A stretch of 35,839 nucleotides of DNA from a virus. The translations under genes and the position numbers were made by a program. Of the stretch, positions 1 through 35,839 are shown in pieces. Each line of letters starts with the position of its first letter. The stretch's first letter is position 1. Location: IMG/VR virus record IMGVR_UViG_3300026531_000007, positions 1-35,839 of that record; one strand, 5' to 3'. The notes under the pieces are model-generated. The model did not search any database, was not told the origin of the DNA, and worked only from the letters and a program-made list of their open reading frames with translations.

Positions 1-12
1 AAAACCGAAAAC

Positions 13-41
13 TTGACCGCCTTACCAACGTCTGGTAAAAT
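13..41 (+). promoter_or_regulatory. Host promoter of tRNA-Glu
   Basis: TTGACC at 13-18 and TAAAAT at 36-41 are separated by 17 bases, with TGG just before the -10 (extended -10). The predicted start lies about 5 bases before the tRNA. This is a standard sigma-70 type arrangement, and the pfkA promoter at the far end of the window also shows a TGG-extended -10. Confidence 0.7.
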
Positions 42-52
42 CCTGCCCGCTT

Positions 53-125
53 GCCCCCATCGTCTAGTGGCCCAGGACGCGGCCCTCTCAAGGCCGAAAC
101 CGGGGTTCAAACCCCCGTGGGGGCA
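53..125 (+). tRNA. tRNA-Glu (anticodon CUC)
   Basis: A full cloverleaf can be drawn. The acceptor GCCCCCA pairs with TGGGGGC. The anticodon stem CGGCC/GGCCG holds the loop CUCUCAA with anticodon CUC. The T stem is CGGGG/CCCCG with loop TTCAAAC, and the discriminator is A. CCA is not encoded. The 3' 14 bases lie inside the attachment core, so phage insertion leaves the tRNA intact. Its transcript now runs into the phage terminator at 164-186 instead of its own, which is 35.5 kb away at 35693. Confidence 0.95.
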
Positions 126-127
126 CA
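112..127. repeat. attL core (16-bp direct repeat)
   Basis: The 16 bases CCCCCGTGGGGGCACA are identical at 112-127 and 35676-35691, and the flanks diverge at once on both sides. The repeat covers the last part of the tRNA T stem and the acceptor 3' strand. The central GT of the C5-GT-G5 block is the likely two-base crossover for a serine recombinase. Confidence 0.9.
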
Positions 128-129
128 GT

Positions 130-141
130 TACATAGGCAAC
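130..141. other. Right inverted arm of attP (in attL)
   Basis: TACATAGGCAAC is the exact reverse complement of the 12 bases at 35659-35670. In the excised circle the two arms flank the core, 23 bases apart. It is phage-derived because it lies inside the repeat-bounded element. Confidence 0.8.
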
Positions 142-163
142 TTTTTAGCCTTCCCATTAAAAA

Positions 164-186
164 AGCCCGCTCATCATGAGCGGGCT
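164..186. terminator. Bidirectional intrinsic terminator, prophage left end
   Basis: A perfect stem (AGCCCGCTCA/TGAGCGGGCT) with a 3-base loop is flanked by an A tract on the left and a T tract on the right, so it can act on both strands. In the lysogen it ends the minus-strand late operon and also the tRNA-Glu transcript. In the circular phage it would also end the recombinase transcript. The stop codon of the last late gene (174-176, minus) and the phage-form recombinase stop (177-179, plus) are adjacent within it. Confidence 0.85.
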
Positions 187-401
187 TTTTGCGCTTTTTT
201 CTCGCAACACTGCTTCCGAATACGACCGAGGTCGCAGGCGATGGCGAACAGCCGCTCTTCCACCGTCATCGCCTCCCACTCCTTACACGAGTACTTCTTC
301 TGCCGCCTTTCGGCGTCCTTGCGCAGTTCCTTCAGGCGAATGCGTTTGATCTTTGCCTTACCTCGTTGCTTCTTTTTCTTCTTCCGCTCTTCGTTACTCA
401 T
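174..401 (-). CDS. Small basic phage protein, last gene of late operon
   Basis: 75 residues, very rich in lysine and arginine (a KKKKK run near residue 6), with three cysteines. I do not recognise the family. The ATG at 401 is preceded by GAGGAGG six bases upstream and overlaps the previous gene's stop by 8 bases, which decides this start over a longer in-frame one at 458. The charge suggests nucleic-acid binding, but that is inference. The stop lies inside the bidirectional terminator, so this is the true end of the late transcript. Confidence 0.65.
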   Translation of the reverse strand: MSNEERKKKKKQRGKAKIKRIRLKELRKDAERRQKKYSCKEWEAMTVEERLFAIACDLGRIRKQCCEKKAQKARS

Positions 402-732
402 CGATGACCTCCTCGACAGCCGTGGGCGGCTGCTCGTATTCCGGATCGTACCAATCAACTACAGTCACATGCAAATCACCCGATTCGTCGGTTTCTGCAA
501 TTACAATAGGGTTAGCAGGCAGTACGGTAACCTCTATTTCAGCCAGCTCTTCCGGAGCAAGCTCAGAGAGAGAAAATTCTTCTGATGCTATTTCTGTTTC
601 TTGTGTTACCGCACCCGTGTCGTCACGTTCGACCTCAAAGAGGTGCGCGACCAGAATCCTACCCGGCAACCAGATGTATTCCAAGCGCAATCTTGGTAGT
701 CCGGCTTGTGGAACTTTTTTGAATTTAATCAT
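394..732 (-). CDS. Acidic late protein after tail fibre
   Basis: 112 residues, acidic in the C-terminal half, no signal peptide or membrane segment. The start ATG at 732 has GAGGTGA upstream. It lies 8 bases after the tail-fibre gene. The position directly downstream of a receptor-binding protein is where tail-fibre accessory or assembly genes often lie, but the sequence shows no known domain. Function is unknown. Confidence 0.7.
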   Translation of the reverse strand: MIKFKKVPQAGLPRLRLEYIWLPGRILVAHLFEVERDDTGAVTQETEIASEEFSLSELAPEELAEIEVTVLPANPIVIAETDESGDLHVTVVDWYDPEYEQPPTAVEEVIDE

Positions 733-740
733 GTGTCACC

Positions 741-2033
741 TCACTTCCAGCGTCCAATAGCCATCAAGTAGCCCGAATGACCACCAGTCGTCAATGCTCT
801 CCATGTCACTGTTGTTGTTGTAACGTTATAGTAGACATGGAAGTCTCCGTCGCGCACTGCGTGACCCGACACGGCGGGAACCGTAAAGAAGACAGCGGGA
901 AAGGTCCACGTATAGTTTGATCCTCCCTCTACACTTACAGGAGCGGCCCAGCATATTTGGAGCCCGCTCGGGAACCTTACACATTCACCGTCTCCGGCGA
1001 TGTGCAAGATTGCGCCGCTGTCCCACACCTTCCTCCACGCGCTCCATGTGCCTACGTAATACGTGCGCATCCATATCGTATCATCTACAGTGGTAGCAAT
1101 GTAGGGATAGGCTACCTGTACAACCCTATCGGCGTATCTCACAACCAGTACATAAAAATACCGCGCTACGCCAATCGGGGGCCCATTTGGAGCATCCGAC
1201 CGCATCAAATAATCACTGACACCAGGCTCTGTCAGCGTATTCCAGTCGCGCGTACTGGCCTCGGATGCTGTATTTGCATTGAAACGATCATCAATCTTGT
1301 CCTCAGTCGCGAACGCATCAGGGGCGAGGCCACGCAAAAAGTCGGCATCGAGGCCGCTCCCCGCACCATCCGCCAATTTTATACGTGCCACTAAATCCCC
1401 TGGAACCATGTCGTACGGGGTCACATTGTGGGGGTTGTTGCGGTTGTTTTTGTGATCGTCCAAATCGTTCTGCGTACTGGCAAGGTCACTCGCCCTCGCT
1501 GCTCCAATGTCCGCAGGCGTGAGAGGGTCGCTCCCGCCTATAGCGTGCCGAGAAGCGTGCTGGGCCAGCCCACTCATCCATATTCGTCGATCGGTAATAT
1601 CACTTGCACCAAGATTCTGCGCGTTTGCCGCCACATATACTTCAGCCAACGGCAAATCCCAATTGTCGTTATCCTGCGCAGGGACAGGCGCCACAGGGGC
1701 AGCCGCCGCCTCTCCCGCGATCACCATCCGCACGAACCCGCCGCTGCTTTTCGACCTTCGCAACACCACCAGGTCAATCCGCGGATTTGCCGTATCCGGC
1801 GGCTGCAAAGTCAATGGCTTCACGCTCTCTCGCCGCGCATAAAAGCCACGCACCACTGCCACACCGCCCGCCACGTTCACCACCAGCCCTGATGACGCTG
1901 GCGTGACCTCAAACTCGCCATAAATCCCCCGCTTCACGCCATCGGGCACGCCGTGCATATTTGTCTCCCACTCCTCCCATTGTTCTTCATCCAAAATATA
2001 CGAACCTCTGAACGGATACTCCCAATCGCTCAT
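741..2033 (-). CDS. Tail fibre / receptor-binding protein with pyocin-knob-like C-terminus
   Basis: 430 residues. The N-terminal ~150 residues resemble tail-proximal baseplate-attachment modules (SGLVVNVAGGVAVVRGFYA). Collagen-poor fibre motifs follow: HAIGGSDPLTPADIGA near residue 163 and DDHKNNRNNPHNVT near 192, both typical of phage fibres. A later segment (DYLMRSDAPNG to TWSAWRKVWDSG, about 275-340) matches the pyocin-knob type fold. The C-terminal ~90 residues form a beta-rich tip likely to contact the host surface. Start ATG with GAGGAGG upstream. It is the last large structural gene after the hub, as expected for the receptor-binding protein. Confidence 0.85.
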   Translation of the reverse strand: MSDWEYPFRGSYILDEEQWEEWETNMHGVPDGVKRGIYGEFEVTPASSGLVVNVAGGVAVVRGFYARRESVKPLTLQPPDTANPRIDLVVLRRSKSSGGFVRMVIAGEAAAAPVAPVPAQDNDNWDLPLAEVYVAANAQNLGASDITDRRIWMSGLAQHASRHAIGGSDPLTPADIGAARASDLASTQNDLDDHKNNRNNPHNVTPYDMVPGDLVARIKLADGAGSGLDADFLRGLAPDAFATEDKIDDRFNANTASEASTRDWNTLTEPGVSDYLMRSDAPNGPPIGVARYFYVLVVRYADRVVQVAYPYIATTVDDTIWMRTYYVGTWSAWRKVWDSGAILHIAGDGECVRFPSGLQICWAAPVSVEGGSNYTWTFPAVFFTVPAVSGHAVRDGDFHVYYNVTTTTVTWRALTTGGHSGYLMAIGRWK

Positions 2034-2055
2034 CGTTCACACCTCCTCTCAGGCT

Positions 2056-3150
2056 TCAGGCTGTTTCGAGCAACCTCACGCGTCTATCCACGCCCAAACC
2101 ATCATCCAACCACGACGGGCTATTCAAATGCATACTCTCTACCAACGATAGTCTCAACTGCCGCCCGCCCTTGTTGTCATACGTCACCACGACACCTTTT
2201 ACGGTCATCATGTGCACCCCGTCGGGCAGATGCACAGGGAACACATCACCAATCCACCAATCCATACGCCATCGCAGCCCTATCAAACTGTCATTCGCCA
2301 GCAGCGCATCTGCGGCCCAGCCCCCGCCTCGCGCCGCCAGCGCCGCATACGCTCTCTGTCTCAACGACGATTCCACTGAAAAGCGGCTATCATTCACAAA
2401 ATCCTCGCGCCAGCCATAAGACTGCACTAAGGCGCCATTCTGCACCTGCACCAACAAGCGATCAACGCCTTCGCCAGCACCACCGGCCACCAGCGCCGTT
2501 GCCCGCGGCACGCTAAACGCCCAGTCTACTCGACTTGCAGTCCCCACGCTCTCGCTGATCTCTATCGCCCGTTCCACAGGCTCACGAACGACCAACGCCC
2601 CGTCGTCGCCAAATGCGAACACCACCTTGCCCACTAATGCAATATCAGCCAGCAAATCCAGCAAGCCATCGAAACGTGCCCGTGCCTCCACGGTTCCCCC
2701 CACCTCAGGGTCGTCCGGCAACACCAGCCACCTATACCCATATTGACGTGCAGGCAATGCATCAGCGCCTATATTGCGACGCAAATAATACAACAATGCC
2801 CCCGAGGCCTGCCCCTCAAAAACGTCCTCCGCCTGAGCGCCCCAATTTCCGCTCGGCTCCGGCCACGCCCGCGCATTGGCAAGTCGTCCCATCTCATCCA
2901 CCACGGCAAGCGTAACCTCTCTTTGCACCTCATCTCCCGACCCGCGCCCCGAATCCACAAACATGCGATGCACCACACGACCATCGTTGTCGCAGGCTTC
3001 GAAACCCTCCACCTCCGAAGGCGGCACAGACAGCCCAGCGACAGTCACCAGCCCGCGCCCCACGGCATGAAGTTCGTAGACCACCTGCGCCTGCGAAACT
3101 GTTACCTCACCCTGCCGCTTACCGCCTATTACTGGACACCACCTAATCAT
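2056..3150 (-). CDS. Siphovirus Gp37-like tail hub protein
   Basis: 364 residues. Position (after the distal tail protein, before the fibre) and the beta-rich sequence with a conserved C-terminal WRMDWWIGDVF segment fit the Siphovirus ReqiPepy6 Gp37-like family, a tail-tip or baseplate hub component. The upstream TAG stop is immediately followed by GTG (3153) and ATG (3150). GGGAG lies 8 bases before the ATG, so I prefer ATG, but GTG is possible. No peptidoglycan hydrolase motif is seen. Confidence 0.75.
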   Translation of the reverse strand: MIRWCPVIGGKRQGEVTVSQAQVVYELHAVGRGLVTVAGLSVPPSEVEGFEACDNDGRVVHRMFVDSGRGSGDEVQREVTLAVVDEMGRLANARAWPEPSGNWGAQAEDVFEGQASGALLYYLRRNIGADALPARQYGYRWLVLPDDPEVGGTVEARARFDGLLDLLADIALVGKVVFAFGDDGALVVREPVERAIEISESVGTASRVDWAFSVPRATALVAGGAGEGVDRLLVQVQNGALVQSYGWREDFVNDSRFSVESSLRQRAYAALAARGGGWAADALLANDSLIGLRWRMDWWIGDVFPVHLPDGVHMMTVKGVVVTYDNKGGRQLRLSLVESMHLNSPSWLDDGLGVDRRVRLLETA

Positions 3151-3153
3151 CAC

Positions 3154-3963
3154 CTATACTCCCAGGTACTCATTCGCGTACCACATCTCCACACGTGTCG
3201 CTACTGTGGGGGCTGTCACTGTCACCGTGATATGGTTGTCGCCGCGCGCCAACGACCACAGCGCACCGCCCACATCACCCATCACCGACGTGCCATTTCC
3301 GTCGTAAACCGACCCAGCGCCAGGGCGTGTTGTGATATGGAGTACCTCCCCTGCTCCCAAGGCACGATTCACCAACAATGTCTTCCCTGTCGTCACATTG
3401 CGTAGTTCCCATCTACCGCCTGGCCCTGTCAATCGCCACCGCGGCCAAGCCTCCACCTCGCCGGCATTACTCACTGTCACATCGGCAAACGTGCTTCCCG
3501 CCAGCACATAAAACGGGAATCCCATGGGATACGCCAGCGGGCGCTCGGCTGCGGTGAACTCGCGATAAAACTCATTCGCGCTCAAAAAGAACGGCCACAT
3601 CAGACGAAACATCAACACCCCTTTATACGCCCCCGGCATCTCCCGCATAGTATCCAGGCCACCCACATAGTACGCCCTCCCTTGCCCAGTACGGTTACGC
3701 GTCACTGTCAGCGTTCCAGTAGGTATCGCCAACGCCGTCACCAAATCCGCCCACGCAGCCTTGGCAACTACCACCGGCAATGTCACTGTACGCGTCTTCC
3801 ACCGATAGCCGGTCACATAGGATCCTGCGGCCTGCCCGCGTTTCACCGCCGTCACGTCAAGCGGTGGCGCATCCAAACCGCCCACCCCACGCACGATCAT
3901 CACCGGTAACCCGTCGCCCATTTCCAACACCACACCGTTGTCGTTCTTCCACACCGCTTTCAT
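3154..3963 (-). CDS. Distal tail protein (Dit-like)
   Basis: 269 residues. Layout matches phage distal tail/tail-component proteins: an N-terminal ring-forming domain (VMIVRGVGGLDAPP, then KRGQAAGSYVTGYRWKTRTVTLPV) and a C-terminal beta-sandwich (residues ~150-269) with a carbohydrate-binding-like pattern. It directly follows the tape measure gene with an ATGA stop-start overlap, the usual siphophage order. It would form the ring joining the tail tube to the hub. Confidence 0.85.
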   Translation of the reverse strand: MKAVWKNDNGVVLEMGDGLPVMIVRGVGGLDAPPLDVTAVKRGQAAGSYVTGYRWKTRTVTLPVVVAKAAWADLVTALAIPTGTLTVTRNRTGQGRAYYVGGLDTMREMPGAYKGVLMFRLMWPFFLSANEFYREFTAAERPLAYPMGFPFYVLAGSTFADVTVSNAGEVEAWPRWRLTGPGGRWELRNVTTGKTLLVNRALGAGEVLHITTRPGAGSVYDGNGTSVMGDVGGALWSLARGDNHITVTVTAPTVATRVEMWYANEYLGV

Positions 3964-6371
3964 CCCGGCATCTCCGTCACCCGAAGCACCCGCTGGGCAT
4001 ACAATAAATTCATCAGCGCCTCAGCATCCAGCCCCGCGGGCGCATGAATCACGATTTGCTCGCTACTCATGCTTTGCTGGTTGAAAACCGTCTGCCCGGG
4101 CGAATACCGTCCCAGCGCCTCCAACCCACGGGAAAAAGCAGGCAATTCTCCTGTCGCCAGACCCCGCAAATGCTCTCGCATGCCCATCAAAGACAATTCT
4201 ATCGGCGCGGGGCTATGTCTCTGCAACCATTCGGGAATAGAAATAGAGTCAAGCCACTTCTTCATCTCTTTCAAGCCTTGCCACACAAGACTTATCGCCT
4301 GCCGCATACCATCGAACGTCAATTTCAACCCCTGAAACACCAAGTCCACACCCGGAATACTCTCCCGTGCCCACTCGAAAGCCTCCTGCAGTTTGCCCCA
4401 CCCAACCAGGAAATCTTCGCGCAGCATGTTGACGAAGCCCAAAAACTTTTCCTTCAGGGTATCCACAGCGTTGGTGAGTCTCGTCGCCATGCTCTCGCGA
4501 ACCTCGGTGAAGCCGCCGAGTAATTTTGCCTCGACGTCAGCCCACGCCTGTTTGATGGCGTTCCATTTCTCGATGGACCAGTTTTTGAGCATGTCCAGCG
4601 CAGCGGGGAGAATGACGGTGTACCACGTCTTGATGACAAACCAACCGGCCTTCAGTCCCTCTATTACGGCTGCGGTCCTCTCGCGGATACCGCCCCAATC
4701 CTCAGCCCATGCTGCGGCCAACAGCCCAACAAGGGCAATGATGAGCGTTACAGGGTTAGCCAACGCTGCGACTGCCCCAGCGATACCAACAATCGTAGAC
4801 ACAATCGCCGCGGCAGCCAGGGCAGCCCCAATCGCTCCAATCGCCGCGGCTATCGCTGGGCCATGCTCCTGAATAAACGGAATTACCGTATCGTTGATAA
4901 ACGGCCCGACTGTCTGCCACAAATTGCTCAGCCACTCACGTAAGCGTTGCACTGCAGCCACAATACCATCAAACACTGCCACAGCGCCGCTGCCGCCAAC
5001 CCGCTCTAACGCATCCCGAAAACGGTTGCCCATCAGGCCGCCTTCCTGTAAACCATTGATTAACTGCCGCAGCCCATCCAGAAAACCGAATATCCTGCTT
5101 CCCATCTCATCACCGAAAACGGATGTCAAACTATCGTGTATCTCTGCAAACGACCGACTCCCGGTCACCAGATCACTGAACGCCGTCAGCACCGTTTCCA
5201 CCTTCTCGGCTACGCTATCCAGCACAGGCGCCAACAATCCCAGGGTGGCATTTACAAACGGCGCAACCGCATCGCCTACTTTTTGCAGGAACACCACCGC
5301 TCGTTGCTTTAGTTGCTGTAATCGAAACGCAACACCAGCAATACCCTGCGTCTGCGCTCGGAACGCCTCGTCTGTCGCTCCGGCGGCATGTTGCATAGCC
5401 TCCAGTTTCTCCGTGTACTGCTCGCTAAGCCCATCCGCAAGCGCCAACGCCAACGTTTGCCCCTCTATTTGACCGATGTAATCTTGCAATGGACGCCCGC
5501 TTTTTTCCGCAGCCTCCACAATGGCCTGCATCGCGCCGCCGAAGCCGAGCGACTGCAGCATCGCTTGTCCGTTCTCGTATCCAAGTCGCTTGATCAGTTT
5601 TGCCGTGGCGTCCGTCGGGGCCATCAATGATTGCAGCGCAGCACGCATCTGGGTACTCACCTCTGCCGCACTTCCCGTCACGCCTGTTGCCGTTGCCATC
5701 ACTGCAAACAGATCCTGCATCGACAAGCCCATGCTCGCCGCCAGTGGCGTCACTCTGCCAATACTGCTCGCGAGTTCCGGGAACGTTGTCTGCCCAAGTT
5801 GCACTGTACGCATCGCCAGATCGGATACTTGCTGCACTGCCTCTGCGCTTGTATCTCCATAGGCTTTCGTCACCGCACTTGTCAAATTAATGGCGTCTGC
5901 CGTCTGGGCCAACCCTGCTGTCGCCGCCTTCGCATTGATCGCCAGCACCTCCATGGTGTCATCCGTCGCCCCAAAAGCTGAAACCACTTGGTACAGACCG
6001 CCCGCCAGGTCATCTGTCGTCTTTCCCATTTGCACCGACAGATTCTGCAACTCGCCCTTCCACGTACCGACGTGCGCCGCGGCCTCACTTCCCAGCGAGG
6101 CCACATTCGCCATAGCAGCGTTCAACTGGTTGCTCGCCTGCAACGCCACGCCAGCGCCCGCCGCCATAGCCGCTGTCACGCCAGCCACGCCCAGGGCTGC
6201 CCACTTCGCCATCTTCGCGATACCGCGTAGTCCCTTGGCGAACGCCGCTTTCCCCATCTCTCCGGCGCGTTGCAGTTCCTTCGCAACTTGTCGTTTCACC
6301 GCCTTCAGCGTAACGGCCATTTTGCGCAGGTCAAGAACAACATCAATTACCGCTTCACCCAGATCCATCAT
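3960..6371 (-). CDS. Tail tape measure protein
   Basis: 803 residues. After an N-terminal helical stretch and a hydrophobic segment (~55-80), residues ~85-330 show the TP901-type tape measure core (LNAAMANVASLGSEAA, then QMGKTTDDLAGGLYQVVSAFG, then MRAALQSLMAPT). Further helical and alanine-rich membrane-like segments follow near 505-560. At the family rule of about 0.15 nm per residue the tail would be roughly 120 nm. Two in-frame ATGs (6371, 6368) are present; GAGG lies five bases before the first. The start overlaps the GT-like frame by 17 bases, implying coupled translation. Confidence 0.93.
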   Translation of the reverse strand: MMDLGEAVIDVVLDLRKMAVTLKAVKRQVAKELQRAGEMGKAAFAKGLRGIAKMAKWAALGVAGVTAAMAAGAGVALQASNQLNAAMANVASLGSEAAAHVGTWKGELQNLSVQMGKTTDDLAGGLYQVVSAFGATDDTMEVLAINAKAATAGLAQTADAINLTSAVTKAYGDTSAEAVQQVSDLAMRTVQLGQTTFPELASSIGRVTPLAASMGLSMQDLFAVMATATGVTGSAAEVSTQMRAALQSLMAPTDATAKLIKRLGYENGQAMLQSLGFGGAMQAIVEAAEKSGRPLQDYIGQIEGQTLALALADGLSEQYTEKLEAMQHAAGATDEAFRAQTQGIAGVAFRLQQLKQRAVVFLQKVGDAVAPFVNATLGLLAPVLDSVAEKVETVLTAFSDLVTGSRSFAEIHDSLTSVFGDEMGSRIFGFLDGLRQLINGLQEGGLMGNRFRDALERVGGSGAVAVFDGIVAAVQRLREWLSNLWQTVGPFINDTVIPFIQEHGPAIAAAIGAIGAALAAAAIVSTIVGIAGAVAALANPVTLIIALVGLLAAAWAEDWGGIRERTAAVIEGLKAGWFVIKTWYTVILPAALDMLKNWSIEKWNAIKQAWADVEAKLLGGFTEVRESMATRLTNAVDTLKEKFLGFVNMLREDFLVGWGKLQEAFEWARESIPGVDLVFQGLKLTFDGMRQAISLVWQGLKEMKKWLDSISIPEWLQRHSPAPIELSLMGMREHLRGLATGELPAFSRGLEALGRYSPGQTVFNQQSMSSEQIVIHAPAGLDAEALMNLLYAQRVLRVTEMPG

Positions 6372-6995
6372 TACGCCTCACAAAACGCACGCCAATACCT
6401 GCTGCCTGCAACACCGCAGGACGCACCACCCGTCCTCGCGGTATCGCCTCGGTCAGGGGGGAAATTTCCCGCAGCAACCGCTCGGCTTCCTGTGGCTTAC
6501 CCAATGCTGCGCTTACGCCCAACGCCACCGCCAGCACGAAGTCGGAGCGGGCCTCCTCGGCCAGCACACTTGCGGCTTTGTACTCCCGCGCCGACTTCAG
6601 TGCACCAGGCGGCACCCCAAGCCACAGGGCTGCCCGCGCCTCTATCGCCGCGAACGTGCGCGCGATGGCCGAGGCCTGGACGGCCCCGCTTCCTCTTTTG
6701 GGGGCAGGTCGTCCAAATACCGCGCCATCACGTCGCCATACCATTTCAGGAAACGCACCACCCGCATAAATGAGAGCGACGCAGGCAATTCTGGAGCCAC
6801 CAAACGCGCCACGACACGCATTTCCTCGGCCAACGATTCCGAAAATGAGATCTCATCCTCATCAACGCCGCCGAGCGCGGCAAACCTGTCCATCACCTCC
6901 GGCGACAAATCCGCGGGGTGTGTCACAGGCACTCGCCGCCCCTCAACAACGACTTCCAAAGGCTCCACGCCTTCGTCTAAATTCAAAACGGGCAC
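6355..6995 (-). CDS. Tail assembly chaperone GT-like frameshift product
   Basis: Predicted fusion made when ribosomes slip -1 at CCCAAAA (6702 to 6696): 100 residues from the GTG at 6995, then about 113 residues in the -1 frame, giving about 213 residues. Downstream residues begin RGSGAVQASAI and continue as an alanine-rich helical domain. Position directly before the tape measure gene, long overlap of two frames and the slip direction match the lambda G/GT arrangement, in which the longer product binds the tape measure protein and recruits tail tube protein. The frameshift is inferred from sequence; no efficiency can be stated. Confidence 0.75.
6642..6995 (-). CDS. Tail assembly chaperone G-like
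   Basis: 117 residues, starting at GTG 6995 with AGGAGG six bases upstream. It opens with a beta segment containing VVVEGRRVPVTHPADLSP, as in many G-like chaperones, followed by helices and an arginine-proline C-terminus. The last ~100 bases overlap the GT-like frame. Between tail tube and tape measure, this is the unshifted product of the chaperone pair. Confidence 0.8.
   Translation of the reverse strand: MPVLNLDEGVEPLEVVVEGRRVPVTHPADLSPEVMDRFAALGGVDEDEISFSESLAEEMRVVARLVAPELPASLSFMRVVRFLKWYGDVMARYLDDLPPKEEAGPSRPRPSRARSRR
6696..6702 (-). promoter_or_regulatory. Putative -1 ribosomal slippery site CCCAAAA
   Basis: On the minus strand the zero-frame codons read CCC CCA AAA GAG. The heptamer C-CCA-AAA fits the X-XXY-YYZ rule for -1 slippage. 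The frame it would enter is exactly that of the downstream GT-like ORF, which lies at -1 relative to the G-like ORF. Re-pairing would be CCC and AAA. The GC-rich bases that follow could support a stimulatory structure, but I have not folded them. Confidence 0.75.
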
Positions 6996-7007
6996 ACCTC
7001 ACCTCCT

Positions 7008-7586
7008 CTACTGGGCTTCAGCATCCTGATATTCCACTACGCCAAACCGCGCTGCGGGGTCGGTCGCGCTCAAGTCCTCCAGAGCATGGAACTCCACCGG
7101 AATCAGTACCTTGCCGTCCTTCTTGAACTCCTGCCCTACCTCGCCGCCGAAATATCCCCGCGGCACGTAATACTGGCCGGGGTAAGGCCCATAGGGCGAA
7201 TCCCCGCGGAAGAGAATGGCAAACTCCGCCACCTCACCGCCCAGATACAAGCCCATCGTCCGCGTGCCAATGGTGCCTGTGCTTGGCGGGGTATCATTCA
7301 CTTTCGCCCCGCCAATTGCAACCGCCAGATTCTCCAGCGTCGCTTCGACGAGTTTGGTCGCAATCGTCACGCCTTCTTTCGTCCGCGTCGCCTTCACTGG
7401 CCCCGTCCGCTGGTCAGTCTCATGCTCCGCAACGTCTTGCGACTTCGTCACCGTCACCCCGTCCGAGGTTTCACCCAAAAATACCCAGTCCCCGCTCGGC
7501 TCGGCAGTCAAATCAGGTTTGGCTTCGTCCGCCGGGGCAACATACAGTTTCCCCACGCCAGTCAGAATTTCATACGCGCTGTCCAT
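7008..7586 (-). CDS. Major tail tube protein
   Basis: 192 residues. The pattern VTVTKSQDVAEHETDQRTGPVKATRTKEGVTIATKL followed by EATLENLAVAIGG is characteristic of siphophage tail tube proteins of the phage-tail-tube-like family. It polymerises around the tape measure to form the tube. It lies between the neck genes and the chaperone pair, the canonical place. GGAGG lies 10 bases before the ATG. Confidence 0.9.
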   Translation of the reverse strand: MDSAYEILTGVGKLYVAPADEAKPDLTAEPSGDWVFLGETSDGVTVTKSQDVAEHETDQRTGPVKATRTKEGVTIATKLVEATLENLAVAIGGAKVNDTPPSTGTIGTRTMGLYLGGEVAEFAILFRGDSPYGPYPGQYYVPRGYFGGEVGQEFKKDGKVLIPVEFHALEDLSATDPAARFGVVEYQDAEAQ

Positions 7587-7588
7587 GA

Positions 7589-7876
7589 CTACTCATCCTC
7601 CTTCAGAATGTCCACAAAGCCATCTTTCTCCAGGCTCTGAGCCAGCGCTTCCGGGACCTCAGCCACCGTGCCAGGGCCGCCAATGCCGCCCACACCCCGG
7701 AAGGGACGCACCCGCACCTTGACTGTACCCGCGCCCTGCTGGCCTTCCTGAGCGCTCTCTTGTCCCTCGCCTGCTTCGACAGACAAGATGGGCTGCTGTT
7801 CCTCAACAGCCTTGGTCTCGCGTTTCTTACCTTTCGCAGTTTTCGCCTTGTTCTCCAACTGCTTTTCGTCCTTCAT
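7589..7876 (-). CDS. Small late protein between tail terminator and tube
   Basis: 95 residues. The first ~50 are lysine- and glutamate-rich and probably disordered. Residues ~50-95 form a compact module (VKVRVRPFRGVGGIGGPGTVAEVP, then ALAQSLEKDGFVDIL) resembling short phage proteins that accompany capsid or neck genes. GAGGAGG lies 7 bases before the ATG, and the start overlaps the previous stop as ATGA. Function unknown. Confidence 0.75.
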   Translation of the reverse strand: MKDEKQLENKAKTAKGKKRETKAVEEQQPILSVEAGEGQESAQEGQQGAGTVKVRVRPFRGVGGIGGPGTVAEVPEALAQSLEKDGFVDILKEDE

Positions 7877-8292
7877 GGCAACACCTCCTCGGCATACATC
7901 ATCGCCACCGGATACACACCCAGCGGCATCTTCAGAACCTCATCAAAATCAGGGAACAGGCCAACATCCAGCAGGAAAAAGTAAACCAGCGCCCTTCCTG
8001 CATCTGTTGCCACCTCAAAGCGCTCCCTGCGCTCCATCTGGCGCAGCGTCAGCGCCAATTGCGCCACCTCTGCATCCGTCGCGGCATACAGCCTCACCTC
8101 GGCCCGGCATCGTCCTGCCCCGGGAATCTCGCGCCACTGCCGTTCCAGGGTCACGACCGCCGCGGGGCTACCCACCGGCCATTCATCGCCGTAATGGTGC
8201 CGCGTCGCCACACGGCCTTCCACCGCCGCGCCCAGCGCCCCCTGCGCCAGATACGCCACCATCACCGCCATCGGATCTACCTGCTGCGCCAT
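7873..8292 (-). CDS. Tail terminator-like protein
   Basis: 139 residues. Gene order (adaptor, head closure, gp10-like, this gene, tube) makes this the expected tail terminator, which caps the tube and joins it to the neck. The sequence has an alpha/beta pattern (AAVVTLERQW, RCRAEVRLYA, ARALVYFFLLDVG-like strands) compatible with the gpU-type fold. Assignment rests mainly on position. Confidence 0.65.
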   Translation of the reverse strand: MAQQVDPMAVMVAYLAQGALGAAVEGRVATRHHYGDEWPVGSPAAVVTLERQWREIPGAGRCRAEVRLYAATDAEVAQLALTLRQMERRERFEVATDAGRALVYFFLLDVGLFPDFDEVLKMPLGVYPVAMMYAEEVLP

Positions 8293-8639
8293 TTGAACCC
8301 ATACTCCCGCATCAAACGGGGCAAATCGTCACGTATGGCTTTGTAGAAGCCAACCTGCATGAACGCATACCCCTTGAACGACTGGTGCCCAAACTCTACA
8401 TAGGGGGCATAGTCCATATACGCTCCTACGCGTACCGTGATCACCAACCCCTCGGCCTTGGGCTTCTCACTGCGAATATCCCGCCGCAGCGCCCCTGTCT
8501 TCACGCCGCGCCCCTTCCGCAACTGCCGTTTGGCATTGCGCTCTACGGCCGCACCGAGGGCTGCAGCCATATCCACCGCCACGCTGCGCACCATCTGCCG
8601 CGCCGCATCCCCGCGCCACTTCCGCCACACGCTGCTCAT
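8277..8639 (-). CDS. HK97 gp10-like neck/tail component
   Basis: 120 residues. KGRGVKTGALRRDIRSEK followed by YAPYVEFGHQSFKGYAFMQVGF is the signature of the HK97-gp10 putative tail-component family (KTG.LR and Y..YVE.G). The protein is thought to act in the neck between head closure and tail terminator. ATGA overlap with the upstream gene's stop. Confidence 0.88.
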   Translation of the reverse strand: MSSVWRKWRGDAARQMVRSVAVDMAAALGAAVERNAKRQLRKGRGVKTGALRRDIRSEKPKAEGLVITVRVGAYMDYAPYVEFGHQSFKGYAFMQVGFYKAIRDDLPRLMREYGFKWRSR

Positions 8640-8986
8640 CCCACCGCCTCCACCAGCGCGGTCACGTGATGTTGCGTTTTCGCCCGTCGGGGCAGCACGC
8701 CCACCACCTCATAACGCAGCGTCTGTACTGCCCCGTCTGCCGTCACTGTTACACGGTCGCCCGTGCGCACCGCTGTTCCCGCAGGCAACAGCAGCCGATA
8801 CTTCCCCGCCGCCGTCACCCCCGCTGCCACGTCTTGCACATCGCGCATCTGGCGGCTGATCACGCGACAAGGCACGGCCTCGCCGTCCACCCACGCATAA
8901 ACCGGGTTCCCGTGGGCATCTTTCTCGCCCGTCGGCGTCCTGCGCCCAATTACGCAAGTGTGAATCAGGTGACTTCGCAAACTCAT
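8636..8986 (-). CDS. Head closure / head-tail joining protein
   Basis: 116 residues. Layout fits the phage head-tail adaptor family (SPP1 gp16/HK97-type head closure): an N-terminal strand-rich start (HTCVIGRRTPTGEKDAHGNPVYAW), a central CRVISRQ segment and a final strand pair with GDRVTV and LRYEVVGV. Located between the adaptor and the gp10-like gene. Confidence 0.8.
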   Translation of the reverse strand: MSLRSHLIHTCVIGRRTPTGEKDAHGNPVYAWVDGEAVPCRVISRQMRDVQDVAAGVTAAGKYRLLLPAGTAVRTGDRVTVTADGAVQTLRYEVVGVLPRRAKTQHHVTALVEAVG

Positions 8987-8992
8987 CGCGCC

Positions 8993-9517
8993 CTACCCCG
9001 CCGTGGCAAACGTTAGCCGCCGTAGAATCTTCCGGCGCTCCCTTTCCCAGTCAGGGGCGGTGAAACTGTACTCCCCGCCCACCGATTCCTGAAACAGCGC
9101 CGTGCGCTCCACATCCAGCCGCACCAAGTCAATCACGACCTGCTTCCAGCGAGCGCGGTCGTCCACCGGCACAAACGCCACCACTACTCGTGGCTCCCAC
9201 AGCGCGCCATAGCGTTCCAACAGCCCCTCGTCCAGCCAGGCCACATACTCGCTGTCCTCCAGCGCGCGCCCCGTATCGTCTGGCGTTAGGTAAACCGTCA
9301 CCTGCACCACCCGCGAAGCCGCCCGCGGCAGCGCCAGAAACTTCCCGCCGCCCGACAACGTCACCTCAATGCTCGTGTCAGCGTCCACATAAGCCGCGCC
9401 AATGAGCGCCGCAATCTCCGCTTCAATGCGGTCAATCACCGTCTTCAGCGCCTCATCGCTTAGTCCGCTCGCCGCTGGCACAAGCGCCCGCACGTCGTCC
9501 ACCGAAGTTACACTCAC
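8993..9517 (-). CDS. Head-tail connector (gp6-like adaptor)
   Basis: 174 residues from GTG 9517, chosen because AGGAGG lies about 9 bases upstream. The longer in-frame reading to 9601 runs back over a hairpin and into the capsid gene end. The sequence is largely helical (SVDDVRALVPAASGLSDEALKTVIDRIEAEIAALIG), the pattern of HK97 gp6-like adaptors, with a C-terminal helix WERERRKILRRL. It is expected to form the ring under the portal. Confidence 0.8.
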   Translation of the reverse strand: MSVTSVDDVRALVPAASGLSDEALKTVIDRIEAEIAALIGAAYVDADTSIEVTLSGGGKFLALPRAASRVVQVTVYLTPDDTGRALEDSEYVAWLDEGLLERYGALWEPRVVVAFVPVDDRARWKQVVIDLVRLDVERTALFQESVGGEYSFTAPDWERERRKILRRLTFATAG

Positions 9518-9540
9518 TGTCTCTCGCCTCCTCCCCTTCC

Positions 9541-9569
9541 GGGCGGCCCCCGCAACGCAGAGGCCGCCC
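9541..9569 (-). other. Hairpin between capsid and adaptor genes
   Basis: GGGCGGCC and GGCCGCCC form a perfect 8-bp stem with a 13-base loop in the only sizeable gap of the head operon. No T tract follows on the minus strand, so full termination is unlikely. It may stabilise the abundant capsid mRNA or partly reduce read-through into the neck genes. Confidence 0.6.
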
Positions 9570-9593
9570 ACCGAAAGGAGAAAGGTAATACAC

Positions 9594-10829
9594 CTAAACA
9601 CCAGTCACTTTGCAGAACGCGCTCGCGCGGTAAATCGCCAGCGCCACGCGCTCATCCGCACGGATGGCCTGCTTCCCGTTGATGAAGAAATCCGCGTGGC
9701 TGTCCGAAACCTTGATCGTCACCCCGCGCTTGCGGAATAATTCCGCATACAGCGCGAAGTCGCCCAACAGCGCCGTGTCTTCCGGCATCGCCGTGGTGAT
9801 CACCGAGGGCAGGCCCCACACGCTTTCCGGGCCCCGCTCGCTCGGATTGCCCCAGATATACAGGCCGTCGGTCGTTCGCATCAGGCGGATATCCTGCCAG
9901 CCGTTCGGGTGAATCACAAGCGCCGTTGGCTCTGCAAAGCCACCCGCGCGCACCAAGGTCATCGCCTTGTAGATCGCGTCCGGCACCGGGTCACTGCCCA
10001 CCGCCTGCGCCTGCACTCCCGGCTTGCTCAGGAAACCAGTCAAATTCGGCGCAGTGCCGTTGCCAGTCAGCAACTGATCTTCCTCGGCCAATCGCAACAT
10101 CAACAGCAGCCGGTTGTCAATCAGTGCCTGCACCTGCGCCACATCCTCCATCTGCTCATCGGTCACCGGCAAAAAGGTGGAAATCTTCCGCACCGTCTCG
10201 CTGCGCTCGGTATAAGCCAGCGCGCTTTCGGGGTAAGCGCCGCCCTCTGCCGTCGGCGCCGCCGCGTTCGTGAAGGTCGTCTCTTCCATGTACACAATCG
10301 CGCTTTGGTCGGTCGTGGTCTGCGGAAGCAGGTCAGCCACCATCGGGCGGCGCACCGCATACCCCACCACGCGCCCCGTGCGGGTCGTCTCCGGCGGGAA
10401 GCCTGCGGTCGTGGTCATTGTCGCCTTCACCATCAGCGCCTTCAAATCCACCTCAGGCAGGTCAACCAGAATATCCCGCCCGCGTCCGCGCTTGGCATAC
10501 GCCGGATGCTTCACGAACAACTCGCCCAGGCTCAGCGGGCGATCGTTGCTCTTGGCCTCGTCGCCGGGCAGCGGCAGATTCAGCGCCGCGCGCTGGCTCT
10601 CCTTGATCTCTCGCGCCAGCGCCTTGTAGGTCTCATCCACTGCCTTGGCCTCTTCCAGCCGCTTCCGCAGGCTGTCCAGTTCTTCATTCAGACTGCGCAC
10701 CTGCTCAATCTGCTCCGGCGTCATCTGGAAGCCGTCGTCGATCTTCGCCTTGTCGAAAATTTCCATCAGCGCATCGCGCTTGGCGTTCAATTCCTCTTGA
10801 ATCGCCTTCACACTCAACTTGGTCGTCAT
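9594..10829 (-). CDS. Major capsid protein, HK97 fold
   Basis: 411 residues. Residues ~1-95 are a charged coiled-coil (the delta/scaffolding region usually removed by the prohead protease). The HK97-fold body follows: PMVADLLPQTTTDQSAIVYMEE, then TERSETVRKISTFLPVTDEQMED, then LLTGNGTAPNLTGFL and the C-terminal DSHADFFINGKQAIRADERVALAIYR. It lies directly after the protease gene, the classic order. Confidence 0.95.
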   Translation of the reverse strand: MTTKLSVKAIQEELNAKRDALMEIFDKAKIDDGFQMTPEQIEQVRSLNEELDSLRKRLEEAKAVDETYKALAREIKESQRAALNLPLPGDEAKSNDRPLSLGELFVKHPAYAKRGRGRDILVDLPEVDLKALMVKATMTTTAGFPPETTRTGRVVGYAVRRPMVADLLPQTTTDQSAIVYMEETTFTNAAAPTAEGGAYPESALAYTERSETVRKISTFLPVTDEQMEDVAQVQALIDNRLLLMLRLAEEDQLLTGNGTAPNLTGFLSKPGVQAQAVGSDPVPDAIYKAMTLVRAGGFAEPTALVIHPNGWQDIRLMRTTDGLYIWGNPSERGPESVWGLPSVITTAMPEDTALLGDFALYAELFRKRGVTIKVSDSHADFFINGKQAIRADERVALAIYRASAFCKVTGV

Positions 10830-10833
10830 GGCC

Positions 10834-11604
10834 TTATCCTCCGTTCAAAAGTGCCAAAGTCTGCTGAAATCGTACAAACTCGGCCAGCGCCTCGCGTGGG
10901 TCGGCGGGCGGCTCGGCCTCCTGTAAAATTGCCGCCAAATCCTCGTGCAACTTGCGCAGCCTCGCCCACACCGGCTCACTCAGCGTCCGGCCTTCCTGCT
11001 CGCGGAAGGACTTCCTGTCCCTCACACGCACCAAAAATTCCTCCACTGCGGACACCACAGCCTCGGAATGCTCCGAAAAGGTCAAACCGGCCCCCGGTAT
11101 GACCCCTTTCACCCCTGCCGTTGCCGGGTTCATCCCCCAGTTCACATCCGACACATCGAACAATTCCACATCCGTCAGCACCCGCACCTTGCGGTCGCCC
11201 ACGTCCCGCATCTCATAACCATGCACCTCATACGCATACGACATCTCCGTTACATCCCCGGCCAAAATCGCCTTCCAAACCCAATCCGCCAGCGGCACAC
11301 CCTCGTAATACCGCCGCGTCACCTCCACGCCGCCTGTGGCCTCCGGGGCCTTTTCCAGTACCTGAGGGGGCAGTTCCTCCCGCCCCACCTCGCGAATGCT
11401 CAAAATGCTGGCAATCGGCGGCTGCCAACTGTCGTGATTCCATAGGAAGCGTACCCGCGACCCCTCCAGTCGCTTGCTAAAACTCCCCGGCACGCTCATG
11501 TCGCCGCCGTCGTCAATGTTCCCGTGCACAGCGAAAATGCCCGTCACCGTGCGCGTCGCCTCGTCAATGCTCTTGATATAGTGCTTCCCTCGCTTGCGTT
11601 CCAC
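10834..11604 (-). CDS. Prohead protease, HK97 family
   Basis: 256 residues if started at GTG 11604, which has GGAGG six bases upstream; an ATG at 11619 overlapping the portal stop (ATGA) is the alternative. The catalytic His lies in FLWNHDSWQPPIAS and the catalytic Ser in TEMSYAYEVHGYE, followed by ELFDVSDVNWGMNPAT, all hallmarks of the U35/S78-type prohead protease. It would trim the capsid delta region during maturation. Confidence 0.9.
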   Translation of the reverse strand: MERKRGKHYIKSIDEATRTVTGIFAVHGNIDDGGDMSVPGSFSKRLEGSRVRFLWNHDSWQPPIASILSIREVGREELPPQVLEKAPEATGGVEVTRRYYEGVPLADWVWKAILAGDVTEMSYAYEVHGYEMRDVGDRKVRVLTDVELFDVSDVNWGMNPATAGVKGVIPGAGLTFSEHSEAVVSAVEEFLVRVRDRKSFREQEGRTLSEPVWARLRKLHEDLAAILQEAEPPADPREALAEFVRFQQTLALLNGG

Positions 11605-11615
11605 CGCTCGCCTCC

Positions 11616-13727
11616 TCATACTCGGTCTGCCCGCCGCGTCCCAAAATACGGCGCCGCGGCCCGCGTGCAATTCGGGTGCTCCAGGGGGTGCGCCTCGAAA
11701 TAATCCACGCTCCACACCTGCCCATTCGCCACCTTGCACGCATCGTCATCATCGTCATCGCCGTTGTCCAAAATCTCCACCTTCGTCACCCCGGCCTCGC
11801 GATACCGTTGCACCGCGGCCAGGTTCTGCGCTGTTCCCAACTCCGTGCGCGCAATCGCCCGCGCTCGATTGGTGTATGTTTCCGTCACCACATCTCGAAT
11901 ACCGCGCACCCCCGCCGCCGGATCGCCACGCACCAGCTCGTCCACGCTCCAACCCTGCGTTGCGCCATACTGCAGCACATCCCGCAGCGCCTGCAACGTC
12001 GTTTCGTGAATATCCTTCACCCGCGTTCCTGCCAATGCCAAAATCTTCGCCACCGTTGGGTCTTCCAGGTCAAACGCCACATGCACGCCCAGCGAAACAT
12101 TCCACACTTCCCACGAAAGTTCCAGCACCTGCGCGTAATACTTCTTCAGCAGGTCTTCCAGCGCCCCGCCGTCAGCCGAGCGCAGCAACCCCTCCGCGTC
12201 TTCAGGCGCAATCCCCTTGCGCCCTTTGGGGCTTGCCGCTTCTCGCAGCGCCTTCTCCACCCCCTCACCCAGCGCCCGGAAATACCCCCGCAAACTCGCT
12301 TCCATCTTCGGAAGCAAACCGCGCCGAATCCGCCGCAATGCCGCCGCAGCATCCTGCGCAGCCTTCGTCTCGCGCTCGGCACCCTTCCCCTCTGCCGTCT
12401 CGCCCTGCTGCCGCGCCGCTTCAGCCGCCAGTAGTTCCGGGTCTGCCGTCCGCAGCATCCCTCGCGGCACCCAAATGCTCGCCAGGTTCTCTTTGAAAAC
12501 CTCATCCTCCGGCGTCACCTCATACCCCAACGCCCGCCGGTATTCAGCCCGCGTAATCCCGCCGCGATCGAACGCTCGTCCCAGCCGTTCCTCAATCGCA
12601 TTCTGCGAATCCTGCAGCGCCCGCACCTCGCTCAAATCAAAGCGGATGATCACATCCTCCGCAAACCCAATCTCCCCCGCCAGGCTCTGCCGCATCTCGC
12701 TTGCAAACGAGCGCCACAGCGGCACCAACGTCTGCAATGCTAACGCCCGGTTCGCTTCCTCAAAATTGCTGTACGTGCTGTGCTTCAACCCCACCATCGC
12801 CCCCACCACCGCCGGGTGAATGTGGAACCCCGCACAAATGGCCGCGTCCGGCCCGTCGGACAGCGAGTCATAAGCCAATTCCCGCAGACTGTACCCCAAC
12901 ATCTCTGCCTTCATCCCATACTCCAAAAAAGCCGGCGTCCCACGGTTCGCCCCGCTGTGCGCGTCCTTCCACTGCCTCCGCAGCCGCCGCACCTTCGCGT
13001 CATCCAGCTCCACATCCCCCTCGGCCAATGTCACCACCAGCGGCGGCACCGCATCATTCTTCAAATACGAATACACAAAGTCACGAATCTCATTCGCCAG
13101 TCGCACATCACCTGCCGAAGCCTCCAGCGCCCCCATGCCCCGCTCCGGGTGCAGCGGATCCACCGCCCATTTCCAGTGCACGACCTCGCTTTTCGGAATT
13201 GCCACCCCCACCAGCGTGTCGTGCCGCGCAATGCCCCACGGGTTCGCGTTCTCGTGGCTGCGCAGCACATAATACGCCACCAGACCCTCATCGGTATTCC
13301 GCCCCGCTACCGGCGTCATCTGCCCATCATGCAGCGGCCATAGCGCCATCACTCGCCCCTCGCGGTCACGCTGCTTCCACAAATAGGCGTTTCCGCCCAA
13401 CGCCGCATACGTGACCGCCGTCTGATACAGTTCCGCCTCCCCCATGTCGGGGTTAGGGCGGTTCATCAGCCCCCGCAGCGGGTGGCCTGCAATCTTCACC
13501 GGGCGCGGCATGTTCTCCGGCATCTCCCACGCCCACAGTTCCGGCTCCGGGAACGTCCACTGCAAAATCTGCAGGCACGCAAACACCGTCGCATTGCGCC
13601 GGTAAGCATCCTCTACCGTATCAGTAAAGCCGCCAAAGGGCACCGCCGCCACAAACCGTTGCCACGTGGCTGGCAGCGTCAACCCTTTCTGCTTTCGCCG
13701 CTTGAACATCCGCTCAAAAACACTCAT
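11616..13727 (-). CDS. Portal protein fused to MuF head-morphogenesis domain
   Basis: 703 residues, far longer than a normal HK97 portal (~400). Residues ~1-410 are an HK97-type portal (RNATVFACLQILQ, then HPLRGLMNRPNPDMGEAELYQ, then YSNFEEANRALALQTLVP). After a charged helical linker (~430-560), residues ~585-695 match the Mu gpF-like minor head domain: TNRARAIARTELGTAQNLA, then ILDNGDDDDDDACKVANGQVW and a final HPNCTRAAAPY. Such domains sit inside the capsid and may help pack or eject DNA. Start overlaps the terminase stop (ATGA). No frame break is visible at the join. Confidence 0.9.
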   Translation of the reverse strand: MSVFERMFKRRKQKGLTLPATWQRFVAAVPFGGFTDTVEDAYRRNATVFACLQILQWTFPEPELWAWEMPENMPRPVKIAGHPLRGLMNRPNPDMGEAELYQTAVTYAALGGNAYLWKQRDREGRVMALWPLHDGQMTPVAGRNTDEGLVAYYVLRSHENANPWGIARHDTLVGVAIPKSEVVHWKWAVDPLHPERGMGALEASAGDVRLANEIRDFVYSYLKNDAVPPLVVTLAEGDVELDDAKVRRLRRQWKDAHSGANRGTPAFLEYGMKAEMLGYSLRELAYDSLSDGPDAAICAGFHIHPAVVGAMVGLKHSTYSNFEEANRALALQTLVPLWRSFASEMRQSLAGEIGFAEDVIIRFDLSEVRALQDSQNAIEERLGRAFDRGGITRAEYRRALGYEVTPEDEVFKENLASIWVPRGMLRTADPELLAAEAARQQGETAEGKGAERETKAAQDAAAALRRIRRGLLPKMEASLRGYFRALGEGVEKALREAASPKGRKGIAPEDAEGLLRSADGGALEDLLKKYYAQVLELSWEVWNVSLGVHVAFDLEDPTVAKILALAGTRVKDIHETTLQALRDVLQYGATQGWSVDELVRGDPAAGVRGIRDVVTETYTNRARAIARTELGTAQNLAAVQRYREAGVTKVEILDNGDDDDDDACKVANGQVWSVDYFEAHPLEHPNCTRAAAPYFGTRRADRV

Positions 13728-15262
13728 AGAATCCTGCTCTCACGCCGCACTTTACCCTGTACCAGTTTCGCAAACGCCGAAGCCGCCGCGTCCACCTGGT
13801 CGTCGAACGTCCCGGCGGGGAAGGCCACATGCTCATCTATGAAATCCGCATTCCACGCCCCGCGCACCAAACGCACCACGCCCGCCGCGCACATCGAAGC
13901 CCACGGACCGGCGCGCACTTCCTTGCTCCCTGTCACCGTCTCGAACTGCGCCCGCAATCCGGCTTCCGCGAACCTGCGGTTCGTCATCTGCGCACTGTCC
14001 ACACCCGCGGTGCCCGGATCCTGCTGGTGCCACGTCTCTACCTTCGGGCCCGGCCGCAATGCATCTGTCTTCCCTACCTCTACCATCCACGCATCCCGTT
14101 CGGCTGCCGAAATCCGCCGCCGGGCCACATGCTCCACGTAATACAGCCCGTCCTTCGTCAGCGCCATCAGCACCCCAGAGGTGTAATCCTTCCCGCTCGT
14201 GCGCGTTCGGCCGCCGGCCTTGTCCCAATAGCGCACCCGCCGCACAATCGTCTCCGGTGCGGGCGGCTTCTCCACCACCACAAACCATTCCCGCTTGAAG
14301 AAATGCCCCTCCCGCGCATATGGACGTTGCTGATACAGCGCCGCCCATTCATACGGCCCAATGTTCGCCCGAATGCGCGCCAGATCTTCCTTGCCATACT
14401 TCTCCGGCCATAGCGCATCGCCTTCCTTGCGCCCCAACGGGTCGCGTGTATTCACCCACACGCCATCCCGCAACCCCTTGGCCTGCTCATCGGCGCTTGC
14501 TTCGCCCTCCGCTAACGCAGGCAGGCAAATCACCTCATACCGGTCTGCCGCCGGGTCTTCCGCCATCGCCCGCAGCAACCGCCCAGCCCAGTCGTCGGGG
14601 TGCCAGCGCGTCATCATGCCCACCACCGCACCCCCTTGTTCCAGCCGTGTGTAGGCCGTACTCTGCCACCACGCCCACACGCGGTCACGCGTCGCTGCGC
14701 TTTCCGCCTCATCGCGGTTCTTCAGCAGGTCATCCAGCACCAGTAAATGTGCGCCCTTGCCCGTAATCGCGCCGCCCACGCCTGCCGCCATCATTCCTCC
14801 GCGCCGACCGGCCAGCCCCCACGCCTGCGCCGACCGACTTTCCTCGCTTAACTGCACCGGCGTTTCTACCGCGCTGTGCGTCCCGAACACCGCCTGATAC
14901 CGTTCGCTTCGAATCAAATCCCGCACCGCACGACTGTTCTCCGTTGCCAGGTCAGCCCCATAACTCACTAAAATCACCCGCATATCCGGGTTGCGCCCCA
15001 ACGCCCAGGCCGGGAAAATCTTGCTCGCCAATTGCGTCTTGCCGTGGCGTGGTGGCATAAAGATCAACAGCCGCCCCGTGCCTTCCCGCCCGCCGGTTTC
15101 CACATAGCGCATCACCCGCTCCAGCGCCGCTGCAATCAGGCGATGGTGCGCCGCGGCCCGATACCATGGCAGCGTATACGTCGCAAAATCCATCAGTCGC
15201 CGCCGCGCCAGTTCCCTCGCTGCCACCTCGGCCTGCGCCATCGCCGGGTCAACCCTCGGCAT
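13724..15262 (-). CDS. Terminase large subunit
   Basis: 512 residues from ATG 15262, which has GGAGGG five bases upstream; a longer in-frame reading to 15337 lacks such a site. The ATPase domain has Walker A PPRHGKT (~71-76) and Walker B LLVLDD (~173-178). The C-terminal RNase H-like nuclease has YWDKAGG (~345-351) and FDDQVDA (~486-492). This motor-nuclease packages DNA through the portal. The start overlaps the small terminase gene. Confidence 0.95.
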   Translation of the reverse strand: MPRVDPAMAQAEVAARELARRRLMDFATYTLPWYRAAAHHRLIAAALERVMRYVETGGREGTGRLLIFMPPRHGKTQLASKIFPAWALGRNPDMRVILVSYGADLATENSRAVRDLIRSERYQAVFGTHSAVETPVQLSEESRSAQAWGLAGRRGGMMAAGVGGAITGKGAHLLVLDDLLKNRDEAESAATRDRVWAWWQSTAYTRLEQGGAVVGMMTRWHPDDWAGRLLRAMAEDPAADRYEVICLPALAEGEASADEQAKGLRDGVWVNTRDPLGRKEGDALWPEKYGKEDLARIRANIGPYEWAALYQQRPYAREGHFFKREWFVVVEKPPAPETIVRRVRYWDKAGGRTRTSGKDYTSGVLMALTKDGLYYVEHVARRRISAAERDAWMVEVGKTDALRPGPKVETWHQQDPGTAGVDSAQMTNRRFAEAGLRAQFETVTGSKEVRAGPWASMCAAGVVRLVRGAWNADFIDEHVAFPAGTFDDQVDAAASAFAKLVQGKVRRESRIL

Positions 15263-15899
15263 TATTGCCCTCCAGCCGCCGCCGCGCCGCAGCCATAATC
15301 GCCCGCAATTCCTCTTCGGGCATCGTGCTGATCTCATCCGCGCCCAGCCCGCGACGCTTCAACTCCGCCACCAACTTGTTTACCGGAATGTAATCGCCCG
15401 TCATCTCCAAATACAACTTTCGGTCGGACGCGTGTCGGTAACTCGGATTGCTCGCGCTCGCCTTGAGCGCCGCAATCACATCCGCCCGCGCATCCAGCAG
15501 CGCCTCAGCCTGCAAATCGGCAATCACCTGGTCAATCTCAGGGTACTTCTTCCGCCACTCGGCAATCCGCCGGTCGCTGGCAAGCCCCAGCACCTTGGTC
15601 GCCAGTTCCTCCTGCGTCCGCGGCCAGCGCCCCTTTCGCGGCGTGCTTGCCCAGGCCACATAAGCCGCAATTCGCCACCGCCAGCCAGCCTGAATGAGCC
15701 GATGATACGTCTCCACCCAGTCGCTGTGCAGCAACGCCTCGCTGCCCTCCAGCGCCTTCCGCGCCGCCTCCTCGCGCGCCCGAATCTCGGCGAAACTTGG
15801 CGCTTTGCCACCGCCGCCCTCCTCTGCATCGGCAAACACATCGCCAAAATCGGCAATCTCTGCCATGCTCAACTGCCGGAAACGCCGATACTCATCCAT
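15249..15899 (-). CDS. Terminase small subunit
   Basis: 216 residues. A helix-turn-helix segment lies at ~95-125 (RTQEELATKVLGLASDRRIAEWRKKYPEI), the DNA-recognition layout of phBC6A51-type small terminases. The C-terminal part carries helices for oligomerisation and contact with the large subunit. It overlaps the genes on both sides. The cos or pac site it would recognise was not identified. Confidence 0.85.
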   Translation of the reverse strand: MDEYRRFRQLSMAEIADFGDVFADAEEGGGGKAPSFAEIRAREEAARKALEGSEALLHSDWVETYHRLIQAGWRWRIAAYVAWASTPRKGRWPRTQEELATKVLGLASDRRIAEWRKKYPEIDQVIADLQAEALLDARADVIAALKASASNPSYRHASDRKLYLEMTGDYIPVNKLVAELKRRGLGADEISTMPEEELRAIMAAARRRLEGNNAEG

Positions 15900-16548
15900 C
15901 GCACGGCCTCACTTCAGCCATTGCCAGCCCAAGTCGCAGCGGAATCCACCGCTCCGGTGTCCCGCGCAGACGCAGCCAAATCTGACCATTGCTACCCCAA
16001 AACATTTCTACGCCCTCTACTGCCGTCCCCTGCGGCAGGAACCCCACCTGCTCGCTCTGCGCGTCGGGGCGGGTATACACCTTCACACCAGGGAAACCCG
16101 TCACCCCGCCGCAAAACTTCGGCGTAGGAGCCAGTAGCGCCAGCCACCGCAAAGGGTCTACAGCCCACACACCGTCCACCCAGATCGCACGTAGCCCATC
16201 CGCAAGCGCCCCGTCACGCGTCACGCGCACCTCAAAGTGCAAATACCCGCGCCGTCCCACATGGGCAATCACGCTGCCACCCTTGACTTCCTGCCCAGTC
16301 TCAGGAAACGGCGGTATCACGTGCCGATACACCGACCACCACTTGCCGTGCGTCAACACCACCACGCCACGCTCGGCTTTGACAACTCTCCCATCAGCAA
16401 CGGCAAACACCGCCGCGCCACGGCGGGCATCCAGATCCACACCCGTGTGCAGCCCGCCACTGGCTGCATAACGCCGCCAGTCCACGAAGCCGAAAATCCG
16501 TACCACGTGGCCCGTTGCCTCTACAGGGAAGGGAGCCTCATGCGCCAT
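15892..16548 (-). CDS. M23 (LytM-like) protein with C-terminal SH3-like domain, catalytic His replaced
   Basis: 218 residues from ATG 16548 (GAGGAG ten bases upstream). Residues ~10-115 show the M23 peptidase fold: zinc ligands H34 and D38 in LHTGVDLD, the second-shell H76 in YRH, and H104 in YLHFEV. The usual HxH motif reads Tyr-Leu-His, so the general-base His is missing at residue 102. An SH3-like cell-wall binding region covers ~150-210. It lies in the lysis cluster next to a muramidase. It may be a weakened or inactive peptidase that binds peptidoglycan, or the other His may suffice. Confidence 0.8.
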   Translation of the reverse strand: MAHEAPFPVEATGHVVRIFGFVDWRRYAASGGLHTGVDLDARRGAAVFAVADGRVVKAERGVVVLTHGKWWSVYRHVIPPFPETGQEVKGGSVIAHVGRRGYLHFEVRVTRDGALADGLRAIWVDGVWAVDPLRWLALLAPTPKFCGGVTGFPGVKVYTRPDAQSEQVGFLPQGTAVEGVEMFWGSNGQIWLRLRGTPERWIPLRLGLAMAEVRPCDG

Positions 16549-17368
16549 CGCCCCAGCGCTCCTCGAACATCTTGGCAAAATCTCGGTGTACGCGGTTCCG
16601 GTCCACTTTCCCGCTCACGCCAGGCCAGTACCCAATGCCATACTGCCACAGCGCCCAGGTATCCCACGCCACGGGCATTGCTGGCTGCATCGCAGTGGTG
16701 TAATGCGCCACCCACAGCGGATACTGCCGCGCCCAATCAGCCTCGCCAATGACGCTATTCCACACGTGCGCGCTGGTGTAAATCAGCGGCGCGCTCCCGC
16801 TCTTGTCGGCCAGATAGGCCAGGAAATCACGCACCCCCTTGGCTACGGTTGTGTTGGCCATCCCTTCCGGGAACCATTCAAAATCCAATGCCAGCAACTC
16901 GCCGGGCTGCGCCCCTACCACACGCCAGAAGGTCTTGGCCTGTGGCAGGCCTGGGACGTCCGGCTCATAAAAGTGATAAGCCGCCCGCCGCCAGCCAGCG
17001 AAACGCAGTCGCGCCCACCGCTCTCCAAAGCGGGCGTCCAAAATCCGCGTGCCCTGCGTGGCTTTCAGAATCACCATCCACGGGCGCACCGGCCCAAACC
17101 AAAAAGCATCGCTCAGCCGCCGCTGGTAATATGCCATATCCAGAGCGTCCACCGGCAACCATACCGGCTCATCGTTGCCATGCGCCACCGGCTGGGTGTA
17201 CCCCATATGAATCCACCCCGTTACTGGCGAGGCAATTCGCCCCCACACACCGCTGCGTTCCAGCACGTCAACGATCGCACCGTATGGCAGTGCCCCTGCT
17301 TTGCGACAAAGCACGCTCGAACACTTCCTCACGTTCAACCCTCTCAGCGCTATCACCTTCACCTTCAT
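16538..17368 (-). CDS. Endolysin, GH25 muramidase with N-terminal SH3 domain
   Basis: 276 residues. An SH3-type domain occupies ~1-58 (LNVRKCSSVLCRKAGALPYG). The GH25 barrel follows from ~72 (DALDMAYYQRR), with YHFYE at ~131-135, the catalytic pair D162-x-E164 in LLALDFEWF, and the closing WQYG (~241-244) and VDRNR (~255-259). It cuts the glycan strand of peptidoglycan. No signal peptide is seen, so release would rely on a holin. Confidence 0.92.
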   Translation of the reverse strand: MKVKVIALRGLNVRKCSSVLCRKAGALPYGAIVDVLERSGVWGRIASPVTGWIHMGYTQPVAHGNDEPVWLPVDALDMAYYQRRLSDAFWFGPVRPWMVILKATQGTRILDARFGERWARLRFAGWRRAAYHFYEPDVPGLPQAKTFWRVVGAQPGELLALDFEWFPEGMANTTVAKGVRDFLAYLADKSGSAPLIYTSAHVWNSVIGEADWARQYPLWVAHYTTAMQPAMPVAWDTWALWQYGIGYWPGVSGKVDRNRVHRDFAKMFEERWGDGA

Positions 17369-17685
17369 GCGCCAGCCTCCCTTCCATGCAACGCTTGCAC
17401 CACACGCCCCATTCGTTCCGCCATACGTCCGTCGTGGGCTGCAAGGCTCTCCTGCATCGCCCGCAACTCCTCGGCCATCCGAGCGAGGGCCTCGTTGTTT
17501 GCTTGGCGCTGCTCATCTAAAAACTTGCGCCACACCTCATCGCGCGCCCGTTGTTCCGTATCCCACCGCTGCATCATTTCCATCTGGAACTTGTTCATTT
17601 TGTCCAACACCATCAACATCGCCCAAACGAAGATGCCTACCAGCGGTGCCTGTGTCAGCAGGCTTACCCACACGTCGCCTTGCAT
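17365..17685 (-). CDS. Holin-like small membrane protein with coiled coil
   Basis: 106 residues. One transmembrane segment (~8-29, LLTQAPLVGIFVWAMLMVL) is followed by a charged amphipathic helix or coiled coil to the end. This resembles XhlA/BhlA-type lysis accessory proteins. It directly precedes the endolysin, with an overlap of its stop and the endolysin start. Holin or accessory role is inferred from topology and place. Confidence 0.7.
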   Translation of the reverse strand: MQGDVWVSLLTQAPLVGIFVWAMLMVLDKMNKFQMEMMQRWDTEQRARDEVWRKFLDEQRQANNEALARMAEELRAMQESLAAHDGRMAERMGRVVQALHGREAGA

Positions 17686-17688
17686 GGC

Positions 17689-17997
17689 TTACCCCTTGCT
17701 CGCGGGCGGGGAAATCAGGTAGGTCGTCTGATTTGCAATCACTGCCGCGCCAAAGGCCTTCATCACAGACACAAGGCCACTTCGGTCGCACATCACGGCC
17801 AAATTGAAATCGGCTCCGAAGCCGCTGCACGCCGTAACAAGCACCAGCGCCACAGCCAGAACCAGAAACGCGAGCATCACCAGACGTTTCTGCATCCCAT
17901 CCAGAGCGCCATACCATTGCTTTGCGCCAGGAACATACGAAAACACCAGCGAGAGCAGCACACCTGCCAGCGAAGAAACGAACTCAGCCGTCACCAT
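17689..17997 (-). CDS. Holin candidate, first gene of late operon
   Basis: 102 residues from ATG 17997, just after AGGAGG. Two clear hydrophobic segments (FVSSLAGVLLSLVFSYV near 6-22 and LVMLAFLVLAVALVLVTA near 40-57) and a weaker C-terminal one (LVSVMKAFGAAVIANQTTYL). A longer in-frame reading to 18078 runs through the leader hairpin and is unlikely. Topology and place before the lysis genes suggest the holin. Confidence 0.7.
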   Translation of the reverse strand: MVTAEFVSSLAGVLLSLVFSYVPGAKQWYGALDGMQKRLVMLAFLVLAVALVLVTACSGFGADFNLAVMCDRSGLVSVMKAFGAAVIANQTTYLISPPASKG

Positions 17998-18025
17998 CCA
18001 CCTCCTGTTTGCGTTAACGCCAAAA

Positions 18026-18073
18026 CGCCCGGCAGTCACCCTCTCGGAAAACCCGAAAAGGGACTGCCGGGCG
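18026..18073 (-). terminator. Terminator-like hairpin in the late leader
   Basis: A perfect 12-bp inverted repeat (18026-18037 and 18062-18073; arm CGCCCGGCAGTC) encloses 24 bases. On the minus strand it is followed by TTTT. It lies downstream of the late promoter at 18129-18157 and upstream of the first late gene at 17997, so every late transcript must cross it. This is the geometry of a Q-type antitermination control point. It would also end early transcripts. Confidence 0.75.
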
Positions 18074-18128
18074 CTCATCTCCGGCGTATGGCCCCGCCAT
18101 TTGCTGGGCCTGCTATCTTGTCGCCTTT

Positions 18129-18157
18129 ATTTTAGAACATCCGCGCGAATTTGTCAA
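18129..18157 (-). promoter_or_regulatory. Late promoter
   Basis: On the minus strand TTGACA (18157-18152) and TAAAAT (18134-18129) are spaced by exactly 17 bases. The predicted start near 18122 gives a leader of about 125 bases before the first late gene. The promoter overlaps the stop of the zinc-ribbon gene. It is near consensus, so control probably acts after initiation or by a repressor. Confidence 0.75.
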
Positions 18158-18477
18158 GCGCCACGCGACTGCCTCTCTATCCTCCCTATTACTTCCTCTG
18201 GCACCTCGCGCCCGTGCGCCCTAAAATACACCTCCAGAAATCGCATCAGCGCATCCTGCCCCACCGACCATGACCGCACAGCGCCGCACACCGAGCAGCG
18301 CACGTCCAACGCCGCACCGTCCACTACGGCCACCACATCCACCTCCGCAGGGCGCGCCGCATCAGGATCAATCGCCTCCCGATATAGTGCCAACCGCGTG
18401 ACCCAGCGCCCATCCACCTTCTCGCGTTGGGCCATGCCTAAGATGTGCCCGTTTGGGCATCGCCAACCCTTGTCCAT
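18154..18477 (-). CDS. Zinc-ribbon protein next to late promoter (antiterminator candidate)
   Basis: 107 residues from ATG 18477, four bases after AGGAGG. Possible metal ligands are RCPNGH near residue 8 and RCSVCG near residue 68, the latter a clear CxxC. The C-terminal part is helical. It is the last early gene and ends inside the late promoter. In lambdoid phages this place is held by the Q antiterminator. Its family is not recognised; the Q-like role is inference from position and the leader hairpin. Confidence 0.7.
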   Translation of the reverse strand: MDKGWRCPNGHILGMAQREKVDGRWVTRLALYREAIDPDAARPAEVDVVAVVDGAALDVRCSVCGAVRSWSVGQDALMRFLEVYFRAHGREVPEEVIGRIERQSRGA

Positions 18478-18977
18478 CGCTCCTCCTTGCCGCTTACGGC
18501 CACGAAACCGCGGGGCGCCCATCGCGCCTCGCCCACGAACAAAATCTCGCCCCCAGGCAGTATCACCGCTGCCCGGTCGGCAATCGCCTGCGGCACATGC
18601 CGCACCCATCCATAGATCCCCACATCCCCCGTAAGTTCCTGATACAACCGCGCCGCCGCCAGCGCCGCCGTGCTGATACGCCCTCCCGTCCCAATCCACC
18701 ACAACACCATCAACCGCTCCCAAACCTCATCGGCGGTATTCCGCACCGACCACCGCACCAGCCCACGCATCGGCCATTTCGCCGCCACGTGGTGCATGTG
18801 CGCCTCATCCTTCCATACCCGCACCTGCGCTGCCTCACGCACCCCCTCCGGCGCCCATGCCGCCAGTAGCACCTGCGCATCCAGCGGCGCATGGCTCAAA
18901 ACGTGCCTATGCATCCAGCCGTCCCGTCCCAGTCCCTCCGAAACGGTTTCCCAAGTCATTGTGCTATCCCTTGGCAT
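18438..18977 (-). CDS. Uncharacterised early phage protein
   Basis: 179 residues from ATG 18977 with AAGGAG six bases upstream. It is tryptophan-rich, with no signal peptide; the middle is helical (GLVRWSVRNTADEVWERLMVLWW). Its end overlaps the zinc-ribbon gene by 40 bases. It is the first gene after the putative origin. I do not recognise the family; a role in early-late switching or replication is only a guess from place. Confidence 0.7.
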   Translation of the reverse strand: MPRDSTMTWETVSEGLGRDGWMHRHVLSHAPLDAQVLLAAWAPEGVREAAQVRVWKDEAHMHHVAAKWPMRGLVRWSVRNTADEVWERLMVLWWIGTGGRISTAALAAARLYQELTGDVGIYGWVRHVPQAIADRAAVILPGGEILFVGEARWAPRGFVAVSGKEERWTRVGDAQTGTS

Positions 18978-19006
18978 ACACCACTCCTTCCAAAAGCCCG
19001 CAAACC

Positions 19007-19320
19007 GGTGAACTGGTGAACATCGGTGAACTTGCGGTGAACTTAAAGTTCACCAAGTTCACCAGTTCACCTTGTGCATGGCAAATTTTTGCCGTTAAGC
19101 AACATACAAGTTCACCCATGTTCATTTGGTTCACCTCTTTAGTCCAAAAATGCGACATAATCAAAAAACCCTTTGTAGGTTTGCGTAACTTGGTGAACTG
19201 GTGAACCAGGTGAACTTGTTTTTCGCCCTCCCAAAACAAATTTGTTTTGCACCGTCGTGCAACAAAACAAATTTCTCTCCAGAGTGCCCGAAATAAGTTC
19301 ACCAAGTTCACTTGTTCACC
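19007..19320. other. Putative replication origin: GGTGAAC iteron array
   Basis: Seven copies of GGTGAAC start at 19007, 19015, 19025, 19036, 19192, 19200 and 19209. Seven of the reverse complement GTTCACC start at 19048, 19057, 19065, 19110, 19129, 19297 and 19314, and one GTTCACT starts at 19306. The units form four clusters around an A+T-rich middle. The strongest dyad is GGTGAACTT-A-AAGTTCACC at 19036-19054. No gene with a ribosome site fits here, and the primase-helicase gene ends next to it. The pattern is that of an iteron origin or a multi-site operator. Confidence 0.75.
19233..19274. repeat. A+T-rich palindrome and hairpin within the putative origin
   Basis: AAAACAAATTTGTTTT (19233-19248) is a perfect 16-base palindrome. 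It overlaps a larger imperfect hairpin (19238-19274) whose tip is GCAC-CGTC-GTGC and whose arms repeat AAATTTGTTTT, with a 3-base bulge. Such an A+T-rich, structure-forming segment between two iteron clusters is a candidate duplex-unwinding element. Confidence 0.6.
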
Positions 19321-19339
19321 AACCTTAGTAAACCTATAA

Positions 19340-22174
19340 TCATGCCAGCCCGTATTTGCGCTTGAGCACCTCGATGCGACCTTCGTCCAGAATGACCACA
19401 TACCCTTTATTGGTGCGCTTCACTGGTAGCCGCAGCACATCGCGGGCAATCTTCCCTACCGTCCGCGGGCTAATGCCCGACTTCCGTCGTCGTTTATGTT
19501 CGCCTTCCCCGTCTCCTTCGCCCTCGTCGTCCAACAGGTTCATTTCGTCCATGATATCGTTTGCTATGCTTGCCAGATGTTTGTAGAGGATGTATTGCAC
19601 CTCTCCGAACTCTTCCAGGTTGCCTTTCATCACATAGGCCGCGTAATCCTCTTCCGTGAGCGCCGCCACAATGGCGTCCATCACCCGCGCATCTGTGCCC
19701 AGCGATCGGTCGAAGAGCATCTCTTGATACATTGCCTTGGTAAAGGCTTCCACATCCTTCAGCAGTTGCGGGTCATTGCTCTTGTGCTTTGCAATCCACT
19801 TGATAGGCATCGTCACCTGATTGATGCGCGTGCTCACGTGCATATCCGCCAGTTCCGCGTCCAACTCAATGCGCGGCTGCCAGTGCTCCAGCCGCCACCG
19901 TAGCAGCAGATTGCGGATGGCTTCCGCCTCCTCATAGAATTTCTGCGTTTTCTCGGTCGGAATTCCCGCCCGTGCCAGTTCAATCGGCTCTTTCTCGCTT
20001 AGTTTCAGCGTCAGGCACCGCCCTTCTGTGGCCGGGTCGCTGAACTTGCCGTACATCGTGATAAGTTTCGGCCCATACACATCCGAAACCTTCGCCGCAT
20101 AGCCCCGCGTCCCATCGCCCTTGCTCACCTCTTGCATGTTCCACACCTTCGCCTGGTCGCGCATGGCGCCCACATTCAAAATCACAATGCGCTCGTCGAA
20201 CTTGTCGGCAATGTCCATCTCATCCATGAACGCCGTTCCCCTGTATGTGTGCAAAGCGTACTTCAGGGAAGCAGTAGAAGAAGCGCCGGTGGTCAAAATC
20301 ATGCGGTAGCACACGTGCCCCACCCGCAACATCAATTCACTCTTACCTGTGTTGGTGTCGCCCTGCGCCCGCAAATAGGGCACCGCGCTGAATGCATCAT
20401 AGAGCCAGGTCAGCAGCACATAATACGCCACCAGTTTGTAATAAAGTGGGTTGTCCAACAAGAAATACCGCCGCACGAAAGCCGTCAGAATCGCCACAAG
20501 TTCCCGCGTTTCCTTCAGTTTCCCCAACGCGCTGGGAAAAATCACCGCCCCCGCCTTGATGATGTCGTCATCGCTCACCGGCACATACCGTTTCCCCCCG
20601 ATGTCCACATAATTCGCCACGCCCACTTTGCCTTCAGGGTTTCGGTAAGCCAGCATGGCCCGCTGTGCCTTTCGGTCATAGATATACTCCAGCAACCAGC
20701 CCTTCTCTTTCTCTTGTTCTTGCTCTTCCCCTTCCCCCGCTATCGGGAACCACCCGCCCAATGTCTCCACAATATCCTGCGGCTCGCCGTTCTTCTTTTC
20801 CTCGCTCCCACCATTTGCTTTCTTGTGCGCCCGCAGCAGCGCGTTGAACTCCCGTATCGTATAGCCTAACGCCTCAGCCAAGTCTTGCCGATAAGCCGCC
20901 ACCAAGGTCGGCGGCATTTGTGCAATCACCTCAATGGCCCGCTGTAGTGCTTTATCGCGCCTTGCCCCTGCCTGTCTCCCCGCGTCCGCGGCCACCACCA
21001 GCGCCATCGGCCTGCTCGCATCCAGTACCTCGCGCACCTTTTGCCGCTGCACATCGGGCGCAACCCCCTGCTCGTTGAAAAATTGCAGTAGGTCATTGGC
21101 GTCCTTGCCCTGCTTCCCGCCTTCCAGCGTTACCTCTGGCCACGTCACCACCCGCGTCATCGCGCCCAGCACATCCGCCAGCGGGTAATCACCATTCCGC
21201 CCCTTCAGCGCCCGCATTCCCCCTTCATCCGCATCCATCGCATAATACAGCGTCTCATGTCGCTCCCGCAGCGCATCCAGCGGCTCTGTGAAGTCCTTCC
21301 AGCCTGTGCCCGCCGTCGCCACCGCCGCAATCCCCCACTGCCCCAGGCTGATGGCATCGGCCTGCCCTTCCACGATCACCACCTCATCCGCGTCGTAGCG
21401 GTACGCATGGTTATAGAACGGCTGCCTCGGCCCCGCCAACACCACCGGCAGGTTGAACGCCTTGACCCGTTCATCGTCCCCTAAAATGTTGCGAGCGCTC
21501 AAATACACCACTCGCCCAAAATACCAATGCGGGTAAACCAGCCGCCGCCGTCCCAGCAGCCCCGGAATGAAGCCGTTCTCTATCCAATGGGTCAGTGGCT
21601 TCACGCCGTGGCGCTGGCTCCACGCTGCCACGTCCCCACGAAAACCCAGCACCGCAATCGCCTCCGGCCCCGCCGGGTCAACGCCTTCCCGTTCGAAGGC
21701 TTCCCGCATTGCTTTAGCCGCAGCAGCAGTATCGCGCCCCGTAAAGCCCAGCATCGCTTTCTCTATTGTCGCCTCGTCCCAGCCGCGCCCTTTGGCATAG
21801 GCCAGGGCTTCCTCATCAGATTGGAGCCATGCGTGCATCAACCGCGCCGCCACAGCAAAGGCGTTTTCTCTGCGCCTTGCCGCAGCCATGTGCCGCATTT
21901 GCTCATCCGAATAGCGCAACGTCACGCCAGCCTTCTGTGCCAGATACTCCAATGCCCGCTTGAAATCCCACCCTTTGCGCTTCATTACCCATGTGAACAC
22001 GTCGCCCTGTTCTCCCTCGCTGTTCCAATAATAGGCCTGGTGCTGCGTGTCCACAACAAGGCTATCGTGTTCTGCACAGCGCAAATAGCGCCCGCTTCCC
22101 CGCAAGGGGCAATCCTCGCCAATGATTTCCTCAATGCGCACGCGGCGCTTGACCTCGCTTGCGTAGTCAACCAT
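19340..22174 (-). CDS. Primase-helicase (TOPRIM primase fused to P-loop ATPase)
   Basis: 944 residues from ATG 22174; an in-frame TTG at 22201 is the alternative, and neither has a strong ribosome site. The N-terminus resembles the CHC2 primase zinc region but keeps only C22, C33 and H36; the second Cys pair is replaced (YYWNSEGEQGD). The TOPRIM domain has VEGQADA (~268-274) and DADEGG (~314-319). The C-terminal ATPase has Walker A GDTNTGKSE (~605-613) and Walker B AFMDEMD (~648-654). It would prime and unwind phage DNA. The gene ends beside the iteron array. Confidence 0.88.
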   Translation of the reverse strand: MVDYASEVKRRVRIEEIIGEDCPLRGSGRYLRCAEHDSLVVDTQHQAYYWNSEGEQGDVFTWVMKRKGWDFKRALEYLAQKAGVTLRYSDEQMRHMAAARRRENAFAVAARLMHAWLQSDEEALAYAKGRGWDEATIEKAMLGFTGRDTAAAAKAMREAFEREGVDPAGPEAIAVLGFRGDVAAWSQRHGVKPLTHWIENGFIPGLLGRRRLVYPHWYFGRVVYLSARNILGDDERVKAFNLPVVLAGPRQPFYNHAYRYDADEVVIVEGQADAISLGQWGIAAVATAGTGWKDFTEPLDALRERHETLYYAMDADEGGMRALKGRNGDYPLADVLGAMTRVVTWPEVTLEGGKQGKDANDLLQFFNEQGVAPDVQRQKVREVLDASRPMALVVAADAGRQAGARRDKALQRAIEVIAQMPPTLVAAYRQDLAEALGYTIREFNALLRAHKKANGGSEEKKNGEPQDIVETLGGWFPIAGEGEEQEQEKEKGWLLEYIYDRKAQRAMLAYRNPEGKVGVANYVDIGGKRYVPVSDDDIIKAGAVIFPSALGKLKETRELVAILTAFVRRYFLLDNPLYYKLVAYYVLLTWLYDAFSAVPYLRAQGDTNTGKSELMLRVGHVCYRMILTTGASSTASLKYALHTYRGTAFMDEMDIADKFDERIVILNVGAMRDQAKVWNMQEVSKGDGTRGYAAKVSDVYGPKLITMYGKFSDPATEGRCLTLKLSEKEPIELARAGIPTEKTQKFYEEAEAIRNLLLRWRLEHWQPRIELDAELADMHVSTRINQVTMPIKWIAKHKSNDPQLLKDVEAFTKAMYQEMLFDRSLGTDARVMDAIVAALTEEDYAAYVMKGNLEEFGEVQYILYKHLASIANDIMDEMNLLDDEGEGDGEGEHKRRRKSGISPRTVGKIARDVLRLPVKRTNKGYVVILDEGRIEVLKRKYGLA

Positions 22175-22201
22175 AACCCAACCATCCTCGTTTTCTGGCA
22201 A

Positions 22202-22352
22202 TTGCTACGAATTCTCAACCGCCCGACTTTGGGGGTGAGCCGCCCCTGCCGTTGGTGCAGGTACTCCCCCTCCCCCTGTGCCCCCTGCACCAAAAACATG
22301 CAACATAACCCAAGATTATGTGACACATTTTTCGGCAGCGGAAACCACTATT
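22202..22352 (-). promoter_or_regulatory. Leader region upstream of primase gene, with hairpin and G runs
   Basis: No gene is seen in these 150 bases. The inverted repeat TTGGTGCAGG/CCTGCACCAA (22252-22261 and 22284-22293) encloses a minus-strand stretch with three runs of five G separated by short loops. The transcript leader could fold into a hairpin or a G-quadruplex-like structure before the primase start. No clear promoter was found. Confidence 0.45.
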
Positions 22353-22688
22353 TCAGCAGTTTTCTGGCAGCCCTTGCCCACGCCCCGCAGGCGCACCGCC
22401 CGGGGGCAGTTTGCGAGCGTTTCCTGCTACTGCATTTCCATCTGAAGAGGCGCCCTCGGCCTCGGCGGCCACAACCTGCTTTGCGACAACCAGCGCGCAG
22501 GCCACCTCGTCCAACTCCTCCAACGCAGGCGCCAACAGCCCAACCAACCCCGTCCGCTCCAACGCCTGCGCCACACGCAGGCGCACCACAGGCAGCGCCA
22601 CCTCAGCCCGCACCAACATGGCCACGGCATCTTCCAGCCTGCCACGGCGCAACCCCGCGGCTTTCGTCTGCCCCTTACGCCTGCTCAT
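22353..22688 (-). CDS. Small uncharacterised early protein
   Basis: 111 residues, strongly basic start (MSRRKGQTKAAGLRRGRLE), then leucine- and alanine-rich helices, and a glycine-proline C-terminus likely disordered. Starts within the end of the upstream membrane gene (14-base overlap). Ribosome site is weak, so expression probably depends on coupled translation. No family recognised. Confidence 0.55.
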   Translation of the reverse strand: MSRRKGQTKAAGLRRGRLEDAVAMLVRAEVALPVVRLRVAQALERTGLVGLLAPALEELDEVACALVVAKQVVAAEAEGASSDGNAVAGNARKLPPGGAPAGRGQGLPENC

Positions 22689-23010
22689 GCTTCACCATCT
22701 GCGCCAACTGTCGCTCGCGGGCCAGCGCCTCCTTGCGCTCCCACGCCACCCGCAGCATCCAGTCCACAGCATAAAGGCCTACCACCGCAGCGCCCGCCGC
22801 CGCCAGTACCGCGGCCAACGCCAGCGCCTCCGTTGTCGCACCGCGCTCCCACAGCCACACACCGTAAGGCAGCGCAAACCCCAACACACCCAGCACATAC
22901 GCCGCAGGCCGCGGCAACTCGCGCCCGCCCAGCGCCAACCGCCAGGGGAAATAGTGCAGAAAACCTTCGGCCAGCGCCGCAACGACACAAACCGTCCACA
23001 CCTCACTCAT
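22675..23010 (-). CDS. Small three-segment membrane protein
   Basis: 111 residues with about three hydrophobic segments (near 5-20, 36-54 and 62-85) and a charged cytoplasmic C-terminal helix (ERKEALARERQLAQ). Start overlaps the previous stop as ATGA. Function unknown; early phage membrane proteins can act in superinfection exclusion or host takeover, but nothing here proves that. Confidence 0.65.
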   Translation of the reverse strand: MSEVWTVCVVAALAEGFLHYFPWRLALGGRELPRPAAYVLGVLGFALPYGVWLWERGATTEALALAAVLAAAGAAVVGLYAVDWMLRVAWERKEALARERQLAQMVKHEQA

Positions 23011-23228
23011 CTTGCACGCTCCAAAGCATCAGGATCAAACAACCACAAACTGCTATGCTGCGCCCGTGGCGTCACACAACGCCTTGCTGTCTCACCAGGG
23101 CGCTTCAATCGCACCAACACCAACGGCTCAGCATCCTCCGACGGACGCATCCACCCCTGCACCACGCCCTTACCCAATGGCGTAGACACATCATCGTTCA
23201 CAAACCAGCGTCCTCTATCCGCCATCAT
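23007..23228 (-). CDS. Small uncharacterised early protein downstream of clamp
   Basis: 73 residues, no membrane segment. It contains WFVNDDVSTPLGKGVVQGW and VLVRLKRP, a small beta-rich pattern. GAGGTGAG overlaps the clamp stop and precedes two tandem ATG codons. Likely co-translated with the clamp. Family not recognised. Confidence 0.65.
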   Translation of the reverse strand: MMADRGRWFVNDDVSTPLGKGVVQGWMRPSEDAEPLVLVRLKRPGETARRCVTPRAQHSSLWLFDPDALERAR

Positions 23229-23229
23229 C

Positions 23230-24339
23230 TCACCTCTCCAGCGCCATCGGCATCATCACACACACAAACGACTCATCGCCCACACCCTGCACAACCACAG
23301 CGCCATCAGGCGTATTCCCCCTCATCACCACCTCATCCCCGCGAACAGCATCCACCGCCGCCTGCAAATAAGAAATATTGAACCCGATATCCAACGGCTC
23401 ACCTTCCAGTGTCGCTGGTGCGGCAGTCTCTCCGCGCCCCAACTCTGCCGAAGCCGCCGACAACTGCACAGACTCTGCCGTCCAGCGCAGCGCCACGACC
23501 CTGCTGCTCATCGCGAATATCTCCATCTCTCGCAACGCCCGCGCCAGCGCCTGCCGTTGCACCCGCAGCACCGACGCAAACCGTTGCGGCATCACCCGTG
23601 TATAAGGCGGATACACGCCATCGACCAACTGCGTTTGCATCATCACCCCGCCGCCCAGCGCAATGCGCATCGAAGTCCCGTCCAGAGCCAACGTAACATC
23701 GTCGGCAGCAACCAGCGGTGCGGCCTTTCGCAGCGCCTCCGCGGGTACAACAGCCTCGAACCCCTCCGGCGCCTCAACCTCCGAACTCAACACAGCCAAC
23801 CGATAACCATCTGACGCCACTGCCACCAGGCGTCCGCTCTCATCGCGGTGTAAAAATATTCCGGCCAAAACGGGGCGTGCATCATTCTCGCTTGCCGCCA
23901 TAGCCACGTCCCGCGCCATCCGGCGGAAGGTATCCCCAGATACGCTCACAGCCAGCCCGTTCAGCGTCCAATCCACCAACGGGAACATCTCCGCCTCGAT
24001 GAACGCAAACCTGCCTCGCGACGGACCACACACCGCCGCCACTCGGCCATCCGCCTCCGAAACCGAAAGCGTCACCGCCCCCTCAGCCAAGGCCTTCAAC
24101 CAGAGCAGGAACTCCCATGCAGGCAAAACAGCAGAGAAACCATCCTCTACCGACGCCTGCACCTCCGCGCGCAGCGCTATTGTCAAGTCCGTTGCCGTCA
24201 ACCGCAGCGTTTGCGTCGTCGCATCCGCCTCCAGCAACACCCCCGAAAGCACCGCCAGCGTCGCCCGCCTGTCCACCGCAGCATATACCACCTGCCACGC
24301 ACCCAGCAGCGCCCTGCGAGCAATCATCGCCTTCTTCAT
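23230..24339 (-). CDS. dnaN: DNA polymerase sliding clamp (beta subunit)
   Basis: 369 residues, the normal length of bacterial DnaN. Three-fold clamp architecture is visible: ATDLTIALRAEV in domain 1, PVLAGIFLHRDESGRLVAVASDGYRLAVL in domain 2, and FNISYLQAAVDAVRGDEVVMRGN followed by the C-terminal VMMPMALER in domain 3. It encircles DNA and tethers polymerase. No DNA polymerase gene is present in the phage, so this clamp probably recruits the host replicase to phage DNA. It lies two genes upstream of the primase-helicase region in the early operon. Confidence 0.93.
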   Translation of the reverse strand: MKKAMIARRALLGAWQVVYAAVDRRATLAVLSGVLLEADATTQTLRLTATDLTIALRAEVQASVEDGFSAVLPAWEFLLWLKALAEGAVTLSVSEADGRVAAVCGPSRGRFAFIEAEMFPLVDWTLNGLAVSVSGDTFRRMARDVAMAASENDARPVLAGIFLHRDESGRLVAVASDGYRLAVLSSEVEAPEGFEAVVPAEALRKAAPLVAADDVTLALDGTSMRIALGGGVMMQTQLVDGVYPPYTRVMPQRFASVLRVQRQALARALREMEIFAMSSRVVALRWTAESVQLSAASAELGRGETAAPATLEGEPLDIGFNISYLQAAVDAVRGDEVVMRGNTPDGAVVVQGVGDESFVCVMMPMALER

Positions 24340-24629
24340 CAGGAAACCCTCCCCTCGCGCACCTCAGGCCCGCGGCTCGTAAAAACCACGTGCCGCCCGA
24401 CCGTTGCGGCTTTCTCCCAGCGGCGCAGCATCAGCACCACATCCGAAACCTGCTGATCTGCCTCAATCGCTGCCAACGCCCCCCTTGCCTCATCCTGCGC
24501 CTTTCGAATCTCCTCCAGCGCCTGCAAATCCTTCGCAAGATCGCGATAAGCCACTCGCAGCGCCTGCGTCAGCGCCTGCACGCGCCACACCTTTTTCATC
24601 GAGATCTCCACAATCTTCTTGCTTCCCAC
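24339..24629 (-). CDS. Small helical early protein upstream of clamp
   Basis: 96 residues from GTG 24629, chosen because GGAGG lies five bases upstream. It is mainly charged helix (LTQALRVAYRDLAKDLQALEEIRKAQDEARGALAAIEADQ), probably a coiled coil. Its stop overlaps the clamp start, so the two are translationally coupled. A replication-accessory role is possible but unproven. The leader holds an octamer array (24646-24675). Confidence 0.65.
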   Translation of the reverse strand: MGSKKIVEISMKKVWRVQALTQALRVAYRDLAKDLQALEEIRKAQDEARGALAAIEADQQVSDVVLMLRRWEKAATVGRHVVFTSRGPEVREGRVS

Positions 24630-24645
24630 GACATCCTCCTTCCTC

Positions 24646-24675
24646 TGGCTAAACGACGAAACGACCACGCGACTA
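24646..24675 (-). repeat. TAGTCGnn-type octamer array A
   Basis: Four degenerate units at 8-base spacing lie directly upstream of the ribosome site of the gene starting at 24629. Read on the minus strand they are TAGTCG, TGGTCG, TCGTCG and TAGCCA. The first unit contains the TAG stop of the lipoprotein gene. Similar arrays precede three other early genes. Confidence 0.6.
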
Positions 24676-25113
24676 CCTTTCGCACCCCCCGCTCACTCGC
24701 GGTTTTCCCTGCCAACACAGCGCGCTCCATCCTGCCGCGTGGCGGCCCCACACCGTACCGCCGGCGCGCACCACCTCGGTCACCGTCAGCGCATCGCCCG
24801 CCTGCAGGAAGCCCACCACCGCGCAATCCAGCGCAGGGCAGACCCGCACCCGTAACCCGTGCACCGTCACCGCCGTCCCGAAACCGTTGCCAGTAACGCT
24901 ATCGGCAACGCTTCTCGGCTTGCCAGTAACGACCTTCTCGCCGCCAGTAGTGTTGCCAGTAACATTCGGGCTGTTACTGGCAGTCACGCCCTTCGCACCA
25001 GACGCGCTGCCAGTAACATCCCAGGGCAACCGCGGCAGAGCGCACCCCAGCGAAATCACCGCCAGTAATACCGCCACCAGCAGCACACGCCCATTGCCAG
25101 TAACGCTACGCAT
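24673..25113 (-). CDS. Phage lipoprotein with VTG repeats and SH3-like domain
   Basis: 146 residues from ATG 25113, six bases after GGAGG. A signal peptide ends in the lipobox ISLGC (Cys24), predicting a membrane-anchored extracytoplasmic protein. Residues ~30-75 carry repeated VTGN/VTGS/VTGK units. Residues ~78-146 form an SH3-like domain (LRVRVCPALDCAVVGFLQAGDALTV) with paired cysteines. Possible surface role in exclusion or wall binding. The repeat DNA is unusually conserved (see the repeat entry). Confidence 0.75.
   Translation of the reverse strand: MRSVTGNGRVLLVAVLLAVISLGCALPRLPWDVTGSASGAKGVTASNSPNVTGNTTGGEKVVTGKPRSVADSVTGNGFGTAVTVHGLRVRVCPALDCAVVGFLQAGDALTVTEVVRAGGTVWGRHAAGWSALCWQGKPRVSGGCER
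24889..25104. repeat. GCCAGTAAC repeats inside the lipoprotein gene
   Basis: Exact copies of GCCAGTAAC lie at 24889, 24922, 24955, 25009 and 25096. Variants lie at 24943 (ending AGT) and 25061 (ending AAT), and one inverted exact copy at 24973. On the coding strand they encode the VTG units. Two copies share the longer word TTGCCAGTAACGCTA. One copy sits in the opposite orientation, where it is read as a different peptide, which protein repetition alone would not explain. Confidence 0.65.
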
Positions 25114-25450
25114 CCCTGGCCTCCGCTTGCACATCTACCGGAAGAAAATTACCGTCCACGAACACCACATTCGGCAGCACCACCGCCGGGCACCCGCAGG
25201 CGCTCACCTCCGGCACCACTTGCACCGGAACCCCCAGAGCCTGCAGTACCTTCAAATCCTCCTGGAAGATTTTTAGGGCGTCTTCCAGTGCGAGCCACGA
25301 ACTGCTCGACCCGCCGCGGCCAGACCTCTGCCGCCTTGGCAATGCTTCCTCCGTAGCGGGCTTTGCGCCCTGCATCGCGCCGCCGGAACTGGAAATAGAC
25401 CCTTTCGCGCTTCCAGAAGAACTCAATTCGCTCGCCGTCTTTGATGTCAT
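25106..25450 (-). CDS. Uncharacterised early protein, possible frameshifted gene
   Basis: 114 residues from ATG 25450, six bases after GGAGG. The C-terminal ~70 residues look like a real folded region (ALEDALKIFQEDLKVLQALG, then CGCPAVVLPNVVFVDGNFLPV). The N-terminal part is serine-rich and low in complexity, while an overlapping frame (next entry) reads better there. Either the two frames are two genes or one gene has a +1 frame change near 25.3 kb. Overlaps the lipoprotein start by 8 bases. Confidence 0.5.
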   Translation of the reverse strand: MTSKTASELSSSGSAKGSISSSGGAMQGAKPATEEALPRRQRSGRGGSSSSWLALEDALKIFQEDLKVLQALGVPVQVVPEVSACGCPAVVLPNVVFVDGNFLPVDVQAEARDA

Positions 25451-25507
25451 TTGTCGCCTCCTCGAATCCTGCACCAATCGCAGCGTCCAATATGGCCTCG
25501 TCCAGTG
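25295..25507 (-). other. Protein-like reading in a second frame upstream of 25.3 kb
   Basis: In the frame ending at 25149, the segment GFVALDEAILDAAIGAG, then IEFFWKRERVYFQFRRRD and RYGGSIAKAAEVWPRRVEQF has globular composition. After about 25300 this frame becomes low-complexity, while the frame of the neighbouring entry becomes protein-like. No good start codon with a ribosome site is seen for it. A joined protein would need a +1 shift near the codons for VEQFVA. Confidence 0.45.
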
Positions 25508-26332
25508 CTACGAAGCCTTCGCCCGCCGCCCCTTCGACGGGTACCGCCCATTGTCGCCGGAATCCATCGTCTGCGCCGCCTCCGCCCAATCCTCCGCCGC
25601 GATCGGCGGCTCGGTAGGGTTTCCCTCGCCGTCCACCTCCGGCGTCACTTCTCGCGGCGCGTCCACAGCCGTATAAACCGCCTGCCGCCCTGTGCTCGCA
25701 GGCAAGGGAGCGGGCGGCGCATATACACCCAGCGCACCCCGCACAATCTCATGCGTCATCTGCTGGGCAGCCGCAGCAACCACATCGTTGACCTCCGTTG
25801 CCCGGGCGGCTTCCACAATCTTCTGCGCCAGCGCCTCCCGCGTGCTCGCCGCCAACTCCTCGGCGAGCGCACGCTGCTTGTGCGATGGATCAAGCAAAAA
25901 AATCAGCGTCCAACTCACACCGCCGATCACCGGCGTCGCTGGCACCACAAAGGCGAAATATTGCTGCAACCAGGGCATCTGCGCCGTGGTCGTCCCTGCT
26001 GTCAGGCTGTAATCCAACACCGTGTTCAATACCAAAAGCGCCAGATCCAACCCATAGAGCAACAACGCCACCCACTTCTGCAAAGTGGCAAACGTCCAGA
26101 AATGCAGCGCCAGAGGGAACGCAATCCCGCTGATTTCCAGCGTAAACACCCCCAAAAGCGCCCAGATCAGCATATCCTCACGCACGCCAAGGGTCATCAG
26201 CGAATAATTGTGCACACCGGTATACGCCAGCATCGCCGCATACACCACCACGCCCAGCAACATCGCCAAGCCCTTGGCTGCTGCCATTTTCGACTTCCCC
26301 ATCACATCACCAACTCGTACAGTGTCCGACAT
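25508..26332 (-). CDS. Four-segment membrane protein, partner of FtsK-like gene
   Basis: 274 residues from ATG 26332, seven bases after AGGAGG (a GTG one codon earlier is possible). Four hydrophobic segments lie in the first ~150 residues (near 24-44, 57-80, 88-108 and 126-150). A cytoplasmic tail of ~120 residues begins DPSHKQRALAEELAAS and ends in an acidic, proline-rich region. It follows the FtsK-like gene, and together they look like a membrane anchor plus ATPase-like unit. No known family recognised. Confidence 0.65.
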   Translation of the reverse strand: MSDTVRVGDVMGKSKMAAAKGLAMLLGVVVYAAMLAYTGVHNYSLMTLGVREDMLIWALLGVFTLEISGIAFPLALHFWTFATLQKWVALLLYGLDLALLVLNTVLDYSLTAGTTTAQMPWLQQYFAFVVPATPVIGGVSWTLIFLLDPSHKQRALAEELAASTREALAQKIVEAARATEVNDVVAAAAQQMTHEIVRGALGVYAPPAPLPASTGRQAVYTAVDAPREVTPEVDGEGNPTEPPIAAEDWAEAAQTMDSGDNGRYPSKGRRAKAS

Positions 26333-26381
26333 CACAGCACCTCCTTCCGGTTACAGAAAAAGCAACGAATAAAAGAACCAC

Positions 26382-27254
26382 TCACAGCGAAGGCGTCATA
26401 TATCGCATCCACGTGCCCTCGGTTTTCACCAGCGCCATGCCGTCAGGGAGCGAAGCGAGATCTGCTCCCGCGCGCATCACGTCCCTGAAAATAGCCGCAT
26501 CCGGCAAGCGTCCCAGACTACGGCCAAACAGTCGCATCCGATGATGACGCAAGAACGCCTTTGGCAACAAACCAACATCGCCATAGCGCACCGTCGTCAG
26601 CAAAAACACGCCCGCCCTGCGTCCATGCTGCGCCACCGCCAGCCACGCCCCCTGTACGTCTGCGGGCAAACTCGCCCAAAACGAACCGATATCATGTAGC
26701 ACAACCAGCATCATCGGTTCAGGCACCTGGTGGGCGTCGCCTTGTGCTGCAAGAGCCAACCGCCGTTCCACAACACCTCTCAGAGAAAGCGCAACGCCGC
26801 GCCCTGCATCGCTCGCGGGCGCATAGACCCCGCCGCAATGAGGGGCCTCGCGCACGCGCCCATTCCACGCCACTGCATTGCTCGAAAATATTGCAAACGA
26901 CCATCGTTCTGGGCCATAACCATCTCCCTCTCGCATCCAATGGTTGTATTTGCGCCCCTGCACCACCACACTGTAAAGCACCGGCTCCACCAGCGCGGTT
27001 TGTGCCGCCGCATCATCAGCGAAGAAAACATAGTGCCCATTCCGCCGCGAATCAAAGAAGCGCGCCGCCAGCGGAATGCCATCCTCGCATACCCCCAATA
27101 GCGCCATGCAGCACACCCACGGCCCCCACTTAGCCAGCACATCAGCCACCGAAGGCCGTGCCACCCGCAACCGAGCGCTTGCTGGCTGCGAAACGTGGGA
27201 ACGCACCATCGCGCCCCCATCACCGAATTCCCAAAGCGCCAAATCTGTATTCAT
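26382..27254 (-). CDS. Degenerate FtsK/HerA-like ATPase-fold protein
   Basis: 290 residues from ATG 27254 with GGAG seven bases upstream. The second half follows the FtsK translocase pattern: a Walker B-like strand (MMLVVLHDIGSFW near 184-196), GRRAGVFLLTTVRYGDVGLLPKAFLRHHRMRLFG, then PDAAIFRDVMRAGADLASLPDGMALV. The first half has the expected G-IPLA...GHYVFFADD strand, but the P-loop GKS/T is absent (ADDAAAQTAL) and the Walker B acids read HDI. It is probably a non-hydrolysing relative. Assignment is by pattern, not database search. Confidence 0.55.
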   Translation of the reverse strand: MNTDLALWEFGDGGAMVRSHVSQPASARLRVARPSVADVLAKWGPWVCCMALLGVCEDGIPLAARFFDSRRNGHYVFFADDAAAQTALVEPVLYSVVVQGRKYNHWMREGDGYGPERWSFAIFSSNAVAWNGRVREAPHCGGVYAPASDAGRGVALSLRGVVERRLALAAQGDAHQVPEPMMLVVLHDIGSFWASLPADVQGAWLAVAQHGRRAGVFLLTTVRYGDVGLLPKAFLRHHRMRLFGRSLGRLPDAAIFRDVMRAGADLASLPDGMALVKTEGTWMRYMTPSL

Positions 27255-27271
27255 CACCTTTCTCCTTTCTC

Positions 27272-27293
27272 TGACTAAGCAACCATCCGGCTA
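27272..27293 (-). repeat. TAGTCGnn-type octamer array B
   Basis: Three units exactly 8 bases apart (plus-strand starts 27272, 27280, 27288; minus-strand reading TAGCCG, TGGTTG, TAGTCA) lie just upstream of the ribosome site of the FtsK-like gene. It is the most degenerate of the four arrays. Confidence 0.5.
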
Positions 27294-27310
27294 AACAACG
27301 ACAAAGCGGG

Positions 27311-28222
27311 CTACCCGGCCAACTCCACCGCCGCCCGCACCTGCCCATACCGCGCCCGCAAATACCCCTGCGTCGTGCGCACATCACCATGCCGCGCCTG
27401 CTGGCGCACCGCATCCAGCGCCACCGGCATCGCCATCCCGTCCTGCAAAAACGCATCCAGCAAGCGGTAAATGTAAGTGTGCCGCAGGTCGTGGGGGCGC
27501 AGATCCACCCCTGCCGCCTCCCCAATCGCCTTCACCCGCCGCCGAATCTGCGCCGTGCTCAGCCGCCGCCCGCTCCACGTCGTCACCAACGCCTCACCGC
27601 CCGGATGCACCGCCAGCCACGCCCGCAAATCCTCCACCAGCGAATGCGGCAACAGCACTCGCCCTTCCACACCGCCCTTGCCCACCACTCGCAACTCCGC
27701 GGCCTCCAAATCAACATCCCCCACGTCCAGCCCGGCCACCTCGCCAATCCGCAGCCCGGCCCGCGCCATCAACCCAAAAATCACCCGATCCCGCAGCCCC
27801 AGCCAGCGGTGCTTTCCCGTGTGCTTTTTCAAGTGATCCGCAGCAGCAGCCGCGCGCCCCAGCGCTTCGAAAACATCCTCATGGCTGCGCGGCGGCCCTG
27901 CCCGGCGGGCCACCTTCCGAATGCCCTCCGTCGGGTCGCCCGCCAACCGCCCGGCCTCATTAGCCCAGCGCACCAGCGCCCGCAGGCTCGCCAGCCGCCG
28001 GTTGCGGCTGCTCGCCGCGGCCTTCGCCGCCTCCTGCGCCCGCCACCACGACCGCACCGTCGCCGCATCCAGCGCATCGGGCGCAAACCGCCTCCCCTGC
28101 GCCTGCTCAAACCAGCGCGCAAAACCACGCACATCTTGCACATACGCCGCCACCGTCAAAGGCCGCAAACCGCGGCCCTCCAGCCACGCCTTGAAATCAA
28201 CCAGCCAATCACTGCCTTGCAT
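27311..28222 (-). CDS. Tyrosine recombinase (XerC/D-like)
   Basis: 303 residues from ATG 28222, six bases after GGAGG. A SAM-like N-terminal DNA-binding domain spans ~1-100 and the catalytic domain ~115-303, with all active residues: R158 (GLRIGEVAGL), K182 (VGKGG), H244-x-x-R247 (PHDLRH), H278 (ARHGD) and nucleophile Y287 (TQGYL). It lies mid-operon among early genes, not at the att site. It may resolve multimers, act in replication, or be a second integrase. Confidence 0.92.
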   Translation of the reverse strand: MQGSDWLVDFKAWLEGRGLRPLTVAAYVQDVRGFARWFEQAQGRRFAPDALDAATVRSWWRAQEAAKAAASSRNRRLASLRALVRWANEAGRLAGDPTEGIRKVARRAGPPRSHEDVFEALGRAAAAADHLKKHTGKHRWLGLRDRVIFGLMARAGLRIGEVAGLDVGDVDLEAAELRVVGKGGVEGRVLLPHSLVEDLRAWLAVHPGGEALVTTWSGRRLSTAQIRRRVKAIGEAAGVDLRPHDLRHTYIYRLLDAFLQDGMAMPVALDAVRQQARHGDVRTTQGYLRARYGQVRAAVELAG

Positions 28223-28234
28223 CTTCAACCTCCT

Positions 28235-28281
28235 CGACTATGCGACTACACCGACCAAACGACTATCTGGCTACCCAACTA
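28235..28281 (-). repeat. TAGTCGnn-type octamer array C
   Basis: Six units start at 28235, 28243, 28252, 28260, 28268 and 28276 on the plus strand (CGACTA, CGACTA, CGACCA, CGACTA, TGGCTA, CAACTA). Spacing is 8 except one of 9. The array lies directly upstream of the AGGAGG of the tyrosine recombinase gene. Confidence 0.7.
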
Positions 28282-28482
28282 CCCTTCCGTAAAAGAATCC
28301 TCATGCATCGTCACCGCCGACCGCGCCCGCTCCCACGCCGTGCGCACATACCAGGCCGCCATCAAAACCCCCACCAAAAGCGGATACACCACCACATACA
28401 CCGCCATCCCCAGCGCCGCGGCCATAAAATCCAGCGGCTGCTCAAACCAAACCGCCCACTTCGCAAAGAAACGACCCACCAT
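28279..28482 (-). CDS. Small membrane protein upstream of tyrosine recombinase
   Basis: 67 residues from ATG 28482 (AGGAGG upstream; a GTG one codon before is possible). One or two hydrophobic segments cover ~10-45 (FMAAALGMAVYVVVYPLLVGVLMAAWYV), followed by a charged C-terminus. Function unknown. Its leader carries octamer array D. Confidence 0.6.
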   Translation of the reverse strand: MVGRFFAKWAVWFEQPLDFMAAALGMAVYVVVYPLLVGVLMAAWYVRTAWERARSAVTMHEDSFTEG

Positions 28483-28493
28483 CACAACCTCCT

Positions 28494-28531
28494 TGACGAA
28501 CCGACGAAACGACTACACGACTAACCGACTA
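28494..28531 (-). repeat. TAGTCGnn-type octamer array D
   Basis: Five units exactly 8 bases apart start at 28494, 28502, 28510, 28518 and 28526 on the plus strand (TGACGA, CGACGA, CGACTA, CGACTA, CGACTA). The array directly abuts the ribosome site of the small membrane gene at 28482. This is the most regular of the four arrays. Confidence 0.7.
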
Positions 28532-28573
28532 CTTGGCGACGCCTCTGCGCCTCTCTTGGCGTCTCTGCGCTCC
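28532..28573. repeat. Short GCGCAGAG-type intergenic repeat
   Basis: The words CTTGGCG and CTCTGCG are each repeated within 42 bases next to array D. It is a different repeat family from TAGTCGnn. No gene or promoter is evident here. Confidence 0.45.
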
Positions 28574-28627
28574 AAAAATCACCCAAAACCCGCAACCTCG
28601 GCTAAGATAGAAAGGAACCCACCATCC

Positions 28628-28825
28628 TCACTCTGGCACGCCCGTCGTAGCGCCTGCGGCGGGCGTAGCCGCCTTTTCGGAACCCGCCTCGGCGTCAGGC
28701 AAAACAAGCCCATCCTCGTCCCATGCGGCGGCAAACCAACCTGCCAACATCGCCATCGCCGCCGCCCACGCCGCCTCATCCTCAGGCGGCAACGGAACGA
28801 GCACAACCGCCAGGCGAACCTCCAA
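28628..28825 (-). CDS. Small acidic early protein (TTG start)
   Basis: 65 residues. It begins hydrophobic (EVRLAVVLVPLPPEDEAAWAAAMAMLAGWFAAAW) and ends acidic. The start is taken as TTG 28825, six bases after AAGGG, which overlaps the end of the 44-residue gene upstream. The start is uncertain. No family recognised. Confidence 0.45.
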   Translation of the reverse strand: MEVRLAVVLVPLPPEDEAAWAAAMAMLAGWFAAAWDEDGLVLPDAEAGSEKAATPAAGATTGVPE

Positions 28826-28834
28826 GGGGAACCC

Positions 28835-28969
28835 TTACCGCAAAATGCCCCGTAGCAGCCACCCCAGAAGGAAGCCTGCGCTCGGAAGCACAGCCAGCCA
28901 CACCGCCAGCCGCCGCGCATCCCGCACCGTAGTAATCCCCATTTCGACACGTCGCAAAACACCAAACAT
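28835..28969 (-). CDS. 44-residue single-pass membrane protein
   Basis: Read on the minus strand: ATG at 28969 (or the tandem in-frame ATG at 28972) to TAA at 28837-28835. AAGGAG lies 7 bases before 28969. Residues ~19-42 form one transmembrane helix (LAVWLAVLPSAGFLLGWLLRG) after a basic N-terminus. The first ATG overlaps the previous gene's TGA (TGATG), implying coupled translation. Function unknown. Confidence 0.6.
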   Translation of the reverse strand: MFGVLRRVEMGITTVRDARRLAVWLAVLPSAGFLLGWLLRGILR

Positions 28970-28971
28970 CA

Positions 28972-29532
28972 TCAATCTCCTTGCTCATTCATGTGGCGGA
29001 CGACATCCACCATATCGCCCAGCGAATGAAACACACAATGCCCCCCGTTCAGATCGCCGACCCACAAAGCACAACGCTCCTCCAGGCACGTCTCCCCGCC
29101 CATGAACGGGCAATACAACGGCAGTTCCGGCGCCTCGGCATCATCCTGCGCCTCTGTGTTCGCAGCCGCATAAGCCCGTTCCAGCGCTTCGGCAAAATCC
29201 TCGGTAGCGTTGAAATACGAAAAACCCCACCCATCTTTGTCCTCTTCGCTCGGAGACACCCGAGTCGCTGGCGTAAACGTCGCTACATTCCCAAACTCGC
29301 CGTCGCCCAGCCGAATCGGCGCAAGCCCCGTCCCGGAAAGCATATGCGCCTCTGCGTCGTAGGTCAGTGCCCCATTTTCCAGCAATTCAGCCAACACAGG
29401 GTGCTGTCTTATTGCCAAATCCAGTATTTCTTGGCCCACTTTGCGCCGAAAACGCCTGACTTCCTCCGCCTCTTCGGCCGCCTTTCGGGCGCGCATCTCC
29501 AATAACGCCTGAATTTTCGGATGCAAGTTCAT
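28972..29532 (-). CDS. Uncharacterised early protein with C-terminal cysteine cluster
   Basis: 186 residues, ATG 29532 after GAGGAGG. A charged N-terminal helix (~1-45), an acidic middle, and a C-terminal cluster CPFMGGETCLEERCALW...HCVFHSL (~139-170), which could bind zinc or an Fe-S cluster. Second gene of the early operon. No family recognised. Confidence 0.65.
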   Translation of the reverse strand: MNLHPKIQALLEMRARKAAEEAEEVRRFRRKVGQEILDLAIRQHPVLAELLENGALTYDAEAHMLSGTGLAPIRLGDGEFGNVATFTPATRVSPSEEDKDGWGFSYFNATEDFAEALERAYAAANTEAQDDAEAPELPLYCPFMGGETCLEERCALWVGDLNGGHCVFHSLGDMVDVVRHMNEQGD

Positions 29533-29550
29533 AATCCTTTCCTCCTCTCA

Positions 29551-29594
29551 TCGCAATTCGCGACTCGCAATTCGCAATTCCTAACTCGCAATTC
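29551..29594. repeat. TCGCAATTC repeats upstream of the 186-residue gene
   Basis: Four exact copies start at 29551, 29565, 29572 and 29586, so spacings are 14, 7 and 14 (multiples of 7). They lie between the RHH gene end and the ribosome site of the next gene. The last copy encodes the RHH protein's final residues. Confidence 0.6.
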
Positions 29595-29787
29595 CTGCCT
29601 TTTCCTCCCCCTCCCCCCTCGCCTGCAAAGCCTCAGGCTTGCCCGAACGCAAAAACTCCTCCCACGCTCGGTCAATCATCCACGCTAACTGCTGCGTCAT
29701 GCTCCGGCGATTTGCCTCCGCCAGCGCCCGAAGACGCTCTCTGCTTTTTATATCCACCCTCACAAACGCACTTTGTTTCTCACTCAT
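29581..29787 (-). CDS. Ribbon-helix-helix (Arc-like) regulator
   Basis: 68 residues from ATG 29787, with AAGGAG about nine bases upstream. A longer in-frame reading to 29931 crosses the operator region and is not used. SAFVRVDIKSRERLRALAEANRRSMTQQLAWMIDRAWEEF fits the RHH fold: a short strand, then two helices. First gene of the early operon, divergent from the Xre repressor, so a Cro-like or antirepressor role is likely. Confidence 0.8.
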   Translation of the reverse strand: MSEKQSAFVRVDIKSRERLRALAEANRRSMTQQLAWMIDRAWEEFLRSGKPEALQARGEGEEKAGIAS

Positions 29788-29811
29788 CTCCGTCAACTCC
29801 TTGCGCTTTTT

Positions 29812-29880
29812 TGTCAGAACTATCTGACATACAGTGTAGCACATCGTGAACAGTCTGTCAACATATTCTGACGAATATGT
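29812..29880 (-). promoter_or_regulatory. Early promoter with flanking palindromic operators
   Basis: The minus-strand promoter TTGACA (29861-29856) and TACACT (29838-29833) has a 17-base spacer. The palindrome TGTCAGA-N4-TCTGACA (29812-29829) lies near the start point, and ACATATTC-TGAC-GAATATGT (29861-29880) abuts the -35. A related half-site pair TGTCA...TCTGACG overlaps the second. These are likely binding sites for the repressor and/or the RHH protein that hold the early operon off in the lysogen. Confidence 0.75.
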
Positions 29881-29902
29881 AATCAACACCTGACGACATA
29901 TC

Positions 29903-30316
29903 ATGTACACTATAATCGTGTCCAAAAACAAAGATTTTCCACTATGGCTATTACTCGAAATCGAGAAAAAGGGTTGGTCTCAAAGCGAATTGGCGCGCCG
30001 AGCGGGACTTAGCAGGACAGCCATCAATGACATTATCAATCGCAAAACCTCTCCTGGCCCAGACTTTTGCCGCTCCATCGCCAAAGCATTGGGCTACCCG
30101 CAAGAATATGTTTTTCGGCTGGCAGGGCTAATCACCGATCCCTATCCTCCATCCACAGATCCCGAAACCCACATGCTGGCGCAACTTCTCACCCAACTAT
30201 CCCCCGAAGACAGGGAAGAACTACTCGCCCTGGTCAGGCTCAAACTGGCCAGACGACAAACCTCATCCACCTCAACCACCCAACAGAGCCGGCCCAAACC
30301 GGCTCTGGAGCGTTAA
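29903..30316 (+). CDS. Xre-type phage repressor (CI-like)
   Basis: 137 residues from ATG 29903; an in-frame GTG at 29921 is an alternative. The helix-turn-helix lies at ~24-70 (GWSQSELARRAGLSRTAINDIINRKTSPGPDFCRSIAKALG). There is no C-terminal S24 peptidase, so induction would not follow the LexA-like self-cleavage route; the last ~45 residues are helical then polar. TATAAT at 29911-29916 lies inside the longer reading, so the transcript may start at or near GTG 29921 and be leaderless. Confidence 0.85.
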   Translation: MYTIIVSKNKDFPLWLLLEIEKKGWSQSELARRAGLSRTAINDIINRKTSPGPDFCRSIAKALGYPQEYVFRLAGLITDPYPPSTDPETHMLAQLLTQLSPEDREELLALVRLKLARRQTSSTSTTQQSRPKPALER

Positions 30317-30358
30317 GGGGCGGTTAGAACAGGTGTTCTGGGTAAGTGGGGCGGCGTG

Positions 30359-31390
30359 ATGAAAACCCTCTTCAAGATTCTCCTTATTTCCACCCTTTTC
30401 TTCTTCGCATTCTTTAGCTTGATACGCGCTTTTGCGCTTTCCCCTTTTTGGGCTTCGTTTTACGTCATCATCCTACTCTTAGTCTGGTTCCTCGCACCAA
30501 AATACTTTCCCTTATTACGCCAGCCTTGGCGGCTTTGGCCCGCCTTTGCCGCAACTGCTTTCTTCTTGCTTTTCCCTTTTCGCGCAGCATCCACAGCCAA
30601 AGGCGGCCCCGCAGTGGCGGCATTCCCCGTCGCAGCCTCCCTCGCTGCCTTTGCTTGGCTTTGGGCTATCTTGCGCAAAGGGAAACCCACAGAAGATCCT
30701 CCCCTTGTCTCGGAAAATGCCCCAGCCCCTCTGCAAAACCTCGGCGAATCTCTCGCCAAACTCCCCTTACTCAAAAAGCCCTCCCGCTTCTTCGGCGCAG
30801 TATTGCTCATCCTTGGCTTCTCCGCCTCCTTGTGGGCATTCGTTGCCCAGGCCTTCTTCATGGGTGTTGGCATTATCCCCACTATCACCCCCACGCCCAC
30901 CATCACACCAACCCCTACACTCACGCCTACCATTACACCTTCACCAACACTAACTCCCACCATTACCCTTACCCCCACCATAACACTCACGCCCACCATC
31001 ACGCCCACTCCGACCATTACACCAACCCCTACCATCACCCCCATCCCCACCAAAACCCCCACTCCAACCCCTACCATCACCCCTACCATTGACCCCCAGA
31101 CGCTCGGCAATCGCTTCATCGTTTTACACTACAGCCACGTTGCCCACCCCAGCGGCAGCGCTGCATTCCAGATACTCACTAAACCCGGTAACACCTGCAA
31201 CCTCACCTACTACACTCCAACGGGTCGCCGTTCTACCGCCGCAGGCGTTGGTATGCAAATTGCCAACCAAAACGGCATCTGCTATTGGGCGTGGAAGATT
31301 GGCTCCAAAACCAAAGGCGGCACAGGCCGCATCGTCATCACCGTCAACAACGTTAACCGCAGGGAATTCACCATCACCATCAAACCATAG
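30359..31390 (+). CDS. Membrane protein with Thr-Pro linker and extracellular domain (lysogenic cargo)
   Basis: 343 residues from ATG 30359 (weak ribosome site). Four hydrophobic segments: ~6-26, ~30-46, ~58-75 and ~85-105, plus another at ~142-170 after a cytoplasmic loop. A long TPTITPTP-type linker covers ~172-245. A C-terminal beta domain (~250-343) has FIVLHYSHV, two cysteines and [26 protein letters not shown] linkers with such C-terminal domains are common in Chloroflexota surface proteins. Plus strand after the repressor, so probably expressed in the lysogen. Confidence 0.75.
30877..31092 (+). repeat. Thr-Pro linker coding repeat
   Basis: About 215 bases of degenerate ACN-ATC-ACN-CCN type codons encode the proline-threonine linker. 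Codons vary while the protein pattern is kept. The opposite strand is open but is only a shadow of this repeat. Confidence 0.85.
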
Positions 31391-31484
31391 GAAGGCCAAC
31401 ATGGGCAAAGATGGGTGTTTGGTTGCCATTACTCATTATTCTTTAACATTCCTTACAACACACTGCAGCATCGGAGCCTAAAAA

Positions 31485-31946
31485 ATGTCGCCTCTCTTAA
31501 ACTACGACCCCATTCTCCTCCAGCTCGTACTGTTCACTTTGATAGAGCACGAGAAGAAAATCGCCGTCCCCATTACTGTCAGCACCGATGGCATGCTCGT
31601 CTCCGGCTACCTCGTCAGCGCTGTCGAATACTTCCATGGCCTCGCCGCCCAAATGGAGGATCGCGGTCTCAGTACCCTCCTTCAGCAAAAAGCCCGCGAG
31701 GCTGCCGACGAAGCAGAAGAGATAGCCCGCAAATTCGATAATGGAATCCTTGACTCCACCCAAGAGTCTATCCTCCACTTCCTCTACCTGCGGGACGCAT
31801 ACATTCTTCCCCCCGCAATGACTGCCTTCGCCCCTGGCAGTGGCGAAGGCTTTTGGTGGCGTTGTCGTCTCAACGCAGTCACCGGATTCGCCTGGAATGC
31901 CTTTGTCGAACAAAACAACTCCGAAGAATGCCCGCCCGCAAAATAA
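31485..31946 (+). CDS. GvpU-like protein
   Basis: 153 residues. The pattern AVPITVSTDGMLVSGYLVSAVEYFHGLAAQM followed later by FLYLRDAYILPP and WWRCRLNAVTGFAWNAF resembles the GvpU family, known from gas vesicle clusters but also found outside them. It has no membrane segment. It lies between two membrane-protein genes in the lysogenic block, and no gas vesicle genes are present. Assignment rests on motif memory; the function here is unknown. Confidence 0.55.
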   Translation: MSPLLNYDPILLQLVLFTLIEHEKKIAVPITVSTDGMLVSGYLVSAVEYFHGLAAQMEDRGLSTLLQQKAREAADEAEEIARKFDNGILDSTQESILHFLYLRDAYILPPAMTAFAPGSGEGFWWRCRLNAVTGFAWNAFVEQNNSEECPPAK

Positions 31947-31953
31947 TATTGCC

Positions 31954-33510
31954 ATGGAACAGCACACAGACCTCACAAAATTAGCGCGTTGGGTGATCCC
32001 AGGGTGGGTCGCCGCCTTCTCCTTTTTCCTCTTCGTCGCCATTGATACTTTTACATGCACTGGTGACGTTGCGTGCGCTTTTCAAGACGTTTCCGAATTC
32101 ACCAGCAAGATAGCTACCATAGATCCCGTTTTGGCAGCCCTCTTGGTGACAACAGGCGTCCCCGCAGGGCTGTTAATTTATCAATTCTATTACTACTGGC
32201 GCTGGAGTAGCCCAACTGCCCGGCGCGGGTTCACCTCCCTCGCTCCAGGCATTATGACGGACCTTCATCAATCCCTCCGTAATATGGATACTCCAGCAGC
32301 CAAAGCCGTCCTCGCTCGCGGCGAGCCCTGGCGCTTGCGTCTTCTTGCCCACCCCCTCTACGATACAGAGCACGGCTTCAAATCCCGTTACATAGACTTC
32401 CTCTTCACCGAATTGGTATCAGAAACCAACGACACGTTATTCTACCAGCGCCATCGCTATCTTCACGAAATCACTCATGTTTTAGGCGGAGCCCTGACAG
32501 CTGTCACAGTTGGATTCCTGGGCTACACAATTTTCAAGTTTCATCACCCAATATCCCCCTTACCCATCTCCTATATCTTAGTGTCGCTTTTCTTGACAGG
32601 CGCTCTTGCTGCTTTCCTGGAAAGCGAAAGCCGCTGGATCGAAAATATCCGCCGCCGCATCTGTTTCACGCCACAATGTCGCCAAAAACTCTCTCGGACC
32701 GCCGCCGAATCCCCGCTCGCTGCTACCTGCATTGGCAAACGAGTGGCTTACGCTCACCCCAGCGCCTTCATGATTGTTACGTTGCTTTTCATACACCTGG
32801 TAGCCAACCCCTATTTTGAGACACGCCCCCTTTTCTCACCTCCAGGGCCTGGCTTCGCAGCCACCTGCTGGGGAAATCAACATTGGCTTTCACCACACAG
32901 CTGCTTGTTTTGGTTGTTTTTGGCACTGGCAGTGGCTGCGTTGGCCATTACGATTTATGTCCTGACAAAAAACACCCTTCCAAAAGCCAAAGCCTTAGCG
33001 GGGCATATCGCCATAGCCATAGCCCTCCCTTTAAGTATCTACTTGCTGAGCAAGGGCGTAAGAATCTCCCTCGAAGGAAACGCCTCTTATACTCTATACC
33101 GCGCCGGCACCATAGCCCGCTTGCTGCTCATGGGAGCAGCCGCCCTATGGTGGGTACTGACAGTCAATAAAGAATACCCTCCACTCAGTCCCTTCTTTTG
33201 GGGAGCAGTGATCCAAGGCGCGGCCAGTATCTTTATTGCTCTCGGAGCGGCGTGGGCGTCATTCTACCTTGTCACAGACACCACCGTCATAGATTGGCCC
33301 TACCTCACGTCGCTAACACTTTTCCTACTAATGTTTTTGATACTTATGCGTAATAGACACAATGCTAAAAACGAACTACTCTCTCTGGAATACATCTTCC
33401 TCAGCAAGAATCTCAAGCCACCCTGTACAACCCTGGATGACACCCGCACTCTCTCCAAACAAACGGCAGCACGCCTTGCAAGATTTTTGAATTCCGCAAA
33501 ATTGTGGTAA
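31954..33510 (+). CDS. Large polytopic membrane protein (lysogenic cargo)
   Basis: 518 residues from ATG 31954; the in-frame reading upstream overlaps the GvpU-like gene. No ribosome site is seen, and the start lies 8 bases after the GvpU-like stop, so coupling is likely. About eight or nine hydrophobic segments: near 15-32, 60-80, 180-200, 208-225, 272-290, 318-338, 348-368, 385-402, 412-432 and 442-460. Soluble loop ~85-170 contains LHQSLRNMDTPAAKAVLARGEPW. No family recognised. Candidate membrane effector of the cargo module. Confidence 0.7.
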   Translation: MEQHTDLTKLARWVIPGWVAAFSFFLFVAIDTFTCTGDVACAFQDVSEFTSKIATIDPVLAALLVTTGVPAGLLIYQFYYYWRWSSPTARRGFTSLAPGIMTDLHQSLRNMDTPAAKAVLARGEPWRLRLLAHPLYDTEHGFKSRYIDFLFTELVSETNDTLFYQRHRYLHEITHVLGGALTAVTVGFLGYTIFKFHHPISPLPISYILVSLFLTGALAAFLESESRWIENIRRRICFTPQCRQKLSRTAAESPLAATCIGKRVAYAHPSAFMIVTLLFIHLVANPYFETRPLFSPPGPGFAATCWGNQHWLSPHSCLFWLFLALAVAALAITIYVLTKNTLPKAKALAGHIAIAIALPLSIYLLSKGVRISLEGNASYTLYRAGTIARLLLMGAAALWWVLTVNKEYPPLSPFFWGAVIQGAASIFIALGAAWASFYLVTDTTVIDWPYLTSLTLFLLMFLILMRNRHNAKNELLSLEYIFLSKNLKPPCTTLDDTRTLSKQTAARLARFLNSAKLW

Positions 33511-33538
33511 ACTCTATCCACACTAAGGAGAAGAAAAG

Positions 33539-34006
33539 ATGAGTAACATGCTGTTTATGGCGATAGCCTATACTTACGTCGTAGCAGGCATTTATTTAGC
33601 AGCCGTGGCGTATGTTACAGACAACAACACGGTCACCATAGGTGCGCAATACTTCAAAATGCTTATTATGCTATTGCTATGGCCATTATTCTTTATATTT
33701 GTTCCCTCCTTTAGGAGGACAGCCCTTAAAATAGCAAAAAAAGCACCTATATTAAATCCCGAAGGAGGAGCCTCACCATCCTCGCTCGACAACGGCGAAT
33801 ACTGGCGAGATTTGGGGCGCTTTCTCGATCGCAAATACCTTTTTGATACTACAGATACATCTACATCGCGCGCCCGCGTAGACACCAACACAAGGTACTA
33901 CTTCCAACGTCGTGCTGCCCGCCCTGAGGAGTTTGCCGAGACGACTCAAAGGGCACCGGAAGAATCTCGCACTTTAACTACAGAAGCCTCAGCACCCACA
34001 AGATAA
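33539..34006 (+). CDS. Two-segment membrane protein (lysogenic cargo)
   Basis: 155 residues, ATG 33539 with AAGGAG eight bases upstream. Two hydrophobic segments (~7-27 and ~38-57), then a cytoplasmic tail of ~95 residues with charged and serine/threonine-rich stretches. Base composition is visibly A+T-richer than the structural genes. It follows the polytopic gene by 28 bases and precedes a terminator, closing the cargo transcript. Confidence 0.7.
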   Translation: MSNMLFMAIAYTYVVAGIYLAAVAYVTDNNTVTIGAQYFKMLIMLLLWPLFFIFVPSFRRTALKIAKKAPILNPEGGASPSSLDNGEYWRDLGRFLDRKYLFDTTDTSTSRARVDTNTRYYFQRRAARPEEFAETTQRAPEESRTLTTEASAPTR

Positions 34007-34029
34007 AGCACCCTCTCTGAATATCTTCA

Positions 34030-34052
34030 AAAGCCGCCCTACGGGCGGCTTT
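34030..34052 (+). terminator. Terminator after the cargo block
   Basis: AAAGCCGCCC and GGGCGGCTTT form a 10-bp stem with loop TAC, followed by more T and C. It ends the repressor-cargo transcript just before the recombinase promoter. Confidence 0.8.
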
Positions 34053-34054
34053 TC

Positions 34055-34063
34055 TGCTATACT
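34055..34063 (+). promoter_or_regulatory. Recombinase promoter (extended -10)
   Basis: TGCTATACT is an extended -10 element. Its -35 position falls in the preceding terminator stem and is not consensus. The predicted start leaves ~30 bases before the ATG at 34100. No strong ribosome site is seen, suggesting low expression. Confidence 0.5.
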
Positions 34064-34099
34064 AAAAACGCATCACCCATTTTGCTCCAAGAAAACGCC

Positions 34100-35691
34100 A
34101 TGAACGCCCAACATCCCCTTCCCCCAGGCACCCCCGTCGCCGCCTACCTGCGCGACAGCGGCGGCGAAGAACAAGAACTCTCCCTTGCCCAGCAAGAAAC
34201 CGAAATCCGCGCCTGGTGCCAGTCCCAGGGCTTTGCCCTCACCCGCATTTTCCGCGACGAAGCCCGCCCCGGCTCCTCTACCGTCGGGCGCACCGGCTTC
34301 CAGGCCATGATGCGCCATTTCCGCAGCGGCCAGGCCCCCGAAAAAGCCCTCATCATCTGGAAATACTCCCGCTTCTCCCGCGACATTGACGACGCCCAGT
34401 TCTACCGTGCCGACCTGCGCCGTCGCGGCATTCAAGTCATCTCCCTCCACGACCAAATACCCCAAGGCCCCGCAGGCCGCCTCTATGAAGCCGCCCTCGA
34501 CTGGATGAACCAGCAATTCCTGGCCGACCTCTCCACCGACGTCAAGCGCGGTCTGCGTCACATCGTTGCCCAATACGGCTGCGTCCCCGGCACCCCGCCC
34601 CGCGGCTTCCGTCGTGTTCCCATCCACATCGGCAAGCGCCGCGACGGCACCGACCATACTTGCCACCGATGGGAACCCGACCCCGACCTCGCCCCCCTCA
34701 TCCGCCAAGCCTTCGAAATGCGCGCTGCCGGAACGCCCGTTTCCCAAATCCACGCCAAACTACACATTTACCGCGCCCTCAACGCCTACACCACCTTCTT
34801 TCGCAACAAACTCTACATTGGCATTCTGGAATACGGCAGCGAAACCTACGAAAACTACTGCGAACCCATCGTCCCCATCGAAACCTGGCAAACCGTCCAG
34901 CGCATCATGGACGACCACGCCGCCCGCTTCGGCAAACGCCACCCCCGCCGCGTCAACTCCCCCTTCCTCCTCAGCGGCCTGGCCTACTGCGGGCGTTGCG
35001 GCGCACCCCTCTACGGCCACGTCACCACCCGCCCCGGCAAAGGCCGCGACGAAGCCTACCGCTGCAGCCGCGCCAAACGTAAAGCCGGATGCAACGCCCC
35101 CCGCATTCCCCGTCACACATTAGAACAAGCCGTGCTGGAATCCCTCACCCAGCATATCCTCACCCCCGAAAACCTGGCCCAAATCCAGCAGGCCCACCGC
35201 GCCGCCATCCAGCGCCAACAAACCGAACGCAAGTCGCAAATCCGCGCCCTGCACAAACAAAAGCGCAGCCTGCAACAGCGCATCACCAACATCACAACTG
35301 CCATCGCCCAGGCAGGCCCGCTCCCATCCCTACTAACCGAACTCAAAGAACTGGAAACCCAAAAAGCCGTCATCGAAGCCCAACTACAAGCCCTCCAGCG
35401 CCTGCAACCAGAAATTCCCGAACTCACCCCCGCAGAAATCACCCAAATCTCCCAAAAACTGATACACTACATCCAGCAAGCCACACAAGAAGAAAAGCGC
35501 CAACTCCTCCGCGGCCTCATCGCCAAAATCATCGTCTCCCGCGAAGGCGACCACATCGAAGGCACAATCCAATACTACACCCCCTTCGCCCAACCACCGC
35601 CCCCTTTCCCACCAACCCCGAGGGGGCCTGACCCCACCGCCCCCACCCCCTCGGGGATGTTGCCTATGTACTTCTCCCCCGTGGGGGCACA
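34100..35691 (+). CDS. int: Large serine recombinase (integrase), 3' end altered by integration
   Basis: 530 residues up to the att core. The resolvase catalytic domain has the nucleophile S20 (AAYLRDSGGEEQELSLAQQ) and the arginines of KYSRFSRD (~88-95). The recombinase domain follows (CVPGTPPRGFRRV near 161), then a zinc ribbon with C297, C300, C322 and C331, and a coiled coil (~350-410). In the lysogen there is no stop before or within pfkA: the frame stays open through attR and the terminator to the pfkA ATG. In the circular phage it would end at 177-179, giving about 547 residues. It sits at the att site and is the likely integrase. Confidence 0.92.
35659..35670. other. Left inverted arm of attP (in attR)
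   Basis: GTTGCCTATGTA is the exact reverse complement of 130-141. It lies inside the recombinase coding sequence, five bases before the 16-bp core. Joined in the circle, the two arms give a near-symmetric attP about 47 bases long. Confidence 0.8.
35676..35691. repeat. attR core (16-bp direct repeat)
   Basis: Identical to 112-127. To the right comes host sequence: the tRNA's own terminator, then pfkA. Confidence 0.9.
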
Positions 35692-35692
35692 C

Positions 35693-35717
35693 GGCGGCCT
35701 TTTCAGGCCGCCTTTTT
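35693..35717 (+). terminator. Original tRNA-Glu terminator, now downstream of the recombinase
   Basis: GGCGGCCT and AGGCCGCC form an 8-bp stem with loop TTTC, followed by five T. Before integration it stood just after the tRNA. In the lysogen it limits recombinase transcripts entering pfkA. Confidence 0.85.
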
Positions 35718-35723
35718 GTTTTC

Positions 35724-35732
35724 TGGTACAAT
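35724..35732 (+). promoter_or_regulatory. Host pfkA promoter (extended -10)
   Basis: TGGTACAAT is a TGn-extended -10 located about 40 bases before the pfkA ATG. It sits after the terminator, so pfkA keeps its own promoter in the lysogen. No -35 match is seen. Confidence 0.5.
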
Positions 35733-35773
35733 TTTTCCGCCTTTATTCGTCATTTTCCCCAGGAGCAAACGCC

Positions 35774-35839
35774 ATGCCTCGTCTTGGCATTCTCACCGGC
35801 GGCGGCGACGCCCCCGGTCTCAACGCTGTGATTCGCGCG
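35774..35839 (+). CDS. pfkA: 6-phosphofructokinase, N-terminal part
   Basis: The first 22 residues, MPRLGILTGGGDAPGLNAVIR, carry the glycine-rich nucleotide-binding start GILTGGGDAPGxN of phosphofructokinases. AGGAG lies eight bases before the ATG. The window ends inside the gene. Whether it uses ATP or pyrophosphate cannot be told. It is host DNA, in frame with the recombinase ORF upstream. Confidence 0.9.
   Translation, partial: MPRLGILTGGGDAPGLNAVIRA

Follow-up and report, generated by a model that had tools for sequence, protein, structure and literature searches.

A putative protein-controlled attenuator with exchangeable RNA hairpins at the start of the late genes in phages of Anaerolineae

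To our knowledge, the textbook late-gene switches of phages rely either on activators that bind DNA (P2 Ogr, RinA, ArpU) or on factors that modify the polymerase (Q). In lambda, Q is loaded at a DNA element where polymerase makes a sigma-dependent, promoter-proximal pause, and it remodels the polymerase (PMC7171158). In ANTAR systems (EutV, NasR, AmiR), two tandem stem-loops, the second of which overlaps an intrinsic terminator, form an element that stands before several operons of one system (PMC3369931), and in BglG/SacY/LicT systems a small RAT antiterminator hairpin that partly overlaps the terminator is stabilised by protein (described in PMC3369931). The put RNA of phage HK022 needs no phage factor, and its effect reaches over a distance (PMC9378689). 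We describe here a phage leader that has features in common with each of these systems.

The window, that is the whole stretch of DNA analysed, is the 35,839-bp IMG/VR record IMGVR_UViG_3300026531_000007. It encodes a tyrosine integrase and a CI/Cro-like repressor, so the phage is temperate. On the minus strand, the early part runs from a beta clamp (DnaN) through small ORFs, a large primase and a 179-residue protein to a 107-residue zinc-ribbon protein (Zn107). Then come a promoter and leader and the late part, with a small membrane protein, a 106-residue coiled protein, GH25 and M23 lysins, a TerS-like protein, TerL and, as named from sequence and position, portal, protease and capsid. The leader lies exactly at the early/late gene boundary, and all of its parts (promoter, hairpins and U-tract) are on the minus strand, as follows.

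18154..18477, minus strand: Zn107, zinc-ribbon protein (C-x3-H and C-x2-C), proposed antiterminator factor from its co-occurrence with the element
18129..18157, minus strand: late promoter TTGACA-17-TAAAAT, matching the consensus at 11/12 positions
18110..18113, minus strand: conserved single-stranded GCAR ahead of H1 (GCAG in the window), from alignments A1 and A3
18090..18110, minus strand: hairpin H1 (GGCCCAGCAAATGGCGGGGCC), from covariation
18066..18085, minus strand: antiterminator hairpin GCCGG-AGATGAGCGC-CCGGC, from covariation, its 3' strand common to the terminator
18071..18080, minus strand: conserved 10-nt antiterminator loop AG[A/U]UGAGCGC (AGAUGAGCGC), proposed recognition site, from alignments
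18026..18073, minus strand: terminator hairpin H2, from covariation
18022..18025, minus strand: terminator U-tract (TTTT), from the T-rich tail in members
18001..18006, minus strand: ribosome binding site AGGAGG of the first late gene, from sequence
17689..17994, minus strand: first late gene, small holin-like membrane protein, GTG start (ATG at 17997 also possible)
13724..17685, minus strand: following late genes, namely the 106-residue coiled protein, GH25 endolysin, M23 lysin, TerS-like protein and TerL, from Pfam and PHROGs

The initial annotation had reported this promoter without its strand, and a small zinc-ribbon gene ending within it. Both observations stand: the promoter is the top sigma-70-like site within 16 kb on both strands, where about 3.7 sites of at least 9/12 are expected by chance, and the Zn107 gene stops inside its -35 hexamer. 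The perfect hairpin followed by TTTT, described there as preceding the first late gene, is equally robust. The inverted repeat CGCCCGGCAGTC...GACTGCCGGGCG (18073-18026) is exact and unique in the record; its fold has z = -5.7 to -7.9 relative to dinucleotide shuffles, none of 200 being equally stable. H2 is a GC-rich hairpin followed by a U-rich tract, the structure of an intrinsic (rho-independent) terminator, which makes it a plausible one, and we expect it to terminate transcription in the host. Across 32 copies, T frequencies at positions 7-9 past H2 are 0.78, 1.0 and 0.88, and positions 1-4 are T-rich; in some members the proximal U run is broken or absent and the U-tract starts 4-6 nt after the hairpin, a delay that would weaken termination.

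In a 91%-identical contig (IMGVR_UViG_3300005095_000135) the promoter is 100% and the pre-hairpin leader 93% identical, with identity down to 57% at the 3' end of the zinc gene and 76% in the first late gene. Every change within the hairpin preserves pairing of the minus-strand RNA, through G.U or compensatory pairs. A DNA palindrome serving as a protein operator was rejected, since it is only on the minus-strand RNA that these changes preserve G.U pairs. At the position of 17997 the 91% contig has no ATG; it keeps the GTG (17994), which is therefore the likely start of the first late gene. The product has no family match in Pfam or PHROGs; its hydrophobicity and position suggest a holin.

Related elements were collected by scanning IMG/VR and about 85,000 genomes for an 18-nt pattern, the segment GGAGWTGAGC plus the start of H2; matches without the hairpin, genomic or viral, were discarded as chance. 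Of the members, three were in Anaerolineae, one on the Longilinea arvoryzae chromosome and one in each of two MAGs, and a fourth was on a phage contig within a MAG labelled Clostridiales. This last contig (L111; LAKY01000095.1, 41,323 bp, binned as Clostridiales PH28_bin88) has its element and size in common with the IMG/VR phage contig carrying L089, and probably represents a phage that was mis-binned or cross-assigned. We then built a covariance model from 17 sequences, which detected more divergent copies, some with wholly different stems, and alignment A3 comprises 34 copies, 21 of which have a promoter of at least 10/12 upstream. The same order recurs in more than 30 copies, in phages and prophages: promoter, sometimes extra hairpins, GCAR, H1, a few nucleotides, AG[A/U]UGAGCGC, H2 and a U-rich tail, followed as a rule by the ribosome binding site of the first late gene. 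TerL lies 1.4-3.0 kb downstream of the element in 15 loci, and the late genes of distant phages found via Zn107 or TerL (the latter about 48-63% identical) begin with the same leader. Where a phage carrying the element has an assigned host, that host belongs to the Anaerolineae. Only 3 of 396 genomes of this class, to which Longilinea belongs, contain the element, so it belongs to the phages, and a host-encoded element was rejected. Searches of Rfam 15 with the leader of the window and of four relatives gave no match at the gathering score or with E values up to 10, comparison of the leader and lysis region with named phages by blastn found none, and we found no paper linking Chloroflexi, prophage and antitermination.

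Some genomes carry more than one copy. In G001, G003 and G016 a second, divergent copy lies about 7 kb downstream of the first, before proteins that we call scaffold-like and head-decoration-like by appearance, not family match. Second divergent copies at 6149-6228 of L163, 1314-1395 of L160 and 1173-1254 of L159 have the loop AAGAUGAGCUCU and precede scaffold-like and head genes. In L090 two copies are about 500 bp apart. The extra copies look like one signal serving several late operons.

Three helices covary in these leaders. In alignment A3, which was fitted to H2 so that the counts for H2 and H1 lean that way, 98.8% of H2 cells are paired, with double changes in 10 of 11 pairs and a covariation score of 0.708 (at most 0.104 when the partner is slid), and 93.8% of H1 cells are paired, with a score of 0.652 (at most 0.112 when slid; 0/500 shuffles). 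The third helix is formed by the 5 nt on each side of the conserved segment, and its covariation was not built in, because it is absent from the covariance model. In the members, 106 of 125 pairs are formed; shuffling the 5' strands among them gives 76.7 on average, and none of 20,000 permutations was as good. As related sequences inflate permutation tests, the test was also made with one sequence for each of 11 distinct strand classes, giving 47/55 against 29.5 (again 0/20,000). Of the cells of this helix 87.6% are paired, and when the partner is slid the score of 0.448 falls to at most 0.178, so that the signal is lost. The flanks pair as GCCGG/CCGGC in the window, GAUGG/CCAUC in L195, GGAAG/CUUCC in L194, UCAG/CUGA in L193, GACG/CGUC in L192, GCAG/CUGC in L189 and AACCG/CGGUU in L205; pairing is poor in L202 and L183. 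The 10-nt loop between the flanks is near-invariant in the alignments even where the stems are altered (variants AGAUGAGCGC, AGUUGAGCGC, AGUGAGCGC and AGACGGACUC). Since the pattern scan demanded the core sequence and supplied many of the first 17 members, this conservation is to be judged from the members found through Zn107.

Because H2 uses the 3' strand of the third helix as its own 5' strand, these helices cannot coexist; two conserved, mutually exclusive hairpins with one strand in common are what an attenuator should have. Minimum-free-energy folds of the growing chain predict that the antiterminator forms first and is displaced once the 3' arm of H2 emerges. Predicted energies are -2 to -11 kcal/mol for the antiterminator and -20 to -44 kcal/mol for the terminator, and in every member folded H2 leads by at least about 13 kcal/mol. 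Given this lead, the leader should stay off unless the antiterminator is kept in place, and we propose the conserved loop as the natural site for this.

Other readings of the conserved segment did not hold up. It resembles a leader-peptide start (GGAG-[A/U]UG), but L200 and L203 have ACG and the ORF that opens at 18078 in the window is closed in the 91% relative. The GAUGAG core recalls a hammerhead, but inspection by eye found no GAAA partner. An antiterminator formed by pairing between H1 and H2 was inconsistent across members and was replaced by the flank-flank helix. Nor does the window contain another copy of the loop, whether as a repeat or acting in trans: on both strands the 11-mer lacks a second exact match, and its near-matches are no more frequent than chance.

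Zn107 travels with the element. Among 24 loci found through Zn107 similarity alone, several of them already in the covariance model and 13 not, the element lies downstream in 23. In 21 it was located on the same strand by covariance search or prior identification; in L208 it is seen by eye at the right place with a model match below threshold, and in L196 it is 9.7 kb downstream of Zn107. The 24th locus (L209) is truncated, its sequence ending 1.9 kb after Zn107. Of 80 loci picked by terminase, one has Zn107 and the element together and the other 79, about 30 of which hold at least 5 kb upstream, have neither. Virus Rctr41k (KX853513.1), for which we found no paper, was likewise reached through Zn107 alone, and the covariance model then located a divergent element at 15615-15700, with a promoter, the antiterminator GACG-AGAUAAGCGC-CGUC, a terminator and a U6 tail, before a small gene in holin position and with terminase 1.7 kb further on. 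Divergent Zn107 relatives also occur in G003 and G016, on the opposite strand in the latter, so the link is not one of simple adjacency. Part of the divergent gene is repeated at both ends of the G016 contig (L214, L216), which suggests a circular or terminally redundant genome. An exception is Longilinea arvoryzae, with two elements and no Zn107 detected. The link between Zn107 and the element could also come only from a common phage lineage and a position at the early/late boundary.

C7, R33, C61, C64 and W70 of Zn107 are invariant in 25 members, and H11 nearly so. The protein has no convincing family match in Pfam (12 members scanned), PHROGs or NCBIfam. Scans of the 12 members found no Q antiterminator (PF06530, PF03589 and PF06323; Pfam, and also PHROGs), no ANTAR domain (Pfam) and no CAT RNA-binding or PRD domain of the BglG/LicT type (Pfam and NCBIfam). 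The AlphaFold2 model (pLDDT 87.6) gave only weak PC4-like rows in structure comparison (Z about 3), and so no convincing structural match to support RNA binding.

Sequence comparison thus provides the parts of a switch (a promoter, three covarying helices, mutual exclusion, a U-tract, a position before the late genes and co-occurrence with Zn107), and the most economical model for them is protein-controlled attenuation. We put at roughly 60% the probability that the element is a late-gene attenuator opened by the early protein Zn107 binding the antiterminator. RNA polymerase would start at the strong late promoter, and the first 90 or so nucleotides of RNA would hold H1 and the short antiterminator hairpin with its loop AGAUGAGCGC. 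By default, the far more stable H2 would capture the 3' strand of the antiterminator, and transcription would end in the U-tract, short of the lysis genes. Zn107, whose gene usually lies towards the end of the early region, would accumulate and bind the antiterminator loop (probably together with H1), stabilising that hairpin and blocking H2, and the polymerase would then continue into the lysis, packaging and head genes. Both the binding of Zn107 to the leader RNA and the direction of control are what we infer. The initial annotation had proposed a lambda-like antitermination switch with the zinc-ribbon protein as a possible new Q-like factor. We agree that promoter and leader terminator very probably control the late operon by antitermination and that Zn107, given its co-occurrence, is the best candidate factor; the lambda Q mechanism is not supported, as Zn107 matches no Q family, and the covarying helix, its conserved loop and its exclusion of the terminator point to RNA binding and hairpin switching. 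The 179-residue protein, named there for testing alongside Zn107, has no IMG/VR relative beyond the 91% contig and is not implicated.

What stabilises the antiterminator may, instead of Zn107, be a protein of the host, another protein of the phage or a small molecule. The RNA evidence is independent of the protein, the Longilinea prophage has elements without Zn107, and the conserved loop could be a ligand site. We nevertheless consider this unlikely, if well worth keeping in mind: the near-absence of the element from host genes (3 of 396 genomes) argues against a host sensor, and Zn107 accompanies the element in 23 of 24 loci and in Rctr41k, despite a distance of 9.7 kb in L196 or the opposite strand in G016. 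Processive antitermination, in which H1 and the conserved segment load, with Zn107 or alone as put does, a modified polymerase that passes this terminator and later ones, would suit an element that heads an operon of about 17 kb and whose leader RNA has the size and two stem-loops of put, an RNA that touches polymerase directly (PMC9378689). That the stem of the loop covaries and has a strand in common with the terminator is instead a signature of local hairpin switching, and the internal late-gene elements of G001, G003 and G016 would be unneeded if read-through were processive; we regard this mechanism as improbable.

We give very little credence to a lambda-type Q that loads on promoter DNA, with the RNA hairpins acting simply as a terminator. 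The strong promoter, the leader terminator and the leading position of the lysis genes are as in lambda, but H1 and the antiterminator covary as RNA, Zn107 has no Q family match and, on informal inspection, the surroundings of the promoters showed no shared DNA element. Hardest of all to credit is a constitutive 5' leader that regulates nothing and serves mRNA stability, insulation from early transcription or the production of a stable small RNA. The stem is very stable, and a terminated RNA of about 100 nt would resemble lambda 6S RNA; yet such a leader leaves the terminator-excluding, covarying helix and the conserved loop unexplained.

Attenuation opened by Zn107 can be set beside the described systems. 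As at lambda pR', there is a constitutive-looking promoter, a leader terminator, lysis genes in first place and a factor usually encoded upstream, but the Q site is DNA and needs no antiterminator-forming leader RNA, whereas the control site here is an RNA structure. With ANTAR targets the phage element shares two tandem stem-loops, the second overlapping the terminator, and a place ahead of several operons. It differs in that ANTAR RNAs have hexanucleotide loops with A1 and G4 in both hairpins, a signature that the phage element lacks: its second loop is the 10-nt AGAUGAGCGC and its H1 loops vary. It is also used in phage late operons, and Zn107 has no ANTAR domain. In common with BglG/SacY/LicT control there is one small antiterminator hairpin partly overlapping the terminator, but the RNA is different (RAT being compared by its description only), there is an extra upstream hairpin and Zn107 has no matching domain. 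Like put, which antiterminates without a factor through the zinc-binding domain of the polymerase beta' subunit, the element is a phage leader RNA of about 70 nt in which two stem-loops would control termination; unlike put, it has a stem in direct competition with the terminator and a protein that co-occurs with it. By analogy, the element would work like LicT/RAT or ANTAR control; the missing ANTAR loop signature and the absence of both families' protein domains place it outside either family.

If the proposal is right, lysis and assembly would be timed in a different way, by a conserved leader RNA that swaps in an antiterminator helix and a zinc protein that travels with it, the late switch being thrown by RNA hairpin exchange in place of a promoter-loaded factor. 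We lean slightly towards the broader statement that Zn107 founds a new family of phage RNA-binding antiterminators stabilising the AGAUGAGCGC-loop hairpin, across the whole Anaerolineae phage group and at several late operons per genome. The element and Zn107 supply a defined RNA target and a named protein, and with them a lead to the function of an unannotated protein family. The element is also a marker for late operons in phages of the poorly cultured Anaerolineae, and the RNA, being small and modular, could serve as a genetic switch.

Several further features of the window deserve mention. At 15892-17368 two lysins that differ in chemistry, one GH25 and the other an M23 peptidase, follow one another, and both have an SH3-like domain. 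Between the gene for the 179-residue protein and the primase, at 18999-19320, lie about a dozen GGTGAAC / GTTCACC repeats, direct and inverted; the 145-residue ORF spanning them (18964-19401) looks non-coding, and the region is a candidate replication origin (iterons) or operator. The DNA polymerase III beta clamp encoded by the phage (23230-24339) has all three DnaN domains (Pfam), and the adjoining ORF at 24673-25134 (153 residues) contains at least five copies of the motif TGCCAGTAAC at 24878-25103. Finally, a tRNA-Glu (CTC) at 53-126, on the extreme left edge of the record, and the integrase at 27311-28228 may mark an attachment site.

Follow-up and report, generated by a model that had tools for sequence, protein, structure and literature searches.

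A phage attachment site inside a serine recombinase gene whose conserved C-terminal codons would be exchanged for host sequence upon integration

In integration-dependent immunity, as described for mycobacteriophage BPs and Bifidobacterium Bb423phi2, attP lies in the repressor gene and integration removes an ssrA-like tag (PMC4557955, PMC6109161). In the archaeal suicidal integrases of SSV1, pTN3, and pT26-2, attP lies in the tyrosine integrase gene, an arrangement reported to be exclusive to Archaea (PMC8371274). For SV1, attP is located downstream of the integrase gene (PMC4068962). In large serine integrases, site choice and directionality are under the control of the zinc domain and coiled coil (PMC3783163, PMC5814800); in LI integrase, a terminal beta-hairpin extends the sheet of the zinc domain (PMC3783163), and the phiC31 RDF acts through the zinc domain (PMC5814800). 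A literature search with partial coverage and limited terms turned up no report of a bacterial serine integrase gene that contains attP. Here, we analyzed a window of 35,839 nucleotides, a provirus record in IMG/VR, in which the attP core falls within the gene for a large serine recombinase.

The prophage appears to have integrated at a tRNA-Glu (CTC) gene by means of this recombinase, with attP in the 3' part of the recombinase's own gene. A pattern search with the tRNA-Glu matched three Anaerolineales MAGs and, judged by this match, the host is an Anaerolineales (Chloroflexota) bacterium. The family of these MAGs includes G042, the host of a prophage (attL on contig C21) whose recombinase is 83% identical over the body at the protein level. 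The 16-bp core, CCCCCGTGGGGGCACA, is the 3' end of the tRNA-Glu (CTC) gene, and the attP arms GTTGCCTATGTA and TACATAGGCAAC form an inverted repeat around it. The features of the integration site are as follows, in window positions.

53 to 126, plus strand: tRNA-Glu (CTC), the integration target, intact at attL (ARAGORN; the attL of the G042 relative has the same tRNA-Glu)
112 to 127, no strand: 16-bp core, attL copy, identical to 35676 to 35691; same core in G042
128 to 142, no strand: attP right arm, GTTACATAGGCAACT, read from the sequence as an inverted repeat of 35659 to 35670; the arm in G042 is the same (GTTACATAGGCAAC)
174 to 458, minus strand: convergent ORF at the phage left end, no known family in a family search
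35610 to 35662, no strand: inverted repeat with 17-nt arms in the linker DNA, partly overlapping the attP left arm; kept in G042
35659 to 35670, no strand: attP left arm, GTTGCCTATGTA, read from the sequence as an inverted repeat with 128 to 142
35676 to 35691, no strand: core, attR copy, within the recombinase ORF and reading PVGA; identical to 112 to 127
35774 to 35839, plus strand: start of host pfkA, in the recombinase frame by chance (tRNA-Glu adjoins pfkA in relatives L106 to L108 and L110)

In L082 and L197 (G039), the tRNA-Glu is followed by CAGTTGCGTAGGCAAAC, a sequence similar to that of the phage left arm. Phage genes are absent from the vicinity, and this is possibly a remnant attL.

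The recombinase gene itself can be divided into a body, a linker, and two alternative ends.

34100 to 35584, plus strand: large serine recombinase, conserved body with resolvase, recombinase, zinc ribbon, and coiled coil (Pfam, alignment, and fold matches of relative L243)
35585 to 35675, plus strand: linker before the core, in frame; its length in relatives differs by multiples of 3, and the L243 model shows it as disordered
128 to 179, plus strand: last codons of the phage form, QLHRQLFSLPIKKARSS, the first codon shared with the core, stop TGA at 177 to 179; severed by integration and conserved with the phage-form tails of relatives
35692 to 35773, plus strand: host-encoded replacement tail of the lysogen, 27 whole codons, no stop; not conserved among lysogens

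The resolvase, recombinase, and zinc-ribbon domains of a large serine recombinase were all found (PF00239, 1.7e-20; PF07508, 7.2e-07; PF13408, 3.3e-16). The motif residues are conserved in the alignment, and activity on attP x attB is putative. Every Pfam domain lies 5' of the core, so the catalytic protein is not split by integration. The original prediction had placed attP inside this gene and claimed that its frame runs open into pfkA, and both claims hold: the core at 35676 to 35691 is within the ORF from 34100, and direct reading of the frame from that ATG gives no stop through attR to the window end at 35839, past the pfkA ATG at 35774, which is in the same frame 558 codons on. The predicted stop in the circular phage is likewise seen upon joining 35691 to 128; this phage form ends with the TGA at 177 to 179, 17 codons beyond the core, and encodes 547 amino acids. 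From the sequence, then, integration takes off the recombinase's last codons and its stop, as had been proposed.

A sequencing error that hides a stop had been named as one condition that would undo this reading. In G042, the body-to-core length and the frame are equal to those of the window at 83% protein identity, which makes such an error unlikely, and we ruled it out as the source of the open frame. The window alone is nevertheless weak evidence because 48% of dinucleotide shuffles leave this frame without a stop between the conserved end and the pfkA ATG; about one-third of the open shuffles would share the pfkA frame.

A role for the junction with pfkA, which the original prediction described, is not supported by comparison with other hosts. 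The right flank in G042 is not pfkA; there, the frame continues for about 55 codons to a stop immediately ahead of a gene named recN-like on the basis of its sequence, and other flanks differ again. At L110, a relative's empty tRNA-Glu/pfkA site, the frame read by eye stops at a TGA at the pfkA start, so the join looks accidental. We give next to no credence to a recombinase-PfkA fusion protein that changes glycolysis in the lysogen: the frame is open into pfkA, but a terminator and pfkA's own ribosome-binding sequence and ATG intervene, a stop is expected in the relative's empty pfkA site, and the different flanks in other hosts rule out the fusion as a function. Because host flanks vary and only 7 or 8 of 16 junctions lack a stop, both the pfkA join and the absent stop before the tRNA terminator are, on this sequence comparison, incidental to the insertion site.

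Two hairpins flank the exchanged segments.

35692 to 35716, plus strand: terminator hairpin of the host tRNA-Glu, displaced to attR (inverted repeat)
160 to 190, no strand: bidirectional terminator-like hairpin with the phage-form stop in or next to its loop (inverted repeat)

In the phage, the hairpin at 160 to 190 would act as the terminator of int. In the lysogen, it would act for the host tRNA-Glu, and int would be served by the host terminator at 35692 to 35716; the two terminators would thus be exchanged.

Non-stop mRNA ends and tmRNA tagging had been offered as one way in which integration could lower the recombinase level or activity: lysogen transcripts would end at the tRNA terminator without a stop, and tagging would remove the protein. 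The window frame is indeed open through the hairpin at 35692 to 35716, and the same is true of L086, L115, L118, L134, L168, and L177 (and of L123, out of frame), although the terminator call in L086 is weak. However, in the other 8 of the 16 junctions (L125, L127, L135, L136, L137, L138, L142, and L126), the frame meets a stop upstream of or within the hairpin. Because nearly half of the junctions have one, the missing stop is not a conserved feature; this rules out non-stop mRNA as a conserved mechanism, and such a switch is very unlikely to operate here.

Relatives of the recombinase were found by a whole-genome search after the host tRNA-Glu match and, in large numbers among viral_contigs, by profile scans; a single-protein search with the window recombinase against viral_contigs and genome_contigs gave no match, nor did the records of terminase relatives. 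Recombinase relatives at an E value of <=1e-20 are carried by 39 of 400 genomes of the order, and in many of them the gene runs into the 3' end of a tRNA gene, in the same or the convergent orientation. Within the window's clade, the distance between the conserved end and the core takes many values, but the core is nearly always in one reading frame, whereas in a second clade (clade C), all cores but one are in another frame. We reconstructed phage-form tails of individual elements by joining attR and attL and collected 32 phage contigs, including the joined phage form of the window, in which a tRNA-Glu-like core is followed on its right by 800 or more bases. The presence of phage genes or a continuing contig rightward and the absence of a tRNA suggest that these contigs are circular. 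In 24 of the 32, which have an intact attP and include the window's phage form, the ORF reads through the core without a stop in the same frame and ends 15 to 30 codons past it, with the consensus P-V-G-A-x-[LI]-[YH]-R-[HQ]-x-[FI]-[ST]-[YF]-[PE]-[FVI]. The frame through the core is kept while the linker length changes by multiples of 3. Four contigs have the core in a second frame and still keep the tail in frame because the arm is one base closer; in the remaining four, and in L126, a stop precedes the core. L116 and L120, first listed as lysogen junctions, have phage-like tails and may be unintegrated. By these comparisons, a recombinase gene with an internal attP is a real and recurrent architecture in a group of phages.

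Several relatives depart from this pattern. In L126, L247, and L301, an in-frame TGA in a shared context, TTGACTGC, stands before the core and the conserved tail continues in frame, which suggests read-through, recoding, or a recent nonsense mutation. The tail is also conserved in L218 and L225, but in a frame shifted from that of the int body; nine consecutive A residues occur in L225, so an indel error or frameshifting is possible. In seven relatives (L087, L119, L121, L130, L131, L133, and L139), the recombinase converges on an opposite-strand tRNA (Arg, Glu, or Thr), with the ORF ending inside or adjoining the tRNA gene. In one genome, G236, several related copies or fragments of the recombinase lie at tRNA-Glu cores (contigs C31, C41, and C45). 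Across attP from int in clade C, the next gene encodes a small HTH_17 excisionase-like protein (Pfam match in the three tested); the set comprises the elements L134, L135, L137, L138, L141, L142, and L169, with attL sides at L152, L154, L161, L157, L181, L159, and L178, and also L274. The ribosome-binding site of this xis-like gene overlaps the last codons of int, and integration would split the int-xis-like operon, leaving the xis-like gene just downstream of the tRNA.

The post-core codons could be conserved as protein or as DNA. If the recombinase recognizes the outer attP half-site, protein likeness could be a by-product of conservation at the DNA level; half-sites of about 25 bp are known (PMC3783163), and the codons for the YRQ/YRH residues lie in the inverted arm TTGCCTAT / ATAGGCAA. 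Codons 3 to 5 past the core therefore give no protein evidence, as they are also attP arm DNA, and part of the clade C similarity that had been taken as protein signal was reassigned to attP arm DNA and the ribosome-binding site. As a result, the main test rests on the clade A codons beyond the arm. We chose codons 8 to 13 past the core, which lie beyond the 25-bp half-site. Their mean pairwise BLOSUM62 score per residue was +0.09 in frame versus -0.92 and -1.09 in the other frames, and 0 of 5,000 random-frame draws reached the in-frame value; the same frame test on nine genome junctions, mostly lysogen, gave a p of ~0.2 to 0.3. A profile built without the window scored the window's phage tail at 5.0 (reached by 0.4% of shuffles) and its lysogen tail at -2.1; the G042 phage tail was weak, at -0.4 (reached by ~5% of shuffles). 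Conservation as DNA is thus quite unlikely as the explanation, given that it is frame specific beyond ~27 bp from the core center, that second codon positions vary least at hydrophobic positions, and that no in-frame stop occurs before codon 15 while the other frames hit stops. Taking these signals together, the post-core residues are, at the level of sequence, conserved as protein among the phage forms of relatives.

A conserved tail could still be of no consequence once lost. Under a purely compact gene layout, attP would overlap the 3' end of int, the tail would be translated, and its loss in the lysogen would not matter. Lysogen tails among relatives do vary freely, from none to ~60 and even 194 residues, so excision apparently tolerates any tail, and some relatives end before the core. 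Yet in-frame conservation beyond the attP arm across 24 divergent phages is not expected of a functionless peptide, the frame is kept through linkers of many different lengths, and a strand is predicted in two clades, all of which makes this layout rather unlikely as the whole account.

To examine the tail in the context of the fold, AlphaFold models of two relatives were used. For the L243 phage form (43-sequence alignment), the model has strands at 478 to 486, 489 to 498, and 522 to 529; the last block has a pLDDT of 88, and the disordered linker before it (505 to 519) holds the core. The clade C phage form L273 was modeled, less confidently, with strands at 476 to 481, 485 to 490, and 522 to 527. 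Overall pTM values of the two tail models were low (0.45 and 0.38). In Foldseek, the L243 model matched 9y66, 9dxh, Bxb1 (9iu2), and phiC31 (9rah) at E values of ~1e-15 to 1e-16, and it is through this relative's model that the large serine integrase fold was found. Because the solved zinc domain ends in a beta-hairpin and the phiC31 RDF acts there, the extra post-core strand probably belongs to the zinc domain.

We favor, with a probability of about two in three, the explanation that a conserved C-terminal strand is swapped for host residues so that the enzyme differs before and after integration. By sequence, the frame in the circular phage crosses the core and ends 17 codons later in a conserved tail, and these residues are predicted to form a final beta-strand after the C-terminal hairpin of the zinc domain, joined to the body by a flexible linker that carries the core. 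The strand-bearing phage form would carry out attP x attB; integration, by sequence, swaps the conserved post-core codons for host residues. The only gene copy at induction encodes the lysogen form, so excision would have to begin with a tail-swapped enzyme that lacks the strand. The strand could thereby make the two states differ in activity, stability, or site-pair preference. The tail swap is well supported by sequence comparison, and an effect on activity or directionality may follow from it. The integration-dependent switch of the original prediction thus stands in part: because the removed codons encode a conserved peptide with a predicted beta-strand, a change of enzyme is plausible, whereas the pfkA fusion and the non-stop/tmRNA mechanism fall away. 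It is possible, if doubtful, that the tailed phage form is the integrase and the tail-less form is excision competent or permissive, with the strand serving as an intrinsic determinant of directionality in place of, or in addition to, an RDF.

How serine integrases are prevented from reversing their reaction is a central question, and their use as tools is built on it. By construction, the two reactions in this entire group of phages would start from two proteins of one gene. If the strand matters, it would provide the zinc domain with an element for directionality or stability that can be tested, and would extend integration-dependent switches from repressors to the recombinase itself. For annotators, integrase C termini taken from prophages would be partly host sequence.

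The locus shares features with each of the known systems. Like large serine integrases (A118/LI, phiC31, and Bxb1; PMC3783163, PMC5814800), it has their domain order, a zinc domain with an embedded coiled coil, a final beta-hairpin, and an inverted-repeat attP adjoining int; unlike them, its target is a tRNA gene. In contrast to SV1, the ORF contains attP and continues past it to encode a further predicted strand. As in the archaeal suicidal integrases, attP is inside the integrase gene, which is split by integration. However, the enzyme is a serine rather than a tyrosine recombinase, and the phages are bacterial, with an Anaerolineales host rather than an archaeon; where the archaeal enzymes are cut into inactive halves, only the segment after the known domains is lost here. 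The likeness to phages with attP in the repressor gene, which the original prediction had drawn, is apt in that the removed codons encode a conserved peptide with a predicted beta-strand: attP is near the 3' end inside a phage gene, the virion and prophage alleles differ at the C terminus, and the form of the protein depends on integration. The gene there is the repressor, whereas the core here lies in the recombinase ORF. The tail lost there is an ssrA-like degradation tag, whereas the one lost here is a conserved predicted beta-strand ending in basic residues (by eye, the phage form ends in KARSS and relatives end in basic residues, with no Ala-Ala). By analogy, then, this arrangement would be one that works like integration-dependent immunity, in the gene of a suicidal integrase, with a different enzyme family.
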